From Anaerolineae bacterium (GTDB taxonomy: Bacteria > Chloroflexota > Anaerolineae > Aggregatilineales > JAFGMM01), in NCBI GenBank assembly GCA_027494055.1, contig JAOSJO010000001.1, forward strand, positions 372,001 to 436,000: a stretch of 64,000 nucleotides of DNA, written 5' to 3'. The position numbers and the translations under genes are program-made. Below, piece by piece: positions 1-64,000 of the stretch. Each line of letters begins with the position of its first letter. Position 1 is the first letter of the stretch. The notes under the pieces are model-generated. The model made no database searches, was not told where the DNA came from, and was given only the letters and a program-made list of their open reading frames with translations.

Positions 1-208
1 CCAATTTAGAATAAAGGGAGTGGGGCGAACCGGCGGTTCACCCCTACCGCCAGGTATGCGGTGGATAGGGGCAGAGCACGCTGTCCCTCTACAGGGCGGT
101 CAAGAGCGCATTGCCCGTGGTAGACTTCCTTCACGCCCTGGCGGCCCGGAATGACAGGCCGCCAGCCCCAGACCGGCGCGCCCGCGCGCGCACCCGGAAT
201 GCCCCCGC
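1..208. other. intergenic region, no gene seen
   Basis: I find no convincing gene here. The stretch holds one copy of the GGGGCGAACC palindromic repeat and a 9-bp inverted repeat (CTGGCGGCC/GGCCGCCAG, 138-165) that could form a hairpin downstream of the DUF47 gene. No T-run follows it on the minus strand, so a terminator is only a possibility. Confidence 0.5.
22..44. repeat. palindromic intergenic repeat, family A (imperfect copy)
   Basis: GGGGCGAACC, a 3-nt GGC loop, then GGTTCACCCC. The same design, with a GGGTCGCCCC right arm, recurs at 9641-9683, 13118-13143 and 60648-60669, always between genes. Confidence 0.7.
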
Positions 209-865
209 CTAAGCGTAGAACTTGACCACGATATCGGTGATCAGGTTCGCGGCTTCGTCGCTGCGGTCGGCGGCGTGGTAGAGGTGGCGATAGATCTCGC
301 GCAGCTTCAGCATCTCCACGATGTGGTCCATGTCTTTCGGGCCGCTGAAGAGGTCGGCGATGGCCTCGCGGTAGATCACCTCCACCTGGTTGCCGATTGC
401 CTTGGCGCGAACCGCGTGGTCGTTCGCAACGGCCGGGTGCTCTTCGAGACGCTCCATCGCAAGCTGAATCTTCTCGGCGGCGTCGCGCAGCAGGTCGATC
501 ATCTGGCGCAGGTACTCGTTCGGCTCGATGTCGAGCGTGTCCATCTCGTGGATGGTCGAATAGCCGGAGTCTATCACGTCATCAATCGCCCGCGAGAGGG
601 CAAAGATGTCCTCGCGGTCGATGGGCGTCACGAAGGTGCGGTTCAGTTCATCGATGAGGATGCGGCGCACCTCGTCGGCGTCCTTCTCGCACTGGCGCAG
701 CTTCTTGGCGTTCTTGTTGTTGGGGTTGCGCACGTACTCCGCAAGCACATCCATCCCCTCGGAGGTGATGGTTGCTTGGTGAACCAGCATCGCGATGAAG
801 TCATTGCGCCGACGCCGCTGGCCGAGCTTTTTGATCCGTTCCTGGAGACGTGACCAGGCATTCAT
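209..865 (-). CDS. DUF47 / PhoU-like phosphate transport accessory protein
   Basis: A 218-residue, helix-rich protein of the DUF47 (PhoU-divergent) family, seen from the N-terminal basic segment followed by the long charged helices around RNPNNKNAKKLRQCEKDADE and the TPIDREDIFALSRAIDDVID motif typical of the family. It lies 4 nt downstream of the Pit transporter gene on the same strand, the classic pit-DUF47 pair. Family members are thought to modulate the partner phosphate transporter. The product is cytoplasmic with no signal peptide. Length is normal for the family. Confidence 0.9.
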   Translation of the reverse strand: MNAWSRLQERIKKLGQRRRRNDFIAMLVHQATITSEGMDVLAEYVRNPNNKNAKKLRQCEKDADEVRRILIDELNRTFVTPIDREDIFALSRAIDDVIDSGYSTIHEMDTLDIEPNEYLRQMIDLLRDAAEKIQLAMERLEEHPAVANDHAVRAKAIGNQVEVIYREAIADLFSGPKDMDHIVEMLKLREIYRHLYHAADRSDEAANLITDIVVKFYA

Positions 866-869
866 GCTG

Positions 870-1865
870 CTAACTCCTCAATCCTGTGAACAACGTGTAG
901 AACAGCGCGCCCAGCACTGCCGCCGCCGGGATGGTCAGCAGCCAGGCATAGACGATGTTCCGCGCCACACCCCAGCGCACCTTGGAGAGACGTTCGGCGC
1001 TCCCTGCGCCCAGGATAGTCGAGCTGACAACCTGCGTCGTGCTCACCGGCCCGCCCAGCAGCGCCGCGCCCAGGATCACGCCGGTGGAGGCCGCCTGCGA
1101 GGTGAAGCCGTGAATTGGGCGGATCTTGTAGAACTTCGCGCCCAGCGTGCGGATCAGCCGGTACCCGCCGGTAAGCGTCCCCAGCGAAATCGCCGCCGCG
1201 CTGACGAGGATGACCCAGGTCGGGACCGAGAAGGTGTCCAGCACCCTGCCCGCCACAAGTGCAGCGGCTATCATGCCCATCGTTTTCTGTGCGTCGTTGG
1301 TCCCGTGCGAGAGCGCGAGCGTGAACGCCGTCAGCCATTGGCCGCGCTTGAGCCAGACATTCGCCTGCGGCGTGAGATACTGCCCGACTCTGAGGATGAT
1401 CCGGGTCAACAGAAAGCCGGCCATCAGGCCTAGCGGAGGCGAGACAAACAGCGCCACGAGTACGATTGCCAGGCCGGAGGGCTGTACCGCGCCAAGCCCA
1501 TAGCCGGCGGCTCCGGCCCCGACGATGCCACCGATCAGGGCGTGGGAGGAGGAGGAGGGGAGGCCGAAGAACCACGTGAAGGCGTTCCACACCGTGGCCG
1601 CCAGCAACGACGCCGCGATCACCTCAAGCGTCATGGCGGCGCTCGCCAGCACCCTGTCGCCGATAGTGCTGGCGATGGCGACGCCAAACACCAGCGGGCC
1701 GATGAACTCCGCGCCTGCCGCCATCGCCAACGCGCTGCGCGGCGGCATCGCACGTGAAGAGATTACCGTCGCCACGACATTCGCCGAATCCTGCACGCCG
1801 TTCACGTAATCATAGACGAGTGCGATAGCGATGACTCCGAGAACTTCCGGTGGCAGATTGATCAT
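870..1865 (-). CDS. pit: inorganic phosphate transporter, Pit family
   Basis: A 331-residue polytopic membrane protein with the two Pit signatures: YDYVNGVQDSANVVAT near the N-terminus and LSHGTNDAQKTMG in the second half. About ten hydrophobic segments are visible. Pit proteins import metal-phosphate complexes by proton symport. The gene is first in a two-gene unit with the DUF47 protein. Upstream there are TTAA half-sites in 11-bp register, which suggests control by a PhoB/PhoP-type regulator. The start at 1865 begins MINLPPEVLG. Confidence 0.93.
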   Translation of the reverse strand: MINLPPEVLGVIAIALVYDYVNGVQDSANVVATVISSRAMPPRSALAMAAGAEFIGPLVFGVAIASTIGDRVLASAAMTLEVIAASLLAATVWNAFTWFFGLPSSSSHALIGGIVGAGAAGYGLGAVQPSGLAIVLVALFVSPPLGLMAGFLLTRIILRVGQYLTPQANVWLKRGQWLTAFTLALSHGTNDAQKTMGMIAAALVAGRVLDTFSVPTWVILVSAAAISLGTLTGGYRLIRTLGAKFYKIRPIHGFTSQAASTGVILGAALLGGPVSTTQVVSSTILGAGSAERLSKVRWGVARNIVYAWLLTIPAAAVLGALFYTLFTGLRS

Positions 1866-1939
1866 ACGCCTGACTCAAGATAAGACCGATACGATGCCGT
1901 GCATGAGGTTCGCCAGAATGTGGTTAGTCTAGCGCAACT

Positions 1940-1987
1940 TTAAGATCTTTGCACCTTTCGCTTAACAGAATTTTAAAGATCCGTTAA
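1940..1987 (-). promoter_or_regulatory. Pho-box-like array of TTAA half-sites
   Basis: TTAA occurs at 1940, 1962, 1973 and 1984, with spacings of 22, 11 and 11 nt. The sites are therefore phased on one face of the helix, 75-120 nt upstream of the pit start. PhoB/PhoP operators are direct repeats with 11-bp period, some containing TTAAC. The surrounding 1866-2140 region is AT-rich and has no gene. Confidence 0.55.
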
Positions 1988-2151
1988 CAACCGGCGCATT
2001 CTGTGTCCTGGCGTCCGCCTGTGGGGCGGCAACGCGAGGATTCTTCGCCGTATTGCGATAAATGTGATATTTTTCATGTTTCTGATATGCGACAATATTG
2101 GTTCATTTTTATTAGGGTTTTCTGTTTTGATAATTTGTTATTACTCGGCTC

Positions 2152-2180
2152 TGGACACCGCTTGCGGTCTATGGTACAAT
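2152..2180 (+). promoter_or_regulatory. probable sigma-70-type promoter of the act operon
   Basis: TGGACA, a 17-nt spacer, then TACAAT, about 213 nt before the actA start. The long 5' leader (2190-2392) contains no ORF that I can support. Confidence 0.5.
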
Positions 2181-2392
2181 CGCGCGCATAATATGGCATC
2201 TGCGAAGAAATCCATCTCCTAAACACAGGACCGCAGCAACAGATGCATAGTGATATGCTTTCGCTAAGCCCTGTTTGCCACGCCGTGCCCGCCCTGGAAA
2301 GGACGCGCACGGCGGTGTTCGTCTCGAACCCATCCCATCACGAGCCAGGCGCTTCACCTGCGCTTGATGGCTGACGCAGGAAAGGAGAGACT

Positions 2393-2965
2393 GTGAGTGC
2401 GCTGACCAAAACACCACGCAGAGGCTTGTGGGTCCTTGGTGGCCTGGCCGCCGTGCTCCTGGTCGTGCTCGGCGCTGCGCTGCTCCTCCGCCCGACGCCT
2501 TCCGAGGCGCAGGATGCGCAGCCCTTCGTCTTCAACCACCAGATTCACGTCCAGGAGAACGGCATCTCGTGCGTTTATTGCCACAGCGGCGTGATGCGTT
2601 CGCCGACGGCCGGCATCCCCAGTATGCAGCTCTGCGCCGGCTGCCACGCGCCGGCCGACGGTTCGCTGGGCCGCCCCGGCGGCGGGATCGACAACGGCTC
2701 GGAAGCGCTGGCGACGCTGCGCACGTACATCGCCAACGGCACGGCGATCTTGTGGGAGCGCATCACGTTCCTGCCGCGCTACGCCTACTTTGCGCACCAC
2801 GTGCACATCAAAGCCGGCGCCAGTTGTGAGACCTGCCACGGCAACGTGGGCGAGATGGAGGCGGTCCACCAGGTCGAGAAGATGAACATGGGCTGGTGCC
2901 TCAGTTGCCACCAACGCGAACCCAACGCGCTTGAACTGATGGATTGCTCCATCTGCCATCGTTAG
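2393..2965 (+). CDS. actA: ActA, pentahaem cytochrome c of alternative complex III
   Basis: A 190-residue protein with one N-terminal membrane/signal segment (residues about 10-35) and five CxxCH haem-binding motifs: CVYCH, CAGCH, CETCH, CLSCH and CSICH. This matches ActA, the periplasm-facing multihaem subunit of alternative complex III (menaquinol:electron-carrier oxidoreductase). It starts with GTG at 2393 behind an AAGGAGAGA ribosome site and is the first gene of the act operon. Confidence 0.9.
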   Translation: MSALTKTPRRGLWVLGGLAAVLLVVLGAALLLRPTPSEAQDAQPFVFNHQIHVQENGISCVYCHSGVMRSPTAGIPSMQLCAGCHAPADGSLGRPGGGIDNGSEALATLRTYIANGTAILWERITFLPRYAYFAHHVHIKAGASCETCHGNVGEMEAVHQVEKMNMGWCLSCHQREPNALELMDCSICHR

Positions 2966-2974
2966 GAGACAGAT

Positions 2975-5158
2975 ATGACGCGAGGGATCAGTCGTCGTGA
3001 CTTCATGCGCATCGGCGTCGCCGGCGCGGCGACCGCCGTGCTCGCCGGCTGCCAGCAGACCCGGCGCTATGTCGAGCTTGAGCCTTACGTGATCCCCCCG
3101 GAAGAGGCCGTGGCCGGCACGCCGACGTGGTACGCCAGCACGTGCCGCCAGTGCCCCGCCGGGTGCGGCATCATCGTGCGCACGATGAACGGGCGCGCGG
3201 TGAAGATCGAGGGAACCCGGAGCACCCGCTCAACCGGGGCGGGCTGTGCGCGCGCGGGCAGTCGGGGCTGCAACTGCTCTATAACCCCGACCGGCTGCAA
3301 GGCCCGGCGCAACAGGCGCGGCAGGGGAGCCGTGATTACGCGCCGATCTATTGGGAAGACGCCATCCCCATGCTGGCGGACCGGCTCAGCGAGGCCGGCG
3401 ACGCCGTGGCCGTGTGGGGCGGCGCGACCATGTCCGGCCACCTGTACGACCTGCTCCGCCGCTTCACCGAGGCGGTGGGCGCGCCCGCGCCGGTGATCTA
3501 TGACCTGTACACCGCCATGCACGGCTACCACGCGCTGCAGAGCGCCAGCCGCGCGCTGTTCGACGCCGACGCCATGCCCGCGTACCGTCTGGGTGAGGCC
3601 GATGTCGTGTTCTCGTTCGGCGCGGACTTCCTCGGCACGGGCACGTCGGCGGTGCGCTACGGCGTCGAGTACGGCAGGTTCCGCGATCAGGGCCTGGGCA
3701 AGCGCGGCTATCTGGTCCAGTTCGAGTCGCGCATGTCCATCACCGGGGCCAGCGCCGACCGCTGGGTTCCGGTCCAGCCCACCACCGAGACGCTGGTCGC
3801 GGGGGCCATCGCGCGCCTCATCGCCGATGAGGGCTTTGGCCCGGCGGACCGGGTCGAGCGGGCGCGCACCCTGGCTCCAGAGGTCGATATCGCCGCCGCT
3901 GCCGCTGCGTGCGAGCTGTCGGTCGAGGACCTGGCGCAACTGGCGCAGGTCTTCGCCAATGCCGAAAGCCCCTGGCGATTCCAGGCGGGGCGCTGGCGGG
4001 GCACGCGTTCGGCGTCGAGGCGATCATGGCCGTGCAAGCCCTGAACGTGATCGCGGGCGCGGCGGCGATGAGCCTGGCGGCGGACGCGCCGCACGCGGCG
4101 TTGGTGAAGCCCCCGGTCTCCCCGCTCGCCGATGTCGTCGCATTGATCGACCGCATGGCCGCCGGGGAGGTGAAGGCGCTGCTGGTCTGTGGGGCCAACC
4201 CCGCCTACGACCTGCCTCCCGCCACCGGCTTTGTCGATGCGGTGCAGAACGTCCCGTTCGTGGCGACCTTCACGCCGCTGATCGACGAGACGTCGGTATG
4301 GGCGCACCTTGTCCTGCCCACGCGCACGTACCTTGAGTCGTGGGGCTACGAGGTCACCGCGCCCGGCTTCGAGACCGCCATCGTCGGCAGCCAGCAGCCG
4401 GTCGTCGTGCCGATGTACGACGCGCGCTCCACCGCCGACGTTGTCTTGGAGGTCTCCCGGTCGATCCCGCCGGCCGCTGCCACGCTCCCTGGGCGGACGA
4501 GGTCGCTTTCCTGAAGGAAACGCTCACGCAACTGCCCGCCGGTGCGTTCGGCGGCGACGACCCCGACGTGCAATGGGCGCGCATTTTGCAGCACGGCGGC
4601 TGGTGGATGGCGGAGCCTTCCGCGCCGCCCGCCCCCGAAGCCACCGCCCCGGAGCCGGTCGCGGTCCAAAGGCCGGCGTTCCAGGGCGACACCAGCATGA
4701 TGCCCTATCACCTGCACCTGTACACGCCGGTGCTCCTGGGCGACGGGAGCGGTGCGAGCCAGCCCTGGTTGCAGGGTTCCCCCGACCCGATGAGCACGGT
4801 CGCGTGGCAGACCTGGGTCGAGCTGAACCCCGTGACGGCGGAAGCGCTCGGCGTATCGGATGGCGATGTGGTGCAGGTCGCGTCGGTCTATGGCAGCATC
4901 GAAGCGCCGGTCTTCGTCTACCCGGCCATCCGCCCGGACACAGTCGCCATCCCGCTCGGCCAGGGGCACAGCGAACTGGGCCGCTACGCCGAGAGGCGCG
5001 GCGCCAACGCGGTGCAACTGCTCGGCCCGGTCATCGAGGACGCGGGGAACGCGCTGACCTTCTCGACCGTGCGCGTCTCCGTCACGCCCACCGGGGAGCA
5101 CAAGCCGCTGGCGGTCTACGGGAATCCCGAAGGCTCGATGGTCGAGCCGCCATTCTGA
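2975..5158 (+). CDS. actB: ActB catalytic-like (molybdopterin-oxidoreductase-type) subunit, with three frameshifts
   Basis: A Tat-type N-terminus (SRRDFMRIGVAG) is followed by a CxxCxxxC...LCARGQ [4Fe-4S]-type motif and a molybdopterin-oxidoreductase-like body. The frame changes three times: near 3211-3213 (G lost), 3969-3972 (C lost) and 4487-4489 (C lost). Restoring one base at each site gives a continuous protein of about 728 residues ending MVEPPF. In most described ACIII the iron-sulfur domain is fused to this subunit; here a separate ORF at 5257 carries it. The family is held not to bind molybdenum. The frameshifts look like homopolymer errors, not decay. Confidence 0.87.
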
Positions 5159-5176
5159 TACACCGTCGTGGAAGTG

Positions 5177-5203
5177 TAGGGGGAAGGTCATGCCTTGCCC
5201 CTC
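5177..5203. repeat. palindromic repeat, family C, between the two actB genes
   Basis: AGGGGGAAGGTCATGCCTTG followed by CCCCT, an imperfect copy of the perfect GGGGCAAGGCATGCCTTG/CCCC palindrome at 9463. It sits in the 98-nt gap between the catalytic-like and iron-sulfur ActB ORFs. Confidence 0.65.
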
Positions 5204-5256
5204 CAGACACGAGCGACAAGACACGCAAAGGGTACAACGATCTGGGGAGTAAGCCG

Positions 5257-5975
5257 ATGAGCGAAAACGAAACCGATGGCCGCCACTGGACGATGGTCAT
5301 TGACAGCGACAAATGCACCGGCTGCGGCGCGTGTGTGGTCGCGTGCCATGCGGAGAACAACGTGCCCATCGCGGACGAGGGCCAGGTGATTCAGGGCCGG
5401 GCGAACCACTGGATTCGCATCGAGCGCTACTGGGAGGGACGTACCCGAACGTGAAGGCGCGTTTTCTCCCGGTGATGTGCCAGCAGTGCGGCGAAGCGCC
5501 CTGCGAGCCGGTGTGCCCGGTGTACGCCACGTACCACAGCACCGAGGAGAACCTGAACGTCATGGTCTACGCCCGGTGCGTGGGCACGCGCTACTGCGCC
5601 AACAACTGCCCCTACCGGGTCCGGTCCTTCAACTTCTACGAGCCGGAGTTCGAGGGCGCGCTTGTGGAACAGCTCAACCCTGACGTGACGGTGCGCAGCG
5701 CGGGCGTGATGGAGAAGTGCACCTTCTGCATCCAGCGCATCCGCCGCGCCGACCAGAAGGCCACCGTCGAGGGGCGCGCGCTGGAGGACGGCGAAGTGCA
5801 GCCGGCGTGCGCGCAGGCGTGCCCGCCCAAGGCCATCGTCTTTGGCGACGCCAGCGACCCCGAAAGCCAGGTCGCGAAGTTGATCGAGGGCAACGAGCGC
5901 CGATACCAACTGCTGCACAACCTCGGCACGAAGCCGGCAGTCTACTACCTGAAAGGCGGTGCGTCCAATGTCTGA
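5257..5975 (+). CDS. actB: ActB iron-sulfur subunit (4Fe-4S ferredoxin domains), with one frameshift
   Basis: Begins [10 protein letters not shown] and carries four cysteine clusters typical of DMSO-reductase-type electron-transfer subunits: [37 protein letters not shown] and CTFCIQRI...CAQACPP. The ORF track splits it because one G is missing at 5436-5438 (YWEG then TYPNVKA); repaired length is about 239 residues. It corresponds to the C-terminal B2 domain of ActB and probably carries the electron path from quinol to ActA. The stop overlaps the actC start by 8 nt. Confidence 0.88.
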
Positions 5976-7423
5976 GACGAGCATCGAACCGCGCCCCTGG
6001 ACAAGCGAGCCGGCCACGACGCCTGACCTGGAGCAGCAGGTCGAGCACGCGCGCGACGCGCACCTGATGCTCGACCCGCGCCCGCTGGAGGAGAGCAACC
6101 AGCAGGCGATTGCCAGTATGCAGCGCACCAGCCGCCTCACGTGGGCGGTGGTCGTCGTGCTGCTTGGCGGCGTGGGCATGGCGGCGGCGAGCTGGCTGAT
6201 CCAGATTGCGACCGGCATCGGCGTCACCGGCCTCAACAACACGATCTTCTGGGGCATCTACATCGTCAACCTGGTCTACTTCATCGGCATCGGCCACGCC
6301 GGCACGTTCATCTCGGCGGCCTTCCGCGTGCTCAAGTTCGAGACGCGGCGGCCCATCGCGCGCGCCGCCGAGACGGTGACGCTGTTCGCGCTCGCGGCGG
6401 CGGCCCTCTTCCCCTTCATCCACCTGGGCCGCATGTGGAAGGCCTACTGGATGATCCCCTATCCCAACCAGCGGCAACTGTGGCCCAACCCGCAGTCGGC
6501 GCTGTTGTGGGACGCCACGGCGATCCTCACTTACGTGATCGGGAGCATCCTCTTCATCTACCTGAGCCTCATCCCAGACCTTGCCATGCTGCGCGAGCGC
6601 ACCACCGGCTGGCGACGCGTCCTGTACCGGGCGCTGGCGCTCGGGTGGCGCGGCACAGACCGCGAGTGGTCGATCCAGGAAAGCGCTGCGAACATCTTCG
6701 CGTATGCCATCATCCCGGTGATGTTCTCGGTGCATACCATCGTGTCGTGGGACTTCGCCATGACGATCCAGCCCGGCTGGCACAGCACGATCTTCGGGCC
6801 GTTCTTCATCGTCGGCGCCCTGTTCTCCGGCGTCGCGGCGGTCATCATGGTGATGGCGGTGTTGCAGCGCTTCATGAAGCTGGCCTATTTCATCCGGGCG
6901 GAGCACTTCGACGCGATGGCGAAGTTCCTTCTGGTGATGAGCTTCGCGTGGATCTACTTCTACTTCGCCGAGGTCCTCACGAACTGGTACGGCAACCTGC
7001 CGCCGGAGATGGAAATCCTCGACCTGCTCATGCATGGCGCGGCGGCCCCGTTCTGGTTCCTGATGCTGTTCTGCAACATCGTCGTGCCCGTCGGCCTGCT
7101 GTGGATGCGGCGGGTGCGCCGCTCGCCGGGGGTGCTGTTCGTCATCGCGATTTTCGTGCAGATCGGGATGTACCTGGAGCGCTACATCATCGTCGGCGTG
7201 ATGCTTGGCCGCCCGGAGATGCCGTTCCGCTGGAGCAGCTACACGCCCGCGCTGGAGCTGATCATCGCGGTGGGCGCGTTCGCCTTCGTCGCGTCGTTCT
7301 ACCTGGATCTTCACCCGCGTCTTCCCCATCATCCCGCTCTGGGAGGTCGCCGAGGGGCAGTTGTACAATGGGCTGCGCAGGGTGGGCCGGGCGTTCACGA
7401 GCGCCAAGTCAGACCCGCACTAG
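5968..7423 (+). CDS. actC: ActC, NrfD-like integral membrane quinol-oxidising subunit, with one frameshift
   Basis: After an N-terminal extension of about 55 residues, the protein shows about ten hydrophobic segments of the NrfD/PsrC family, including [20 protein letters not shown] and the [10 protein letters not shown] region. ActC is the menaquinol-binding membrane subunit of ACIII. An extra G near 7305 shifts the frame; reading on in the +1 frame gives the expected tail ([17 protein letters not shown]) and a TAG at 7421. I start at ATG 5968; the ORF track's GTG 5959 is possible. Repaired length is about 484 residues. Confidence 0.9.
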
Positions 7424-7450
7424 GGCCCGCACCAGGGAGAGAGTTGAGAT

Positions 7451-8481
7451 ATGGCCGAATACCAGGTACTCGGGCTTTTTGAAGACGTCGATCCCGCCGC
7501 CAATGCGATTGAGGCGCTGCGCAAACTCGGCGTATCTGACCGGAAGATCAGCGTGTTGTCGGCCTTTCCCTACACGCCGAAGATGCTTGGCCGCAAACAC
7601 AGCCACCACCGCCTGATGCCGATTGCGCTCACCGGCGCGCTGATGGGCTTCATGGGGGCCATCTTCCTGACGGTGATCATGCCGCAGCTCTACCCCATCG
7701 TCGTGGGCGGGCGCGACATCGTGAACATCCCCCCTCGCTCATCATCATGTTCGAGCTGACCATGCTCGGCGTGATCGTGGGGACCTTCATCGGCTTTCTG
7801 ATCGAGGGCGGGTTCCCGTATTTCGGCCCCAAGCTCTACGACAAGCGCATCGCCGAGGGGTACATCGGCGTGCTTGCGCAGGTCAACGACGACGTGCTGT
7901 TTGCGCGTACGAAGCAATCGCTCACCGACCACGGCGCGCAGCACCTGCAGGAGATGGAAGTCCGCCGCTACCGCGACCCGCGCCTGGCGATCCTGGCGGG
8001 GCTGCTCGTGGTGGGCGGCGCGTTTGCCCTGTTCACGCTCCTCATCTTCTACGATGTGATCTCGCTGCCGTGGTGGCCGGACCAGATGAAGGAGTCGCTC
8101 GTGGTGGCGCCGCTGCAAGGGCCGCGCTACCCCGCGCCGGAGGGGAGCGTCCCGATACAGGGCGTGGCGGTCGTCAACAACCAGCCGCTGACCGCGCCCC
8201 TCCCCGGGACCGAGGACTCGATCCAGCGCGGCGAGGTGCTATTCAGCCTGCACTGCGCGCACTGCCACATGATCGCGGGCGAGGAACTCACGCCCGTGGG
8301 CGCAAAGTTCGCCGTCCCGCCGCCGGCCATGACCAGCGACCGCGTGGCCGGGCGCACGGCGGAGAGCATCTTCGTGACCATCACCCAGGGGCGGGGCCTG
8401 ATGCTCCCGCTCGCAGAGAACCTGTACCCTGACGAGCGCTGGGACGTGGCGAACTACGTCCTGAGCCTGAACGCGGATTGA
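7451..8481 (+). CDS. actD: fused ActD (DUF3341) - ActE (monohaem cytochrome c) protein, with one frameshift
   Basis: The N-terminal half (MAEYQVLGLFEDVDPAANAI) is a DUF3341/ActD domain with two hydrophobic segments. A C run at 7729-7734 has lost one base, so the track splits the gene. The second part continues through the DUF3341 end and a third hydrophobic segment (ILAGLLVVGGAFALF) into an ActE-like cytochrome c domain with one CAHCH motif and a C-terminal YVLSLNAD helix. ActD and ActE are normally separate proteins. The repaired fusion is about 343 residues. No ActF follows. Confidence 0.85.
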
Positions 8482-8514
8482 CTGGATTGCTGACTGACCA
8501 ACCGGAGGTTAGTG

Positions 8515-9300
8515 GTGTCAAGACGAATCTGGATTAGCCTGTCGCTCGCCCTCTTCTTCGGGCTGCTGTTGAGCGCGTGCGGGCCGGGTATCGCCCCGAA
8601 CACGTCCATCCCGACGCTGGCCCCGCGTGAAGCGACCTCCGCGCCCGCCGAGGCCCCGGCGACCGTCGAAGGCGCGGAGGCGACCAGCACGCCGGAGGCG
8701 ACGACCGGCGACGTGACGGAGGTCGCCGCTGTCAGCCTGGAAGAGGCGGCGGCGGTATACGCGGCGAGCTGCCAGGGGTGCCACGGCGCGGACGGGCAGA
8801 ATGGCACCGTCGGGCCGAGCCTGGCCGCCTCCGCGGAGGTCGCGGCGCTGAGCGACGATGAACTCCGCGACATCGTGCACAACGGGGTTGAAGGCACCGC
8901 AATGCGCGCCTTTGGCGACGAGCTTTCTGACGCGGAGATCGAGGGCCTGATCGACCTCATCCGAAGCTGGGAGGGTGGCGAGGGTGGCGCTGCCGCCGAG
9001 ACGCCGGAAGCGACCGCCGAACCCACCACCGCGCCGGAGGCCGCCGCAGAAGCCGACCTCGAAGCCGGGCTGAGCGTCTACGCGGCGAACTGCCAGGCCT
9101 GTCACGGCGCGGAGGGCCAGAACGCCGTCGTCGGGCCGGACCTGTTCGCGAACCCGGACATTGCCGCGATGGACCATGACGCGATCCGCGACATTGTCGT
9201 CAACGGCGTCGAGGGCACGGCGATGCAGGCCTTTGGCGACCGGCTCTCCGATGAGGAGATCGACAATGTGGTCGCGCTGATCGAAAGCTGGCAGGAGTAG
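8515..9300 (+). CDS. dihaem cytochrome c lipoprotein with duplicated domain
   Basis: The N-terminal signal ends in a lipobox (LLLSAC), so the protein is probably membrane-anchored outside the cell membrane. A Thr/Ala/Pro/Glu-rich linker follows, then two similar class I cytochrome c domains, each with one haem site (CQGCH and CQACH) and the shared ending GVEGTAM.AFGD.LSD.EI. The halves look like a recent tandem duplication. I prefer GTG 8515, 6 nt after GGAGG, over GTG 8512. As the last gene of the act operon it is a good candidate electron acceptor for ACIII. Confidence 0.88.
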   Translation: MSRRIWISLSLALFFGLLLSACGPGIAPNTSIPTLAPREATSAPAEAPATVEGAEATSTPEATTGDVTEVAAVSLEEAAAVYAASCQGCHGADGQNGTVGPSLAASAEVAALSDDELRDIVHNGVEGTAMRAFGDELSDAEIEGLIDLIRSWEGGEGGAAAETPEATAEPTTAPEAAAEADLEAGLSVYAANCQACHGAEGQNAVVGPDLFANPDIAAMDHDAIRDIVVNGVEGTAMQAFGDRLSDEEIDNVVALIESWQE

Positions 9301-9354
9301 CCCCAGACGCGGGCGCTCGCGCCCCCGCCCAGACTCCCGAAATGCTGAAAGCAG

Positions 9355-9391
9355 AGAGGGTACGGCGCGCCGTACCCTCTTGCGTTTTCTT
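9355..9391 (+). terminator. intrinsic terminator of the act operon
   Basis: A perfect 26-nt palindrome (AGAGGGTACGGCG/CGCCGTACCCTCT) is followed by TGCGTTTTCTT, 55 nt after the cytochrome stop codon. Confidence 0.8.
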
Positions 9392-9462
9392 CGCTCTTAT
9401 CTGTTCACTTGGTCCAGTCGGCGTCGTGGCGCTGTGTGTTTTTCGTAACCTGCCGACGAGTA

Positions 9463-9484
9463 GGGGCAAGGCATGCCTTGCCCC
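9463..9484. repeat. palindromic repeat, family C (perfect copy)
   Basis: GGGGCAAGGCA joined directly to its reverse complement TGCCTTGCCCC. It lies in the 510-nt repeat-rich gap 9301-9810, which contains no gene I can support. Confidence 0.75.
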
Positions 9485-9606
9485 GACCTGTGGTTCTTCT
9501 TATCAAGGATGTCTCTCATATGGCGGTTGTCCCGCCTGGATGGTCTTGACCTCGCTATTTTGCGGTCGTACTATCGCAGAACAGGGTCGAAAAGAATACG
9601 AATTAG

Positions 9607-9626
9607 CCCGCGACTTCAGTCGCGGG
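9607..9626. repeat. short hairpin repeat CCCGCGACT/AGTCGCGGG
   Basis: Two 9-nt perfect arms separated by TC, next to the larger family A palindrome. Confidence 0.5.
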
Positions 9627-9640
9627 GTAGCTCTTCTGCC

Positions 9641-9683
9641 GCCAGATGTAGGGGCGACCCGGCGGGTCGCCCCTACATCTGGC
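9641..9683. repeat. palindromic repeat, family A (perfect 20-bp arms)
   Basis: The left arm GCCAGATGTAGGGGCGACCC, a GGC loop and the exact reverse complement form the most complete copy of this family in the window. The shared core is GTAGGGGCGACCC. Confidence 0.85.
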
Positions 9684-9810
9684 ATGTGATCCCACGTTCT
9701 GTATCTAGACCACACTATTATGCAGCCCTACTGTCGCAGGAACCAGAAGGTGAACAGACACCTCCGCTGCAATCGCCCTGAGCGGTCGGCCCCGCGCAGC
9801 GCGCGCCCTC

Positions 9811-10755
9811 TCACACGCGCGTGACGGCGTCGCTGGCCGCATCCAGCGCGGCGACCTCCTCATCGGTCAGCGCCCAGCCGAGCGCGCCCGCGTTCTCCTC
9901 TGCCTGGCGCGCGTCGCGCACGCCGGGGATGGGCAGCGTGCCCTTGCGGATGGTCCAGTTGAGCGCCACCTGCGCCGGCGTCCTACCGCCGTGCGCCGCG
10001 CCAAGCGCGCGCATGACCTCCATGAGGGGGCCGAGGCGCGCCAACTGCGTGGCGTACCGCCGCCCCCGGATGCCGGGCGGCGGCTGGTCAGGCGTGTACT
10101 TGCCGGTGAGCAGCCCCTGGCGCAGGGGGCTGTAGGCCAGCAGGCGCACGCCCAATTCCTGGCACGCGCTGAGCAGCCCGTTGCGCTCCGGGGTGCGCTC
10201 CAGCAGGCTGTACTCGACTTGGTTAGCGGCCAGGTGCACCCCGCGCCGGGCGAGCACGGCGAACGCGCGCCGCATCTGGCTGGCGCTGTAGTTGGAAACG
10301 CCGACCTGCCGCGCCAGCCCCTGCTCGACCGCGTCGGCGAGCGCCTCCGCCCAGGTATCGATGGGCACGGGCGGGACCGGCCAGTGAATCTGGTACAGCT
10401 CGACCTGGTTCAGCCCCAGGCGGCGCAGGCTGCCCTGTAGCGCGTTGATGAGCCGGCGTCGGGTCAGCCGCCAGGGCAGGGGCATGAACTTGGTGGCAAC
10501 GTACACCGACGCGCCGCTTTCGCGGATGAACTGGCCGAGCAGCTTCTCCGCGCGGCCCCAGCCGTACATCTCCGCCGTGTCGATGAGGCGGATGCCGTGG
10601 GCCAGGCTCACGTCGAACGCCGCGCGCGAGTCCGCGTCGGAGTACACGCCGCGCCCCGCCCAGAAGGTCCGGTCGCCCCAGGCCCAGTTGCCGATGCCGA
10701 GTTCGATCCCGGCGAGAGAAACCGGCCCGCCCTCGCCCCTCTCCGCGCCCGCCAT
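9811..10755 (-). CDS. aldo/keto reductase
   Basis: A 314-residue AKR-fold oxidoreductase. The catalytic tetrad residues are visible: Asp and Tyr in DTAEMYGWG, Lys in VATKFMPL and His in QIHWPVP. The NADP-binding end (KGTLPIPGVRDARQAEENAGA) is typical. Its ATG overlaps the stop of the upstream dehydrogenase gene (TGATG), so the two are translationally coupled. The track's 644-residue ORF is an artefact of a frameshift in that neighbour. The substrate cannot be told from the sequence. Confidence 0.9.
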   Translation of the reverse strand: MAGAERGEGGPVSLAGIELGIGNWAWGDRTFWAGRGVYSDADSRAAFDVSLAHGIRLIDTAEMYGWGRAEKLLGQFIRESGASVYVATKFMPLPWRLTRRRLINALQGSLRRLGLNQVELYQIHWPVPPVPIDTWAEALADAVEQGLARQVGVSNYSASQMRRAFAVLARRGVHLAANQVEYSLLERTPERNGLLSACQELGVRLLAYSPLRQGLLTGKYTPDQPPPGIRGRRYATQLARLGPLMEVMRALGAAHGGRTPAQVALNWTIRKGTLPIPGVRDARQAEENAGALGWALTDEEVAALDAASDAVTRV

Positions 10756-11712
10756 CACTGCGCCATCGCCGCATCCAGGCTGTCGATTGCGTCGCGGAGG
10801 AGCTGCGCGCTCGCGCCGAGCGCCGCACACTCCTCGTCGTCGAGGTCCACTGGGAACGTGTCCACAACGCCGGACCGGTCGATCAGACGCGGCAGCGAGA
10901 GCGTCACGTCCAGTACGCCCTGCACGTCGGGCGTGGGCGTGCACACCGCCATCACGGCGCGCTCGTCGCGCAGGATGACGTCCACGAGGGTCGCGGTCAC
11001 GCTGCCGATGCCGTAGTAGGTCGCGCCCTTGCCGGCGATGATGGCCCGCGCCGCCGCGCCGGATTTCGGCTTGCAGTTCGGCCTGCACCTGCTTATCCAT
11101 CTTGATGCCCCGCTGCTGGCAATACGTGACCAGCGGCACGCCACCCACCGTGGTCGAGGACCACGCGAGCACCTGCGAGTCGCCGTGCTCGCCGACGACA
11201 TAGCCGTTGACGTGCTTGGCGTCCACCCCCAGGTACCGCCCCAGCGCGGCCCGGAAGCGCGCCGTGTCGAGGCCGGTGCCGGTGCCGACGACGCGGTGCG
11301 ACGGGACCCCGTGCTCGGCGGCGTACCGCGCGGTGAGGTGGGTCATCACGTCAACCGGGTTGCTGACCACAACCAGGATCGCGTCGGGGGCGTTGGCGAC
11401 GATGGCGGGCACCATCTCCTGGAAGATGCGCGCGTTCGCCTCCATGAGCACCAGGCGGCTCTGGTCGGCCTTGCGCGGCAGGCCGGCGGTGATCACCACC
11501 ACATCGCTGCCGACCAGGTCAGGGTAGTCGCCGGCGTCGATCCGCAGCGGGTTCGGCGTGAACGAGACCGCGTGCTGGATGTCGGCGGCTTCGGCCTGCG
11601 CGCGCGCCGCGATGATGTCCACCAGCATGATCTCGCGCCCGATGCCGCGCATTGCCATCGCGTAGGCGGTCGCTGAGCCGACCATCCCGGCACCTACGAT
11701 ACCGACTTTCAT
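10755..11712 (-). CDS. L-lactate/malate dehydrogenase family protein, malate-type loop, with one frameshift
   Basis: An NAD-dependent 2-hydroxyacid dehydrogenase of the LDH/MDH family: GXGXXG in VGIVGAGMVGSA, Asp in SNPVDVMTH, proton-relay GEHGDS. The substrate loop reads AGLPRKADQSR, with Arg at the position that is Gln in LDH and Arg in MDH (residue 102 in LDH numbering), so malate/oxaloacetate is the likelier substrate. One extra G near 11060 splits it; repaired length is about 318 residues. It is upstream of, and coupled to, the aldo/keto reductase. Confidence 0.85.
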
Positions 11713-11741
11713 CACACTTCTCCTCGTCGTGACAGTTAGGC

Positions 11742-11770
11742 ACAATGACGGTCATTATGATGACCATTGT
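11742..11770 (-). promoter_or_regulatory. operator-like dyad upstream of the malate-type dehydrogenase
   Basis: GGTCAT-TATG-ATGACC forms a perfect 6-bp inverted repeat, framed by ACAATG and CATTGT, about 30 nt before the start codon. No regulator gene is adjacent, so the binding protein is unknown. Confidence 0.35.
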
Positions 11771-11830
11771 CTACTCTCCTGTCAAGCGCGGCGACAGGAT
11801 GTTCCAAGATAGGGCAACTTCAGGGCAAGA

Positions 11831-11917
11831 ACACTCACCTAATCCTCTCCACGAGTGGAGAGGGGACTTAGGATTATCACCCCCTCTCCATTTATGGAGA
11901 GGGGGCGGGGGGTGAGG
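11831..11917. repeat. MITE-like double-hairpin element
   Basis: Two hairpins in tandem (CCTCTCCAC-GA-GTGGAGAGG and CCCCTCTCCA-TTTA-TGGAGAGGGG) are bounded by short inverted ends CTCACC/GGTGAG. It fills the space between the two dehydrogenase paralogues. No transposase is present. Confidence 0.6.
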
Positions 11918-12014
11918 TAAAAACGGGCAGAACACTGGGGACCAAGGTGCCCCCAAAGATGGAATGCACCCCGCGACAGGAGCGGTATGCTGCTTCCCTG
12001 TGGCCGGGCGCGCG

Positions 12015-12965
12015 TCACACACCGGCAGCCTCCAGTTCGTCGATGGCGGCGCGGATCACCTGCGCGCTGGCGCGGAGCAGCGCGTGCTCGCGCGCGCTCA
12101 GCAGCAGCGGCAGGCGCGAGATCACGCCCGCGCCGCCCACCAGGCTCGGCAGCGAGACGGTGACATCGCGCACGCCCTCCAACTCGCTGACGGGCGTGCA
12201 GACGGTCAGCACCGAGCGCTGGTCGCCCAGGATGACCTCCACGATGCGCGCCAGCGCGCTGCCGATGCCGTAGTAGGTCGCGCCTTTGCCCTCGATGATC
12301 GTACAGGCGGCGTTGCGCACCTGGTCGTCGATGTTGCGCTGCATCGCCTCATCGACGCACAACTCCTCCTGCGTGCAGAAGTCCTCCAGCGGCACCGCGC
12401 CGACCGTCACAAGCGACCAGGTCAGCACCTCGGAGTCGCCGTGCTCGCCGACGACGTAGCCGTGGATGTGCTTGGGGTCCACGCCCATGTGGAGGCCCAG
12501 CAGCGCGCGGAAACGCGCCGTGTCCAGCGTCGTGCCGGAGCCAATCACCCGGCTGGAGGGCACGCCGTGCTCGGCGGCGTAGCGCGCCGCGAGGTGCGTC
12601 ATGATGTCTACGGGATTGGTCGCCACGATGAGGACCGCGTCGGGCGCGTGCGCGAGCACCTGCGGCACGACGTCGCGGAAGACGGCGGCGTTCCGGCTCA
12701 GCAGTTGCAGGCGCGTCTCGCCGGGGCGCTGGCCCACCCCCGCGCCGATGATGACGACGCGGCTGCCGGCGAGGCGCTCGTAGCCCCCGGCGGTGATCTG
12801 CAGCGGCTCGGCGAACGGCACCGCGTGCAGGAGGTCGGCGGCCTCGGCGCGCGACCGCTTCTCGTTCAGGTCCACGAGCACGATTTCGCGCCCGATGCCG
12901 CGCATCACCAGCGCGTAGGCCGCCGTCGATCCCACAAGGCCGCTGCCGACAATACCAACTTTCAT
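12015..12965 (-). CDS. ldh: L-lactate dehydrogenase
   Basis: A 316-residue intact LDH/MDH-family enzyme. The substrate loop [11 protein letters not shown] has the lactate-type Gln. Also present are [12 protein letters not shown], Asp in TNPVDIMTH and the catalytic His in [10 protein letters not shown]. The start at 12965 (MKVGIVGSG) has a GAGAGGAAAC ribosome site; the longer 355-residue track ORF has no family support. It is a tandem paralogue of the gene at 10755, which has an Arg in the same loop position. It interconverts pyruvate and L-lactate with NAD(H). Confidence 0.9.
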
Positions 12966-13117
12966 GGTCTGTTTCCTCTCTTTTACGCGCGCACAAACCC
13001 CACCCGCGAGATGAATGACGCCCCGATTATACCCCGCCCGGCGGCGGCGCAGCCTTGCACGGGGCGGGGTTTCGGTCCTCAACAGGTCAGGAATGGCGCA
13101 ACCTGCCGTTGCGCGTC

Positions 13118-13143
13118 GGGGGCACCCGCCGGGTCGCCCCTAC
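13118..13143. repeat. palindromic repeat, family A
   Basis: GGGGGCACCC-GCC-GGGTCGCCCCTAC, in the gap between the ldh and Nudix genes. The flank CCAGATG also matches the copy at 9641. Confidence 0.65.
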
Positions 13144-13251
13144 CTCCAGATGCGGTGATGCCGGGGACATAGAACCCACGTCTCCATACCCGGATTGTTC
13201 GATCAATGATTACAGCTCAGGATGGGGAGGGATGAGTTCTGTGGGGCCAGG

Positions 13252-13729
13252 TCAACCGGCCTCGCTGGCGTAGACGATCACGTCGGTGAGGGCCAGGGCG
13301 GCGTCGTAGACGTACTTGCGCGTGGTAGAAGGGCTGGCTCAGGTCGATCACGTGCGGGTAGAAGATCGCGTCCGCCGGCGGCAACGGCAGGCCGGGCACC
13401 GCCTCCGCCGGCCACCAGCGCAACAGCCCCTCGCGCCCGTCGCCGCGCAGGTCGCCCTCGAAGTCGGTGGCGACGTAGACGAACAACATCCACTGCCAGT
13501 CCGGGCGCGGCGAGACTTCGGTAATCAGGCCGCGGAAGTGCAGCGCCTTCGCCCGGTAGCCGGTCTCTTCGCGCAGCTCGCGGATCGCGCCCTCGTAGGG
13601 CGACTCGCCCGGCTCGACCTTGCCGCCGGGCGCGACCCACAGGTCCAGGTTCGGCTCCTTGCGGCGATGCATCAGCAACACCGCGCCGCCGCGCACGCAG
13701 TAGACCAGCGTCCCCAGAATGCGATCCAT
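13252..13729 (-). CDS. Nudix hydrolase (MutT-like), with a C-terminal frameshift
   Basis: MDRILGTLVYC start, then a complete Nudix box (GGKVEPGESPYEGAIRELREET...G). The Nudix fold hydrolyses nucleoside diphosphate derivatives; the substrate is unknown. In the track frame the end turns Arg-rich, but shifting frame near 13320 gives RKYVYDAALALTDVIVYASE and a TGA at 13254, a far more protein-like ending. I therefore place the true end at 13252 (about 158 residues). Confidence 0.78.
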
Positions 13730-13767
13730 ACCCACCTGCCGCCCGCCGCGCCTGACGCCGCCGCGCC

Positions 13768-14694
13768 CTACCGGCCCAGGAGGTCGCGCAGCGCCGGCTC
13801 CAGTTCCGGGAATTTGAAGCGGTAGCCCAGCTCCTGCAAGCGCCCCGGAAGCGCGCGCACGCCCTTCAGGAGCGTGTCGGCCATTGCGCCGTAGAGCAGG
13901 CGCATCGCGAACGCGGGCACGACCATAAAGACGGCCTCCCCAGCACGCGCCCAATTGTCGCGCTGAGTGCGGCGTTGCGCACCGGGTTGGACGCGCACAG
14001 GTTGAAGACGCCGCGCGCTTCGGGCGTGTCGATCAGGTAGCGGAGGGCGGCTACCACGTCGGTGATGTGCACCCAGGAGAACCACTGCTGGCCGCTCCCC
14101 AGACGCCCGCCGGCGAAGAGGCGCGATTGCAGCAGCAGCGGCGGGAGCGCCCCGTCGCCGGGGTGCAGCACCGGCCCCATGCGCGTCACCACACGCCGCA
14201 CGCCCAACGCCTCCACGGGCGCGGTCGGCGGCTCCCAGCACACGGCGCAGATGTGGGACATGAAGCCGTCCCCCTGGCGGGCTGTCTTCGCGGGCGATCT
14301 CCCCGGTGGGCGCGTAATAGTCCACGCCCGAAATCTGGACCACGACGCCGGGCTTCTCCGACGCCGCCTCGACCGCCGTCGCCACCGCCAGGCCGGGGTC
14401 GCGCCGGCTCTCGCAGATGGCGCGCCGGCGCGCGTCGGTCCACCGGTAGGCGAGCGGGTTCATGCCGGCGACGCGCTGCCCGGCGAGGTTGACAACGGCC
14501 CCCGCGCCCTCCACTTCGTCGGCCCAGCCCTGCGCGGTGCGCCCATCCCAGCCGACAGCGCGCACGCGCGCCGACATGCCCCGCGCCCGCGCGGGGTCGC
14601 GGGTGAGCACGACGACATCATGGCCGTCGCGCGCGAGGTCGGCGGCGAGCGCCTGCCCGATCATCCCCGTACCGCCTGTGATGATGACTCGCAT
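13768..14694 (-). CDS. NAD-dependent epimerase/dehydratase, TIGR01777 (YfcH-like) family, with two frameshifts
   Basis: Starts MRVIITGGTGMIGQAL, an SDR-type nucleotide-binding motif, and contains the family's NLAG and WTDARRR segments. The middle (FMSHICAVCWE to GRVLGR) is in another frame because of an extra base in a C run at 14270-14274 and a missing base near 13933. The C-terminus (VPAFAMRLLYGAMADTLLKG) returns to the first frame and matches the DUF1731 tail. Total length of about 308 residues is normal. The function of the family is not established. Confidence 0.85.
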   Translation of the reverse strand: MRVIITGGTGMIGQALAADLARDGHDVVVLTRDPARARGMSARVRAVGWDGRTAQGWADEVEGAGAVVNLAGQRVAGMNPLAYRWTDARRRAICESRRDPGLAVATAVEAASEKPGVVVQISGVDYYAPTGEIAREDSPPGGRLHVPHLRRVLGAADRARGGVGRAACGDAHGAGAAPRRRGAPAAAAAIAPLRRRASGERPAVVLLGAHHRRGSRPPLPDRHARSARRLQPVRVQPGAQRRTQRDNWARAGEAVFMVVPAFAMRLLYGAMADTLLKGVRALPGRLQELGYRFKFPELEPALRDLLGR

Positions 14695-14838
14695 TGCGCA
14701 CCCTCTTTCTGAAGCCTGGTTCCTTGTGGATGCCTGCGCCAGCGGCTACCGCGCACGGCTTCCATCGCCTATACGACGTGATATTAGCGGCGCGCGCTGC
14801 CGTCGGCAATCGGTGGCGCGCCTAGAAGTCGGCAGGGG

Positions 14839-15228
14839 TCACTGCAACACGAGCAGCGCGACCAGAATCGCAAGGTTGATGAGCACGCCAAGCGCCCCTT
14901 TCTGCACCAGTCGCTGCGTATCCCCATCCCAGAACAGGAGTATGACCACAGTCGAGAACACGGCGGCGCCCACCACCACCGGGCGCCACCACGCCTGCAG
15001 GCTGAAAATCCCAAGGCCGCCGGCGACAAAGCCTATCGTCGCCAATGGATACAGCACGCTGGCGAGGGCGCGCGCGGCTGCATCGTCGAGGAACTTCGCG
15101 AGGAGCCACGACTTTCCGGTCCAGCCCATCTCAGGCTGGAACGCCACGAGGCCCCGGCTCAACACGAAGTACCAGAGATGAACAAGGCCATGCAGCACGA
15201 TGAAAAGGCCGATCACGAATCTGGGCAT
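14839..15228 (-). CDS. small four-helix membrane protein of unknown function
   Basis: A 129-residue protein with four hydrophobic segments. ATG 15228 is chosen because AGGAGGAGG lies immediately upstream; the track's 138-residue version lacks this. The N-terminus MPRFVIGLFIVLHGLVHLWY resembles other small uncharacterised membrane proteins, and I do not recognise a named family. It lies downstream of the site-2 protease gene on the same strand. Confidence 0.7.
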   Translation of the reverse strand: MPRFVIGLFIVLHGLVHLWYFVLSRGLVAFQPEMGWTGKSWLLAKFLDDAAARALASVLYPLATIGFVAGGLGIFSLQAWWRPVVVGAAVFSTVVILLFWDGDTQRLVQKGALGVLINLAILVALLVLQ

Positions 15229-15267
15229 GGACCTCCTCCTGTTCTGAGCGCGCAATGCCGCTGGGTA

Positions 15268-16446
15268 TCAGCCCACCCCCAGTTCAGACTCCAGTTGCAG
15301 CCAGCGCACAATATCCCGCCGACGCAGCAGGCCGATCAACCTGTCGTCGCGCAGAATCGGCAACTGGCGCACGTCCCGCTGAGACATCCGCATGAGCGCG
15401 TCGGCGGTGTCGCTATCCGGCGCTATCGTAATCAGCTTGTCTGCGGGGGTCATGATGTCGCTGACCGTCCTGGCGTCCCAGGCGTCGCGCGGCACGGCGC
15501 GGATGTCTTCCAGCGTGACCAGACCCACGAGTCGCTCGCCTTCCTGCACCGGGAAAGCGTGCTCGTCCGTTTTCATCACGTAGTCGTGGACGAGGCTGCT
15601 GATCGAAATGTGCGGCGGGACCGTGGGCGGGTCGGTGCGCATGAGGCGGCTGACGGGCACGTCCTCAAGGACGGCGCGCATCACGGTCTGCTGGTAGCTC
15701 TGGCTCGCGGCGCTGCTCAGGAACCAGCCGATGAAGGCCAGCCACACGCCGTTCACGAGGCCGGCCCCGAAAAAGGGGATGGGTACCCCAAAGACCATCG
15801 CGATGCCGCCAAAGATCATCAGCCAGCCGATTGCCTGCCCCACAGCCGCCGCCCAACGGGTGGCGCGGTGCAGGTTATCGGTGACTGCCCACAGGATTGA
15901 GCGCAGGATGCGCCCGCCATCCAGAGGAAAGCCGGGGATGAGGTTGAACAGGCCAAGCAGGATGTTGACAGAACCCAACCACAGGAAGACGGTCGCCAGC
16001 GGACTCATCTGGCGCAGGGCCTCCTCCGGGGCAGCGACGGTGTCGCCCACCGGCACGGCGGCGTTGACCAGCAAGAGCAAGACGCCGCCGATGACCAGGC
16101 TTGTGATCGGCCCCACGATGGTGAGCAGAAACTCCGACTTGGGCGAGTCCGGTTCGCGCTCGATGTTCGACACGCCGCCGAACAGGAACAGCGTAATGCT
16201 GCGGACAGGCACACCTCGCGCCTGCGCCACGAGCGAATGCGCCAGTTCGTGTGCCAAAACAGAGAGGAAGAACAGGATCGCACCGCCCACGGCGATGCCC
16301 AGGCTCAACAGCGGGTCCCACATTGGGTGAAGTTGGCTGAACCCGGCAGCCAGGTTCCAACTGATAAGGAAGAAGATGAGGAGCCAGCTCCAGTCAACAC
16401 GGACGTTGATGCCGAAAACCCGGCCTACACGAAAACTGCCAAACAT
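15268..16446 (-). CDS. site-2-type M50 zinc metalloprotease with two CBS domains
   Basis: The protein has about six membrane segments. The zinc site HELAH is in LSVLAHELAHSLVAQARG and the third ligand motif is in NLIPGFPLDGGR. The C-terminal third holds two CBS domains (from VSRLMRTDPPTV and from VSDIMTPADKLI). This is the SpoIVFB-like rhomboid-independent intramembrane protease group with adenosyl-ligand-sensing CBS modules. The start at 16446 (MFGSFRVGRVFG) has an AGGGGAG site upstream. The longer track start runs into a repeat. Its substrate is unknown. Confidence 0.9.
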   Translation of the reverse strand: MFGSFRVGRVFGINVRVDWSWLLIFFLISWNLAAGFSQLHPMWDPLLSLGIAVGGAILFFLSVLAHELAHSLVAQARGVPVRSITLFLFGGVSNIEREPDSPKSEFLLTIVGPITSLVIGGVLLLLVNAAVPVGDTVAAPEEALRQMSPLATVFLWLGSVNILLGLFNLIPGFPLDGGRILRSILWAVTDNLHRATRWAAAVGQAIGWLMIFGGIAMVFGVPIPFFGAGLVNGVWLAFIGWFLSSAASQSYQQTVMRAVLEDVPVSRLMRTDPPTVPPHISISSLVHDYVMKTDEHAFPVQEGERLVGLVTLEDIRAVPRDAWDARTVSDIMTPADKLITIAPDSDTADALMRMSQRDVRQLPILRDDRLIGLLRRRDIVRWLQLESELGVG

Positions 16447-16483
16447 CGTCACATCTCCCCTGAAAATCGCGAACTGCTTTGCG

Positions 16484-16514
16484 GCTTCCCGAAAGCGCTG
16501 CGCTTTCGGGAAGC
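16484..16514. repeat. palindromic repeat, family B
   Basis: GCTTCCCGAAAGC, a 5-nt loop (GCTGC), then GCTTTCGGGAAGC. Near-identical arms occur at 32311-32345 and 60589-60623. Confidence 0.85.
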
Positions 16515-16820
16515 TACCCAACTCCCTGGAAGGGACTCGCAAAGCTTAACACCACTATAAAACATCGCGATGCCCGCTACATGCGATAGACCGGGGATTT
16601 CTGCGTAGGTCAGGCGGTGGAACCCGGCATAGGCCGTCTGACCGGGCTGCCGCCGCGCGTGGCGACCGCCGCAACGGCGACCAGCCATCTGACCCATGTT
16701 GCATTCCGCCACCCTCCCCATAGCCAAATCCGCTCAAGGTCTCATGGCTGTGCGGCGCTCCTGCTCTATATTATATTCGTCTTGTACCACAATTGTGTCA
16801 GAGAAACAGGAGGCGTGACT

Positions 16821-17583
16821 ATGCAATCCATGAAAGACAAGGTTGCCCTGGTGACAGGCGGAAGCACAGGCATCGGTGCGGCGACCGCCCTGGCCTTCGC
16901 CAGGGAGGGGTGCAAGGTCGTCATCGGCGATATCGCGCTTGAGGCGGGGCAGAAGATCGTCCAGAAGATCGCGGACGAGGGCGGCGAAGCGCGCTTCATC
17001 AAGGTCGATGTGTCCAAAGCTCAGGAAATCGAGGCGCTCGTCAAGGAGACCGTGGCCGCTTTTGGCCGGCTGGACTATGCATTCAACAACGCCGGCATCG
17101 GCGGCGAGCAGGCGCCCACCGCGGAATACTCGGAGGAGGCCTGGAACCGGGTGATCAGCATCAACCTCACCGGGGTCTGGCTCTGCATGAAGTACGAGAT
17201 CAGGCAGATGCTTGCCCAGGGCGGCGGCGCCATCGTCAACATGTCGTCCATCCTCGGCAACGTGGGGGTTCGCCGGCTCGCCCGCGTATGTGGCCTCGAA
17301 GCACGGCGTGGTGGGCCTGACCGCGTCGGCGGCGCTGGAATACGCCGCGGAGGGCATCCGCGTGAACGCGATCTGTCCCGGCTTCATCGAGACGCCGATG
17401 CTTGACCACGCCGGCATCTTGGGAAACCCGGCACTGCGCGAGCAGATCGTCGCGCTTCACCCTGTGAACCGGCTAGGCAAGCCGGAGGAAGTGGCGGCGG
17501 CGGTCCTGTGGCTCTGTTCGGACGCAGCGTCGTTTGTCACGGGGCACGCCATGCTCGTCGATGGCGGCTATACCGCCCGGTGA
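16821..17583 (+). CDS. SDR-family NAD-dependent dehydrogenase, with one frameshift
   Basis: A classical short-chain dehydrogenase: cofactor motif TGGSTGIG, NNAGIGG, catalytic Ser in NMSSILG, and YVASK with the active Tyr/Lys in the second frame. Asp in VIGDIALEAG suggests NAD over NADP. One extra G in the run 17264-17268 splits it; repaired length is about 253 residues, ending MLVDGGYTAR. ATG 16821 follows AGGAGG. The substrate is not deducible. The 16560-16820 upstream region shows no other gene. Confidence 0.87.
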
Positions 17584-17688
17584 GGCATCGCGGAGCGGAA
17601 ACGCGGCGGCAGCAAGCCGCCATGCCTGATTAGTTGGGTTTGGTTGAGGAACCGCAGCGCGTTTGGTCAATACTGTGGAGGTGCGCGC

Positions 17689-18147
17689 ATGGATGAGCTG
17701 GATTTCGCGATTGAGTTTCATACGGATGCCCTGGGCGAGCTGGAGGAAAGGGCGCTGTTTGGCGAGGCCGACACACGGCTGCGCGAGCGACTGGCAGCCG
17801 GGCACGATGACATCACCGGCGCAGCCATCACCATCAGGCTCCCCGCGCACGGCACGACCCCGCCGCTGTACGAGGCGACCGTGGTGGTGTACGTGAGGCC
17901 GGAGAACGTCGCAGCCATCAAACAAGCGGACAACCCGGTGGCGGCGCTGAAAGGCGCGCTCGATGCTGTGGAGCGCCAGGTTCGGAGCAAGCGCGAGAAA
18001 CTCCGGCAGCGGTGGGAGCGGCCTTCGGGCGACCCGGTGATCCAGGAGATGATCGAGGTCGCGGCGGCGGAATCCGCCCCGGCGGAGGACCTGGACATCA
18101 CAGATTTGGACCAGGCTGAAGCGGCGCGCAACGAAGACAACGGCTGA
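17689..18147 (+). CDS. divergent ribosome hibernation factor (HPF/RaiA-like) protein
   Basis: A 152-residue protein. The order beta-rich N-terminus, YEATVVVYVRP strand, then the charged helix ALKGALDAVERQVRSKREKLR matches the S30AE (HPF/RaiA) fold, in which the second helix carries many basic residues. A long acidic tail (DLDITDLDQAEAARNEDNG) replaces the usual C-terminal dimerisation domain. It probably binds the ribosome in slow growth, but identity is low and the call rests on pattern only. ATG 17689 is preceded by GGAGG. Confidence 0.5.
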   Translation: MDELDFAIEFHTDALGELEERALFGEADTRLRERLAAGHDDITGAAITIRLPAHGTTPPLYEATVVVYVRPENVAAIKQADNPVAALKGALDAVERQVRSKREKLRQRWERPSGDPVIQEMIEVAAAESAPAEDLDITDLDQAEAARNEDNG

Positions 18148-18210
18148 TTGGCCGGTACTATCCCCGGCGCACCGCCCAACAGGTCGGTGCGTCTTGCAGT
18201 CCCGCCTGCA

Positions 18211-19260
18211 TCAGCGGGGAAAGACCTGCACCTGCGCCGATTCGCGCACGCGCACGCCGACGCGCGCGCCCACCGCGAAAGCCTCCGACGGGCCGAGACG
18301 CACCCACACGCGCGCGCCATCATCCAGCCGCACGCTGACCAGTTGATCGTGGCCGAAGTATTCCCGCGCGCACACCACGCCCGCGCCCTCCCCGTCCGCG
18401 ATCAACTCAAGGTCCTCCGGGCGCAGCACCACCTCCACGGGGCCGGGCGCCGTGTGGGCGACCAGCCCCGCCGCGCCCAGCGCGCAGATTGCGCGGGTTC
18501 CATCCGCCTCGCCGGGCAGGAAGTTCGCCTCACCCACGAACGCCGCGACTTCGCGCGTGGCCGGCTGCCGGTAGAGCGCGTCCGGACGCGCTGCCTGCAA
18601 CAGCCGCCCGCCCATCATCACCGCGACCTCGTCCGCCAGGCTGAGCGCCTCTTCCTGGTCGTGCGTCACGAAGACGGTCGTCACGCGCGCCGCGCGCAGG
18701 ATGTCGCGCACCTCCGCGCGCACATGGGCGCGCAGGCCCGCGTCCAGGTTCGAGAACGGCTCGTCGAGCAGCACCACGTCAGGCCGGGGGGCCAGCGCCC
18801 GCGCCAACGCCACACGTTGTTGCTGCCCGCCCGAAAGCTCGTGCGGCATCCGCCGGTGCAGGCCTTCCAGGCCGACGAGCGCCAGCGCCTCGTCCACGCG
18901 CCGCGCCCGGCCATTGCCGCGCGGCAGGCCATAGCCCACGTTGGCGGCGACATCCATGTGCGGGAAGAGCGCGTACTCCTGAAACACCATCCCCACCCGG
19001 CGCCTGTCGGGCGGGAGGTTCAGGCCTGAGTCGGCGTCGAACACCGCCTGCCCGTTGACGACGATTGCGCCGACGTCGGGCATCTCGAAGCCGGCGATCA
19101 GCCGGAGCAGGGTGGTCTTGCCGCACCCGCTCGGACCCAGCAGCGCCAGGAACGCGCCCGGCCTCAGCCGGAGGCTGAGCGTCTCAACCGCCCGCACCGC
19201 GCCGAAGCGCTTGCTGATTGCGCGGCACTCCAATGCGTAGGGCGACGCCATCTTGTCCAT
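18211..19260 (-). CDS. fbpC: Fe(III) ABC transporter ATP-binding protein (FbpC-like)
   Basis: Walker A GPSGCGKTT, Q-loop FQEYALFPH, signature LSGGQQQR, Walker B VVLLDEPFS and H-loop THDQEEAL are all present, followed by a TOBE-type regulatory domain (about residues 240-349). Length of 349 matches FbpC. The ATG at 19260 overlaps the stop of the permease (TGATG), so it is the last gene of a three-gene iron operon. The track's 799-residue ORF is a run-on into a shadow frame. Confidence 0.9.
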   Translation of the reverse strand: MDKMASPYALECRAISKRFGAVRAVETLSLRLRPGAFLALLGPSGCGKTTLLRLIAGFEMPDVGAIVVNGQAVFDADSGLNLPPDRRRVGMVFQEYALFPHMDVAANVGYGLPRGNGRARRVDEALALVGLEGLHRRMPHELSGGQQQRVALARALAPRPDVVLLDEPFSNLDAGLRAHVRAEVRDILRAARVTTVFVTHDQEEALSLADEVAVMMGGRLLQAARPDALYRQPATREVAAFVGEANFLPGEADGTRAICALGAAGLVAHTAPGPVEVVLRPEDLELIADGEGAGVVCAREYFGHDQLVSVRLDDGARVWVRLGPSEAFAVGARVGVRVRESAQVQVFPR

Positions 19261-20893
19261 CAGCGCTGATCCTGCGCGCGCGCCAGCATCACGCCGAGCG
19301 CCGCCGCCGAAACCGCCACCAGCAGCAGCGCCGGGAGCGCCCCGCGCGCGTAGAACGCCTCGGTGGTGGCGGACCAGATGCGCGTGGCAAGCGTGTCGTA
19401 GCCGGTGGGGGCCAGGAGCAGCGTTGGCGGGAGTTCCTTCATCGCCGTGAGGAAGACCAGCGCGCTCCCGGAAACCAGCCCCGGCCTTACCAGCGGCGCG
19501 GTAATCGACACAAACGCGCCGAGCGACCCGCGCCCCAGGCTGCGCGCGGCTTCCTCGAGACGTGGGCTGACCTGCAACAGCGACGCGCGCACGCTGCCCA
19601 CGCTCTGTGGCAGGAAACGGATGACGTAGGCCAGCGCCAGCATGGCGACGGTCTGGTACAGGCCGGGCGCGACCCGCACCCCGAAGAACACCAGCGCCAG
19701 CGCAATCACCACGCCGGGCAGTGCATAACCGACGTAGGTCAGGCGGCCCAGCCAGGCGTTCAGGCGCGAGGGGTAGCGCACCGCCAGGAACGCCACCGGC
19801 AGCGCCAGCAGCCCCGCCGCGCCCGCCGCCAGCCCCGATACCCAGATCGAGCGCAACGCCGGGCCACCCACGTCGCGCAACACCTCGCCGGCGGCCAACC
19901 CGCGCGCCAGCCAGAAGGCCAGCACCGCCAGCGGCGCGACCAGCGCCAGCCCTGTGACGCCCCCACAGAACAGCGCCGCCGGCAAGCGCCACCGGCCCAG
20001 CCGCGCGGGCTTCGGCGCGCGACGCGCCCCCACGCCGCACCGGTAATAGCGCGCGCGCCCCTCGGCGCGCTTCTCGATCCAGATCACGACAAGCGTCAGC
20101 GCCACGAGCACCAGCGCCAACGCCGCCGCCAACCCCCTGTTGAACGACGCCGTGTATTGCACGTAGATGGCGCTTGTGAACACATCGTGCCGCATGATGG
20201 ACACCGCGCCGAAGTCGCTGAGGGTGTAGAGCGCCACCAGCAGCGCACCCGCGACGATGGACGGCCTGAGCTGCGGCAATGTCACCCGCCAGAACGTGCG
20301 CCAGCCGCTCCCGCCCAGGCTGCGCGAGGCTTCTTCCAGCGCCGGGTCGATGCCCTTCAGGCCGGCCCGGACGCTCAGGAACACGTAGGGGTAAGTAGAC
20401 AGCGTGAGCGCCAGCCACGCGCCGAAGAACCCGTAGATCGATGGCAGCCGCGCCACGCCGAGCGGTTCCAGCAGGCCCTGCACCATGCCGCGCGGCCCCA
20501 GCGCCGCCACGAGCGCGAACGCGCTGACATATGACGGGATCACCAATGGGAGCGCGCCCGCCACCCCCCAGAACCGCCGGCCCGGCAGGTCGGTGCGCAC
20601 GGTGAGCCACGCCAGCGGCACGCCGATGGCGGTTGACGCGGCGGCGACGCTCCCCGCCAGCACCGCGCTGTTGGCGATGATGGCGAGCGTGCGCGGGCGG
20701 GCCAGGTATTCGAGCGCCTCAGCGCCGCCCTCGACCGCGCGCAGGGCGAGATAGCCGACCGGCAGGAGCATCAGCGCGGCAAGCGCGAGCACGAAAACCC
20801 GCAGCGGCAGGAGGGCCCCAGGCGGGGCCAGGCAGGGGCCGGGACGACCGGGTACCGCCTGAGGCCGACCGTCCTGAGCAGGATGTTGAGCAT
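19260..20893 (-). CDS. fbpB: Fe(III) ABC transporter permease (FbpB-like, two fused halves), with one frameshift
   Basis: Two copies of the binding-protein-dependent permease domain in tandem, each with an EAA loop (EEASRSLGGSGW and EEAARSLGRGSLG). About twelve membrane segments are visible. The track starts at 20792, but ATG 20893 overlaps the stop of the binding-protein gene (TAATG) and reads MLNILLRTVGLRRYP before one C is lost in the run at 20824-20827; after repair it continues PPPGALLPLRVFVLA into the first helix. Repaired length is about 544 residues. Confidence 0.88.
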
Positions 20894-21915
20894 TAGGGCA
20901 GCACCCCCACGTCGCTGAGCAGGCTCAGCGTGCCCTCAAGGTCTGCGAGGGCGGTCAGGTCGATGTCGGGCGTCTCGATCTCGGCCAGGGGAGGCAGCCC
21001 CTCGAATGCGGGCACGCCGGCGACGAGCGGGTATTCGTATGTGCTCTGCGCGAAGTATTGCTGCGCGCCCTCCGAGAGCAGGTAGAGGATCAGGCGCTGC
21101 GCCAGCCCCTTGCGCGCAGACGTGTCCACGATGCCCGCGCCGGCGACATTGACCAGCGCGCCAACGTCGCCGTCGCTCAGGAAGTAATTCTGCACGGGCT
21201 GGCCGGGGTCCTCGGCGAGCGTCCGGTACAGGTAGTAGTGGTTGACAAAGCCCGCCGCGATCTCCCCCGTGGCTACGGCGGCCACGATCTGCGTGTTGTT
21301 TGCGTAGGCCTGCGCGCCGTTGGCCGCGATGCCCTCCAGCCATTCGCGCGCGCGCGCCTCGCCCTCGATAAGGCGCACGGCGGTCACAAACGCCTGGAAG
21401 GAGCCGTTCGTCGGCGCCCAGCCGATGCGCCTGGCCCACGCCGGATCGGTGAAGCCCCAGATCGAGTCGGGGAGTTCGTCTGCGCTGACGAGGTCGGTGT
21501 TGTAGACGACGGTGCGCGCCCGGCCAGAGACGCCAACCCACAGGCCCGCCTCCGACTGGAAGCGCGGCGCGACCCGTTCGCGGATGTCGCCGGGCAGCAG
21601 CGCGAGCCGCCCCTCCGCCGCGAGCGCGCCCAGCGCGCCCGCGTCCTGGGCGATGAACACATCGGCGGGGCTGTTTGCGCCCTCTTCGAGGATCGCGACG
21701 GCCAGTTCGGCGGTGCCGCCATAGCGCACCTGAACCTCGACGCCGGTCTCTTCGGTGAAGCGCTCCATGAGGGGGCCGATCAGTTCTTCGCTGCGGCCAG
21801 AGTAGACCACAATGGACTCAAGCGTCTGTGCGTCCGCAGGGAGCACAGCCAACCCCAGGGGCGCAAGGAGCAGGACGGACAGCATCAAGCAGGCAGTGAA
21901 AACGAAACGGCGCAT
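20893..21915 (-). CDS. fbpA: Fe(III) ABC transporter substrate-binding protein (FbpA-like)
   Basis: A 340-residue periplasmic-type binding protein with a signal peptide (to about residue 30, cleavage near ADAQ) and the start of the mature fold IVVYSGRSEELIGPLMERF. The FbpA/ferric-binding pattern includes the C-terminal tyrosine pair (NHYYLYRTL). First gene of the fbpABC operon, with a strong AAGGAGG ribosome site. A promoter and Fur-like site lie upstream. Confidence 0.9.
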   Translation of the reverse strand: MRRFVFTACLMLSVLLLAPLGLAVLPADAQTLESIVVYSGRSEELIGPLMERFTEETGVEVQVRYGGTAELAVAILEEGANSPADVFIAQDAGALGALAAEGRLALLPGDIRERVAPRFQSEAGLWVGVSGRARTVVYNTDLVSADELPDSIWGFTDPAWARRIGWAPTNGSFQAFVTAVRLIEGEARAREWLEGIAANGAQAYANNTQIVAAVATGEIAAGFVNHYYLYRTLAEDPGQPVQNYFLSDGDVGALVNVAGAGIVDTSARKGLAQRLILYLLSEGAQQYFAQSTYEYPLVAGVPAFEGLPPLAEIETPDIDLTALADLEGTLSLLSDVGVLP

Positions 21916-21972
21916 GTGTTGCCTCCTTTTCTGCGGTGTGATAGCAATCGCAGCAACGCGCCAGATGCTTAC

Positions 21973-21987
21973 TGCGAATCGTTTGCA
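21973..21987 (-). promoter_or_regulatory. Fur-like 7-1-7 dyad upstream of fbpABC
   Basis: TGCGAATCGTTTGCA fits the 7-1-7 Fur layout TGATAATnATTATCA at 10 of 14 positions. On the strand read the same way it matches the site beside fur (TGCGAATTGTTCTCA) at 12 of 15 positions. It lies between the predicted promoter and the fbpA start. Confidence 0.6.
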
Positions 21988-21999
21988 ATTACTGGCCTT

Positions 22000-22029
22000 A
22001 CTCTAGCGACACAGACTGTGAAACGTCAA
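22000..22029 (-). promoter_or_regulatory. probable promoter of fbpABC
   Basis: On the minus strand TTGACG, an 18-nt spacer, then TAGAGT, ending about 12 nt before the Fur-like dyad. Confidence 0.45.
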
Positions 22030-22132
22030 CAACAGGCGTTAAAACACGATTGTAATGGCCGACAATATCAAGATTGAGCAGAGTCAAAATTGGGTTGCCT
22101 CCCCTTTGGCTCTGCGCCCCGCCCGCGCAGTA

Positions 22133-22160
22133 TGTACAATTGTTGACTATGCTGTGTACA
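22133..22160 (+). promoter_or_regulatory. paired TGTACA operators of the MerR/B12 regulator (probable autoregulation)
   Basis: TGTACA at 22133 and 22155 is spaced exactly 22 bp (two helical turns), with a half-matching TGACTA in register between them and a TTGACT -35-like element overlapping. A further TGTACA lies at 22230-22235 in the leader. They lie 30-130 nt upstream of the regulator start. Confidence 0.55.
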
Positions 22161-22264
22161 CTTTTGATTGACGTTTGGGCGCGATGGTGCTAGACTCCGC
22201 AGTGTGGATTGTTCTGGATGCAGAGGTTGTGTACAAGGTGAGATCGTATTGGACAGGAAAAGAG

Positions 22265-23227
22265 ATGGCGAGTGAGGACCCCCTCTACAACATTGGCGTC
22301 GTCGCGCGCATGACCGGAATCCCCGTCGGCACGCTGCGCGTGTGGGAACGCCGCTACGACTTCCCGGAATCGGCCCGGACCCCCGGCGGGCACCGCCTGT
22401 ACTCCGAGAAGGAGGTGATGCGCCTCCGGTGGGTGAAGGCGCGCATCGACGAGGGGATGCAGACCGGGCAGGCGATCCGCGCCTTGCAGCACGCCGAGGC
22501 GGAGGGCCGCATCCCGGAACCCGCGCCGCTGCTGCAAGCGCCGCCCTCGCGCAATGTGGCGGCTTCCCTGGCGGCCTTTCAGGCGCGGCTCGTCGAGGCG
22601 CTGCTTGACCACGACCTGGGCAAAGCGGATCAGGCGCTCGGCGAGGTGATGGCCGTGTTCCCGCTCGAAGACGTGATCTTCCATGTGGTCGCGCCGGTGC
22701 TTGAGGAGATCGGCGAGGCTTTCCTCGACGAGCGCATATCGATTGCCACCGAACACCTGGCGACCAACTACCTGCGCCACCGCCTGCTGATGTGGATGCA
22801 CACCGGGCCGCCCCCGCACACGACCGCGCCGACGGTGCTGGCGTGCGCGCCCGGCGAGCTGCACGAGGGCAGCCTGCTCATCCTGGGCACGCTGCTGCGC
22901 CGGCAGGGCTGGCCGGTGGCGTACCTGGGCCAGTCGCTGCCCCTGCCCGACCTGGCCGCCTTCGTGAAAGACATCAAGCCACTTGCGGTCGTGCTGGTGG
23001 CGATGACCGAGGAACCGGCGCGCGCCCTGCGCGAATGGCCCAGGTGGATGCCGGCGGCGGCGCGAACGGGCCGGCCGGTGGTGGCCTACGGCGGCCATAT
23101 CTTCGCCCACCAGCCTGAATGGCGCGCGGAGATGCCGGGGGAGTACCTCGGCGACACGCTTCAGGAGGGGGTGGAGGCGCTGACGCGCATCCTGCGCAGC
23201 GCGGCCGGCCTGCTGCCCGAACGGTAA
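22265..23227 (+). CDS. MerR-family regulator with cobalamin-binding domain (CarH/LitR-like)
   Basis: A 320-residue protein. The N-terminal MerR winged helix is clear ([20 protein letters not shown]). The remainder is a B12-binding cap plus Rossmann-type domain: [17 protein letters not shown] (the EH of the Wx9EH motif) and [15 protein letters not shown] (the ExH cobalamin-ligand motif). Family members bind adenosylcobalamin and repress carotenoid or stress genes in the dark. The Trp of Wx9EH is Phe here, so light sensing is uncertain. ATG 22265 is preferred over the track start for its AGGAAAAGAG site and domain boundary. Confidence 0.87.
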
Positions 23228-23292
23228 ACGCGCTGCCGCGCCGCCGGCGCATAAGAGAAGCGTCAGAAATGGCCCGGCCTGAGTCCGGGACG

Positions 23293-23321
23293 TTGACACC
23301 TGCAAAACGGACAGTTATAAT
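23293..23321 (+). promoter_or_regulatory. consensus sigma-70 promoter of the SOD gene
   Basis: A perfect TTGACA, a 17-nt spacer and a perfect TATAAT, about 100 nt before the start codon. Confidence 0.85.
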
Positions 23322-23340
23322 CCTAATTGTTGAGAATTTC

Positions 23341-23346
23341 TGTACA
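23341..23346 (+). promoter_or_regulatory. TGTACA motif downstream of the SOD promoter
   Basis: A single TGTACA 20 nt after the -10 box, in the early transcribed region, as expected for a repressor site. It matches the motif upstream of the neighbouring MerR gene. Confidence 0.45.
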
Positions 23347-23421
23347 CCATCGACGCGCCACCCCGATGTGGCGTCCACATTGCCGCGTTTTCGCTTTCAC
23401 GTGATTCAGGAGGAAACTGTA

Positions 23422-24042
<621 letters not shown>

Positions 24043-24073
24043 CGCGCTTTCACAACGCCAATTTGAACCCAAA

Positions 24074-24098
24074 GAGGCGCGTCACAGCGACGCGCCTC
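24074..24098. terminator. hairpin between converging sodA and tspO-like genes
   Basis: A perfect 10-bp stem GAGGCGCGTC/GACGCGCCTC with a 5-nt loop, followed by GTGCTTTCC. Probably a terminator serving both strands. Confidence 0.65.
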
Positions 24099-24137
24099 GT
24101 GCTTTCCCGGCAGTGCGCCGCGTGGCAGCGGGCGCGC

Positions 24138-24922
24138 TCAGGCCGCCGTCGGCAGGGACGCCTGGCCCCCGCGCCGGCCCTTGAGGATCACGCCGGCCGC
24201 CAGCGCCGCGAGCACCAGCGCCGCCGCGATCAGCGCCGAAACCGTGACGAGCGTCGTGTCCGCGTGCTTGACTGCGATGCCCACAAACGCCCACACCAGC
24301 ACCAGCAGGTACGCCACGTCGCCGCGCGTCAGGCTCATCAGCACGGCGAGGACCACACCCGCGCCGAGCATGATCACCGCCCACACCTCAGGCGCGATGC
24401 CCCAGCCGTCCCACTCCAGGTAGCTCAGCAGCGCGGTTGCGTTGGCGATGGTCGCGACCGTGATCCACCCCAGGTAAATGCTGAACGGGAGGTGCACGAG
24501 CCAGCGCTCGCGGCTGGGCACGCGCGCCCGGCCAATATCCAGCGAAAGGTAAACGCCGATGAGTGCGCCGAGCAGCACGAGCATCGCCACAAGGGTGAGC
24601 GGAAACTGCTCATAGTGCCAGAGCAGGATCCACGCAATGTTCGCCACCGAACCGAGCACGAACAGCCCGTCGATGCGTCGCAGGCGGGGGTTGTCGCGCT
24701 GCGCGGGGAGCGCCTGGAACACGCCGTAGGCGAGCAGGCCCAGGTAGATCAGCCCCCAGATGGAAAAAACGTACCCCGCCGGCACAAAAAGACCGGGAAC
24801 CGGTCCGAAATCTCGGCAGTCGTCTGCCCGTTGATGGGCAGCGCGTTCGCCAGGAGGTTGACGACGACGGTCGCCACCACCGCGATCAGGGTAACGACCT
24901 GCCGTACCGCGTTTGTGTTCAT
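24138..24922 (-). CDS. TspO/MBR-like polytopic membrane protein, with one frameshift
   Basis: Starts MNTNAVRQVVTLIAVVATVV at ATG 24922 behind AAAGG. One T is lost in the run at 24786-24790; after repair the protein reads PVFFVPAGYVFSIWGLIYLG, the PPG.VF..W...Y-like signature of TspO/MBR proteins. About seven to eight membrane segments and 261 residues make it longer than classic five-helix TspO, like the extended tryptophan-rich sensory proteins. TspO-like proteins bind tetrapyrroles and have been linked to light and oxidative-stress control. A TGTACA site lies upstream. Confidence 0.72.
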
Positions 24923-24950
24923 GTTTTGAACCTTTCTTGAGAAAATATCC

Positions 24951-24956
24951 TGTACA
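24951..24956 (-). promoter_or_regulatory. TGTACA motif upstream of the TspO-like gene
   Basis: On the minus strand it reads TATGATTGTACA, placing the motif directly after a -10-like TATGAT, 29 nt before the start codon. Same motif as at the merR and sodA promoters. Confidence 0.45.
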
Positions 24957-25128
24957 ATCATAGCGCGACTCTGTTGGAAACACATCAACGTTGTGTAAGA
25001 AATCGCGGCGCGGCGCGCTCCCATTTCGCGTTTCTGCGACGCAGCCTGTCTCATACACACATGGTGAGGTATAATGCACCGGCTTGCGAATGGAGAATCC
25101 TTGAGGCGTAGGGGTTTTCAGGAAAGCG

Positions 25129-26244
25129 ATGCGACAGAGGATTATCTACCCGTTTACCGCCATCGTCGGCCAGGATCAGATGCGGCGTGCGCTCATCCTC
25201 AACGCGGTGAACCCGCGCATCGGCGGCGTGCTCATCCGTGGCGAGCGCGGCACCGCCAAGAGCACCGCTGCGCGCGCCCTGGCCGCGCTGCTGCCCGAGA
25301 TCGAGGTCGTGGCGGATTGTCCCTTTGGCTGCCACCCGACGCGCCACGACATGATGTGCGACAACTGCCGCGACCGGCTGGACAGCGGCGAGCGCCTGCC
25401 GGCCGCCCGGCGCAAGACGCGCATGATCGACCTCCCGATCTCGGCGACGGAGGACCGCGTTGTGGGCACGCTCGACATCGAGAGCGCGATTCAGAAGGGC
25501 GAGCGCAGGTTCGATCCCGGCGTGCTTGCCAGCGCCAACCGGGGCCTGCTGTACGTGGACGAGGTGAACCTGCTCGACGACCACGTGGTTGACCTGCTGC
25601 TCGACTCGGCGGCGATGGGCATCAACGTGGTTGAGCGCGAGGGCATCAGCTTTCAGCATCCGGCGCGCTTCATCCTCATCGGCACCATGAACCCCGAAGA
25701 GGGCGACCTGCGCCCGCAGTTGCTCGACCGCTTTGCGCTCTCCGTGAGTGTGCACGGCCTGATTAACCCGGCGCAGCGCATGGCAATCCTGGAACGCCAC
25801 GTCGCGTTTGAGGAGAACCCAGACCGTTTCTGCGCCGAGTGGGAGCCGCGCGAGAAGCAGATCACCGAGCAGATCCGCCAGGCGCGCGAAATCGTCGAAG
25901 ACGTGACCTACGACCGCCGCGACCTGGCGGTGATCGCGCAACTGACGGCGGACCTGCACGTCGATGGGCACCGCGCCGATCTGGTGATCCTCAAGACCGC
26001 GCGCGCCCACGCCGCGTTCGAGGGCCGCCGCGCGATCACCCAGCGCGACATCCTGGTCGCCGCCGAGCTGGCGCTGCCGCACCGGATCCGCCAGGGGCCA
26101 TTCCAGGAAGTGCAGGTCAGCATGCACGAAATGGAAGAGCGCATCCAGGAGATCCAGGAAACGCAGGACGTGGAGTCGGCAGGGCAGGCCGCCGAGCCGG
26201 ACGAGATGGCGGCGGAGAGTAAAAAAAAACCGTCTCTCAACTGA
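25129..26244 (+). CDS. chlI: ChlI/BchI-type AAA+ chelatase subunit (zero-frame product of the chlID fusion)
   Basis: A 371-residue AAA+ ATPase: Walker A RGERGTAKST, a Cys-rich insert (DCPFGCHP...MCDNC), Walker B GLLYVDEVNLLDD, sensor and lid regions. This is the small subunit of Mg/Co chelatases. In the zero frame translation ends just after an A9 run (SKKKPSLN*). A -1 shift on that run leads into an acidic Pro-rich linker and then the VWA half. One gene may therefore give both a short ChlI and a long ChlID protein. The -10-like TATAAT at 25070 is the likely promoter. Confidence 0.85.
   Translation: MRQRIIYPFTAIVGQDQMRRALILNAVNPRIGGVLIRGERGTAKSTAARALAALLPEIEVVADCPFGCHPTRHDMMCDNCRDRLDSGERLPAARRKTRMIDLPISATEDRVVGTLDIESAIQKGERRFDPGVLASANRGLLYVDEVNLLDDHVVDLLLDSAAMGINVVEREGISFQHPARFILIGTMNPEEGDLRPQLLDRFALSVSVHGLINPAQRMAILERHVAFEENPDRFCAEWEPREKQITEQIRQAREIVEDVTYDRRDLAVIAQLTADLHVDGHRADLVILKTARAHAAFEGRRAITQRDILVAAELALPHRIRQGPFQEVQVSMHEMEERIQEIQETQDVESAGQAAEPDEMAAESKKKPSLN
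26213..26229 (+). promoter_or_regulatory. A9 slippery run with upstream GGAG: candidate programmed -1 frameshift site
   Basis: Nine A residues (26221-26229) read AAA AAA AAA in the zero frame, preceded by GGAGAG a few nt upstream and followed 12 nt later by the zero-frame stop TGA. The -1 frame that follows has strongly GC-biased third positions and encodes an acidic Pro/Asp/Gln linker. Confidence 0.5.
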
Positions 26245-27199
26245 GCGAGGCGCAAGGCGAGAGTACCCCCAACCCGGACCAGGCCGACCCGGCCCCGCAA
26301 GACGTGTTCCTGACCAGGACGCCCGGTGGTGGGAGGGTGGTTCCAGGGTGGAGATGGGGAGCACCTTCGCGCCGCGCCGCCTGGACACCGACCTCGACCG
26401 CCTGACGCGCAAGCACGCCGGCCGCCGCAGCCAGACGCGCACCGACCGCAAGCGCGGCCACTACATCCGCGCCCGGCCGGCCGGCGAGAAACCCGAAGAC
26501 ATCGCCTTTGACGCGACGCTGCGCGCCGCCGCCCCTCACCAGCTCGAACGCAAAGAAGAGGCGACCCTGAAGGACGTGGCCTTCGCCGTCCACAAAGAGG
26601 ACCTCCAGCGGAAGGTGCGCGTGCGCCGCGCCGCCAACCTGGTGCTCTTCGTCGTCGATGCATCGTGGTCGATGGCGGTGGCCGAGCGCATGACGGCGAC
26701 CAAAGGCGCGATCATGTCCCTCCTCACCGACGCCTACCAGCGCCGCGACCGCGTCGGGTTGGTGGTCTTTCAGAAAGACCGGGCGGTGCTCGTGCTCCCG
26801 CCCACCAATTCGGTCAAGCTGGCGCAGACCGCGCTCGCCGACATCCCGGTGGGCGGCAAGACGCCGCTCTCCGCCGGGCTGCTGATGGCGCACGAGGTCT
26901 TCATGCGCGAGCGGCACGTCCATCCGGACGTGATGCCGCTGATGATCCTGCTCACCGACGGCGCGGGCAACGTGTCGCTGACCGACCTGCCGCCTCAGGA
27001 GGAGGCGCACCAGATAGCCGCCCAGATTCGCGAGGCGGGCATCCGCTCGGTGGTCATCAACATGGAGCACGCCGCGTTTGACCAGGGCCTTGCGAAGCAG
27101 CTCGCGCAGCATCTCGAAGGGCCGTGTTACACACTCGGCGACCTGAAGGCCGATGCGCTGTACCGCGCGGTCAAGCTGGAGCTTGAGGGCAATGCCTGA
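26230..27199 (+). CDS. chlD: ChlD/BchD-type VWA half of the chlID fusion (frameshift extension)
   Basis: After the A9 run, the -1 frame gives the linker SEAQGESTPNPDQADPAPQD. Near 26310-26340 a further -1 shift, probably a lost G in a G-rich run, enters the frame of the track ORF at 26348. That part contains the ChlD linker DATLRAAAPHQ and a VWA domain with the MIDAS motif DASWSM and the TDGAGN loop. Together with the ChlI half the protein would be about 690 residues, like ChlID-type cobaltochelatase partners of CobN. No large subunit lies in the window. Confidence 0.78.
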
Positions 27200-27255
27200 A
27201 CCTGCAAGTTGGCCTGGTTGTGGTTTTGTGACCCTTTACCATAAGGAGTGAGAGA

Positions 27256-28410
27256 ATGGACAGTGTAACCATAGACGATCTGAAGGCGCTGATTGAGCGA
27301 CAAGACGGCCCGTGCGTTTCACTCTTCATGCCCACCCACCGCGCCGGCGCGGACACACAGCAAGACCCCATCCGGTTCCGGAACCTGCTGCGGCAGGCGG
27401 AGGAGCGCCTCCTGGCGCGGGGCCTCCGCAGGCCCGACGTGAACGCCCTCCTCGAACCGGCGCGCAAGCTGCACGCCGACAGCGCCTTCTGGTGGCACCA
27501 GAGCGACGGCCTGGCGGTCTTCCTGGCTGAAGACCTGGTGCGTTCCTACCGGGTTCCGCTCAATCTGGACGAGCTGGCGACCGTCGCCGACCGCTTCCAC
27601 GTCAAGCCGCTCCTGCCGTTGTTCACCGGCGATGGGCGCTTCTACGTCCTGGCGATCAGCCAGAACGCGGTGCGATTGCTGCAGGGCACGCGCCACAGCG
27701 TGGACGAGGTCGAGGTGCCCGACATGCCCGCCAGCCTCGCCGACGCGCTGGGCATCGACGAGAAGGAAGGGGTTCAGGTGCGCTCCGGTGGGGCGTATAG
27801 CAAGGCGGAGGGCGGCGGCATTTTTCACGGGCACGACGTCACACCGCAGGAGAAAGCCCACATCCGGCAGTTCTTCCACCGGGTTGACGAGCGCCTGCGA
27901 CCCGCGCTCAGCGGGGAGCGCGCGCCCCTGGTGCTGGCGGCGGTCGATTTTCTCTTCCCGATTTACGAGGACGCCAACAGCTATGGCTACCTCGTCACGG
28001 ACGAGGGCATCGAGGGGAACCCGGAAGAGCTGAGCAACCAGGCGTTGCACCAGGGCGCGTGGGCCATCGTCGCGCCGCTGTTCAAGCAGGCGCAGGCCGA
28101 AGCCGCCGCTGAGTACGCGCAACTCGCCGGCAGCGGCGACGTGCGGGCCTCCAACCAGCCGGGTGAGGTGGTGGCGGCGGCCTATCACGGACGGGTCAAG
28201 ACGCTGTTCGTGCCGGTTGGGGTGCAGCAGTGGGGCCGCTTCGACCCGGAGACCGGCGCGGTCGCGCTGCACACCGACGCCGAGCGGGACGACGAAGACC
28301 TGCTCGACTTCGCGGCGATTCACACGCTGGTCAACAACGGCGCCGTGTACGCGGTCCCGCCGGACCAGGTGCCGGGCGGCGCGCTGATCGCGGCGGTGTT
28401 TCGCTATTGA
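27256..28410 (+). CDS. bacterial archaeo-eukaryotic release factor-like (baeRF) protein
   Basis: A 384-residue protein resembling the bacterial archaeo-eukaryotic release factor families: start DLKALIERQDGPCVSLFMPTHRAG, the central segment GDGRFYVLAISQNAVRLLQGT, and the C-terminal HTLVNNGAVYAVPPDQVPGG. These proteins are suspected to act on ribosomes or peptidyl-tRNA under stress, but the role is unproven. It has a strong AAGGAG site before ATG 27256 and stands alone after chlID. Confidence 0.7.
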   Translation: MDSVTIDDLKALIERQDGPCVSLFMPTHRAGADTQQDPIRFRNLLRQAEERLLARGLRRPDVNALLEPARKLHADSAFWWHQSDGLAVFLAEDLVRSYRVPLNLDELATVADRFHVKPLLPLFTGDGRFYVLAISQNAVRLLQGTRHSVDEVEVPDMPASLADALGIDEKEGVQVRSGGAYSKAEGGGIFHGHDVTPQEKAHIRQFFHRVDERLRPALSGERAPLVLAAVDFLFPIYEDANSYGYLVTDEGIEGNPEELSNQALHQGAWAIVAPLFKQAQAEAAAEYAQLAGSGDVRASNQPGEVVAAAYHGRVKTLFVPVGVQQWGRFDPETGAVALHTDAERDDEDLLDFAAIHTLVNNGAVYAVPPDQVPGGALIAAVFRY

Positions 28411-28517
28411 CGCCTGCGCGTGTCGCAGGTTGCAGGCTGCTCGCGCGCGAACGCGCTGCGCGTCAAGGCGGCGTTGGGGTTCAACGTTGACGAAACCGAG
28501 GCCGAAGGAGCGGACAC

Positions 28518-29261
28518 GTGACCGTCGAGTCGGAACAGGATATCGAGGCGTTGAAGCGCATCGGCAGGATTGTGGCGCTCACGCTGCGCGAGATGGCGGC
28601 GCACGTGCGCGCCGGCGTCACCACGGCTGAGCTGGACGCGGTCGCGCGCCGCTTCATGGCGCAGCACGGCGCGCGGTCGGGGCCGGTGCTGGTTTACAAC
28701 TTCCCCGGCGCGACCTGCATCTCGGTCAACGACGAGGCGGCGCACGGCATCCCCGGCGCGCGCGTGATCCGGCCCGGCGACCTGGTCAACCTGGACTGCA
28801 CGGGTGAACTAGACGGTTACATGGCCGACGCCGCGATCATGGTGGGCGTGCCGCCCGTGTCGCCCGAAGCGCAGCGGCTGCTTGACTGCGCGCAGGCGGC
28901 GCTCGACAGGGCGATTGGCGCAGCGCGGGCCGGGCGGCGCATCTACGAGATCGGCGCGGCAATCGAGGCGGAGGCGCAGGCGCGCGGCTTCAAGGTGTTG
29001 CGCGAGCTGACCGGCCACGGCGTCGGGCGCTCGGTGCACGAGGAGCCGGCGGTGCCCAACTACCGCAACCGGCGTTTCCGGCAGCGCCTCCATGACGGGC
29101 TGGTGCTCGCCATCGAGCCGCACGTCGCCGCCGGCGAGGGCAGCATCGTCGAAGACGCGGACGGCTGGACGCTGCGCACCCGCGACGGCGCGCTCTCCGC
29201 CGTGTACGAGCACACGGTCGTCATCCAGGGCGACCGCCCGCTGGTGCTCACCGCCCTGTAA
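28518..29261 (+). CDS. map: methionine aminopeptidase, type I
   Basis: A 247-residue metallopeptidase that removes the initiator Met. All ligands are seen: His in AAHGIPG, Asp pair in NLDCTGELDGYMADAA, His in TGHGVGRSVHEEP, Glu in AIEPHVAAG and Glu in VYEHTVVI. GTG 28518 follows AAGGAG. The Nudix gene starts 15 nt downstream and is probably co-transcribed. Confidence 0.93.
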   Translation: MTVESEQDIEALKRIGRIVALTLREMAAHVRAGVTTAELDAVARRFMAQHGARSGPVLVYNFPGATCISVNDEAAHGIPGARVIRPGDLVNLDCTGELDGYMADAAIMVGVPPVSPEAQRLLDCAQAALDRAIGAARAGRRIYEIGAAIEAEAQARGFKVLRELTGHGVGRSVHEEPAVPNYRNRRFRQRLHDGLVLAIEPHVAAGEGSIVEDADGWTLRTRDGALSAVYEHTVVIQGDRPLVLTAL

Positions 29262-29276
29262 TGAGGAGCGTGGCAG

Positions 29277-29900
29277 ATGAACCCGAAGTGGCTTGACTGG
29301 GCCAGAGAACTCCAGGCGATTGCGCAGAACGGCCTTACGTACAACCGGGACAGGGACGCCTACGACACACTGCGCTTCCAGGACGTGCAGCGCGTCGCGG
29401 CGGAGATCGTGGCGGCGCACAGCAACGGCGACGTGGCGCACTTCCGCGCGGTCTTTGCCGCCGAGGAGGGCCACATCACACCCAAGGTCGATGTGCGCGG
29501 CGTGGTGTTCCGCGACGACAAAATCCTGCTCGTGCGCGAGCGCTCTGATGGCCGGTGGACGCTGCCCGGCGGCTGGGCAGACCCGCGCGAGTCGCCCTCG
29601 GAGGCGACGGTGCGCGAGGTGTACGAGGAGTCGGGCTACCAGACGCGCGCGGTGAAGCTGCTGGCGCTCTACGACCGCGACAAGCACGGCCACCCCCCGC
29701 ACCTCTTCCACATCTACAAGGTCTACTTCCTGTGCGCGCTGGTCGGCGGCGCGCCCGCGACCAGCGTCGAGACCGACGGCGTGGACTTCTTTGCCGAGGA
29801 CGACATCCCGCCGCTCTCGCTGGGCCGCGTGACGCCGGCGCTCATCGCGCGCTGCTTCGAGCACTACCGCCACCCGGAGTGGCCGACGGACTTCGACTGA
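29277..29900 (+). CDS. Nudix hydrolase with N-terminal extension domain
   Basis: A 207-residue protein. The first 60 residues (KWLDWARELQAIAQNGLTY) form the small helical domain found in a subgroup of Nudix enzymes, followed by the Nudix box GGWADPRESPSEATVREVYEES. It probably hydrolyses a nucleotide-sugar or dinucleotide pyrophosphate; the substrate is unknown. Confidence 0.88.
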   Translation: MNPKWLDWARELQAIAQNGLTYNRDRDAYDTLRFQDVQRVAAEIVAAHSNGDVAHFRAVFAAEEGHITPKVDVRGVVFRDDKILLVRERSDGRWTLPGGWADPRESPSEATVREVYEESGYQTRAVKLLALYDRDKHGHPPHLFHIYKVYFLCALVGGAPATSVETDGVDFFAEDDIPPLSLGRVTPALIARCFEHYRHPEWPTDFD

Positions 29901-29934
29901 CGTGGGCGTGCGCGCGGCGCGCCGACCGTTTGTT

Positions 29935-30062
29935 CCTTCGTTGAACTCGCGGGGGGTTAGACCGGCCTTCAACCCCCCCCACTTGAGGGAATGGGGGGGT
30001 GAGTAATAAGAAGAAAGCTTAAAATCGCGACTGGACGTGAGCTTTCATAGAGAGATAGGGAC
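29935..30062. other. intergenic G/C-run region
   Basis: About 160 nt without a gene. It contains GGGGGGTT and CCCCCCCC/GGGGGGGG runs that could form a hairpin downstream of the Nudix gene, but no clean T-run follows. Homopolymer lengths here are unreliable. Confidence 0.4.
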
Positions 30063-30779
30063 ATGCGCCATTTCTACGAGACGCGCACCGCATTCGTACA
30101 CGATGTGCTCGCCCAGGTGGCCGCGCCCGGCGGCAGGGCGATCCTGGACGCCGGCTTCATCGGGAGCTACGCCGAAGCGACCGTGCACTACGCCATCGTC
30201 GATATGCTCCGGGATGGCGACCGCCTGACCGGAATCGACATCGACGCGCCGCGGCTCGAAGCGTTTCTGGCGCATCCCAAGACGCAGCAGCGCCAGGAGC
30301 GGTTCGACCTGCGCTACGAGCGCAGGTCCGTCTTCGACACCGGCTACGAGAGCGGCGCTTTCGACGCCGTGTTGCTGCTTGAGGTCTTCGAGCACCTGCA
30401 CGCGCCGTACCGCGTCTTCGACGAGGTGGCCCGCCTGCTCAAGCCGGGCGGCAGCTTCATCCTGACGTATCCGAACCCGCTCAGCCTGACGAAGCTGCTG
30501 CGCTATCTCTGGCAGGGCGACCTGCTTGACCACGGCTACCTCCGCGCCTACAGGGGCGCGCCGGATCACAAGGTCTTCCCGCACCCGCCGTCGCTGGCGA
30601 ACTACCTTATCGATGTGGGGTTGCAGCCGCGCAGCGTCGTGTTTATTAAGTACGCCTACCGGCAGTTGGGCGCGCTCAATCGCCTGTTGCCGCGCTGGAA
30701 CGTCACGCGGAAGCTGGCGGCCTACGTGGGCGTCCACGCCACGCGGCGCGGGCCTGAGCGCGCAGGTGACGATGCGTGA
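30063..30779 (+). CDS. class I SAM-dependent methyltransferase
   Basis: A 238-residue protein with the Rossmann-type SAM-binding order: motif I ILDAGFIGSYAE, acidic loop GIDIDAPRLEAF, motif IV FDAVLLLEVFEHL, motif post-VI LKPGGSFILTYPN. It has no signal peptide. The methyl acceptor is unknown; the pattern resembles methyltransferases of glycan or lipid loci. Its stop overlaps the next gene by 8 nt. Confidence 0.82.
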   Translation: MRHFYETRTAFVHDVLAQVAAPGGRAILDAGFIGSYAEATVHYAIVDMLRDGDRLTGIDIDAPRLEAFLAHPKTQQRQERFDLRYERRSVFDTGYESGAFDAVLLLEVFEHLHAPYRVFDEVARLLKPGGSFILTYPNPLSLTKLLRYLWQGDLLDHGYLRAYRGAPDHKVFPHPPSLANYLIDVGLQPRSVVFIKYAYRQLGALNRLLPRWNVTRKLAAYVGVHATRRGPERAGDDA

Positions 30780-32187
30780 GGCCCCTATCGCGCGACCGAA
30801 CTTGAGAAGCGCGCGGCGCGCCCGTCTGGTGCTGGCGCTTGCGGCTCTTGCGCTGGCAAGCCTTGCCTGCCAGACGGTGGTCATCATCGGCGGCCCGCCC
30901 GCGCCCACCCCGACGCCCGCCGCTCTGGCGACGGCCGCCGCTCTGGCGACGGCTGTCGCCCCGGCCACGCCCGGCCCGCCGGTTGAACCCACCTACGCCC
31001 CTGGCGTCGTCACCGTGGAGGCGGTCCCGCCCGATGGCGGCCCGGCAGGGGGCGAAGACCTGTTCATCGTCACGCCCCCGCCCACGCCCGAAGGCCCGAC
31101 GCTGCCGCGCGCGCTCTACTTCCTCTCCGACCGGGAGGGCGCGGCGCAGGTCTATCTGTTCGCCGGCGACGGGACGGCGGCGAACCGGATCACGAACGAG
31201 CCGGAGGGCATCCAGGGCTACGCGCTCGACCCCGGCGGCGCGTTTCTGGTGGCCCACACCGACCGGCGCGCGCTGATCATCTCCAACCAGCGCATTCTCG
31301 ACACGCTGGAGGCCGGGCCGGGCGTGAGCGTGCGCGGCTTCGCGATCGCGCCCGATGGCGCGCGTCTGGCCTTCTGGACGGAAGCCCTGCTCACCGTCTA
31401 CGAAATCGGGCCGGCGGGGCCGCGTTTCCTGCGCCTGGCCGACGCCGCGCCCACTTCCGCCGTGTGGAGCGCCGACAGCCGCACGCTGGCCTACACCGCG
31501 CCCGACGGCGTGCACCTGCTCGACGCGGACACCGGGCGGGACATCCTGGCGTTCGTCGCCAGCGACGACACGCCCTACCGGGTTGACGGCGCTTCGCCGG
31601 ACGGGCGCTGGATTCTGGCCTCGACCACGGACGCGAACGGTGCGTGCCTGGCGCGCCTGATCCCCCTGCCGGAGGCGTTCACCCAGCGCGTGGCCGCGCA
31701 GACGCTGCGGTGCCCGCTGACCTTCTCGCCCGACGGCGCGTATGCGCTCTGGACGCCGGTTGATGCGGCCACCATCCAGGTGACCGGGCTGCAGGCCGGC
31801 GCGCTCCGCGACGAAGGCTGGCGCACCATCACCGTCATCGCCGATTACGCGGCGTATGCGCCCGTGTGGCCGTACCCGGAGCGCTTCTTCCTGTGGACGT
31901 GCGCCTTCAGGGGGCAGGCTTGCCCGCCCGGCGCGCTCGACCTCTACGCGGGCGCGTGGCCGGAGGGCCGGCTCGCGCTGTGGTGGGATTCGGGGCACTT
32001 TCGCGTGATGCCGCAGGCGGGCGGCGCGGCCCCCGCCGATCCGGCGTGGGAGACGTTTGCGGTCGTTGCCGAGCCACGCGCCGGCGCGACGACGGCGCTG
32101 CTTGTGGTCGATGTGCCGGCCGGCACGGTCAACGTGGTCGCTGAGGCGGGCAACAACTGGGCGCCGCAGTGGTTCACGTTGCCGTAG
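30772..32187 (+). CDS. beta-propeller (TolB/WD40-like) lipoprotein
   Basis: A 471-residue protein with a lipoprotein signal (ALALASLAC|Q) and a Pro/Ala/Thr-rich linker of about 70 residues. Repeated blades of the type FAIAPDGARLAFWTE, AVWSADSRTLAYTAP and LTFSPDGAYALWTP follow. It is probably anchored on the outer face of the membrane. Such proteins are common in Chloroflexota and the function is unknown. Confidence 0.8.
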   Translation: MREAPIARPNLRSARRARLVLALAALALASLACQTVVIIGGPPAPTPTPAALATAAALATAVAPATPGPPVEPTYAPGVVTVEAVPPDGGPAGGEDLFIVTPPPTPEGPTLPRALYFLSDREGAAQVYLFAGDGTAANRITNEPEGIQGYALDPGGAFLVAHTDRRALIISNQRILDTLEAGPGVSVRGFAIAPDGARLAFWTEALLTVYEIGPAGPRFLRLADAAPTSAVWSADSRTLAYTAPDGVHLLDADTGRDILAFVASDDTPYRVDGASPDGRWILASTTDANGACLARLIPLPEAFTQRVAAQTLRCPLTFSPDGAYALWTPVDAATIQVTGLQAGALRDEGWRTITVIADYAAYAPVWPYPERFFLWTCAFRGQACPPGALDLYAGAWPEGRLALWWDSGHFRVMPQAGGAAPADPAWETFAVVAEPRAGATTALLVVDVPAGTVNVVAEAGNNWAPQWFTLP

Positions 32188-32211
32188 CGGGAACGCGCGC
32201 GGGACATTGGA

Positions 32212-32469
32212 ATTGAACCGCGAATAACGCGAATTCAGAAGCGCAGAGGTGGGGAGCGACCCGCCGGTTTGGCCTGCTTCCCGTGCTCCAATTCTGCGCT
32301 ACCAAACGTCTAGCTTCCCGAAAGCTTCAAGCTTTCGGGAAGCTATGGAAGCGAATTGCGAGACGATTATCGAGGCGATTATTGCCCCTTCATCAGTGGT
32401 GACGCGACGAAGGTGATGCGGGCAGTTTCCGAACGGTATTCGTGTTATCCGCGTTATCCGTGGTTCAAT
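32212..32469. mobile_element. MITE-like element with terminal inverted repeats, holding nested palindromes
   Basis: The left end ATTGAACCGCGAATAACGCG and the reverse complement of the right end, ATTGAACCACGGATAACGCG, match at 18 of 20 positions over the 258-bp span. Inside are a degenerate family A repeat and a perfect family B palindrome. No ORF with family support lies in it. Together with flanks it explains the 415-nt gap before the VWA gene. Confidence 0.6.
32311..32345. repeat. palindromic repeat, family B (perfect)
   Basis: TAGCTTCCCGAAAGCTT, a single C, then its exact reverse complement (17-1-17), nested in the MITE-like element. Confidence 0.85.
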
Positions 32470-32602
32470 GCCTTCTTTCCCTGGCGGCGAGCGCACAGGC
32501 GCGTCGCTGGCATTCAGGAAATGCGCAATTTCGCAAAAGTCGTTATCATCTAAAAAGGCGAGGTTTTGGCTCTGGAATCGGTGACCTGGACGCTGTAATC
32601 GG

Positions 32603-35560
32603 ATGACGTTCTCTGCCCCTCTGGCGTTGATCCTGCTCGTGGCGCTGCCGTATTTTGTCTGGTATGGCAGGCCGCGCACCCCTTTCCGGCGCGGGCGCGA
32701 CGTTTTCAGCCTGGCGCTGCGCCTGCTCATCGCGTCGCTGCTGGTCTTCAGCATCGCCGGCACGCAGCTCGTGCTCGCCGCCGACCGCCTGGCGACGATC
32801 TTCCTCGTGGACTACTCCGACAGCATGGGCGCGGAGGGCCGCCAGGCCGCGCTCGACTACGTTGAGGCCGCGCTCGACAGCATGGGGCCGGACGACCAGG
32901 CGGGCGTCATCCTCTTCGGCGCGGATGCGCTGGTCGAGCGCCCGCTCTCGAACGCGCGCACGCTGGACGCGGTGCGTTCCACGCCGCGAACGCTCAACAC
33001 CAACCTGGCCGAGGCGATCCGGCTGGCGCTGGCGCTCTTCCCGCCTGACATGGCGCGGCGCGTTGTCGTGCTCAGCGACGGGTTGGCGACCGTCGGGGAC
33101 GCCGAGGCCGCCGCGCGGCTTGCAGCGGCGTCGGGCGTGCAGATCGACTACGTGTCGTTCCAGCGGGCGCAGACTCCGGAGGTGATCGTCACGAACGTTC
33201 ACACGCCGGCGACGCTGGACGAGGGCCAGATCTTCGACCTGAGCCTGACGCTGGACAGCAACTTCGACGGCGAGGCCAACATCACGGTGCTCGCCGGCGG
33301 CGAGATCGTGCACCAGGAGCCGGTGGCGCTGCGCGCGGGGACGCAGAGCTTCGTGCTGAGCCTTCAGGCGGGGGAATCGGGTTTCACCGATTTCCGCGTC
33401 GTCGTGGAGCCGCTCGGCGCGGATACGTTCTACCAGAACAACGCGCTCAGCAGCTTCAGCCGCATCACCGGGCCGCCGCGCGTGCTGCTCGTGCGCAATG
33501 ACCCGCAGGAGAGCGCCGAACTGGTGCGCGCGCTCACCGCGACGGGCGTGACGGTTGACGAAATCGAACCCGGCGGGCTGCCGACCGGCCTGGGGCCGCT
33601 GAGCGTGTATGAGAGCGTGGTCCTGGTCAACGTCCCGGCGACCGACCTGCCGCTCCGGCGCATGAACGTGTTGCAGGTCTACGTGCGCGACCTGGGCGGC
33701 GGGCTGGTCGTGATCGGCGGGCCGAACAGCTACGGCGTGGGCGGCTATTACCAGACCCCGCTTGAGGAAACCCTGCCGGTCGAGATGCGCATTCGCGACC
33801 AGGAACGCCTCCCAGAGTTGGCGCTCGTGTTCGTCATCGACCGTTCGGGCAGCATGTCGGCCACCGAACCCAGCGGCTACACCCACCTGGACCTCGCAAA
33901 AGAGGCCGTGATCCGCTCGGTGGACCTGCTCAACTCGACCGACAACGTGGGCGTGGTCGGCTTCGACAGCAGCGCGTTCTGGGTCGTGCCCCTCCAGCAG
34001 GTGTCGAACCCCGGCGCGATCAAGGCGCAGGTCGGTACGATGACGCCCGGCGGCGGGACGAGCATTTTCGCCGCTGTGGAGGCGGTCGCGGGCGCGCTGC
34101 CGCAGCACCCGGCCCCGATCAAGCACGTGATCCTGCTCAGCGACGGCGGCGCGAACCCCGCCGGCGTGCTCGAAATCGTGCACGGCATGTATCAGGAGGC
34201 CGCCGTCACCACGTCGGTGGTCGCCATCGGCGCGAACTACACCCCCTGGATCGAAAACCTGGCGCGGGACACGGGCGGGCGCTTCCACTTCACGCCGGAT
34301 GTCGCCACCGTCCCGACCATCTTCACCGCCGAGACCATCCTCGCCTCGCGCTCGTACATCGTCGAGGAGACGTTCTTCCCCGCGCAGAAGGCCCCCAGCC
34401 CCATCATGGCCGGCATCACCCAGACGCCGGCGCTGCTCGGCTACGTCGCGACGAGCGCCAAGGATACCGCGCGCGTCATCCTCGGCAGCGACCAGGAGGA
34501 CCCCATCCTTGCGACCTGGCAATACGGCCTGGGGCGCGCGGTAGCCTGGACCTCCGACGCCCGCGCCCGCTGGTCGGCGGACTGGGTGAACTGGGATGAG
34601 TTCGCGCGGTTCTGGAGCCAGGCCGTGCGCTGGACCATCACCGAGGGCGCGGACGAGGCCATCGAGGTGACGGTCGAGCGGCACGACGACAGGGCCATCG
34701 TGCGCGTCGATGCGCTGGACCGGCAGGAGCGCTATCTCAACGGGCTGGACCTCAGCGCGCACGTCGTCGCGCCCGACCTCGCCGCCGAGACGGTCACGCT
34801 GCGGCAGGTCGCGCCGGGCCGCTACGAGGGCACCTTCGTCCCCACCGAGGAGGGCGCGTATTTCGTCGGCGTCTCCGGCGCGATGGGGGCGGAGGGTGAG
34901 CCGTCCGACATTGTCCAGCAGACCACCGGCTGGGTGCTGAGCTACTCGCCGGAGTATCGCAACCTGGAGGCAGACCCGCGCGCGCTTGAGCGCATCGCCC
35001 GCCTCACCGAGGGCCGCCAGCTCACCAACCCCGGCCAGGCCTTCGACCACAACCTCGTGGCGCGCCGCGCGCCGACGCCGCTCTGGCCCTGGCTGCTGCT
35101 TGTCGCGGCGTTGCTCCTCCCGCTCGACGTGGCCGCGCGCCGGCTCATCATCACGCGCACCGACGTTGAACGCGCGCGCGAGGCGGTCGCCCGGTTCTTC
35201 AGCAGGGGCGGCGTGGTTGCGGTCGGCGAGGAGCACTCAGGCCGGTTCGACCAGTTGCGGGACGCCAAGGAACGCGCCGCCGCCAGCACCCGCGCCCCTG
35301 ACGCCGCCGCTCCCCCCGAAGTCGAGGAGGCGCGCCGCGAGCGCCTGCCCAGGCCAGAGTACCCGCGCCCCAGCGCGCCGCCCGCCACGCCGGCGTACCG
35401 CGTCCGCCGCGATGCGCCCCCGGCAGCGCCCCCGGAGGCCGCGCCCGACGCTGGCGAAGAGGCCGCTGAGGGCACCCTCGCGGCGCGCCTGCTCAAGCGG
35501 CGGCGTGCGCGCGACGACGACGGCGATTCCGGCGCGGATTCCGGCGCGCAAAGTCCCTGA
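32603..35560 (+). CDS. large membrane protein with two VWA domains
   Basis: A 985-residue protein with two hydrophobic segments at the N-terminus (residues about 5-20 and 38-60) and one near residue 830. VWA domain 1 has MIDAS DYSDSMG (about residue 75). A GATase-like region follows (GGLVVIGGPNSYGVGGYY). VWA domain 2 has DRSGSMS (about residue 415). A Pro/Ala/charged C-terminal tail of about 130 residues ends the protein. It resembles the BatA/YegL-type aerotolerance or glutamine-amidotransferase-like families. The role is unknown. No strong ribosome site precedes ATG 32603. Confidence 0.82.
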   Translation: MTFSAPLALILLVALPYFVWYGRPRTPFRRGRDVFSLALRLLIASLLVFSIAGTQLVLAADRLATIFLVDYSDSMGAEGRQAALDYVEAALDSMGPDDQAGVILFGADALVERPLSNARTLDAVRSTPRTLNTNLAEAIRLALALFPPDMARRVVVLSDGLATVGDAEAAARLAAASGVQIDYVSFQRAQTPEVIVTNVHTPATLDEGQIFDLSLTLDSNFDGEANITVLAGGEIVHQEPVALRAGTQSFVLSLQAGESGFTDFRVVVEPLGADTFYQNNALSSFSRITGPPRVLLVRNDPQESAELVRALTATGVTVDEIEPGGLPTGLGPLSVYESVVLVNVPATDLPLRRMNVLQVYVRDLGGGLVVIGGPNSYGVGGYYQTPLEETLPVEMRIRDQERLPELALVFVIDRSGSMSATEPSGYTHLDLAKEAVIRSVDLLNSTDNVGVVGFDSSAFWVVPLQQVSNPGAIKAQVGTMTPGGGTSIFAAVEAVAGALPQHPAPIKHVILLSDGGANPAGVLEIVHGMYQEAAVTTSVVAIGANYTPWIENLARDTGGRFHFTPDVATVPTIFTAETILASRSYIVEETFFPAQKAPSPIMAGITQTPALLGYVATSAKDTARVILGSDQEDPILATWQYGLGRAVAWTSDARARWSADWVNWDEFARFWSQAVRWTITEGADEAIEVTVERHDDRAIVRVDALDRQERYLNGLDLSAHVVAPDLAAETVTLRQVAPGRYEGTFVPTEEGAYFVGVSGAMGAEGEPSDIVQQTTGWVLSYSPEYRNLEADPRALERIARLTEGRQLTNPGQAFDHNLVARRAPTPLWPWLLLVAALLLPLDVAARRLIITRTDVERAREAVARFFSRGGVVAVGEEHSGRFDQLRDAKERAAASTRAPDAAAPPEVEEARRERLPRPEYPRPSAPPATPAYRVRRDAPPAAPPEAAPDAGEEAAEGTLAARLLKRRRARDDDGDSGADSGAQSP

Positions 35561-35708
35561 ATCGCGTTACATTCTTCCATGAAAAGTCCTTGTGCCCAGG
35601 CGAAACTGATGGCATAATGTAGCTGGTTTGCACTGTGTGGTGCGGTTCAACTCGGCCCGCACAGGAACAACCTCTATCGACCCTTTTTTATGCCCAGGAG
35701 GTTTCACA

Positions 35709-36845
35709 GTGGCAAGCGTGACATACGATCACGTCACGAAACGTTTTGGCGATGTCACCGCGGTCAGCGACCTGGATATTGAGGTCGAGGATCAGGAGTT
35801 CCTGGTCTTCGTCGGCCCATCGGGTTGCGGCAAGAGCACCAGCCTGCGGATGCTCGCCGGTCTTGAGGAGATCACCGAGGGGCGCATCCTCATCGGTGAT
35901 CGCGTCGTCAACAACGTCGCCCCGAAAGACCGCGACATCGCCATGGTCTTCCAGAGCTACGCGCTCTACCCGCACATGACCGTCTTTGACAACATGGCGT
36001 TCGGCCTCAAGCTGCGCAAGACGCCGAAGGAGGAGATCAAGCGCCGGGTGCATGAGGCGGCCCGCAGCCTCGGCATCGAGGACCTGCTGGATCGCCGCCC
36101 GCGCCAGTTGTCGGGTGGTCAGCGGCAGCGCGTGGCCGTCGGGCGCGCCATCGTCCGCGAGCCGGCCGTCTTCCTCATGGACGAGCCGCTCTCGAACCTG
36201 GACGCCAAGCTCCGCGTTGAGGCGCGCGCCAACATCAGCCGCCTGCACCTGCGCCTCGCGACGACCTTCATCTACGTGACCCACGACCAGACCGAGGCCA
36301 TGACGATGGGGTCGCGCATCTGCGTGTTGAGCGCCGGCGTGCTCATGCAGCTTGACAGCCCCCAGAATCTCTACGACTTCCCGGACAACGTGTTCGTGGC
36401 GGGCTTCATCGGCAGCCCGGCAATGAACTTCCGCCGCGCCACCGTCCGCCAGGAGAACGGCGACATGGTTGTGGACACGGGCGACTTCCAGGTTGTCGTG
36501 CCGCCCGCCCACGCCAGGCACTTCCCCGAAGCCATCGGCAAGGAAGTGGTCTTCGGCATCCGCCCGGAGGACATCCACGACCCGCAGTACACGCCGCCCG
36601 GCATCCATACAGCGCAGGTTCCCGCCCAGGTGGACGTGGTCGAAGAGATGGGCAATGAGAAGCTCGTCTACCTGGCCGACTCCCAGAGGGAGGGCCTGAT
36701 CCCGCTGGTCGCGCGGTTCGACCCGCGCACGCGCCCTGTGGTCGGCAACACGGTGAGCATCGCGTTCAACATGGACAACATCCACCTGTTCGACGCGACC
36801 ACCGAGCAGGCGTTGCGCGTAGGCCGCGAGCGCACCGACGTCTGA
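35709..36845 (+). CDS. ABC transporter ATP-binding protein, MsmK/UgpC/MalK type
   Basis: A 378-residue ATPase with Walker A VGPSGCGKST, signature LSGGQRQR, Walker B VFLMDEPLSNLDA and TOBE/OB-fold C-terminal regulatory domain (FGIRPEDIHDP). Such stand-alone ATPases energise several sugar importers. GTG 35709 is chosen for the AGGAGG 7 nt upstream; the longer track ORF begins in non-coding sequence. No permease genes are adjacent. Confidence 0.92.
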   Translation: MASVTYDHVTKRFGDVTAVSDLDIEVEDQEFLVFVGPSGCGKSTSLRMLAGLEEITEGRILIGDRVVNNVAPKDRDIAMVFQSYALYPHMTVFDNMAFGLKLRKTPKEEIKRRVHEAARSLGIEDLLDRRPRQLSGGQRQRVAVGRAIVREPAVFLMDEPLSNLDAKLRVEARANISRLHLRLATTFIYVTHDQTEAMTMGSRICVLSAGVLMQLDSPQNLYDFPDNVFVAGFIGSPAMNFRRATVRQENGDMVVDTGDFQVVVPPAHARHFPEAIGKEVVFGIRPEDIHDPQYTPPGIHTAQVPAQVDVVEEMGNEKLVYLADSQREGLIPLVARFDPRTRPVVGNTVSIAFNMDNIHLFDATTEQALRVGRERTDV

Positions 36846-36872
36846 TCCGGCGCGCCAATTCAGCGCAAAGCG

Positions 36873-36911
36873 AGAGGGTGGTTCTCACGGGCCGCCCTCT
36901 TTTCGTTTTTC
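36873..36911 (+). terminator. intrinsic terminator of the ABC ATPase gene
   Basis: AGAGGGTGG paired with GGCCGCCCTCT, followed by TTTCGTTTTTC, about 30 nt after the stop codon. Confidence 0.75.
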
Positions 36912-37056
36912 TTATAAAGATATAATGGACCGACCTTGTATTGAAATGGCCTTGTGTCGCCCGGCGCGCTATAATCTCTTTGACGCTACTGAATACACCA
37001 GACCGGCGGCCTATCATCGCAGCCGTCACCGCAGCCGCCGGAAATAACCCCTCTTA

Positions 37057-37887
37057 TCAGGCCCCACGTTCCGCCAGAATGTGATGTTCGCTCCACGTGT
37101 GCGCAAGCGACGTAATCGGCCTGCCGCCGACGTCGAGGTCGCGGCAGACGTAGCCCCACCGGTCGAGCAGGTGCAGCACGTGGCGCGGGTCTTCCCCGCC
37201 GGCAAGCTCGCGGTGCACTTCGATCACGAGCGCGGGCTGCCACCTGCGCACCACACCCTGCATACCCAGCAGCGCGTGCAGTTCATGCCCCTCCACGTCG
37301 AGCTTGACGAGGTCCACGCGCGGGACGCGCGCGTGCTGCACAAAGCTGTCCAGGCGCACCGTCTCGACGCGCGCGCGTTGCACCACCCCCTCGCCGGCGC
37401 GCGGGATTGCGCGCGTATTGCCATGCAGCCGGCACATGCTCGACGCGGCGGTGATGGCGAGCACGTCGTCGCCGTCGCTGGCGGCGACGGCCAGGGGGTA
37501 GGCGCTCGCGTTGTCGATGTGGTTGTCGGCCAGGGTGCGCCGCAGGGCGCGGAAGTTCGCCGGCGCTGGCTCGAAGGCGTAGACGTGCGCGGCGCGCCTG
37601 GCGAGCAGCAGGGTGAAATAGCCGAAGTGCGCGCCCACGTCGAAGGCCACGCTCCCCGACCGCGCCAGGGCGTCAAGCGCGTCCGCGACTGCCGGTTCGT
37701 AGTCCCCGCCGGCGTAAGGCGAGCGGCGCAGCGACCAGCGCGCGCCGAGCGTCTTCCCGGCGAGCGGCCCGCCGGCGATGCGCACGGTCCGCGGCCCCAG
37801 CGCGTCGGCGATGCGGCGGTAGGCCGCGTAAATCCAGCGCCCTGGGCCGGGCGACCACAATCCCTGCTGCCGGGCTAACCCGCCCAT
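37057..37887 (-). CDS. FkbM-family methyltransferase
   Basis: A SAM-dependent methyltransferase of about 276 residues. Motif I is VAFDVGAHFGYFTLLLA, then YAFEPAPANFRALRR, LDSFVQHARVPRVDLVKLDVEGHE and ALVIEVHREL, the hallmark order of FkbM. ATG 37887 (MGGLARQQG) is preferred over the track's TTG 37896. The acceptor is unknown. Confidence 0.85.
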   Translation of the reverse strand: MGGLARQQGLWSPGPGRWIYAAYRRIADALGPRTVRIAGGPLAGKTLGARWSLRRSPYAGGDYEPAVADALDALARSGSVAFDVGAHFGYFTLLLARRAAHVYAFEPAPANFRALRRTLADNHIDNASAYPLAVAASDGDDVLAITAASSMCRLHGNTRAIPRAGEGVVQRARVETVRLDSFVQHARVPRVDLVKLDVEGHELHALLGMQGVVRRWQPALVIEVHRELAGGEDPRHVLHLLDRWGYVCRDLDVGGRPITSLAHTWSEHHILAERGA

Positions 37888-37910
37888 CGTACCCAACTCC
37901 GCGAAACAAA

Positions 37911-37940
37911 CACGGCTGAGCGTCGCAACGCCCAGCCGTG
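37911..37940 (-). terminator. intrinsic terminator of infA
   Basis: On the minus strand the stem CACGGCTG...CAGCCGTG is followed by TTTGTTTCG, 31 nt after the infA stop. Confidence 0.8.
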
Positions 37941-37971
37941 GCTCTTACATTCTGCGCCTGCCGCCGACAGA

Positions 37972-38235
37972 TCAGCCGCTGGCTTCCTCTTGTCCTTCCT
38001 GTTGGGGAGTGTGGCGTCGGTGGCGATAGATGATCCGGCCACGGGTCAGGTCGTAGGGTGACAGTTCCACGCGCACGCGGTCGCCCAGCAGGATGCGGAT
38101 GTAATACTTGCGCATCTTGCCGGAGAGGTAAGCCAGTACTTCGTGCCCATTGTCCAGCCTGACCTTGAACTGCGTGCTGGGCAGCGCCTCGACAACCGTG
38201 CCTTCAACTTCGATCTTGTCTTCTTTCTTAGCCAT
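37972..38235 (-). CDS. infA: translation initiation factor IF-1
   Basis: An 87-residue S1/OB-fold protein with the IF-1 pattern [42 protein letters not shown] and [16 protein letters not shown]. It carries a 12-residue extra C-terminal tail ([12 protein letters not shown]). It blocks the ribosomal A site during initiation. A single-gene unit with its own promoter and terminator. Confidence 0.95.
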
Positions 38236-38310
38236 TCACTCCCATCCAGGCAACCGGCGCTCACTTTCGGGCCGGCGCAATCACAATTGACTTTCAGTCC
38301 AGACTGGCCG

Positions 38311-38339
38311 ATTGTACTGCATCTGCGGTTTCCACGCCA
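38311..38339 (-). promoter_or_regulatory. possible infA promoter
   Basis: On the minus strand TGGCGT, a 17-nt spacer, then TACAAT, about 75 nt upstream of infA. Confidence 0.35.
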
Positions 38340-38366
38340 GCCTCGGCCTCAACGGCCTCAACGGCC

Positions 38367-39581
38367 TCAGTCCTCCGCCTCCGCTTCGATGTCGGCTTCA
38401 GCCTCGACTTCGGTCTCGGCTTCGGGTTCGGCTTCGGTCAGCTCGCCGCCTTCGAGGGTCTGGCCCGCGAGCCAGCGCTGTTGTTCGTCCTCAGAGACTT
38501 CTTTGAGGCTCAGGCCAAGCCGCTGCCGGTGGCTCTCGATGCTGATGATGCGCATCAGCAGGCGCTGGCCCTCGAAGACCACTTCCGCCGGGTCCGCCGG
38601 TGGCGGGTCTGAGATCTGGCTGGTATGCAGCAGGGCCTCGATGCCCGGCTCCAGGCTGATGAACGCGCCGAACTGCGTCACGCGCGAGACTTCGCCCTCG
38701 ACAAGCTGGCCCACGTGGTACATATCATCGACCAACAGCCAGGGGTTGGGCTGGAGGCGCTTGAGGCTCAGGCCGATGCGCTTGCCTTCCTGGTCCAGGC
38801 GGAGCACGAACACCTCAACCTTGTCGCCAACGTTGAGCACCTCGCTGGGATGCCGCACGCGGTGCCAGGCCAGTTCGGAGATGTGGATCAGCCCGTCCGC
38901 GCCGCCGAGGTCGACGAACGCGCCGAAGTCGCGCAGGCCGCTCACCACGCCCTTGCGTACCTCGCCCTCGGTCAACTGCTCAAGCAGGACCTCCTTGCGC
39001 TGGTCGCGGCGCTCGCGCTGCGCCTCGCGCTGTGACAGGACGAGCCGGCGGCGGCGACGGTTGACCTCGATCACCTTGACGCTGAGGTTCTGGCCGATCA
39101 TGCTCGTCAGGTGCGCCTTGCGCTCCGACTCGTTCAGGCCGCGCGGCAGGTCCACGACGTGGGAGGCCGGCACGAACCCGCGCAGTTCTCCGAAGGGCAC
39201 AATCAGGCCGCCCCGGTTGGCGTCGGCGATGGTCCCCTGCCAGACCTCTTCGCTGTCCAGCAGTTCTTCGGCCCGGGTCCAGTCTTCGCTCTGCCGCGCC
39301 TGCGAGACCGAGACGATGAGGTTGCCGTCGTGGTCTTCTGGGTGCACGACCATGACTTGAATCTCCTCGCCGACGTTGAATTCGACGCCAGCGCCGAGTT
39401 TGTCGAGGTCATAGCGCGGCACGACCCCATCGCGTTTGAGGCCAACATCGACGATTATGCCGTAATCGTCGACAGTGAGGACGACACCGGTGAGGATGTC
39501 GCCGCGTTCGGGCTGCTCGAAATCGAACCACTCTTCGAGCAGGGTAGAGAAATCGGCCTCGCCTACGGTTGAAGCATCCAT
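38367..39581 (-). CDS. rpsA: S1 RNA-binding domain protein (ribosomal protein S1 homologue)
   Basis: A 404-residue protein with four S1 domains (starting near GDILTGVVLTVDDYGIIVD, VWQGTIADANRGGLIV, EVRKGVVSGLRDFGAFVD and LVEGEVSRVTQFGAFIS), followed by an acidic repeat tail (EAEPEAETEVEAEAD). Low-GC Gram-positive and Chloroflexota S1 proteins have this four-domain form. I start at ATG 39581 (MDASTVGE); the track uses an upstream TTG. Transcription comes through a leader with a consensus promoter and a terminator hairpin. Confidence 0.9.
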   Translation of the reverse strand: MDASTVGEADFSTLLEEWFDFEQPERGDILTGVVLTVDDYGIIVDVGLKRDGVVPRYDLDKLGAGVEFNVGEEIQVMVVHPEDHDGNLIVSVSQARQSEDWTRAEELLDSEEVWQGTIADANRGGLIVPFGELRGFVPASHVVDLPRGLNESERKAHLTSMIGQNLSVKVIEVNRRRRRLVLSQREAQRERRDQRKEVLLEQLTEGEVRKGVVSGLRDFGAFVDLGGADGLIHISELAWHRVRHPSEVLNVGDKVEVFVLRLDQEGKRIGLSLKRLQPNPWLLVDDMYHVGQLVEGEVSRVTQFGAFISLEPGIEALLHTSQISDPPPADPAEVVFEGQRLLMRIISIESHRQRLGLSLKEVSEDEQQRWLAGQTLEGGELTEAEPEAETEVEAEADIEAEAED

Positions 39582-39624
39582 GAGCTTTATGCCCCCTGAG
39601 GATAAGATTTTTGGGTGGTTCAAA

Positions 39625-39840
39625 CAAAAACCCGGCGTCCCCCCAGGTTGGCAGATGGACTGGTTGAGGGGCGCCGAGCTGTTGAACCTGTGGCTTTCGA
39701 GGAAACCTGCCTACAGCGCACTTCTGGCGAAGCGCACGCAGCCGATCTGATATTCGGTCTGTTAACGCAATGCTAAAGAACCGGTTTAGGGTCTGATAGC
39801 GGGCAAGTGCGGCGATCTCCGGTTTCCCCCGTGAAAAACT
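39625..39840 (-). ncRNA. putative structured leader or small RNA upstream of rpsA
   Basis: A consensus promoter (39847-39875) points into about 215 nt without an ORF. The segment ends with a hairpin (minus strand CGGCGCCCC...GGGGACGCCG) followed by GGGTTTTTG at about 39625, 45 nt before rpsA. This is either a free small RNA or an attenuator-type leader. I do not recognise it as 6S, SRP, tmRNA, RNase P or a known riboswitch. Confidence 0.45.
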
Positions 39841-39846
39841 GAACAT

Positions 39847-39875
39847 ATTATAGAGGTTGATAATTTGGCTGTCAA
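39847..39875 (-). promoter_or_regulatory. consensus promoter of the rpsA leader / small RNA
   Basis: On the minus strand TTGACA, a 17-nt spacer and TATAAT, all consensus. Confidence 0.8.
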
Positions 39876-39918
39876 ACGATATGAGGGTGACTTTCCTCAC
39901 CGTTGCGGGTGACAATCT

Positions 39919-41056
39919 TCACTCAGCGCCGCTGAGCCAGTCGAGCACGCGGTTGAGCAGCCCCTTGTCTTCGGCTTTCTGGGGCGTCACCTTGCGGCCC
40001 AACGTCTGCCCCAGCTCCTCGAAGATGCGACGTTGCGCTTCGGTGAGGTTTGTGGGGATGGCGACTTCGATCACGACGATCTGGTCGCCGCGCCCGGAGC
40101 TGCTCCCGTCGCGGCGCAGGCGCGGCACGCCCAGGCCGCGCATCCGCAACACCTTGCCGGATTGCGTCCCCGCCGGGATGATCAACTCCTGCTCGCCTTC
40201 CACTGTCGGCACCTGGATTCTGTCGCCCAGCGCCGCCTGCGCGACGTTGATAGGCAGTTCGAGCACGATGTCGTGGTTGCGGCGGCGGAAGTAGGGGTGC
40301 GGGCGCACCTTGACGTTGACGTACAGGTCGCCGCCGCGCACGCCGGGGTCGCCCGGCTCGCCCTCGCCGGCCAGCAGCACCTGCATCCCGTCGTCGATGC
40401 CGGGCGGGATGTTGACTTTCAGCCGCCGCGTGACGCGCGCCCGCCCGCTGCCCATGCAGTGGCGGCACGGCGTATCCACCACTTCGCCCCGCCCCTGGCA
40501 GCGCGGGCACGTGTTGGTGTAGATCATGGAGCCGAGCAGCGTCTGGCGGACCTGCTGCACCTCACCGGCGCCGTTGCATTCCGGGCAGCGTCGGGGGAGG
40601 TGCCCGGTTCCCGCGCCGCTGCCGCTGCACACCGGGCAGACCTCCTGGCGGGTGACTTCGATCTCCTTTTCGACGCCGAACACGGCTTCTTCGAAGTCGA
40701 TGGTGAGGCTGTGCTGGATGTCGCGACCGCGCCGCCGCCGGGTGCGCCCCCTGGTGGTGCGGAAGCCGCCGAAGAAGTCGGCGAAGATGTCCTCGATGTC
40801 CGGGAACCCGCCGGCGAACCCAAACGAGTCGTCGATGCCAGAGTGGCCGAACCGGTCGTAGCGCGCGCGCTGCTGGTCGTCGTTGAGCACGCTGTACGCC
40901 TCGTTGATTTCCCTTGAAGCGTACTTCGGCGTCCGGTTCCTTGCTGACGTCCGGGTGATACTTGCGCGCCAACTGACGGAAGGCTTTCTTGATCTCTTCC
41001 TTCGTCGCGCCGCGCGGGACGCCCAGAGTTTCATAGTAGTCGCGTTTGGTCGCCAT
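39919..41056 (-). CDS. dnaJ: chaperone DnaJ, with one frameshift
   Basis: The J domain begins [19 protein letters not shown] and includes the HPD tripeptide (YHPDVSK). A Gly/Phe-rich stretch and four CxxCxGxG zinc-finger repeats ([32 protein letters not shown]) follow, then the C-terminal substrate domains. One extra G at 40911-40913 shifts the frame in the J domain (RFK then EINEAYSVL). Repaired length is about 378 residues. It is co-chaperone of the dnaK encoded just upstream. Confidence 0.93.
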
Positions 41057-41188
41057 TCAACACAAAACCCCGCGATGCTCGCCAGGGCGTTCTCTTCGGA
41101 CGGTTTGTCGTCGCCGCCGAGACGCGGAACGCACAGCGTGTGCGCGCTCCGGGTCTCGGCGGCCCATTTGCCCGGCTTATGCGCGGCC

Positions 41189-43090
41189 TCAGGCTTCGGT
41201 GTACTCGCCCTCGACCACGTCGTCGCCGTCTGCCTGGCCGTCGCCGCCGCCAGGGCTGTCGGCACCGCCGCCGGGCGCGGCCTGGGGCGCTTCGTACATC
41301 GACGCGCCCAGGGCCTGGAGGTGCTGTTGCAGGCTTTCGGTCGCGCGTCGCATGGCGTCGATGTCTTTGCCTTCCAGCGCGCGGCGCACCGCCTCGACTC
41401 GCTCTTCGGCGGTCTGCTTCATGTTGTCGGGGATGCGCTCGCCATACTCGCGCAGGAACTTCTCGGTGGTGTAGACCGCGCTATCGGCGGTATTGCGCAC
41501 TTCGATCTCCTGCCGCCGGCGCTCGTCCTCGGCGCGGTGCTGCTCCGCCTCTTTGACCATGCGGTCAACTTCGTTGTCTGCGAGGCCGCTTGAGGCCGTG
41601 ATCGTGATGTGCTGCTCGCGGTTCGTGGCCTTGTCGCGCGCCGTCACGTTGAGGATGCCGTCGGCGTCGATGTCGAACGTCACTTCGATCTGCGGGATGC
41701 CGCGCGGCGCGGGCGGGATGCCGTCCAGGATGAACTTGCCGAGCGACTTGTTGTCGGCGGCCATGGGGCGCTCGCCCTGGACCACGTGAATCTCGACCTG
41801 CGTCTGGCCGTCGGTGGCGGTGGAATAGACCTGGCTCTTGGTGACCGGGATGGTGGTGTTGCGCTCGATGAGGGGGGAGGCCACGCCGCCCAGCGTCTCG
41901 ACGCCCAGGGTGAGCGGCGTCACGTCGAGGAGCAGGATGTCCTTCACCTCGCCGCCGAGCACGCCCGCCTGAATGGCCGCGCCGATGCCCACCACTTCGT
42001 CGGGGTTGACGGTCTTGTTTGGCTCTTTGCCGAAGAACTTGCGCACCGCCTCCTGCACCGCCGGCATCCGCGTCATGCCGCCGACCAGCACCACCTGGTC
42101 AATCTCGTGCGGCTGCAGGCCGGCGTCCTTGAGCGCCTGGCGGCACGGCGCGATGGAGCGCTCGACCAGGTCTTCGGTGAGCTGTTCGAGCTTGGCGCGC
42201 GAGAGCGTCATGTTCAGGTGCTTCGGGCCAGAGGCGTCGGCAGTGATGAAGGGGAGGTTGGCCTCCGTCTGCGTGGTGGACGACAACTCGATCTTGGCCT
42301 TCTCGGCGGCTTCCTTGAGCCGCTGGAGCGCCTGCCGGTCGCCGCGCAGGTCGATGCCCTGTTCCTTCTTAAACTCGTCGGCGATCCAGTCGATAATGCG
42401 CTGGTCGAAGTCGTCGCCGCCCAGGAAGGTGTCGCCGTTGGTCGAACGGACCTCGAACACGCCGTCGCCCACGTCGAGGATGGAAATATCGAACGTGCCG
42501 CCGCCCAGGTCGTAGACTGCGATGGTCTCGTCGTTGCGCTTGTCCAGGCCGTAGGCCAGCGAGGAGGCGGTCGGCTCGTTGATGATGCGCAGCACTTCCA
42601 GGCCGGCGATCTTGCCCGCGTCCTTGGTGGCCTGGCGCTGGCTGTCGTTGAAGTAGGCCGGTACCGTAATCACCGCCTGCGTCACCGTCGCGCCCAGGTA
42701 GGCCTCGGCGTCGGTCTTGATCTTCTGCAGGATCATCGCCGAGACTTCGGGCGGCGAGTACTCGCGCCCGCCCATGTGGACGCGCACGTCGCCGTTCGGC
42801 GCGGCGCTGACCTTGTATGGCACGAGCTTGACCGCGCGCTGCACTTCGGGGTCATCGAACTTGCGCCCCATGAAGCGCTTGATCGAGAAGATCGTGTTCT
42901 CCGGGTTCACGACCGCCTGGCGGCGGGCGACCTGCCCGACAAGCCGTTCCTCGGTCTTGGGGTTGATGGCAACCACTGACGGGAACAGGCGCGCGCCCTC
43001 CGCAGAGGGGACGACGACAGGCTCGCCGCCTTCCATGACCGCGCAGACTGAGTTTGTGGTGCCCAGGTCGATACCGATGATTTTGCCCAT
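41189..43090 (-). CDS. dnaK: chaperone DnaK (Hsp70)
   Basis: An intact 633-residue Hsp70: [14 protein letters not shown], the [12 protein letters not shown] phosphate loop, [13 protein letters not shown], and the substrate domain [17 protein letters not shown]. The C-terminal lid ends in a Gly/Asp-rich tail (VVEGEYTEA). Middle gene of hrcA-grpE-dnaK-dnaJ. Confidence 0.97.
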
Positions 43091-43124
43091 GATAATCTCC
43101 TATGCCGTAAGTGGTTGTCCGGGG

Positions 43125-43739
43125 CTAGCGCGCCACACGGACCATGGCCGGCCGCAGGACGCGGTCGCCGTGGCGATAGCCTTTTTGCAGCACGTCGATA
43201 ACGTGATCGGCCTCGTATGCGTCGTCCTCGTCCTGGCTGATGGCCTCGTGAAAGGCCGGGTCGAAGGGCTGGCCCAGCGCCTCAATTTCGACAATCCCTT
43301 CCGCTTCGAGGATGCTCTGCAACTTGCGATAGATCAGCATGATGCCGTTGGCCCACTCGGTTTCGCGCGCGTCTTCAGGGATGTTGTCTGCCGCGCGCTC
43401 GAAATCGTCCAGTACCGGGAAAAGGCGGCCCGCCATCTCCAGCTTGGCGTTCAGGTACATCTCGGCGCGTTCGCGCTCGACGCGCTTGCGGTAGTTCGCC
43501 AGCTCGGCGCGCTCGCGCTGCCACCCGTCGAGATACTCCGCTGCCTTCGCCTCGGCTTCGGCCAACTGCGCTTCCAGCGCCTCCAGCGACGGCGTCGCTT
43601 CCGCAGCCGGCGCTTCGACGTCCGCGCCCGCTTCGGTGGCCGCTTCCGCGTCCGTACCTGCGTCCGCCGCTGTGGCGGCTTCCTCAGACGTTTCGCCCTC
43701 TGAGACCAGTTCTTCGGTGATGTCTTGTTCTTTGCTCAA
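43125..43739 (-). CDS. grpE: nucleotide exchange factor GrpE
   Basis: A 204-residue protein with an Ala/Glu-rich N-terminal tail of about 50 residues, a long coiled-coil helix (ALEAQLAEAEAKAAEYLDGW...RERAELANYRKRVERER) and the C-terminal beta domain (YRHGDRVLRPAMVRVA). It releases ADP from DnaK. It ends 35 nt before dnaK. Confidence 0.95.
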   Translation of the reverse strand: MSKEQDITEELVSEGETSEEAATAADAGTDAEAATEAGADVEAPAAEATPSLEALEAQLAEAEAKAAEYLDGWQRERAELANYRKRVERERAEMYLNAKLEMAGRLFPVLDDFERAADNIPEDARETEWANGIMLIYRKLQSILEAEGIVEIEALGQPFDPAFHEAISQDEDDAYEADHVIDVLQKGYRHGDRVLRPAMVRVAR

Positions 43740-43855
43740 GCTTCAAACCCCTGTCGTCTTTCTCTGATGCAATCCACGTGCCAGTAGGCGGCAGGCACCA
43801 TGAACGACATATACCGGCCTAGTCTATCAGGGCAACAATAGAATTTCGTTAGCGT

Positions 43856-44937
43856 TTATTCATTTCGCGGGCCAGTCTCGCTGTTGACTTCGCCGTACAC
43901 GTCGAGGAGCAGGTCGCTCATCAAGCCGGCGACGTAACGCACCGTCGAGACGGCCCGGCCATAGCGCATCCGCACCGGCCCCAGCACGCCGAGCGCGCCG
44001 GTCGCCTGGTCGGAGACGCCATAGCGCGAGAGCACCATGCTGCAATGGCTCAGTTCTTCCCAGCGCCCCTCGCCAGCGATGACCACGCGCACCCCGCCGA
44101 TGTTGGGTCCCAGCGCCTCGCTGAGGATGCCGTCGAGGAACGTGTGCTCCTCCAGCAGGCGCACGGCCTGGAGCGCGCCGACGCTTTCCTCTTTGAAGGC
44201 CGCCAGCATCTCGGTCAGCCCGTGGTAGTAGACGTGGCGCGTGGGAAGGTGGTCGGCGCGCGCAATGACATCGGCGGCGACCTCAGCGACCTCGCGCTCA
44301 AGCAGGGGGAGCTGCGCTGCTTTGGTGTGGATTTCATGCGCGGTGAGGCCGGTGGCCACGTCGTTGATGCGCTCCGCCGCCTGGCTGAGCGCTTCCTGCG
44401 GTACCGGCTCGGCGAGCGTAAGCATCTCCTGGCGGACGTCGCCGCCGCGCAGCACAAGCACCATCAGCACGAGCCGTCCCTGCGTATGGATCAGTTCCAG
44501 ATGTTGGAGGCGGTTGGTCCCGGCGTGCGGCGGCGTCACCAACGATGCGCCCTGCACGGTGCGGGCGAGCACCGACGCAGCAAGCCGCAGCCACTGCTCC
44601 ACATCGTGGCGCGCCTGGTGGAACTGGTGGCGGATCATGCGGCGCTCGTCGAGAGGGAGTTCGCTGTCGCTGCTGAGGTGCTGCACGAAGTAGCGGTAGC
44701 CCGCTTCGGTGGGCACGCGCCCGGCGGAGGTGTGCGGCGCATAAATGAGGCCCAGCGCCTCGGCCGCGCCATCTCGTTGCGCACCGTGGCCGAGCTGACG
44801 TTCATGCTGTAGTCATCGACCAACTGCTTGGAACTCACCGGCGCGGCAGAACTGATAAACTCCCGCACGATCAGGCCAAGGATGTGCTCCTGGCGTGCGG
44901 TCAGTTCAACTGACAGGGGGTTGGTCGCGTCTGACAT
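43856..44937 (-). CDS. hrcA: heat-inducible repressor HrcA, with one frameshift
   Basis: The N-terminal winged helix LTARQEHILGLIVREFISSA...SSATVRNEM is in one frame and the remainder (EALGLIYAPHTSAGRVPTEAGYRYFV onward) in another, owing to a lost G near 44765. The repaired protein is about 360 residues. HrcA binds the CIRCE element, found 25 nt upstream of its own start, and controls the whole chaperone operon. Confidence 0.92.
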
Positions 44938-44961
44938 TCCGCTGCTTTGCCCACGCCAGAT

Positions 44962-44988
44962 TTAGCACTCTAAGCGTTAAAGTGCTAA
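44962..44988 (-). promoter_or_regulatory. CIRCE operator
   Basis: TTAGCACTC-N9-AAGTGCTAA, one mismatch from the consensus TTAGCACTC-N9-GAGTGCTAA. It lies between the promoter and hrcA. Confidence 0.95.
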
Positions 44989-45003
44989 CGTGTGGCATTT
45001 ACG

Positions 45004-45032
45004 ATACTAACATGCCCGCGTGTCGCCGTCAA
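45004..45032 (-). promoter_or_regulatory. promoter of the hrcA-grpE-dnaK-dnaJ operon
   Basis: On the minus strand TTGACG, a 17-nt spacer, TAGTAT; CIRCE begins about 15 nt downstream. Confidence 0.6.
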
Positions 45033-45091
45033 GACGCTTCCACTCCGATTTGCGGCGCGGGGGATAAGTAGCTCACATATCGTGGTCGATG

Positions 45092-45125
45092 ATGAACAAC
45101 CGCCGAATAGCGCGAATAACGCGAT
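45092..45125. repeat. fragment of the AACCGCGAATAACGCGA-type repeat
   Basis: AACAACCGCCGAATAGCGCG followed by AATAACGCGATTTGG resembles the ends of the MITE-like element at 32212. It is a short decayed copy in the gap between hrcA and the tRNA. Confidence 0.45.
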
Positions 45126-45199
45126 TTGGAGCGGCGGGAGAGGGGGGAGGCGAAATCAACCCGCGCGTGAACCCGGCCTGGGGTGGCCTGAATTCGGCC

Positions 45200-45228
45200 T
45201 TGTCAAGCGCCCGCCAAGTGCGTATAAT
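45200..45228 (+). promoter_or_regulatory. tRNA-Val promoter
   Basis: TTGTCA, a 17-nt spacer and TATAAT, 11 nt upstream of the mature tRNA 5' end. Confidence 0.75.
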
Positions 45229-45239
45229 CTGGCGTGCGT

Positions 45240-45316
45240 GGGTCGTTAGCTCAGTTGGCTAGAGCGCCACGTTGACATCGTGGAGGTCACAAGTTCAAGT
45301 CTTGTACGACCCACCA
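45240..45316 (+). tRNA. tRNA-Val (anticodon GAC)
   Basis: Acceptor stem GGGTCGT/ACGACCC, D-arm with AGCTCAGTTGGCTAGAGC, anticodon stem CCACG/CGTGG around loop TTGACAT (anticodon GAC), T-arm with GTTCAAGTC, and encoded CCA. All arms pair. Confidence 0.97.
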
Positions 45317-45319
45317 GCG

Positions 45320-45352
45320 CCGGCCATCCGTAAGGGTGGCCGGTTTCGTTTC
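45320..45352 (+). terminator. intrinsic terminator after tRNA-Val
   Basis: CCGGCCATCC-GTAA-GGGTGGCCGG (one G-T pair) followed by TTTCGTTTCC. Confidence 0.8.
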
Positions 45353-45363
45353 CGCCAGCGTCG

Positions 45364-46386
45364 CTAGTGCGCGCGCTTCAGCAGCCAGCCCGCCAGCGTT
45401 TCGAGCGCGTGACCGGGATCAGGGGCAGGCTGCGCGGCGTGCAGCGCATCGAGCGCGACGCGGTGCGCGACCTGCTCCTGCTTTTCGGCATAGGCCTTCG
45501 CGCCGGTCGCCTCGATGAGGGCCGCCGCCCGTGCCACGTCCTCCGGCGTGAAGGCGTCCGGCTGGCGGTAGAGCGCGCGCAGGTCCGCGCAGCGCTCCAG
45601 TGCGTAGATCACGGGCAGCGTCTTCTTCCGCGTGGCGATGTCGGTCTGGGTCGATTTGCCGGTGGCGGCCTGCTCGCCCCAGATGCCCAGGATGTCGTCC
45701 CTGATCTGGAACGCCAGCCCCAGGTTGCGGCCAAACGCCGCGAAGTGCGCCTGACGGTCCGCGTCCGCGCCGGCCACCAGCGCGCCAAGCTGCGCGCTCG
45801 CCGCGATCAACGCCGCCGACTTGCCGCCGATCATGCGCAGGTACGCCTCCAGCGACACGCTGGCCTGGTGCTCGAAAGCCATGTCCAGGTGCTGGCCTTG
45901 GGTGAGCGCCAGGCAGGTGTCGGTGAACAGACGCCAGGCGTCGAGCGCGCGCACGGGCGGCGCGCCCCGGTCCACCAGGTCCCACAGCGCGGCGTAGGCG
46001 AGCGTGTACATCGCGTCGCCGGCGTTGATGGCGTTCGCCCGCCCCCCAGATCGCCCACACGGTGGGCCGGCCCCGGCGGGTGGGGCTTTCGTCCTGGATG
46101 TCGTCGTGGATCAGCGAGAAGTTGTGCAACAGCTCGACCGCCGCCGCCGCCGGCAGCGCCGCCTCCATGTCGCCGCCGGCGGCCTCGGCGCAGAGCAGCA
46201 GCAGGCCGGGCCGCACGCGCTTGCCGCTTGCGCCGTCGCAGGGCCGGCCGCGTTCGTCAACCCAGCCCAGGTGGTAGCGCAGCATCAGGCTGTAATCGTC
46301 CGGCTCAGCGGGCAGCGCCCCCACCACGCGCCGCATCTCGGCCTCAAGCGGGGAAGGTAGCGCGTCATGAAAGCGTCCAGGCTCAT
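45364..46386 (-). CDS. crtE: polyprenyl (geranylgeranyl-type) diphosphate synthase, with two frameshifts
   Basis: Begins [13 protein letters not shown] lost base near 46350 and an extra one in the C run at 46042-46047 spread the protein over three frames, but total length stays in register (about 340 residues). The first Asp-rich motif is [13 protein letters not shown] and the second is [23 protein letters not shown] binds diphosphate. It makes C15-C20 prenyl diphosphates for carotenoids and quinones. Its ATG overlaps the fni stop by 4 nt. Chain length is not certain from sequence. Confidence 0.88.
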
Positions 46387-47426
46387 GTGTCCTTCACCAA
46401 TGGCGTTTCCTGTAGCGCAGAGATGTCGCCCGCGCCGACGGCGAACATGGCGATCCGCACCTGGGCGCTCAGCTCGCGGATCACCTCGCCCACCTGCTCC
46501 GTAGAGACGGCGGCGGCCTTGAGGAACGGGCCGGCCAGCCCGCACAGGCGCGCGCCGAGCGCGATGCACTTGGCGACGTCGATGCCGTCGCGCAGGCCGC
46601 CGCTGGCGAAGATCGGCAGGTTCGGCGCGCCCTGGCGGCAGAGGATGATGCTCTCGGCGGTGGGGATGCCCCAATCGGCAAAGCTGCGCGCCACGCGCGC
46701 GTGAAAGGCGGTCGGCGCGCGGTGGTACTCGACCTCGCTCCACGACGTGCCGCCTGACCCGGCCACGTCCAGCGCGCTGACGCCCGCCTCGGCCAGCCGG
46801 CGCGCTGCCTGGTCGGAGAACCCCCAGCCGACCTCTTTCGCGATTACCGGGACCGGCAACGCCCGGCACACCGCCTCGACCTTCTTCAGCAGGCCGGCGA
46901 AGTTGCCGTCGCCCTCCGGCTGCACCGCCTCTTGCAGCGCGTTGAAGTGCAAAATGAGCGCGTCGGCCTCGATCATCTCAACCGCGCGCCGGCACTGGTC
47001 CACGCCGTAGCCGTAGTTCAACTGCACCGCGCCCAGGTTGGCGAAGAGCAGGACGTTGGGCGCGCGGTCGCGCACCTGGTACGTCGCGGCGAGGGTCGGG
47101 TTCTCGATGGCGGCGCGCTGGCTGCCGACGCCCATCGCGATGCGCGTCGCCTGCGCCGCCTCGGCGAGGCGCTGGTTGATGCGCTGCGCCTCCCCCGTCC
47201 CGCCGGTCATCGAGGAAATCAGCAGCGGCGCGGCGAGCGTCTTCCCGAAGACGGCGACCGACGTATCGACCGTGGCAAGGTCCAGCTCCGGGACCGCCTG
47301 GTGCATGAAGCGGTAGCGCTCAAGGCCGGTGGTGAGCCGGGGGAACTGGACCTCCTCTTCCAGGTTGATGCGAATGTGGTCCGCTTTCCGGCTCTCGGTC
47401 AGACCGGCGTCCGTAACTTTTCCCAT
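46383..47426 (-). CDS. fni: isopentenyl-diphosphate delta-isomerase, type II (FMN-dependent)
   Basis: An intact protein of 347 residues with the Fni pattern [72 protein letters not shown] and VAGSGGTSW. It interconverts IPP and DMAPP using reduced FMN. The start at 47426 (MGKVTDAG) is supported by family N-termini; the track's longer version is not. It forms a two-gene operon with crtE. Confidence 0.94.
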
Positions 47427-47491
47427 AAGGCGGTGTTCCTCTGTTTTGAGTGGGCGTATCCTACCCACGCGGAGGGGCATGTCAAGGAGCT

Positions 47492-47519
47492 TTGGCGTCT
47501 TCTCACTTCTGGGTATAAT
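47492..47519 (+). promoter_or_regulatory. acpP promoter
   Basis: TTGGCG, a 16-nt spacer and TATAAT, 44 nt before the start codon. Confidence 0.6.
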
Positions 47520-47562
47520 CACGCCACATGAACTGATTACACCGCTACTCGGAGGGTACTAG

Positions 47563-47823
47563 ATGGGGACACCAACCAAAGAGGAGATCCAGAGCAAGAT
47601 CACGGACATCGTCGTCGAGCTGCTCGGCGTCGATGCAGATAAAGTCACGCCAGACGCGCGCTTCCGCGAGGACCTCGAAGCCGACTCGCTCGACCTGGTT
47701 GAGCTGATTATGGCGTTCGAGGACGAGTTTGGCGGGGAAATCTCGGACGAAGAGGCCCAGAAGATCACCACCGTGGGTGAGGCCGTCGAGTACATTCAGC
47801 AGCGCGCAACCGAGACAGAATAG
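47563..47823 (+). CDS. acpP: acyl carrier protein
   Basis: An 86-residue acidic four-helix protein with the phosphopantetheine site [13 protein letters not shown] (Ser in DSL). It follows a GGAGGG site. The fatty-acid synthesis genes that often accompany it are not in the window. Confidence 0.95.
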
Positions 47824-47879
47824 GACGCGGGCGGCCCCCGTCGTTGCGCGGGGGGCGCGGTCGCAGCGGCCAGGCTCCG

Positions 47880-48770
47880 GTGTACGACAGGACCGGCGCG
47901 CCGTCTCTGGGTGCGCAGCGCAAACGCAAGAGAGAGAGCGGGGCGCGGGCGTCAAAACCCCGCTCTTTTGCGTTGCTTATGCTGCTTGCCCTGCTGGGGG
48001 CGCTCGTCGCCGCCTGCGCACCCGCGCCGCCGCCCACACTCGTAGACATCAACCAGACCGCGACTGAAACCGCCCGCGCCGAGTTCGCCGCGCCGGCGAC
48101 TCTGGCGTATCCCGGCGTGCGCTTTTCCAGCCTGGAGCGCTACCGCGCCGTGCTCGCCCTCAGCTTCGCCGGGACGGTGGGCGGCGTGGCGAAGCGCGGA
48201 TCGCTGGGGCTGGACGCGGTCGTGGACATGACGCGCCCGGCGGCGCAGGGGACGGTCTCGGTCGGCGGGGATGCGGGCGTGTTCGGCGCGTTCCCCCAGG
48301 TGATCACGTTCGGCAAGACCTATATCGGCGGCGTGGATTACGTCACCGGCGTCGCCGCCACCGGCGAGGCCAACTGCCTGGCGCAGTACGTCAACCAGTT
48401 CGACCCGCTGGCGTACAATGCGCTCTCGCCTGACGAGTTCCTCCCGCCGGGCGAGACGCCCGCGCTCGCCTTCGTGACGCAGGTCCAGCCGCCGGAGGCG
48501 CGCCGCCCCCTGTGGCAGTTCCGCGCCGAGGGCTTCAGCACCGCGACGCTGGAGACGGCCACGCTGGACGTGTGGACCACCACCGGCGACGCGCCGCGCG
48601 TGGTGCAGATCGACCTGCAGGGCGAGGGCCACGTGCCCGGCCAGAGCGGCGCGCGCGGCACGGTGACGCTGCACTACGAACTCACCGAACTGGACGAGCC
48701 GCCGGAGGTCGCCCTGCCGCCGCCGTGCGCGGCGGTCACCCCCGCGCCGCAGGCCAGCGAGGGGGACTGA
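47880..48770 (+). CDS. lipoprotein of unknown function
   Basis: A lipobox-like LLGALVAAC|A follows KPRSFALLML. The mature part is a beta-rich domain of about 240 residues resembling LppX/LprAFG-type folds by pattern only (FAGTVGGVAKRGSLGLDAVVD; DLQGEGHVPGQSGARGTVTLHYELTELD). The start is unsure: the track uses TTG 47844 and GTG 47880 is the last plausible in-frame start, leaving an unusually long leader. A hairpin with T-run sits inside this leader. The 3' end overlaps the converging gene by 35 nt. Confidence 0.6.
   Translation: MYDRTGAPSLGAQRKRKRESGARASKPRSFALLMLLALLGALVAACAPAPPPTLVDINQTATETARAEFAAPATLAYPGVRFSSLERYRAVLALSFAGTVGGVAKRGSLGLDAVVDMTRPAAQGTVSVGGDAGVFGAFPQVITFGKTYIGGVDYVTGVAATGEANCLAQYVNQFDPLAYNALSPDEFLPPGETPALAFVTQVQPPEARRPLWQFRAEGFSTATLETATLDVWTTTGDAPRVVQIDLQGEGHVPGQSGARGTVTLHYELTELDEPPEVALPPPCAAVTPAPQASEGD
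47935..47970 (+). terminator. terminator-like hairpin downstream of acpP
   Basis: AGAGCGGGG paired with CCCCGCTCT, followed by TTTGCG, 112 nt after acpP. It overlaps the predicted signal-peptide coding region of the next ORF, so part of transcription probably reads through. Confidence 0.55.
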
Positions 48771-49391
48771 ATCTGCCGGCCACAGCGCCAACCACGGCAA
48801 GCGCGAACCCCGCCAGCGCGAGCGGCCCGCCGGCCCCGTAGCCGGCGGCGTACATCTCGTTGATCAGCCGCATCGCCTCCGGCAAGGCGAGCGCAATGGT
48901 CACGACGCCCGCAATCGCCGGGAGCGGCGGCAGCGCCCAGCGCACGCGCGCCGGCAGGCGTCGCGCCGCGAGCGCCAGCAGCACGAGCGCGCCGGTCAAC
49001 ACCGCGAGCGCCATCCCCTGCCGGAAGTTGGGGTCGCCCGACGCGCCCGGAAGAACTCCAGCGGCGGCAGCAGCGTGAGCGCGATCACCAGCCCAGGCAG
49101 CCACCCCCACCTGACGGCATAGGCGATGCCCACGCCGGCGAGCGCCAGCGGCAGGCGCAGCGCGAAGGTCAGCAGCAGCGGCGGCGCGCTGCCGCGCACC
49201 GCCGGGTGCAGGCTGGTCCACTCGGCCAGGTCGAGCATGTTGGGCGCGAGCGCCGCCGCCGGGTGCGCGACCCAGGGCAGGTAGCAGCCGAGGAGCGCGA
49301 GCGCAAAGCCGAGGAGGGCGACGGTCGTCGCCAGGCGTGGCGACAGGCTCAGGGCATGGGGCGGTTGGGTTGCGGCGGGTGGCTCAGCCAA
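48736..49391 (-). CDS. polytopic membrane protein of unknown function, with one frameshift
   Basis: After an N-terminal MAEPPAATQPPH, the first frame gives three hydrophobic segments (TVALLGFALALLGCYLPW and so on). One base is lost near 49045 and the second frame continues with three more (GMALAVLTGALVLLALAAR). Repaired length is about 218 residues. I do not recognise the family. Confidence 0.65.
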
Positions 49392-49409
49392 AGAGCACTC
49401 TCCCCGCAG

Positions 49410-50408
49410 TCAGGCGGCTTCCGCCGCACGCTTGAGCACGCGCAAGGCCCGCAGCGTCACCCACTTGCTGGGCCGGCCCTTCTTTTCCACGTCCATCCAT
49501 ATCTTACCGTGATAGCTGTACGCCATCTTCCAGCGCCCGCTTTCGTCCTGCATCGACAGCACGAGGTCGATGGCGTCGCGCAGGCGCGGGTCGGCGGCGC
49601 GGCCGGCCTCGGTGAGCGCTTCGAGGTTGAGCAGCACGTCGGTGACGTAGCCGAGCGGGTAGCCGAACTTGAACCAGCTCGAACTGATGCGGTCTTTATA
49701 TGGATAGTCCGCGCGGGCGACATCGTAGCGGAGCAGGAAGTCAATCGTGGCGTCGATGGCGGCCCTGGCGGCGGGAGTGCGGTCGGCGGCGGGCACGCGG
49801 TTGAACGCCCAGAGCGCGCGCACCGCGCCCCAGCCGCACGGGAGGCCGTAGTTCGCCGAGCAGAGGAAGCCAGGCCCCTGCACGCCGCCGCGCAGGTACT
49901 TATACCCCTCGCCGGTGATCGACTGCGCCAGGCTTTCGATGGCGCGGCTGAGCCGCGCGTCGCCCCAGTAGCCCAGGTCGAGCATGGCGCGCGCCACGTT
50001 CCCCCACAGGCAGTGGATGGCCGCGCTGGGCTTGCCGTTGCACGAGAACGCGCCGGCTTCGGTCTGGGCGTGCGCGAAGACGTAATCAACCGCGCGCCGT
50101 ATCCGCGCGTCGCGCCCGTCCGCGCCAAGCTGCCCCAGGAAGATCACCGACCAGAGCGTGCCCCGGTACTTGGGGGCATAGCCGGGGCCGGGCTTGACCC
50201 AGAAGCCTTCGGGGTCCTGCGCGTCAAGGGTGGCGGGCACGGGGCCGGTGCGCATCACCGCTGCCTGCGCCGCGACGACCTCCGGGTCGCCGGCGGGCCG
50301 GTCGAGCAGGTCGCGCAGCGCGAAGTACCGCACGCCGGGGTTGGCATCATCCGGCTCAAGCAGCCAGGGCAGGGGGTCGGCCTTGAGTTGGGCTTTCCAG
50401 TCGTCCAT
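49410..50408 (-). CDS. alpha/alpha-toroid (terpenoid cyclase/prenyltransferase-like) protein of unknown function
   Basis: A 332-residue soluble protein. The N-terminus DPLPWLLEPDDANPGVRYFALRDLLDRP is followed by repeated helix pairs with Trp/Gly turns (QDPEGFWVKPGPGYAPKYRGTLW, RGGVQGPGFLCSANY, MQDESGRWKMAYSYHGKIW), as in alpha/alpha-barrel cyclase folds. No DxDD cyclase motif is seen, so terpene chemistry is unlikely. ATG 50408 has an AAGGAG site. It may be co-transcribed with the DUF6483-like gene upstream. Confidence 0.65.
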   Translation of the reverse strand: MDDWKAQLKADPLPWLLEPDDANPGVRYFALRDLLDRPAGDPEVVAAQAAVMRTGPVPATLDAQDPEGFWVKPGPGYAPKYRGTLWSVIFLGQLGADGRDARIRRAVDYVFAHAQTEAGAFSCNGKPSAAIHCLWGNVARAMLDLGYWGDARLSRAIESLAQSITGEGYKYLRGGVQGPGFLCSANYGLPCGWGAVRALWAFNRVPAADRTPAARAAIDATIDFLLRYDVARADYPYKDRISSSWFKFGYPLGYVTDVLLNLEALTEAGRAADPRLRDAIDLVLSMQDESGRWKMAYSYHGKIWMDVEKKGRPSKWVTLRALRVLKRAAEAA

Positions 50409-50419
50409 TGCGCGCTCCT

Positions 50420-51103
50420 TCAGGCGTCCTCTCCCGACGCCTGTAGCTCCGCCAACCCCGCCTCGACCTCCGCGCGCGGCAGGTTGCCCGCTTCCAGCGC
50501 GGCGTCGCTCAGCCGCAACAGCCGGCCGTAAAACGCGACCCCCATCGCGATCAGGTCCGGGTCGTCGGGGTTGGCGTCGATCATGTCGAACAACACATCC
50601 TCGGCTTTGGCGTAAGCGCCGGTGCGCTCGTAGTACTGCACGAGCTTCGCGCCCGTCTCGGCCGGCAGGATGTACGCCGCCAGCGCGCCCGTGAGCGCCT
50701 CGATGTCGGGCGCGTGGTCGGGCCATTCCGCCGCGTCGTCGCCGAGCGCCAGGTCGAGCGCCAGGTACAGGGATTTCAGATTGCAGTCGTAGCGCGCTTC
50801 TTCGTGGCCCAGCGCCTTGTGGATTTCCCCCGCCTCTTTGAGCAGCGCCGCCAGGAACACGCGCCTGGCCCGGCTCACGTCAGCGCTTTCGCCGAGCGTG
50901 ATCGTGGTGAGCAGCCCGCTCGCGGAGAGCTTGCCCACCGCGTCCAGGTCGAGGCCGAGCATCCGCTGCACCGCCTCGTTGATGGCCGCGAGCGCCTGCA
51001 CGTGCTGCCCGGCTTTGGTCAGGCCGAGGACCTGGGCGAGCACCTGCGCTAAGACCTGCGCCAGCATCGTGATCTGGCGCATGAGCCAGTCCTGGGTGAG
51101 CAC
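50420..51103 (-). CDS. DUF6483-like helical protein
   Basis: A 227-residue all-helical protein that I match by memory to the DUF6483 family. It starts at GTG 51103 (VLTQDWLMRQITMLAQ) behind AAGGG. It contains a perfect short tandem repeat LAQVLAQVLAQVL encoded by near-identical 12-nt units, where the unit number may vary. The C-terminal half resembles TPR-like helix pairs (YYERTGAYAKAEDVLFDMID). Function is unknown. Confidence 0.6.
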   Translation of the reverse strand: MLTQDWLMRQITMLAQVLAQVLAQVLGLTKAGQHVQALAAINEAVQRMLGLDLDAVGKLSASGLLTTITLGESADVSRARRVFLAALLKEAGEIHKALGHEEARYDCNLKSLYLALDLALGDDAAEWPDHAPDIEALTGALAAYILPAETGAKLVQYYERTGAYAKAEDVLFDMIDANPDDPDLIAMGVAFYGRLLRLSDAALEAGNLPRAEVEAGLAELQASGEDA

Positions 51104-51303
51104 GTTTACCCTTCCCTGGTGTCCGTCATCGCGCGCACTTCGCGGACACGCCAGCGCTGCATTTTGCGACCCCGCACTATACCGCGCTTTGCCGTCGCGC
51201 GCCCGTGTCGCCTGGGCGGGCGAGGCCCGGCGCGGCGTCAGGTCCATTATAGCACAGGTGTTCCGGTGGGTGGTACAGAATCTGCGGGAAGCGGCGCGGA
51301 TCT

Positions 51304-51390
51304 GAAACACGAAGCCACGAAAGGCGCTAAAACGCGAAAGATACATGCAACTCTTTCGTGCCTTCGCGTTCTTTCGTGCTTTGGTGATAC
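51304..51390. repeat. CACGAAAG-rich inverted intergenic repeat
   Basis: AACACGAAGCCACGAAAGGC and the complementary CTTTCGTGCCTTCGCGTTC flank a short centre, making an imperfect inverted repeat. A related copy lies at 61566-61655. It lies in the 51104-51527 gap, which has no gene I can support. Confidence 0.55.
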
Positions 51391-51527
51391 GAGTCCCGGC
51401 GCGCTTCCCCATCTCCAGGCCTTGACATGCTCCGGCGTCCACAGGACTTCTGGAAATTCTGCGCAGTTTGGATGACAATTGGACAAAATCACGCACTGCA
51501 TGGCCGCCCAGGGAGGGTACGCCCCTA

Positions 51528-53081
51528 ATGAACCCATCAGAACGCCAGATTGCCGAGGGCATTTTGTTTACCGACCAATACCAACTGACCATGGCGCAGC
51601 TTTATTACCGCGTGGGCCTGCACGAGCGCCCGGCGCAGTTCGACCACTTCTTCCGCAGCTACCCCGACTACGGCAACCACAAGGCCGGGTACTGCATCAA
51701 CGCGGGGCTGGAGTGGCTGGTCGATTGGATGCAGCAGGTGCGCTTCCGCGACGAGGACATCGCCTACATGCGCGCGCAGACCGGCCAGCGCGGCGAGCGG
51801 CTCTTCGCCGATGACTTCCTCGACTGGCTGCGCGCCAACGGGACCTTCGACGGCATCACGATGTACGCCATCCCGGAGGGGCGGGTCGTGCATCCCAACG
51901 TCCCGCTGACCGTGGTCAAGGGGCCGCTGGCGATGGCGCAAATCCTCGAAACGGCGCTGCTCAACCACCTCAACTACCCCACCCTCATCGCGACCAAGGC
52001 GGCGCGCATCCGTGATGCGGGGCGCGGGCAGCTCATGCTGGAGTTTGGGCTGCGGCGCGCGCACGAGCGGGCCGGCAACGCCGGGGCGCGCGCGGCGCTG
52101 ATCGGCGGGGCGGACTTCACGTCCAACACGGGGGTTTCGCACGTGCTCGGCTACCCGCCGAAGGGCACGCACGCGCACAGCATGGTCCAGGCGTTCATGG
52201 CGCTCGGCGAGGGCGAACTCGGCGCGTTCCGCGCCTACGCCGACGTCTACCCGGACGACTGCCTGCTGCTGGTGGACACCATCGACACGCTGGAGAGCGG
52301 CGTCCCCAACGCGATCAAGGTCTTCGAGGAACTGCGGCGCAAGGGCCACGAGCCGGTCGGCATCCGCCTCGACTCCGGCGACCTGGCGTACATCAGCGTC
52401 CAGGCATCCAGGATGCTGGATGAGGCCGGCTTCGAGAACGTCTCCATTGTCCTCTCCAACCAGCTCGACGAGCTGACCATCCTGCAAATCCTCACCCAGA
52501 TTCAGCAGGAAGCGCCGCAGAGCGGCGTGGACGCCGACCACGTCATCGACCGGCTGGTCTACGGCGTCGGCACGCGGCTCATCACGTCACGGGGCGCGTC
52601 GGCGCTCGATGGCGTCTACAAGCTCGTCGCCATCCAGGGCGACGACGGCGGGTGGCTCCCGGCGCTCAAGGTCTCCGAGACGCCCGCGAAGATACCGAAC
52701 CCCGGCCAGAAGCGGGCGTGGCGCGTGTACGACCGGCGCGGCAAGGCCACCGCCGACCTGCTGAGCCTCGACGAGGAGGACCCCAGGGCGATGCCGGAAA
52801 TCCTGCTCCACCACCCGGCGGAGCATACCACCTACCGCACGCTCAGCCAGGAGGCCATCTCGGAGATCGAGCCGCTGCACGTGGAAGTACTCAATGCGGG
52901 GCGGCTGGTCTACGACATGCCGTCGATTGACGACATGCGCCGGCAGCGCCAGGCCGATGTCGAGCGGCTGGACGTGGGCGTCCGCCGCCTGCTGAACCCG
53001 CACATCTACCACGTCTCGCTCACCGAGCGGCTGTGGAACCTCAAGGTCGCGTTGATCGAATCGGCGGAAGAGAACGGCTGA
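51528..53081 (+). CDS. pncB: nicotinate phosphoribosyltransferase
   Basis: A 517-residue NAPRTase. The N-terminal [15 protein letters not shown] is the family signature. Also present are the phosphate-binding [32 protein letters not shown], and [13 protein letters not shown]. It makes nicotinate mononucleotide from nicotinate and PRPP for NAD salvage. ATG 51528 follows GGGAGGG; the track's longer start lacks family support. Confidence 0.95.
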
Positions 53082-53089
53082 GCCGCGAG

Positions 53090-53386
53090 TCAGTTTCGCC
53101 GGCACGCGCCGCCGGCCGGCGGAGGGGCCGCCAGGACGGGGTCGTCGTCGGATACGAGTTCGTAGTGCCGGGGCATCCGGTAGATGAACGGGCAACCGGC
53201 GACGTTGCACGTCCCGCAGTCGGGCATGTCCGCCGCCTCGCGGAGCCGGCCCTTGCGCACCCAGTACTGGATCATGCCGTCCAGCGTCCCCGGTGTGACG
53301 CCCAGCGCGCGCGCGACCTGCGCCGCCGACAGCGCGCCGGGGGCGTTCTCGAACGTCGCGAGCACCTCGCGCAGCAGGCTTGACAT
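53090..53386 (-). CDS. feoC: FeoC-like winged-helix protein
   Basis: A 98-residue protein with a small winged helix (LREVLATFENAPGALSAAQVARALGVTPGTLDGMIQYWVRKGRLRE) and a C-terminal cysteine cluster (CGTCNVAGCPF), as in FeoC proteins that bind an Fe-S cluster. ATG 53386 begins 9 nt after the feoB stop. It may modulate FeoB or sense iron/oxygen. Confidence 0.82.
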   Translation of the reverse strand: MSSLLREVLATFENAPGALSAAQVARALGVTPGTLDGMIQYWVRKGRLREAADMPDCGTCNVAGCPFIYRMPRHYELVSDDDPVLAAPPPAGGACRRN

Positions 53387-53394
53387 GCGTCCCC

Positions 53395-55640
53395 CTATCC
53401 CAGGCCGAGCAGCGTCCCGATCTGGAACACGGCGACGGCGACCACCCAGGCGACCACGGCGTTGTACGCGATCAGGTGCCACGTCCAGCGCCGGCCGAAC
53501 TCCATGCGCATCACCGAGATCGTCGCCATGCACGGCACGTAGAGCAGCACGAACACGTTGAACGCCACCGCCGCCAGCGGCGTGAAGCGCGTGGTCAGCG
53601 CGGCCTCAAGCGCGGTGCCGCCTTCGTCTTCCCCGGCGGTTTCGACGAAGCGCGCCTCCGGTAGCGCCACGCCGGGGACGAGGTTCACCGTGCGCGGGAC
53701 GATGTTCACCGCCTCCTGTGCGGTCAGCGCCACGGCCTCGCCAAACGCGGTAATGATGCCGCCGACTTCCTCGCCCAGGGTTGGCGCGGCTTCCTCCGGC
53801 GCATCCGCCGCGCTCCCGTCGAGGTAGACCTGGTTCAGCGTCCCGACGATGACCTCTTTCGCCACCATCCCCGTGATCAGCGCACCGGTTGCTTCCCAAT
53901 GGTCGAAGCCCGCCGGCGCGAACACCGGCGCGATGATCTTGCTCACCGCCCCGAAGAGGCTGTCGCCAATCTCCACGTCGCTGAACGTCCCCGCGCCGGG
54001 GTATGCCGGTATCGCAAGCAGGAACCAGATGACCACCGCGCACGCCAGGATCAGGGTGGACGCCCGGTGTAGAAAGCCCTTGGTGCGCTGCCAGACGATG
54101 TGAAGCACGTTGCGCGCGTTGGGCATCCGGTAGGGGGCAACTCGATGACGAAGGGCTGCGCCGGCTTGTTCCGGTACACCGTGCGCCGGATGAGCAGGCC
54201 GGTCGCAATGGCGACCCCGATCCCCAGGGCGTACATGGCGAAGACCAGGTTGCCCGCGCCGGCCCCAAAGAACGCCGCGCCGAAGATGGCGTAGACCGGC
54301 AGGCGCGCGCCGCAGCTCATGAAACTGACGAGAAACCCGGTCAGCTTGCGGTCGTCTTCGCTTTCCAGCGTGCGCGTTGCGTACACCGCCGGCACGGTGC
54401 AGCCGAAGCCCACCAGTAGCGGCAGGAAGCTCTTGCCGTGCAGGCCGATCATGCGCATGTAGCGGTCCATCACCAGCGCCGCGCGCGCCATGTAGCCGGA
54501 ATCTTCGAGCACGGCAATCGCGATGAACAGGAAGACCAGCACCGGCACGAACACCATCACGCCGCCGACGCCCGCGATCACGCCGTCCATGAGGAGCGAC
54601 TCGATCCACGAGCCGCCGAGGCCCAGCGCCCCGGTGAGCGCCCCCACCCAATGCGTGATCGGCCCGCTGATTATGCCGTCGATCCAATCTATCGTCGGCG
54701 CGCTGACGTTGGCCGTGAACTGAAAGACCACCCACATCGCCAGCAGGAAGATGGGCAACCCCAGGATGCGGTGCGTCACAACGTGGTCGATCCGGTCTGA
54801 GAGCGTCTCCGCGCCCGGTTCCGGGCGGGTGAGCGCGCCGTGGACGACCTCGCTGACGAACAGGTAGCGCCGGTCCGCGATCAAGAGTTCCGGCTCTTCG
54901 CCCTCGGCCTCGGCAACCCGCGCGATGGCCTCCCCCGCAGCCCGGAGCAGCGCCACCTGGCCGGCGTTCTCCAGCCGGGTCCGGACGTCGTCGTCATTCT
55001 CCAGCAGCTTGATCGCCAGCCACCGCGCGTGGTAGGTGCGGCGCAGCGCCGCATCCACCGCAATGCGCGCGCGCAGCGACTCAATCTCCGCTTCCAGCCG
55101 CTCACTGTAGCGCACCAGGTTGGGCGCTGCCGGCTGGGGCTGGGTGGCGATCTGCACGACCGCTTCCTTGAGCGCGTCGATGCCGACGCAGCGCGTGCCG
55201 ACCGTCGCGATCACCGGGACGCCGCCGAGCCGCGCGGACAGCGTCTCCGGGTCAATCGTCAGGCCGCGCCGCTCTGCCAGATCGCTCATGTTGAGCGCGA
55301 TAATCACCGGGGTTTCCATTTCGAGCAACTGCGTCACCAGGTACAGGTTGCGCTCCAGGTTCGAGGCGTCCACGACCGCGACAACCACGCTGGGATGCTC
55401 GTGAATGATGAAGTCACGCGCGATGATTTCTTCCATCGAGTAGGCCGTCAGGCTGTAGATGCCCGGCAGGTCCACAACGAGGGCCTCGCGCCCCTCGATG
55501 CGCGTGATGCCTTCGCGCCGCTCGACTGTCTTGCCCGGCCAGTTGCCGACGTGCTGCCGCGCGCCGGTCAGGGCGTTGAAAATGGTGCTCTTGCCGACGT
55601 TGGGGTTGCCAGCGAGGGCGATGGTGAGCGTGGCTTCCAT
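53395..55640 (-). CDS. feoB: ferrous iron transporter FeoB, with one frameshift
   Basis: The N-terminal G domain has G1 [10 protein letters not shown]3 DLPGIYSL and G4 NMSD. It is followed by the membrane part with two Gate motifs ([20 protein letters not shown] and [17 protein letters not shown]). One C lost in the run at 54133-54137 (ELP then [10 protein letters not shown]) splits the track ORF. Repaired length is about 748 residues. It imports Fe2+. The antisense-looking 446-residue track ORF is its C-terminal part in the second frame. Confidence 0.93.
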
Positions 55641-55660
55641 GTAGGCCTCCGTGTATGGCT

Positions 55661-55972
55661 TTAGCGTGCGCTGCCCTTGCGCCGTCTGACCCAAATCTTG
55701 TGCGCCTCCCCGCGCCCGATACCCACGCGCGCATCCTCCTTGACCGCCACGATCAACGGGCCACGGTATGGGTTTTGCACCACCCGCACCGTCATCCCGA
55801 TGTTGAAGCCCAGGTCGGCGAGCCGCCGTCGCAGCATTCTCCCGCCCCTGATTGCAGCGAGTTCGACGGTTTCCCCCGGCGGCACCATGCTCAGGGGCGT
55901 CTCCCCGTTGGCAACGTCGTGAGCGCGGCCCGCGCATTCGTCAGTCATGGCTCTTGTGCGCATCCGTGGCAT
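55661..55972 (-). CDS. feoA: FeoA, SH3-like partner of FeoB
   Basis: A 103-residue protein ending in a FeoA SH3-like domain ([36 protein letters not shown]...[25 protein letters not shown]). I choose ATG 55972 because AAGGAG lies 9 nt upstream; the track's ATG 56008 has no such site. It lies between fur and feoB in one operon. Confidence 0.9.
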
Positions 55973-56016
55973 GAAGTGGGTCTCCTTGATCGATGTCGTG
56001 AGGCGCATTGCAGCAG

Positions 56017-56502
56017 CTACAGCTTCAGGCAGAGCGGGTGCTCGTCCGTTGGGCAGTCAGCGCACCCTAATTTACCCGAACATGTCCCTTCCAACTGCAA
56101 ACTCACGTGTTGCGTGTAAAGGCCGTACCTCTCGCGCAGCTGGTTGCAGAGCTGGGCGACGAGCTTGGTTTCGAACTCGATGACCTTGCCGCAGGTGGTG
56201 CAGGTGAAGTGGAAGTGCTCTTTGTCGTTCCGTTCGTAGTAGGCCCGGTTCCGATTCGCGTCGAAGAAGCGCTGCTGCACCAGGCCGGCGTCCAGCAGCA
56301 CGTTGAGGGTGCGGTACACGGTCGCCATGCTCGCAGCCCGGTCGCGCTCGCGGGCGCGCTGGTACACGGCATTGGCGTCGAGGTGGGTGTCTGCGTCGTC
56401 AAGAATCTGGAGGATGAGCTTACGCTGCGGGGTGACGCGCAGCCCCTTCGAACGCAGGGTCTCAAGCGCCGTATCTACAGAAGCCTGTTGCGCCATCGCC
56501 AT
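56017..56502 (-). CDS. fur: Fur-family ferric uptake regulator
   Basis: A 161-residue Fur protein: DNA-binding helix LRVTPQRKLILQILDD...ASMATVYRTLNVLLDAG, metal motif EHFHFTCTTCGKVIEFE and a second Cys pair (CADCPTDEHPLC). First gene of fur-feoA-feoB-feoC. The dyad 15 nt upstream of its start suggests autoregulation. Confidence 0.93.
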   Translation of the reverse strand: MAMAQQASVDTALETLRSKGLRVTPQRKLILQILDDADTHLDANAVYQRARERDRAASMATVYRTLNVLLDAGLVQQRFFDANRNRAYYERNDKEHFHFTCTTCGKVIEFETKLVAQLCNQLRERYGLYTQHVSLQLEGTCSGKLGCADCPTDEHPLCLKL

Positions 56503-56516
56503 ACCTTAAACCTTAT

Positions 56517-56531
56517 TGAGAACAATTCGCA
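56517..56531 (-). promoter_or_regulatory. Fur-like 7-1-7 dyad upstream of fur-feoABC
   Basis: On the minus strand TGCGAATTGTTCTCA, sharing the half TGCGAAT and 12 of 15 positions with the site upstream of fbpABC. Confidence 0.6.
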
Positions 56532-56872
56532 TTTTCACTTAGCAAAGGATAACGCAGCAGCGCCCTCTCACTCCAGTGTCTATTGTCATGGCCGGCGGTG
56601 ATGGTTGTCATCCCGGCCACAGCCAACGTTTTCACAACACAGAGGCGCGCCGATGGAGCGGGGAACGCCAGAAAACGCCCGTGGCGACTCATGTGTTACA
56701 ATACTCGTGCGGCGTGCACCGCCGCACCTCTCCGGCCCAGCAGACGTGATTGTGATGGCGGCAAGGGCAACCCCCTATATTGTGGGAGAGACAAAAACCC
56801 CGTTTCGACGTAATCTATGGTGGATGGATTGCATAACCGGAGCGCGTCAGAAAGCTCAGGCAGACACCGACT
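56532..56872. other. intergenic region between fur and crtB
   Basis: About 340 nt between diverging transcription units. It contains GGCCGG-N-CCGGCC-type short inverted repeats and a TACAAT at 56697 that could be a -10 box for crtB without a clear -35. No TGTACA motif and no ORF with family support were found. Confidence 0.5.
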
Positions 56873-57838
56873 ATGGAATCGACATTTTCCATCACGCCCG
56901 CCCGCGCCTGGGAGCACGCCCTGCTGTCGCGGGCCTATGAAGCGTGGCATTCGTTCGCGGCCCCCGTTGCCGTCCCCACCTGCGACGACAGCCTGCTCGA
57001 CTGCGCCTACGCCCACTGCGACGCCCTCACCGCCGCGCATAGCCGGTCCTTCTACCTGGCGACGCGCCTGCTGCCGTGTGCGAAGCGGCGCGCGGTCCGC
57101 GCGCTCTATGCCTTCTGCCGCCTGAGCGACAACATCGTTGACGACCCGCAGCGAAGTGCCGCCGACGCGGTCGCCGGCGCCCTGGCGGACTGGCGGCAGC
57201 GGGCGCTCTCGCCCGACCCCGACCCCGATGACCTGGTTGCCGTCGCGTGGGCCGACGCGCGCCTGCGCTACCGCATCCCGCAGCGGTACGCCGAGCAGCT
57301 TATCGACGGCGTGGCGCGCGACCTGCACCAGAAGCGTTACGCCACGTTCGCGGAACTGGCCGCCTACGCCTACGGCGTCGCCTCCACCGTCGGCCTGATG
57401 GCAATGCACATCATCGGCTTCACCAGCGCCGACGCCATCCCCTACGCCGTCAAGCTGGGTGTGGCGCTGCAACTCACCAACATCCTGCGCGACGTGGGCG
57501 AGGACTGGCGCGCCGGACGGCTGTACCTCCCGCGCGAGGAACTGGAGGCCTTCGGCCTGTCGGAGGGCGACCTGGCCGCCGGGCGCGTTGACGACCGCTG
57601 GCGCGCCTTCATGCGCTTTCAGATTCGGCGGAACCGCCGCCTTTACGCGGAGGCGCAACCCGGCATCGCCCTGCTGCACCAGAACGGGCGCTTCGCGGTC
57701 GCGGCGGCGAGCGGCCTCTACTGCGCCATCCTGGACGACATCGCGGCGCACGACTACGACGTGTTCAACCGGCGCGCGTATGTGGGCGCGTGGGGCAAGC
57801 TGCGCCGGCTGCCGCGCATCTGGTGGCGCGTGCCATGA
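56873..57838 (+). CDS. crtB: phytoene synthase
   Basis: A 321-residue squalene/phytoene synthase: [12 protein letters not shown], first Asp motif [10 protein letters not shown], second Asp motif [22 protein letters not shown]. It condenses two geranylgeranyl diphosphates. The ribosome site is weak. Its stop overlaps the crtY start (ATGA). Confidence 0.93.
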
Positions 57839-59012
57839 GCGACCCACACTACGACATCATCCTCGCCGGCGGCGGCGTCGCCGGCCTGACCCTGGCCCAC
57901 TACCTGGTCAACAGCCCGCTGCGCGACCGCTCGATCCTGATTGTGGACGAGGAGGTCAAGGACCGCAACGACGTGACGCTGAGCTTCTGGGCCGACCGGC
58001 CCACGCCCTTCGATGACATCGTCTACCGCGCGTGGGATGCCTTCAACATCGTGAGCGACGGCGGCTACGTCAGGACGCTCGACCTGCGCCAGTATCGCTA
58101 CAAGACGATACGGGGGATTGACTTCTATTACTATATCCAGCAGGCGCTCGCCGCCCTCCCCAACGTGACGATGCGCCTCGGCACGGTGGACCGGGTCGAG
58201 GACCGGGGCGACCACGCGGCGATTGTGGTCGAAGGGCAGACGTTCACCGGCGGGTGGGTCTTCGACAGCCTCTTCGAAATCACCCGCTTTGCGCCGGACA
58301 CGACGCGCTACCGCGCGCTGCAACAGCACTTCAAGGGGCTGGAGATCGAAACCGCGACGCCGCACTTCGACCCCGCCCTCCCCACCTTCTTCGACTTCCG
58401 CACCCCGCAGGAGGGGGAGCTGCGCTTCTACTACGTGCTCCCCTATTCAGAGCGCCACGCGCTCATCGAATACGTCGTGCTCAGCCGGACGAAATACGAG
58501 CAGGACCTGCGCGAGCACATTGCCGACGTCATGGGGATCAAGGACTACATCACGCTGAACGAGGAAGGCGGCATCAGCCCGCTGACGAACTACCCCTTCC
58601 GCCGGCGCGCCGGCCGCCGCATCATGAACATCGGCATCAAGGGCGGGATGATCCAGCCCTCGACCGGGTACGCCTTCATCCGCATCCTGGACGACTCCGC
58701 CGCCATCATCGCGTCGCTGCTCCGGCACGGGCACCCGTTCGATGTGCCGTCCGACTCCTGGTTCTACCGCATGTGTGACTGGGGATGTTGCAGATCATGG
58801 ACCGGTGCGGCGCGTGGATGAAGCCGATGTTCATTTCCATGTTCGAGAGGAATGACGCGGACCGCATCTTTCGCTTTTTGGATCACGTCTCTTCCCCGTG
58901 GGAGAAGCTCCTGGTGGGGGCGTCGCTCGTGCCGGGGCTGCTCCGGCAGGCGGCTTCGGCGGCGCGCTGTGCGCAGGGCCTGCGGTTCACCTGTGGGGAG
59001 GGCACGCAGTAA
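57835..59012 (+). CDS. crtY: lycopene cyclase (CrtY/CrtL-type), with one frameshift
   Basis: FAD-binding start [19 protein letters not shown], then [58 protein letters not shown] and the C-terminal [15 protein letters not shown], all in the order of lycopene beta/epsilon cyclases. One G lost in the run at 58781-58784 hides the last 75 residues ([20 protein letters not shown]...). Repaired length is about 392 residues. It probably forms the beta-ionone rings of beta- or gamma-carotene. Confidence 0.88.
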
Positions 59013-59036
59013 TGGATCGGAATGAGGAGTAAAACC

Positions 59037-60564
59037 ATGGCTTCACGTCCTACTGTGCTGGTAATTGGCGCGGGCGTTGGCGGGATCGCCGCCGCCGCGC
59101 GGCTGGCGCGCAGCGGCTACAGCGTCACCGTGTTGGAGAAGAACGACGCACCCGGTGGGCGGTGCAGCCAGCTCGTGCGCGACGGGCACCGCTTCGACAT
59201 CGGCGCGACGCTGTTCCTGATGCCCGAAGTCTTCGCCGAGACATACGCCGCGCTCGGCGCGCGTATGGAAGATCACCTCGACCTGCGCCGCATCGACCCG
59301 ACGTACCGCATCCACTTCGACGACGGCGCGTCGCTGGCGCTCACGAGCGACCTCAACGCGCTCGAAGCGCAGCTTGAGGCGATCGAGCCGGCCAGCTTCG
59401 GCGCGCTGCTGCGTTACATCGACGAGGGGCGGCGCAACTACCGCGCCGCGCTCAAGTACTTCGTTGGGCGCAACTTCTACAGCCTGCTCGACTACTTCAC
59501 GCCCCGCAACCTGTGGCTGATCTTCCAGATCAAGGCGCTGCTGAAGCACTACGACAACGCCCGCCGCTATTTCCATCACCCCCCACCTCCTGGCGGCCCT
59601 CACCTTCCAGAACATGTACCTGGGCCTCAGCCCGTTCGACGCGCCGGCCACCTACTCGCTGCTGCAATATACCGAGCTTGTCGGCGGCGTGTGGTTCCCG
59701 GTGGGGGGGATGTACCGCGTCGTCACGAGCCTCGCCGAGATCGCCGAGGCGCACGGCGTGCGCTTCCAGTACAACGCGCCGGTCGCGCGCATCGACGTTG
59801 ACGGCAGCCGCGCGGCGGGCGTCGTCCTGGAGGACGGGACCCGCCTCGACGCCGACCTGATCGTCGCGAACGCCGACCTGCCCTACGTCTACAGCGACCT
59901 GCTGCCCGACCGGGCCGCCGCCGACCGCCTCGCGCGCAAGCAGTACACAAGCTCCGCGATCATGTTCTACTGGGGCGTGGACAAAGTGTACCCCCAGCTT
60001 GGCGTGCACAACGTCTTCCTCGCCGACGCCTACCGCGCCAGTTTCGACCGCATCTTCGCCGACCACACGCTCCCCGACGCGCCGAGCCTCTACATTCACG
60101 CGCCGGCGCGCGCGGACGCCTCCGCCGCGCCAGAGGGGCGCGACACGCTGATGGCGCTGGTGCCGGTCGGCCACCTCGACAACGCGACGGCGCAGGATTG
60201 GGCCGCGCTCAAGGCGCGCGCGCGTGAGGCGACGCTGCGCTGCCTGGCAAGCATCGGCGCACCCGACGTGGCGGACCATCTCACCGCCGAGGTCAGCTTC
60301 ACGCCGCGCACCTGGGAGAGCGCGTACAACCTGGCGAAGGGCGCGGCTTTCGGCCTGAGCCACAACATCTGGCAGGTGGGCTACTTCCGCCCGCACAACC
60401 GGCACCCGCGCTATCGCAATCTGTACTTCACCGGTTCGAGCACGCATCCCGGCACCGGCGTGCCGATGGTGCTGCTCTCCGCGCGGCTGACGACCGAGCG
60501 CATCCTCAAGGAGGTCGGTGCGCCCAGCCCGGCGCTGCGCGCCCGCCCGATAGCCGCTGCGTAA
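59037..60564 (+). CDS. crtI: phytoene desaturase (CrtI-type), with one frameshift
   Basis: The FAD site VLVIGAGVGGIAAAARLARSG and EKNDAPGGRCSQL start the protein at ATG 59037 behind GAGGAG. An extra C in the run at 59579-59584 shifts the frame; the second half continues LLAALTFQNMYLGLSPFDAPATYSLL and ends with the CrtI signature GSSTHPGTGVPMVLLSARL. Repaired length is about 508 residues. It converts phytoene to lycopene. With crtB and crtY it completes a route to cyclic carotenoids. Confidence 0.92.
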
Positions 60565-60588
60565 CCTCCCTTGAGAATAGCAAACCGA

Positions 60589-60623
60589 TAGCTTCCCGAA
60601 AGCTCTACGCTTTCGGGAAGCTA
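60589..60623. repeat. palindromic repeat, family B
   Basis: TAGCTTCCCGAAAGC, loop TCTAC, GCTTTCGGGAAGCTA, 25 nt after the crtI stop. It could also act as a transcription stop, but no T-run follows. Confidence 0.85.
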
Positions 60624-60647
60624 CCCGTTGGGCATGGAGGTCAGGCA

Positions 60648-60669
60648 GGGCGAACCGTCGGGTCGTCCC
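60648..60669. repeat. palindromic repeat, family A (degenerate)
   Basis: GGGCGAACC-GTC-GGGTCGTCCC, directly after the family B copy. Families A and B also co-occur in the element at 32212. Confidence 0.6.
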
Positions 60670-60802
60670 TACCGCCACACGGCGTGCGTGGTGTGTTGCG
60701 CCTTTACCTGGGACTTCGCGACGTGATGCGAGAGGTGCGAAACGTTGCCGGGGAGTCACCGCCCCGGCATCTTGACGCCCCCTGTGGGCGGGGGCGCGAC
60801 GG

Positions 60803-61276
60803 TTACTGCCTGCGGTAGACCTTTGCCTGCGCGGCCAGCCAGCGCTGCGCGTGGCGGTTCGCGATCTCAAGCAGGACCTTCGCCAGCTTCTCGGCCTGGT
60901 TGGCCGGGACGCCGACGAAACAGGTGACCGGGCTGCCGTTGATGAATGTGGTGTTGACCTCCACCGGCATACGCACCCGGAGGGCGTCGCTGATGGCGTC
61001 GAGGTCGCGGATGTACTCGCCGCTGAAGGGAAACACCGTCCGGCTGTAGGGGTCGGCGACGCTCCCCATGCGCAGGTAGACGTCGCTCACCTCACCGCGC
61101 ATGTGGACCTCCACCGCCGGCTTGTTCTGCTCGTGGCACCAGCGGTCATAGACGCGCTGCTGCTGCTTCAACTCCGGCTGGGTGATGAGGTAATCTCTCT
61201 GCGCGGCGTCGCGCAGGGCGGTTTTCTCCCGCCGCTTCAGCTCTCTGTAGCCTTGCACTTCTTCCATCGACACCAT
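60803..61276 (-). CDS. protein of unknown function (157 residues)
   Basis: No family recognised. The protein is soluble, with a basic coiled segment at the N-terminus (YRELKRREKTALRDAAQRDYL) and a mixed alpha/beta body (VEVHMRGEVSDVYLRMG...NTTFINGSPVTCFVGVP). ATG 61276 has AGGAGG 9 nt upstream. It is a single gene. Confidence 0.7.
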   Translation of the reverse strand: MVSMEEVQGYRELKRREKTALRDAAQRDYLITQPELKQQQRVYDRWCHEQNKPAVEVHMRGEVSDVYLRMGSVADPYSRTVFPFSGEYIRDLDAISDALRVRMPVEVNTTFINGSPVTCFVGVPANQAEKLAKVLLEIANRHAQRWLAAQAKVYRRQ

Positions 61277-61565
61277 GTTCCAGACCTCCTGCGTGGGCCT
61301 GATGGCGGCCCGGCCCCCCGTCAATACCGGGCTGCACTGCCGGCGTTGCACAACTGGTGCAGAAACCGGCATACAGCCCGTATGGTACGCCGGCTGTGGT
61401 CTGGTGTGGGGCACTTACGGTAAGCGTCGGGTGTTGCAAACAGCCGACATCCGGGGGCTTACATATTCGCTGTTGCTCTTAAGTATAGGGCATGTTTTCA
61501 TTCCGCGGGAATAACCCCCTGGTACTGATAGCATGACAAAGTGCGGGAGTGGAGATGCACGCACC

Positions 61566-61655
61566 ATAGATTCGTAACGCGAAAGCACGAAAGATACGAA
61601 GTCACGAAAAGGTTGGGCGCACGCTTCGCGCCTTTCGTGTCTTCGTGTTTCCAAT
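61566..61655. repeat. CACGAAAG-rich inverted intergenic repeat, second copy
   Basis: GCGAAAGCACGAAAGATACG...CGCCTTTCGTGTCTTCGTG, related to 51304-51390. The surrounding gap 61277-61810 has no other gene I can support. Confidence 0.5.
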
Positions 61656-61810
61656 CTGCACGTCCCCGGACTTTGCCATGCAATGCCTGGTACTGGGAGC
61701 CTTCCACACCGGGGGTGCAGTGCGGCCCCTGGCGGCGCGCCTCCAGCGGGCCAGATGTGCTACAATAGCGGCGTTTCGCCGTCCCAGTGCAGACAGGCCA
61801 AGAGCAGCCG

Positions 61811-62936
61811 ATGTACGTCCGCCCCCTTGACCCCACCTCCCGGCGCGACCGCCGCCGCTGGATCGATTTCCCGTTTGCGTTGTACCGCGACTGCCCGCAG
61901 TGGGTGCCGCAGCTCCACATGGACGCCGCCGAGCAGATCCACCGGCTGCGTAACCCGTTCTTCGCGCACTCGAACGCCGAGTTCTTCATGGCTATCGGCA
62001 GCGACGGGCGCACGCTGGGCCGCGTGTGCATCATGGAGCACCGGCGGCTCAACGCGCACAAGGGCTGGAAGGCCGCGCAGTTCTACCTCTTCGACGTGGT
62101 GGAGGACTTCGCCGTCGCCGAGGCGCTGTTCGACGCCGCCGCGCGCTGGGCGCGAGCGCGCGGCCTGAACGAGATGATCGGGCCAAAGGGGTTCCTGCAG
62201 GGCGACGGCATGGGCGTCCTCGTGGAGGGCTTCGAGCACGTGGCGGCGCTGGGCCAGATTTACAATTACGCCTACTACGGCCCTTTCCTGGAGCGCATGG
62301 GCTTCGAGAAGGTCACCGACTTCGTTTCCTGCTACATCTCGGCCACGGCCCGGCTCCCGGAGCGCATCCACGCCATCGCCGACCGGGTGCGCGCGCGGCG
62401 GAACTTCGAGGTCGTCCCGCCCGCCACGTGGGAGGACCCCTGGGCGCACAAGGACGAGCTGCTCGCCATGTACCAGGACACGTTCACCGAGAACTGGGAG
62501 TACGGTGCCCATCACCGACCGCGAGGCCGACGCGCTGGGCCGCCGCCTGCTCACCATCGGCGACAAGGCGCTCTCGCGCGTGCTCTACCGTGACGGCGAG
62601 ATGGCCGGCTTCATCTTCGTCTTCCCTAACGTGGCCGGCGCGCTGCGCGCCACGCGTGGGCGGCTGTTCCCATTCGGCTTCATCCGGCTGCTGTGGGCGC
62701 GGGCGCGCACCGACCGCGTGGACATCAACGGCGCGGGCATCATCGAGCGGCACCAGGGCGCGGGCGCGAACGCGCTCCTCTACAGCGAGCTATTCAAGGT
62801 CGTCACCGCAAAGCCACAGTTCCGCCACGCCGAGGCGGTCCAGATCGACGAGAAGAACGCGCGCATGATCAGCGACCTGGCGACGATGGGCGTGCAGGTC
62901 TACAAGCGCCACCGGGTCTATCGCAAGCCGCTATAA
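61811..62936 (+). CDS. GNAT-like acyltransferase-fold protein, with one frameshift
   Basis: A protein of about 374 residues with a GNAT-like pattern: FFMAIGSDGRTLGRVCIMEHRR, then FDVVEDFAVAEALFDAAARWARARG and GPKGFLQGDGMGVLVEGF. A second half in the other frame (VPITDREADALGRRLL...VVTAKPQFRHAEAVQIDEKNARM) looks like a second GNAT domain. An extra G at 62504 splits the ORF. It resembles the YghO/large GNAT-like group. The acceptor is unknown. A TACAAT at about 61761 is a possible -10 box. Confidence 0.72.
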
Positions 62937-62960
62937 TACCAACCCCGGCTCGGGTTCTGT

Positions 62961-63770
62961 TTAGTTGCCACATTCTCCAATGAAGGCTACCAGGTCAGCC
63001 GCAAAGCGGTCTGGATCCTCCGCGTGCGGACTATGACCGACGCCAGGATAGACAACCTGCCGTGAGCCGCTGATAGCGGCAGCGATTGTATCCTGATCGA
63101 CTTGAGGAACTGTAGCATCTTCAGCGCCCCAGACCAGCAGGGTTGGCGCCTGTATCGTGTCGAGGCCTGCCAGTAGATCCTCTTCCAGAGCGGATCCGAA
63201 CGTTCCCTTCCACACATGCGCGGGAACCTTCAGCGCTTCTCGCAGGGCAGTCTGCAGGAAGGCATCTGGAACTGGCCGGACGAAGGCATGTTCAACGAAG
63301 GTCTCTACAAATCCCGGATCAACCGGATCTGTCAATTTCGAGATGGTAGACTCCCAAAGCGCAAGCAAACCGGGTCTGTCTCGCATACGGGCACGTGGAC
63401 TGACCAGGACAAGCCCCTGGGTGCGTTCGGGGTTGTCGATGGCAAACCGCAGGGCGACTGAGGCGCCCATCGAATGGCCGACAACGACCGCTCTTTGAAG
63501 ACCGAGGGTGTCGAGGAAACCTGCCAGATCCGCAGCGAAGTGCTGAGATCGATAGCCTGTATCCGGGTGGCTTGCATCACCGTGCCCTCTTTGTGTCAGA
63601 GCGAAGGCATGGATGGATGCCCCTAAGTGAGGCAGCACGCGCTGGAAAGCGCGCCAGGAATCGGCGAAGCCGTGCAGGAAGACTACCGGAACGCCGGAAG
63701 AAGCGCCCTGCTCAATATAGGGAAGCCGTATCTGGTTGGGCAAGTCTGCGAATTTGACTTCAGATGCCAT
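62961..63770 (-). CDS. alpha/beta hydrolase
   Basis: A 269-residue hydrolase: oxyanion motif VVFLHGFADSW, nucleophile elbow VVGHSMGASVA (Ser), acid in LLVWGAEDATVP and His in YPGVGHSPHAEDP. Pattern is close to epoxide hydrolase / haloalkane dehalogenase-type enzymes but the substrate is unknown. Its base composition is visibly lower in GC than its neighbours, and it has no frameshift, hinting at a different origin. Confidence 0.9.
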   Translation of the reverse strand: MASEVKFADLPNQIRLPYIEQGASSGVPVVFLHGFADSWRAFQRVLPHLGASIHAFALTQRGHGDASHPDTGYRSQHFAADLAGFLDTLGLQRAVVVGHSMGASVALRFAIDNPERTQGLVLVSPRARMRDRPGLLALWESTISKLTDPVDPGFVETFVEHAFVRPVPDAFLQTALREALKVPAHVWKGTFGSALEEDLLAGLDTIQAPTLLVWGAEDATVPQVDQDTIAAAISGSRQVVYPGVGHSPHAEDPDRFAADLVAFIGECGN

Positions 63771-63943
63771 ACCTTCTTCGCCTCGGTCTTGTTAGGGCGC
63801 ATTTCTGAGCTTGTTTCTATGACGTTCTTGACGACAAACCATGCCATCACGTATACGGAAGCGACCGCATTGTGTCTGGATGGCCGACCACAACTTACTG
63901 CTGCCAAATTCCTCAAACACCGCTCTGCCTGAAGTCACATTCG
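63771..63943. other. lower-GC intergenic region
   Basis: No gene supported. A 77-residue minus-strand ORF (63683-63916) overlaps the hydrolase and has no family features. Confidence 0.4.
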
Positions 63944-64000
63944 TTACTGGCCCCGCCGCCAGCGCGCCTGCGCCGCCACGAAGACGACAATGAAGAGCGC
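63944..64000 (-). CDS. 3' end of a gene running off the window
   Basis: The minus-strand frame from the window edge reads ALFIVVFVAAQARWRRGQ and a TAA stop: a hydrophobic segment with a basic tail, as at the C-terminus of a membrane protein. Only 18 codons are visible, so the product cannot be named. Confidence 0.45.
   Translation of the reverse strand, partial: ALFIVVFVAAQARWRRGQ

Follow-up and report, generated by a model that had tools for sequence, protein, structure and literature searches.

A probable inherited fusion of ActD and ActE in an alternative complex III-like operon of one Chloroflexota order

Introduction

An ActD gene that runs on into a cytochrome c sequence raises the question whether two subunits of alternative complex III (ACIII) have become one polypeptide chain, and in what type of complex this chain would function. 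The ACIII of Rhodothermus marinus has six conserved subunits, ActA to ActF (PMC5928083). In the stretch of DNA analysed here (the window, 64,000 nucleotides from an Anaerolineae bacterium of the Chloroflexota), an act-type operon is found at positions 2393–9300 on the + strand. Within it, positions 7451–8481 code for ActD (PF11821), followed by a third membrane helix and a one-haem cytochrome c domain, which the initial annotation took to be a fusion of ActD and ActE. Several genes of the operon are broken by single-base slips, which looks like a sign of an unpolished long-read assembly, and the fused gene itself is broken once.

Results

The act-type operon and the type of complex

The first gene of the operon (2393–2965, + strand as are all genes of the operon described here) codes for a 190 aa ActA-like pentahaem cytochrome c with five CXXCH motifs (PF14522, E-value = 1.3e-13), and a five-haem ActA is present at the same place in related loci. 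The ActB1-like subunit (2975–5158) is spread over several frames due to indels but is recognised by intact orthologues in loci L073–L078 and by motif comparison; the motif CX2CX3CX27C is kept. An ActB2-like iron-sulphur subunit follows at 5257–5975 with a slip near 5430 (PF13247, E-value = 3.3e-11 for 5313–5972, and orthologues). ActC, a member of the NrfD family, is found at 5959–7423 with a slip near 7300 (PF03916, E-value = 2.7e-23). The intact ActC orthologue at L073 in G400, a genome of the same family as the window genome, matches the solved chain 6lod_C with an E-value of 4.4e-92. ActA, ActB1, ActB2, ActC, ActD and ActE, the subunits by which an ACIII is recognised, are all present.

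ActF, the second NrfD-type subunit, is absent from the window operon and from the related fused operons, and a query of the window genome with ActF gives ActC as the sole match. This genome also has another NrfD protein, frame-broken, at positions 332000–344000 of contig C22 (L125). It is flanked by multihaem cytochromes with 13, 8 and 9 CXXCH motifs and represents a second NrfD-containing system.

The CX2CX3CX27C iron-sulphur motif of ActB1 is kept in the window and in the loci of families f93 and f3, and is absent in canonical loci. ActB1 thus appears to carry an extra iron-sulphur cluster motif, unlike the cofactor-free canonical B1 domain. In iron-oxidising bacteria, ActB1 of ACIII-like clusters is known to have the same motif (PMC4643136). 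In G400 the motif is lost from ActB1 (L073:12015–14276) with the first Cys alone left, though G400 belongs to the same family as the window genome. Where ArrA has its molybdenum-ligand Cys, the alignment shows a Tyr in G400 and the same reading in the window, and molybdenum is therefore predicted to be unlikely in ActB1.

No match to a bc1-type cytochrome b is found in the window genome; its one strong COX1 is situated near a frame that contains a CuA-type motif. This is consistent with the complex serving as complex III, by putative transfer of electrons from quinol to cytochrome c. As the genome is 86% complete, these absences are provisional. The assignment to ACIII holds for the presence of ActA, B1, B2, C, D and E, but has to be narrowed by the lack of ActF and by an ActB1 of the iron-sulphur-motif type; these two features make ACIII-like, ActF-less complex the best name.

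It is improbable that the operon codes for a Qrc-type menaquinone reductase instead of a quinol:cytochrome c oxidoreductase. QrcB, QrcC and QrcA are the best NCBIfam matches of ActB1, ActB2 and ActA, but all matches are below the curated cut-offs, the best being that of B1; the bit scores and cut-offs for QrcA to QrcD are 79.5/180, 315/440 (orthologue), 185/400 and 43/570. In addition, the C subunit, as represented by the G400 orthologue, fits ActC far better than QrcD (E-value = 2.6e-11 for the latter), and the operon also codes for ActD, ActE and a lipoprotein cytochrome. Qrc is not known to include ActD or ActE. The operon is read below as that of an ACIII-like complex.

The fused gene

ActD is encoded in two frames. 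Frame 2 (7451–7734) gives ActD residues 1–94, with the N-terminal domain and helix 1 (PF11821, E-value = 5.2e-12, profile positions 2–90), and shares 64% identity with G400 over 95 aa. The frame slip, of one base, is situated in a run of six C residues at 7729–7734, where relatives are unbroken. Frame 1 then provides helix 2 and the ActD C-terminal domain (7735–7953). When tested as the segment 7747–8478, it yields the remaining ActD sequence (PF11821, E-value = 2.5e-07, profile positions 96–169), and the whole PF11821 model is covered by the two pieces with 46.2 and 30.9 bits, compared with a gathering score of 25.7. Helix 2 contains the conserved FELT glutamate; the FE pair is invariant in the alignment of fused proteins (A1) and aligns with FELTIL of 6f0k_D.

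The third membrane helix, at 7990–8046, is a strong hydrophobic segment (Kyte-Doolittle peak 2.59, ILAGLLVVGGAFALFTLLI) and corresponds to the N-terminal helix of unfused ActE. A linker and the ActE-like monohaem cytochrome c domain occupy 8047–8481, with a single CAHCH at 8254–8268 (PF13442, E-value = 2.6e-08; PF00034, E-value = 1.1e-06) and the stop codon at 8479–8481. A Met (M319) that is invariant in alignment A1 is likely the second haem ligand, which would make this a His/Met haem.

Frame 1 displays no stop from ActD through to the cytochrome c domain, and GC3 is 0.91–0.95 across the joint and throughout the fused gene. The initial reading, that ActD continues through a third membrane segment into a monohaem cytochrome c, is thus borne out by PF11821, the hydropathy and the CAHCH domain. 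Frame analysis confirms the frameshift at the C6 run, upstream of the joint, and the joint itself lies in one clean frame, as it does in relatives. The window copy is broken by the slip and the whole window protein is deduced from relatives; a structure model of the piece 7747–8478 is poor (mean pLDDT 55.7).

Identity of the C-terminal domain

A profile built from the window piece together with 11 intact fused proteins was searched against the PDB. The first four ranks are taken by the four solved ActE chains: 6f0k_E (E-value = 1.5e-17), 6lod_E (2.3e-13), 8k9e_E (2.9e-13) and 6btm_E (6.6e-13), and the c6, c552 and bc1 cytochromes rank below them. The same profile also matches ActD (6f0k_D, E-value = 7.2e-07; 6btm_D, 7.5e-06), and with the G400 sequence alone the top two matches are 6f0k_E and 6f0k_D. 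Matches to both solved subunits indicate that the protein is ActD plus ActE.

Single-sequence family scans give general cytochrome c families only, as would be expected of a generic cytochrome c captured from elsewhere. That origin is nevertheless very unlikely, since all four solved ActE chains outrank the other solved cytochromes in the profile search and since unfused neighbours code for an aligning protein right after actD, at the place of actE. The C-terminal part can thus be designated ActE, as first proposed.

Membrane anchoring and the downstream lipoprotein cytochrome

ActE of R. marinus is of the lipid-anchored (lipobox) type. In the solved complexes, both ends of ActD are cytoplasmic (PMC5928083), and a third helix is therefore needed to place a haem domain on the outer face. 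Helix 3 would carry the chain out of the cytoplasm, with the haem on the outer face. No lipobox is found on the ActE domain of the fused proteins, where the domain follows the membrane helix, and the anchor of the nearest unfused ActE is likewise an N-terminal membrane helix.

Directly after the fused gene, at 8512–9300 (+ strand), is a separate lipoprotein cytochrome c with the lipobox LLSACG and two haem domains (two Cytochrome_CBB3 domains, E-value = 9.2e-34). In those fused loci whose downstream region was examined, the gene directly next codes for a lipoprotein cytochrome c that carries 1, 2, 3 or 4 haem motifs, and a DLTPIPTL stretch after the lipobox is usually common to them. The number of motifs varies from one to four across L073, L074, L075, L076, L077, L079, L131, L132 and L133, as if domains had been duplicated or lost repeatedly. 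Lipid anchoring may have moved to, or stayed with, this second cytochrome, which is likely the next electron carrier. The proposal that the fusion replaces the lipid anchor of ActE therefore stands in so far as the ActE domain is on a helix and is without a lipobox, but the nearest unfused ActE is already held by a helix and a lipoprotein cytochrome follows in the operon.

An in-frame ATG at 7954, after GCAGGAG and directly ahead of helix 3, could serve as an internal start and yield a separate helix-anchored ActE alongside the fusion. There is little chance of this, as the GGAG abuts the ATG without a spacer and other fused proteins do not have a Met at this position. A single ActD-ActE chain is the preferred reading.

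The joint in related genomes

On the − strand, positions 9811–11745 carry a 644 aa frame in which a frame slip has falsely merged a malate/lactate dehydrogenase with an aldo/keto reductase. Two similar L-lactate/malate dehydrogenase genes are found close together in this region (9811–13082, − strand), one within the 644 aa frame and the other at 12015–13082. The false merger is a caution for other apparent fusions in the same assembly; slips can mimic a fusion and independent copies of the ActD joint are needed.

The same joint is present in one frame at 17 loci in 16 other genomes, and 16 of these loci are complete. In G400 the whole fused protein is uninterrupted (345 aa; L073:8510–9544) and is about 50% identical to the window sequence over residues 94–342. 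The remaining 16 loci are from 15 genomes of family f93 in the same order; 14 genomes have complete copies and one is cut by a contig end. Fused proteins are about 342–357 aa long, with CXXCH near residue 270 in f93. Relatives align through helix 3 and the linker with few gaps. The recurrence of this one-frame joint in relatives shows that the joint is real and inherited. Many slips in the operon and the clear false merger at 9811–11745 would fit an assembly indel that placed two adjacent genes in one frame, but with 16 other genomes having the joint in one frame and few gaps over helix 3 and linker, this can be dismissed with near certainty.

Spread of the fusion in Chloroflexota

A search for the DUF3341-cytochrome c architecture in Chloroflexota, suggested by the initial annotation, thus finds it in 16 other genomes that belong to two families of one order. 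ActD is present in 26 of the 154 genomes of this order. All 17 ActD-bearing genomes of families f1 and f93 have the fusion (the window genome being counted through its slip), and the nine ActD genomes in the other families have frames of 177–217 aa. Within one order, ActD is either of a canonical type (E-values 1e-44 to 1e-62; L092–L098) or of a divergent type (E-values about 1e-20; L100, L107); the divergent type takes in the fused forms.

In a phylum sample, 123 of 400 genomes show ActD, and most of the frames are <250 aa, too short for both domains. At 30 reference loci the frame stops 171–174 codons past the ActD start. Longer ActD frames, up to 611 aa, were considered as fusions and rejected, as none of those fetched as loci contains a CXXCH; the fetched set covers the long frames other than five, all from genus g47 (G069, G165, G181, G287, G315). 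Two other members of g47 (L083, L084) are unfused. The long frames at L085 and L086 are weak, glycine-rich ActD look-alikes. A fusion search of genome contigs gave 20 loci, but the cases with both domains that were examined are adjacent separate genes joined by tblastn and are not fusions.

Origin of the fusion

Among the closest relatives in the class that lack the fusion, L089, L091 and L081 have a four-base overlap (ATGA) between actD and actE, and ATGA is likewise found at the actD end in L082. Unfused ActE starts with a transmembrane helix that aligns to helix 3 of the fusion. The identity to fusion residues 176–345 is 32–40%, the alignment beginning at residue 176–195. The position of the joint thus matches the actD end and the N-terminal ActE helix in unfused relatives. 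If the frame shifted slightly at the ATGA overlap, the two genes would be read as one, and the anchor helix of ActE would turn into helix 3. In a tree of ActD plus ActE, two changes fit best, but one change is also compatible, i.e. one or two origins.

Discussion

The locus very probably represents a genuine, inherited ActD-ActE fusion in a predicted ACIII-like menaquinol:cytochrome c oxidoreductase of one Chloroflexota order. In the proposed path, electrons would pass from menaquinol at ActC to the iron-sulphur subunit, the ActA haems and the fused ActE haem. The lipoprotein cytochrome of the next gene would then take them up and pass them to a CuA-type cytochrome c oxidase, which is encoded at another place in the genome. 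The topology of ActD and the role of ActE are taken from R. marinus ACIII (PMC5928083). One ActE haem would be fixed per ActD and tied into the membrane part, and the chemistry need not change.

The fusion shows that a single chain, with a fixed one-to-one ratio, can do the work of ActD and the ActE cytochrome, and represents a naturally occurring construct whose terminal haem is unable to leave the complex. As ActF is also missing, it offers a simple system to ask what quinol oxidation and ion pumping require of ACIII. More tentatively, and with some doubt, there may be a lineage of minimal ACIII-like complexes that have one NrfD-type subunit, an extra ActB1 iron-sulphur cluster and an exit cytochrome covalently attached to ActD, the proposed coupler of quinol oxidation and ion transport; the exit cytochrome would hand electrons to a lipoprotein cytochrome of variable haem number.

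Comparison with known systems

The statement that ActD and ActE are separate in described complexes is not correct. The genome paper on Melioribacter roseus of 2013 describes Mros0042, which has three helices and one CXXCH, as a presumed ActD-ActE fusion (PMC3534657), and the fusion architecture is thus not new. By description, Mros0042 is similar to the protein reported here in having ActD with three predicted helices, a single C-terminal CXXCH and a place in an act operon; that operon also has a separate ActE cytochrome, as a second cytochrome beside the fusion. It differs in its phylum-level lineage, in the presence of ActF and in a four-haem ActA. An act cluster in MBNT15 is listed as ActABCD with a four-haem ActE-like protein (PMC9386147). 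The literature searched has no description of an ActF-less operon in which the fusion is the fixed state of two families within a Chloroflexota order. The initial annotation was therefore correct in essence, but mistaken about priority and incomplete with regard to the anchor.

Qrc (QrcABCD) also combines a multihaem A subunit, a molybdopterin-like B, an iron-sulphur C and an NrfD-type D, and is the best NCBIfam match for B1 and B2. However, scores here are under the cut-offs and the membrane subunit is ActC-like. The actAB1B2CDEF clusters of iron oxidisers share the split actB and an ActB1 with CX2CX3CX27C, but have separate actD and actE genes as well as actF (PMC4643136). The canonical ACIII of Rhodothermus marinus (6F0K), Flavobacterium johnsoniae (6BTM) and Roseiflexus castenholzii (6LOD) share ActA, ActB1/B2 homologues, ActC, ActD and ActE with the operon reported here, which differs in having ActD fused to ActE, two genes for ActB, no ActF and a four-cysteine iron-sulphur motif in ActB1.

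Follow-up and report, generated by a model that had tools for sequence, protein, structure and literature searches.

The region ahead of rpsA in the 64,000-nucleotide stretch of Anaerolineae DNA that was analysed (hereafter the window) appears to encode a cis-acting leader RNA of the ribosomal protein S1 gene with a built-in attenuator, most likely serving feedback by S1, and on the strength of the sequence comparisons we give this reading about seven chances in ten. The first-pass annotation of the region had described a perfect promoter, about 215 nt without an ORF and a GC hairpin plus T-run just before rpsA; it had recognised no RNA family there, had left the choice between a small RNA gene and an attenuation leader of S1, and had pointed to an Rfam search, to covariation in related rpsA upstream regions and to conservation in relatives as the means of judging the reading. 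Of its two options the cis-acting leader is now favoured, as the element is linked to the rpsA ortholog and is lacking at 20 S1 paralogs, and in relatives the 5' end of the RNA pairs beside the rpsA Shine-Dalgarno (SD) site, an arrangement that is sensible only in cis.

The rpsA leader in the window

The rpsA gene lies on the minus strand (38367-39581, ATG at 39581) and encodes a protein of 404 amino acids with four S1 domains, for which the best NCBIfam and PDB matches are 30S ribosomal protein S1, though below the NCBIfam cut-offs. It is followed downstream by infA, encoding IF-1 (37972-38235, minus strand), and the genes hrcA-grpE-dnaK-dnaJ are found upstream of the leader. Both ends of this upstream cluster carry irregularities: dnaJ (41056-39919, minus strand) has an apparent one-base frameshift at 40905-40915, with RFK in one frame and an 11-residue stretch in the next, which may be an assembly error, and hrcA, on the same strand, is also found in two frames (44635-44937 and 43856-44716, with the break at about 44640-44720). 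TIGR00331 matches the second hrcA frame from position 63, and the split suggests that the repressor gene is broken or that more indel errors are present.

Inspection of the region upstream of rpsA bore out the sigma-70-type promoter, TTGACA-N17-TATAAT, which runs on the minus strand from the start of TTGACA at 39875 to the end of TATAAT at 39847 and matches the consensus at 12 of 12 positions. It is the sole sigma-70-like site scoring at least 9/12 between 37000 and 43000, where shuffled sequences lead to an expectation of 0.5. From the position of the promoter, transcription would start at about 39840, about 260 nt ahead of the S1 gene, and the leader RNA, counted to the last base of the U-tract, would measure about 218 nt (39840-39622, minus strand), close to the length given earlier. 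This stretch was also correctly described as free of ORFs, with no convincing frame between promoter and terminator; a TTG frame of 6 codons is the sole candidate with an SD before it, and a 168-aa TTG frame at 39409-39915 has its start ahead of the promoter and enters rpsA out of frame.

The GC hairpin and the T-run are both present. The terminator hairpin core (39631-39679, minus strand, as are all features of the leader) has a GC-rich stem formed by GCTCGGCGCCCC (39679-39668) and GGGGGGACGCCGGG (39644-39631), with a predicted stability of about -27 kcal/mol, and relatives carry compensatory changes in the same hairpin. It is followed by the U-tract TTTTTGTTT (39622-39630), and hairpin and U-tract together (39679-39622) end 41 nt before the rpsA ATG, thus placing an intrinsic terminator between promoter and start codon as in attenuators of this type. 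One small correction concerns the T-run, which lies inside a longer inverted repeat around the terminator, with GGTTCAACA (39688-39680) as the terminator-wrapping arm and TGTTTGAACC (39626-39617) as the post-terminator arm that is complete only after read-through.

Upstream of the terminator, a helix between GGGGGAAACC (39821-39830) and GGTTTCCTC (39699-39707) is predicted to close a 5' domain in the window lineage, with a pair probability of 0.34 in the window and 0.69 for its counterpart in L022, the second genome of the same family. An internal hairpin, GCGCTTC-GCCA-GAAGTGCGC (39716-39736), appears in the minimum free energy and centroid structures alike, and the predicted fold of the whole leader is more stable than that of shuffled sequences (z of about -2.3 to -2.5). 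Between the terminator and the gene lie the A-rich linker CAAAAATCTTATCC (39600-39613) and the SD site AGGGGG (39592-39597).

Conservation ahead of rpsA orthologs

Searching the leader against 100 relatives by blastn returned short chance matches only; conservation is therefore not visible from sequence alone, and relatives were gathered by orthology of the S1 protein, with named records including Aggregatilineales, OLB13 and Ardenticatenia MAGs (Chloroflexota). The order is known mostly from metagenomes. Its members share a common anatomy before rpsA, in which a promoter 150-280 nt ahead of the start codon is followed by a leader that often includes a hairpin with a U-tract, then by an A-rich linker and a G-rich SD, the last being present in the window and in relatives. 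The best promoter score reached at least 10/12 in 91 of the 92 leaders of a first set, and in a second set of further rpsA orthologs a score of at least 11/12 was obtained for 78/80, as against 0/20 S1 paralogs from the same genomes and 0/400 shuffles. The conservation in relatives, whose absence the first-pass annotation would have taken as a refutation, is thus present in the form of a near-perfect promoter. The sequence of the leader differs from family to family while its architecture is kept, and promoter and leader accompany the rpsA ortholog across the order with a varying upstream neighbour, so that a structured RNA stands directly upstream of one ribosomal protein gene and is retained in related genomes. 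Among the S1-domain homologs of each genome the leader is found at only one ortholog. Genomes of the order hold about four S1-domain homologs of P0001 each, and a paralog is often located directly upstream of rpsA.

The individual elements are conserved to different degrees. By a strict test, which overlooks some hairpins that are plain by eye, a terminator-like hairpin with a U-tract was detected in 48 of 92 nonredundant leaders versus 8-12 in dinucleotide shuffles. Some lineages (e.g. L036, L037, L040, L045 and L046) have lost the T-run and retain the promoter, rpsA and the long-range helix P1 described below, and termination is therefore not universal. The linker before the SD contains 43% A versus 22% for the leader (86 leaders), and a small, nearly invariant candidate SD hairpin, CCC-NNN-GGG, occurs in many leaders. 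A covariance model of the genus g28 leader (R1) finds one copy per matched genome, adjoining rpsA, and reaches that genus only, plus weak matches elsewhere, so that no order-wide covariance model results. Leaders of ribosomal proteins such as S1 tend toward narrow distribution. Outside the order the S1 orthologs have mostly short UTRs, and L257, of family f41, alone has a similar long leader.

A motif, AUCGUUCG, also recurs immediately upstream of the SD in many rpsA genes, and in genus g28 it is often repeated close to the start of the leader. Allowing at most one mismatch within the last 75 nt, it was found in 40/167 leaders compared with about 4 in shuffles; carriers near the SD are L187-L216, L075, L101, L104, L150 and L185, together with the paralog UTRs L227, L229 and L244. 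The motif is absent from the window.

The covariation analysis of related rpsA upstream regions revealed compensatory changes in the terminator and in a 5' hairpin. In a 14-sequence alignment of genus g20 (A5), both-sided changes occur in 16 of the 22 pairs of these two elements, and the covariation score is 0.365, higher than in every shuffled alignment (0.212 ± 0.021) and every slid version (at most 0.16). Secondary structure is thereby supported by covariation in relatives, the counterpart for the window lineage being a two-sequence comparison only.

A long-range helix and the proposed mode of action

The first ~25 nt of the RNA in relatives are complementary to the strand between the U-tract and the SD, forming a helix that we term P1, which gives the strongest of the structural signals. 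In two MAFFT alignments of whole P1-enclosed elements the 3' strand was not flush, which made them unusable for P1 covariation, and since column alignments are ragged at this point P1 was tested by partner permutation on 73 leaders dereplicated at 75%. Own strands pair at -20.2 kcal/mol versus -15.6 ± 0.37 kcal/mol for permuted partners, with 0/20,000 permutations as low (z of about -12.6), and earlier versions of the test agree. The 5' end has no pairing preference for internal segments of its own leader (z of 0.0, 0.3 and -1.2), which indicates that the P1 signal is not due to composition, and no conserved competitor pairing for the 5' end was found within nt 40-140 of the leaders. In some g28 leaders an insert of ~100 nt follows the terminator and the 3' strand of P1 is still beside the SD, which argues that P1 belongs to the full-length mRNA. 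A pseudoknot pairing a 5' GGGG with the CCC ahead of the SD gained no further support and is not claimed.

The genomes of the window and of L022 make up family f1, in which canonical P1 is not formed (own-partner ranks of 0.55 and 0.95). In its place are two local helices, of which one encloses the terminator in both genomes; in L022 this wrapping helix is built from other letters that pair in the same way, with -10.5 and -12.6 kcal/mol for the strands' own pairs and -4.4 and -6.7 kcal/mol for crossed ones. A common theme of f1, as judged from its two sequences, and of the canonical form is that the strand after the U-tract is predicted to fold back and enclose the terminator.

A dedicated strong promoter would start the RNA and many transcripts would stop at the intrinsic terminator, which would thereby set the share that reads through. 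In read-through RNA the strand after the U-tract would fold back onto an upstream strand, this being the extreme start of the RNA in most families and the terminator stem's flank in f1, closing a compact domain and leaving the A-rich single-stranded linker and the SD exposed. Because its 3' strand follows the terminator, P1 cannot decide termination and would act on read-through transcripts, presumably on their translation or stability. The A-rich linker is a plausible site for S1 or an S1-loaded 30S subunit, and free S1 on the linker or the leader would lower read-through or translation; S1 binds RNA loosely, so the linker is weak evidence for S1 as the effector. No antiterminator or ligand-binding core was identified in the leaders. 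Transcription and termination in cells, the effector and the direction of regulation are what we infer here. S1 of gamma-proteobacteria is known to control itself autogenously (PMC10931766), and by this analogy the leader most likely serves feedback by S1 and probably sets the S1 level.

A strong, constitutive-looking promoter, a helix at the extreme 5' end of the transcript and the lack of a recognised aptamer in rpsA leaders by Rfam comparison would also suit a constitutive long 5' UTR that senses nothing, in which the terminator chiefly limits read-through from whichever genes lie upstream (dnaJ in the window, others in relatives) and P1 protects the 5' end. The layout persists, however, with different upstream genes, and a terminator placed after the promoter halts the gene's own transcript too, which is odd for insulation alone, and we consider this account rather unlikely. 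It is likewise improbable that the ~218 nt form a separate small RNA gene, equipped with a promoter and terminator of its own and merely located before rpsA, which leaky read-through would feed: the unit is complete from promoter to terminator, conservation in g28 is highest from the 5' end to the U-tract, and between that portion and the SD some leaders have about 100 extra nt, but P1 links the 5' end of the RNA to the SD side of rpsA even across that insert, the leader always adjoins rpsA in the genomes examined, lineages without the T-run keep promoter and rpsA, and the window's own genome holds no further copy. The terminated by-product of a cis-acting leader may still work as an sRNA. Attenuation by a ribosome-stalling leader peptide or a T-box, to which the terminator within the leader and a G-rich SD-like segment near the 5' end of many leaders could point, is very improbable, with no conserved upstream ORF (any candidate in 20 of 92 leaders, none convincing in the window) and no T-box or other Rfam match.

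Returning to the cis-acting leader, we tentatively propose a more specific form of it, which we regard as possible but doubtful: a new class of ribosomal-protein leaders, confined to this order of Anaerolineae with the possible addition of a sister family, in which the terminator is nested in a helix between the 5' end and the SD side and both read-through and translation of rpsA answer to free S1 or the 30S subunit. If true, S1 autoregulation would have been solved a second time, in an unrelated way, outside the gamma-proteobacteria, and a covarying rpsA leader with a terminator across the order would demonstrate that S1 can be balanced by independent means. The leaders of genus g28 and family f4 offer concrete RNAs for structure probing and S1-binding tests.

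Comparison with known RNA families and S1 control

The earlier failure to recognise an RNA family was confirmed by the Rfam search, which gave no family for the leader: against Rfam 15, with E values up to 10, the window region has no match except a meaningless one to mir-593 (E of 6.7), and T-box, riboswitches, known ribosomal-protein leaders and 6S RNA gave no score above the gathering cut-off. A Thr_leader match on L178 (31.8 bits against a cut-off of 55) and a RybB match on L161, also below cut-off, were taken as chance. Such a leader is absent from Rfam 15, PMC7247131, PMC2864571 and PMC10931766, a comparison outside which lies the 2017 set of 224 candidate RNAs. We suggest that the rpsA leader is a candidate new family of ribosomal-protein leaders with an unusual layout.

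Like 6S RNA, the leader measures ~180-220 nt and has a helix joining its ends; unlike it, the window RNA is fused to rpsA, and identity with 6S RNA was rejected because the genome's own 6S RNA sits elsewhere. With the ribosomal-protein leaders, such as those of L20 and S15 and the 20 candidates published in 2020 by Eckert and Weinberg, it shares a structured leader directly before one ribosomal-protein gene and covariation within one clade, whereas the main text of the 2020 set is without rpsA or Chloroflexi (PMC7247131) and the effector here is putative. A functional parallel is S1 of gamma-proteobacteria, an autogenous repressor that binds single-stranded AU-rich stretches in the 5' UTR of its own gene, although the E. 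coli rpsA initiation region has no canonical SD and is controlled in translation (PMC10931766). Both have a conserved structured 5' UTR, AU-rich single strands and the S1 gene as target, but in the leaders described here a G-rich SD is preceded by a terminator and a helix connects the SD region with the start of the RNA, and the E. coli region has no sequence or Rfam relation to the window leader. Because control in E. coli is translational and involves no canonical SD, the window leader falls outside the E. coli-type group, and the analogy between the two is one of function.
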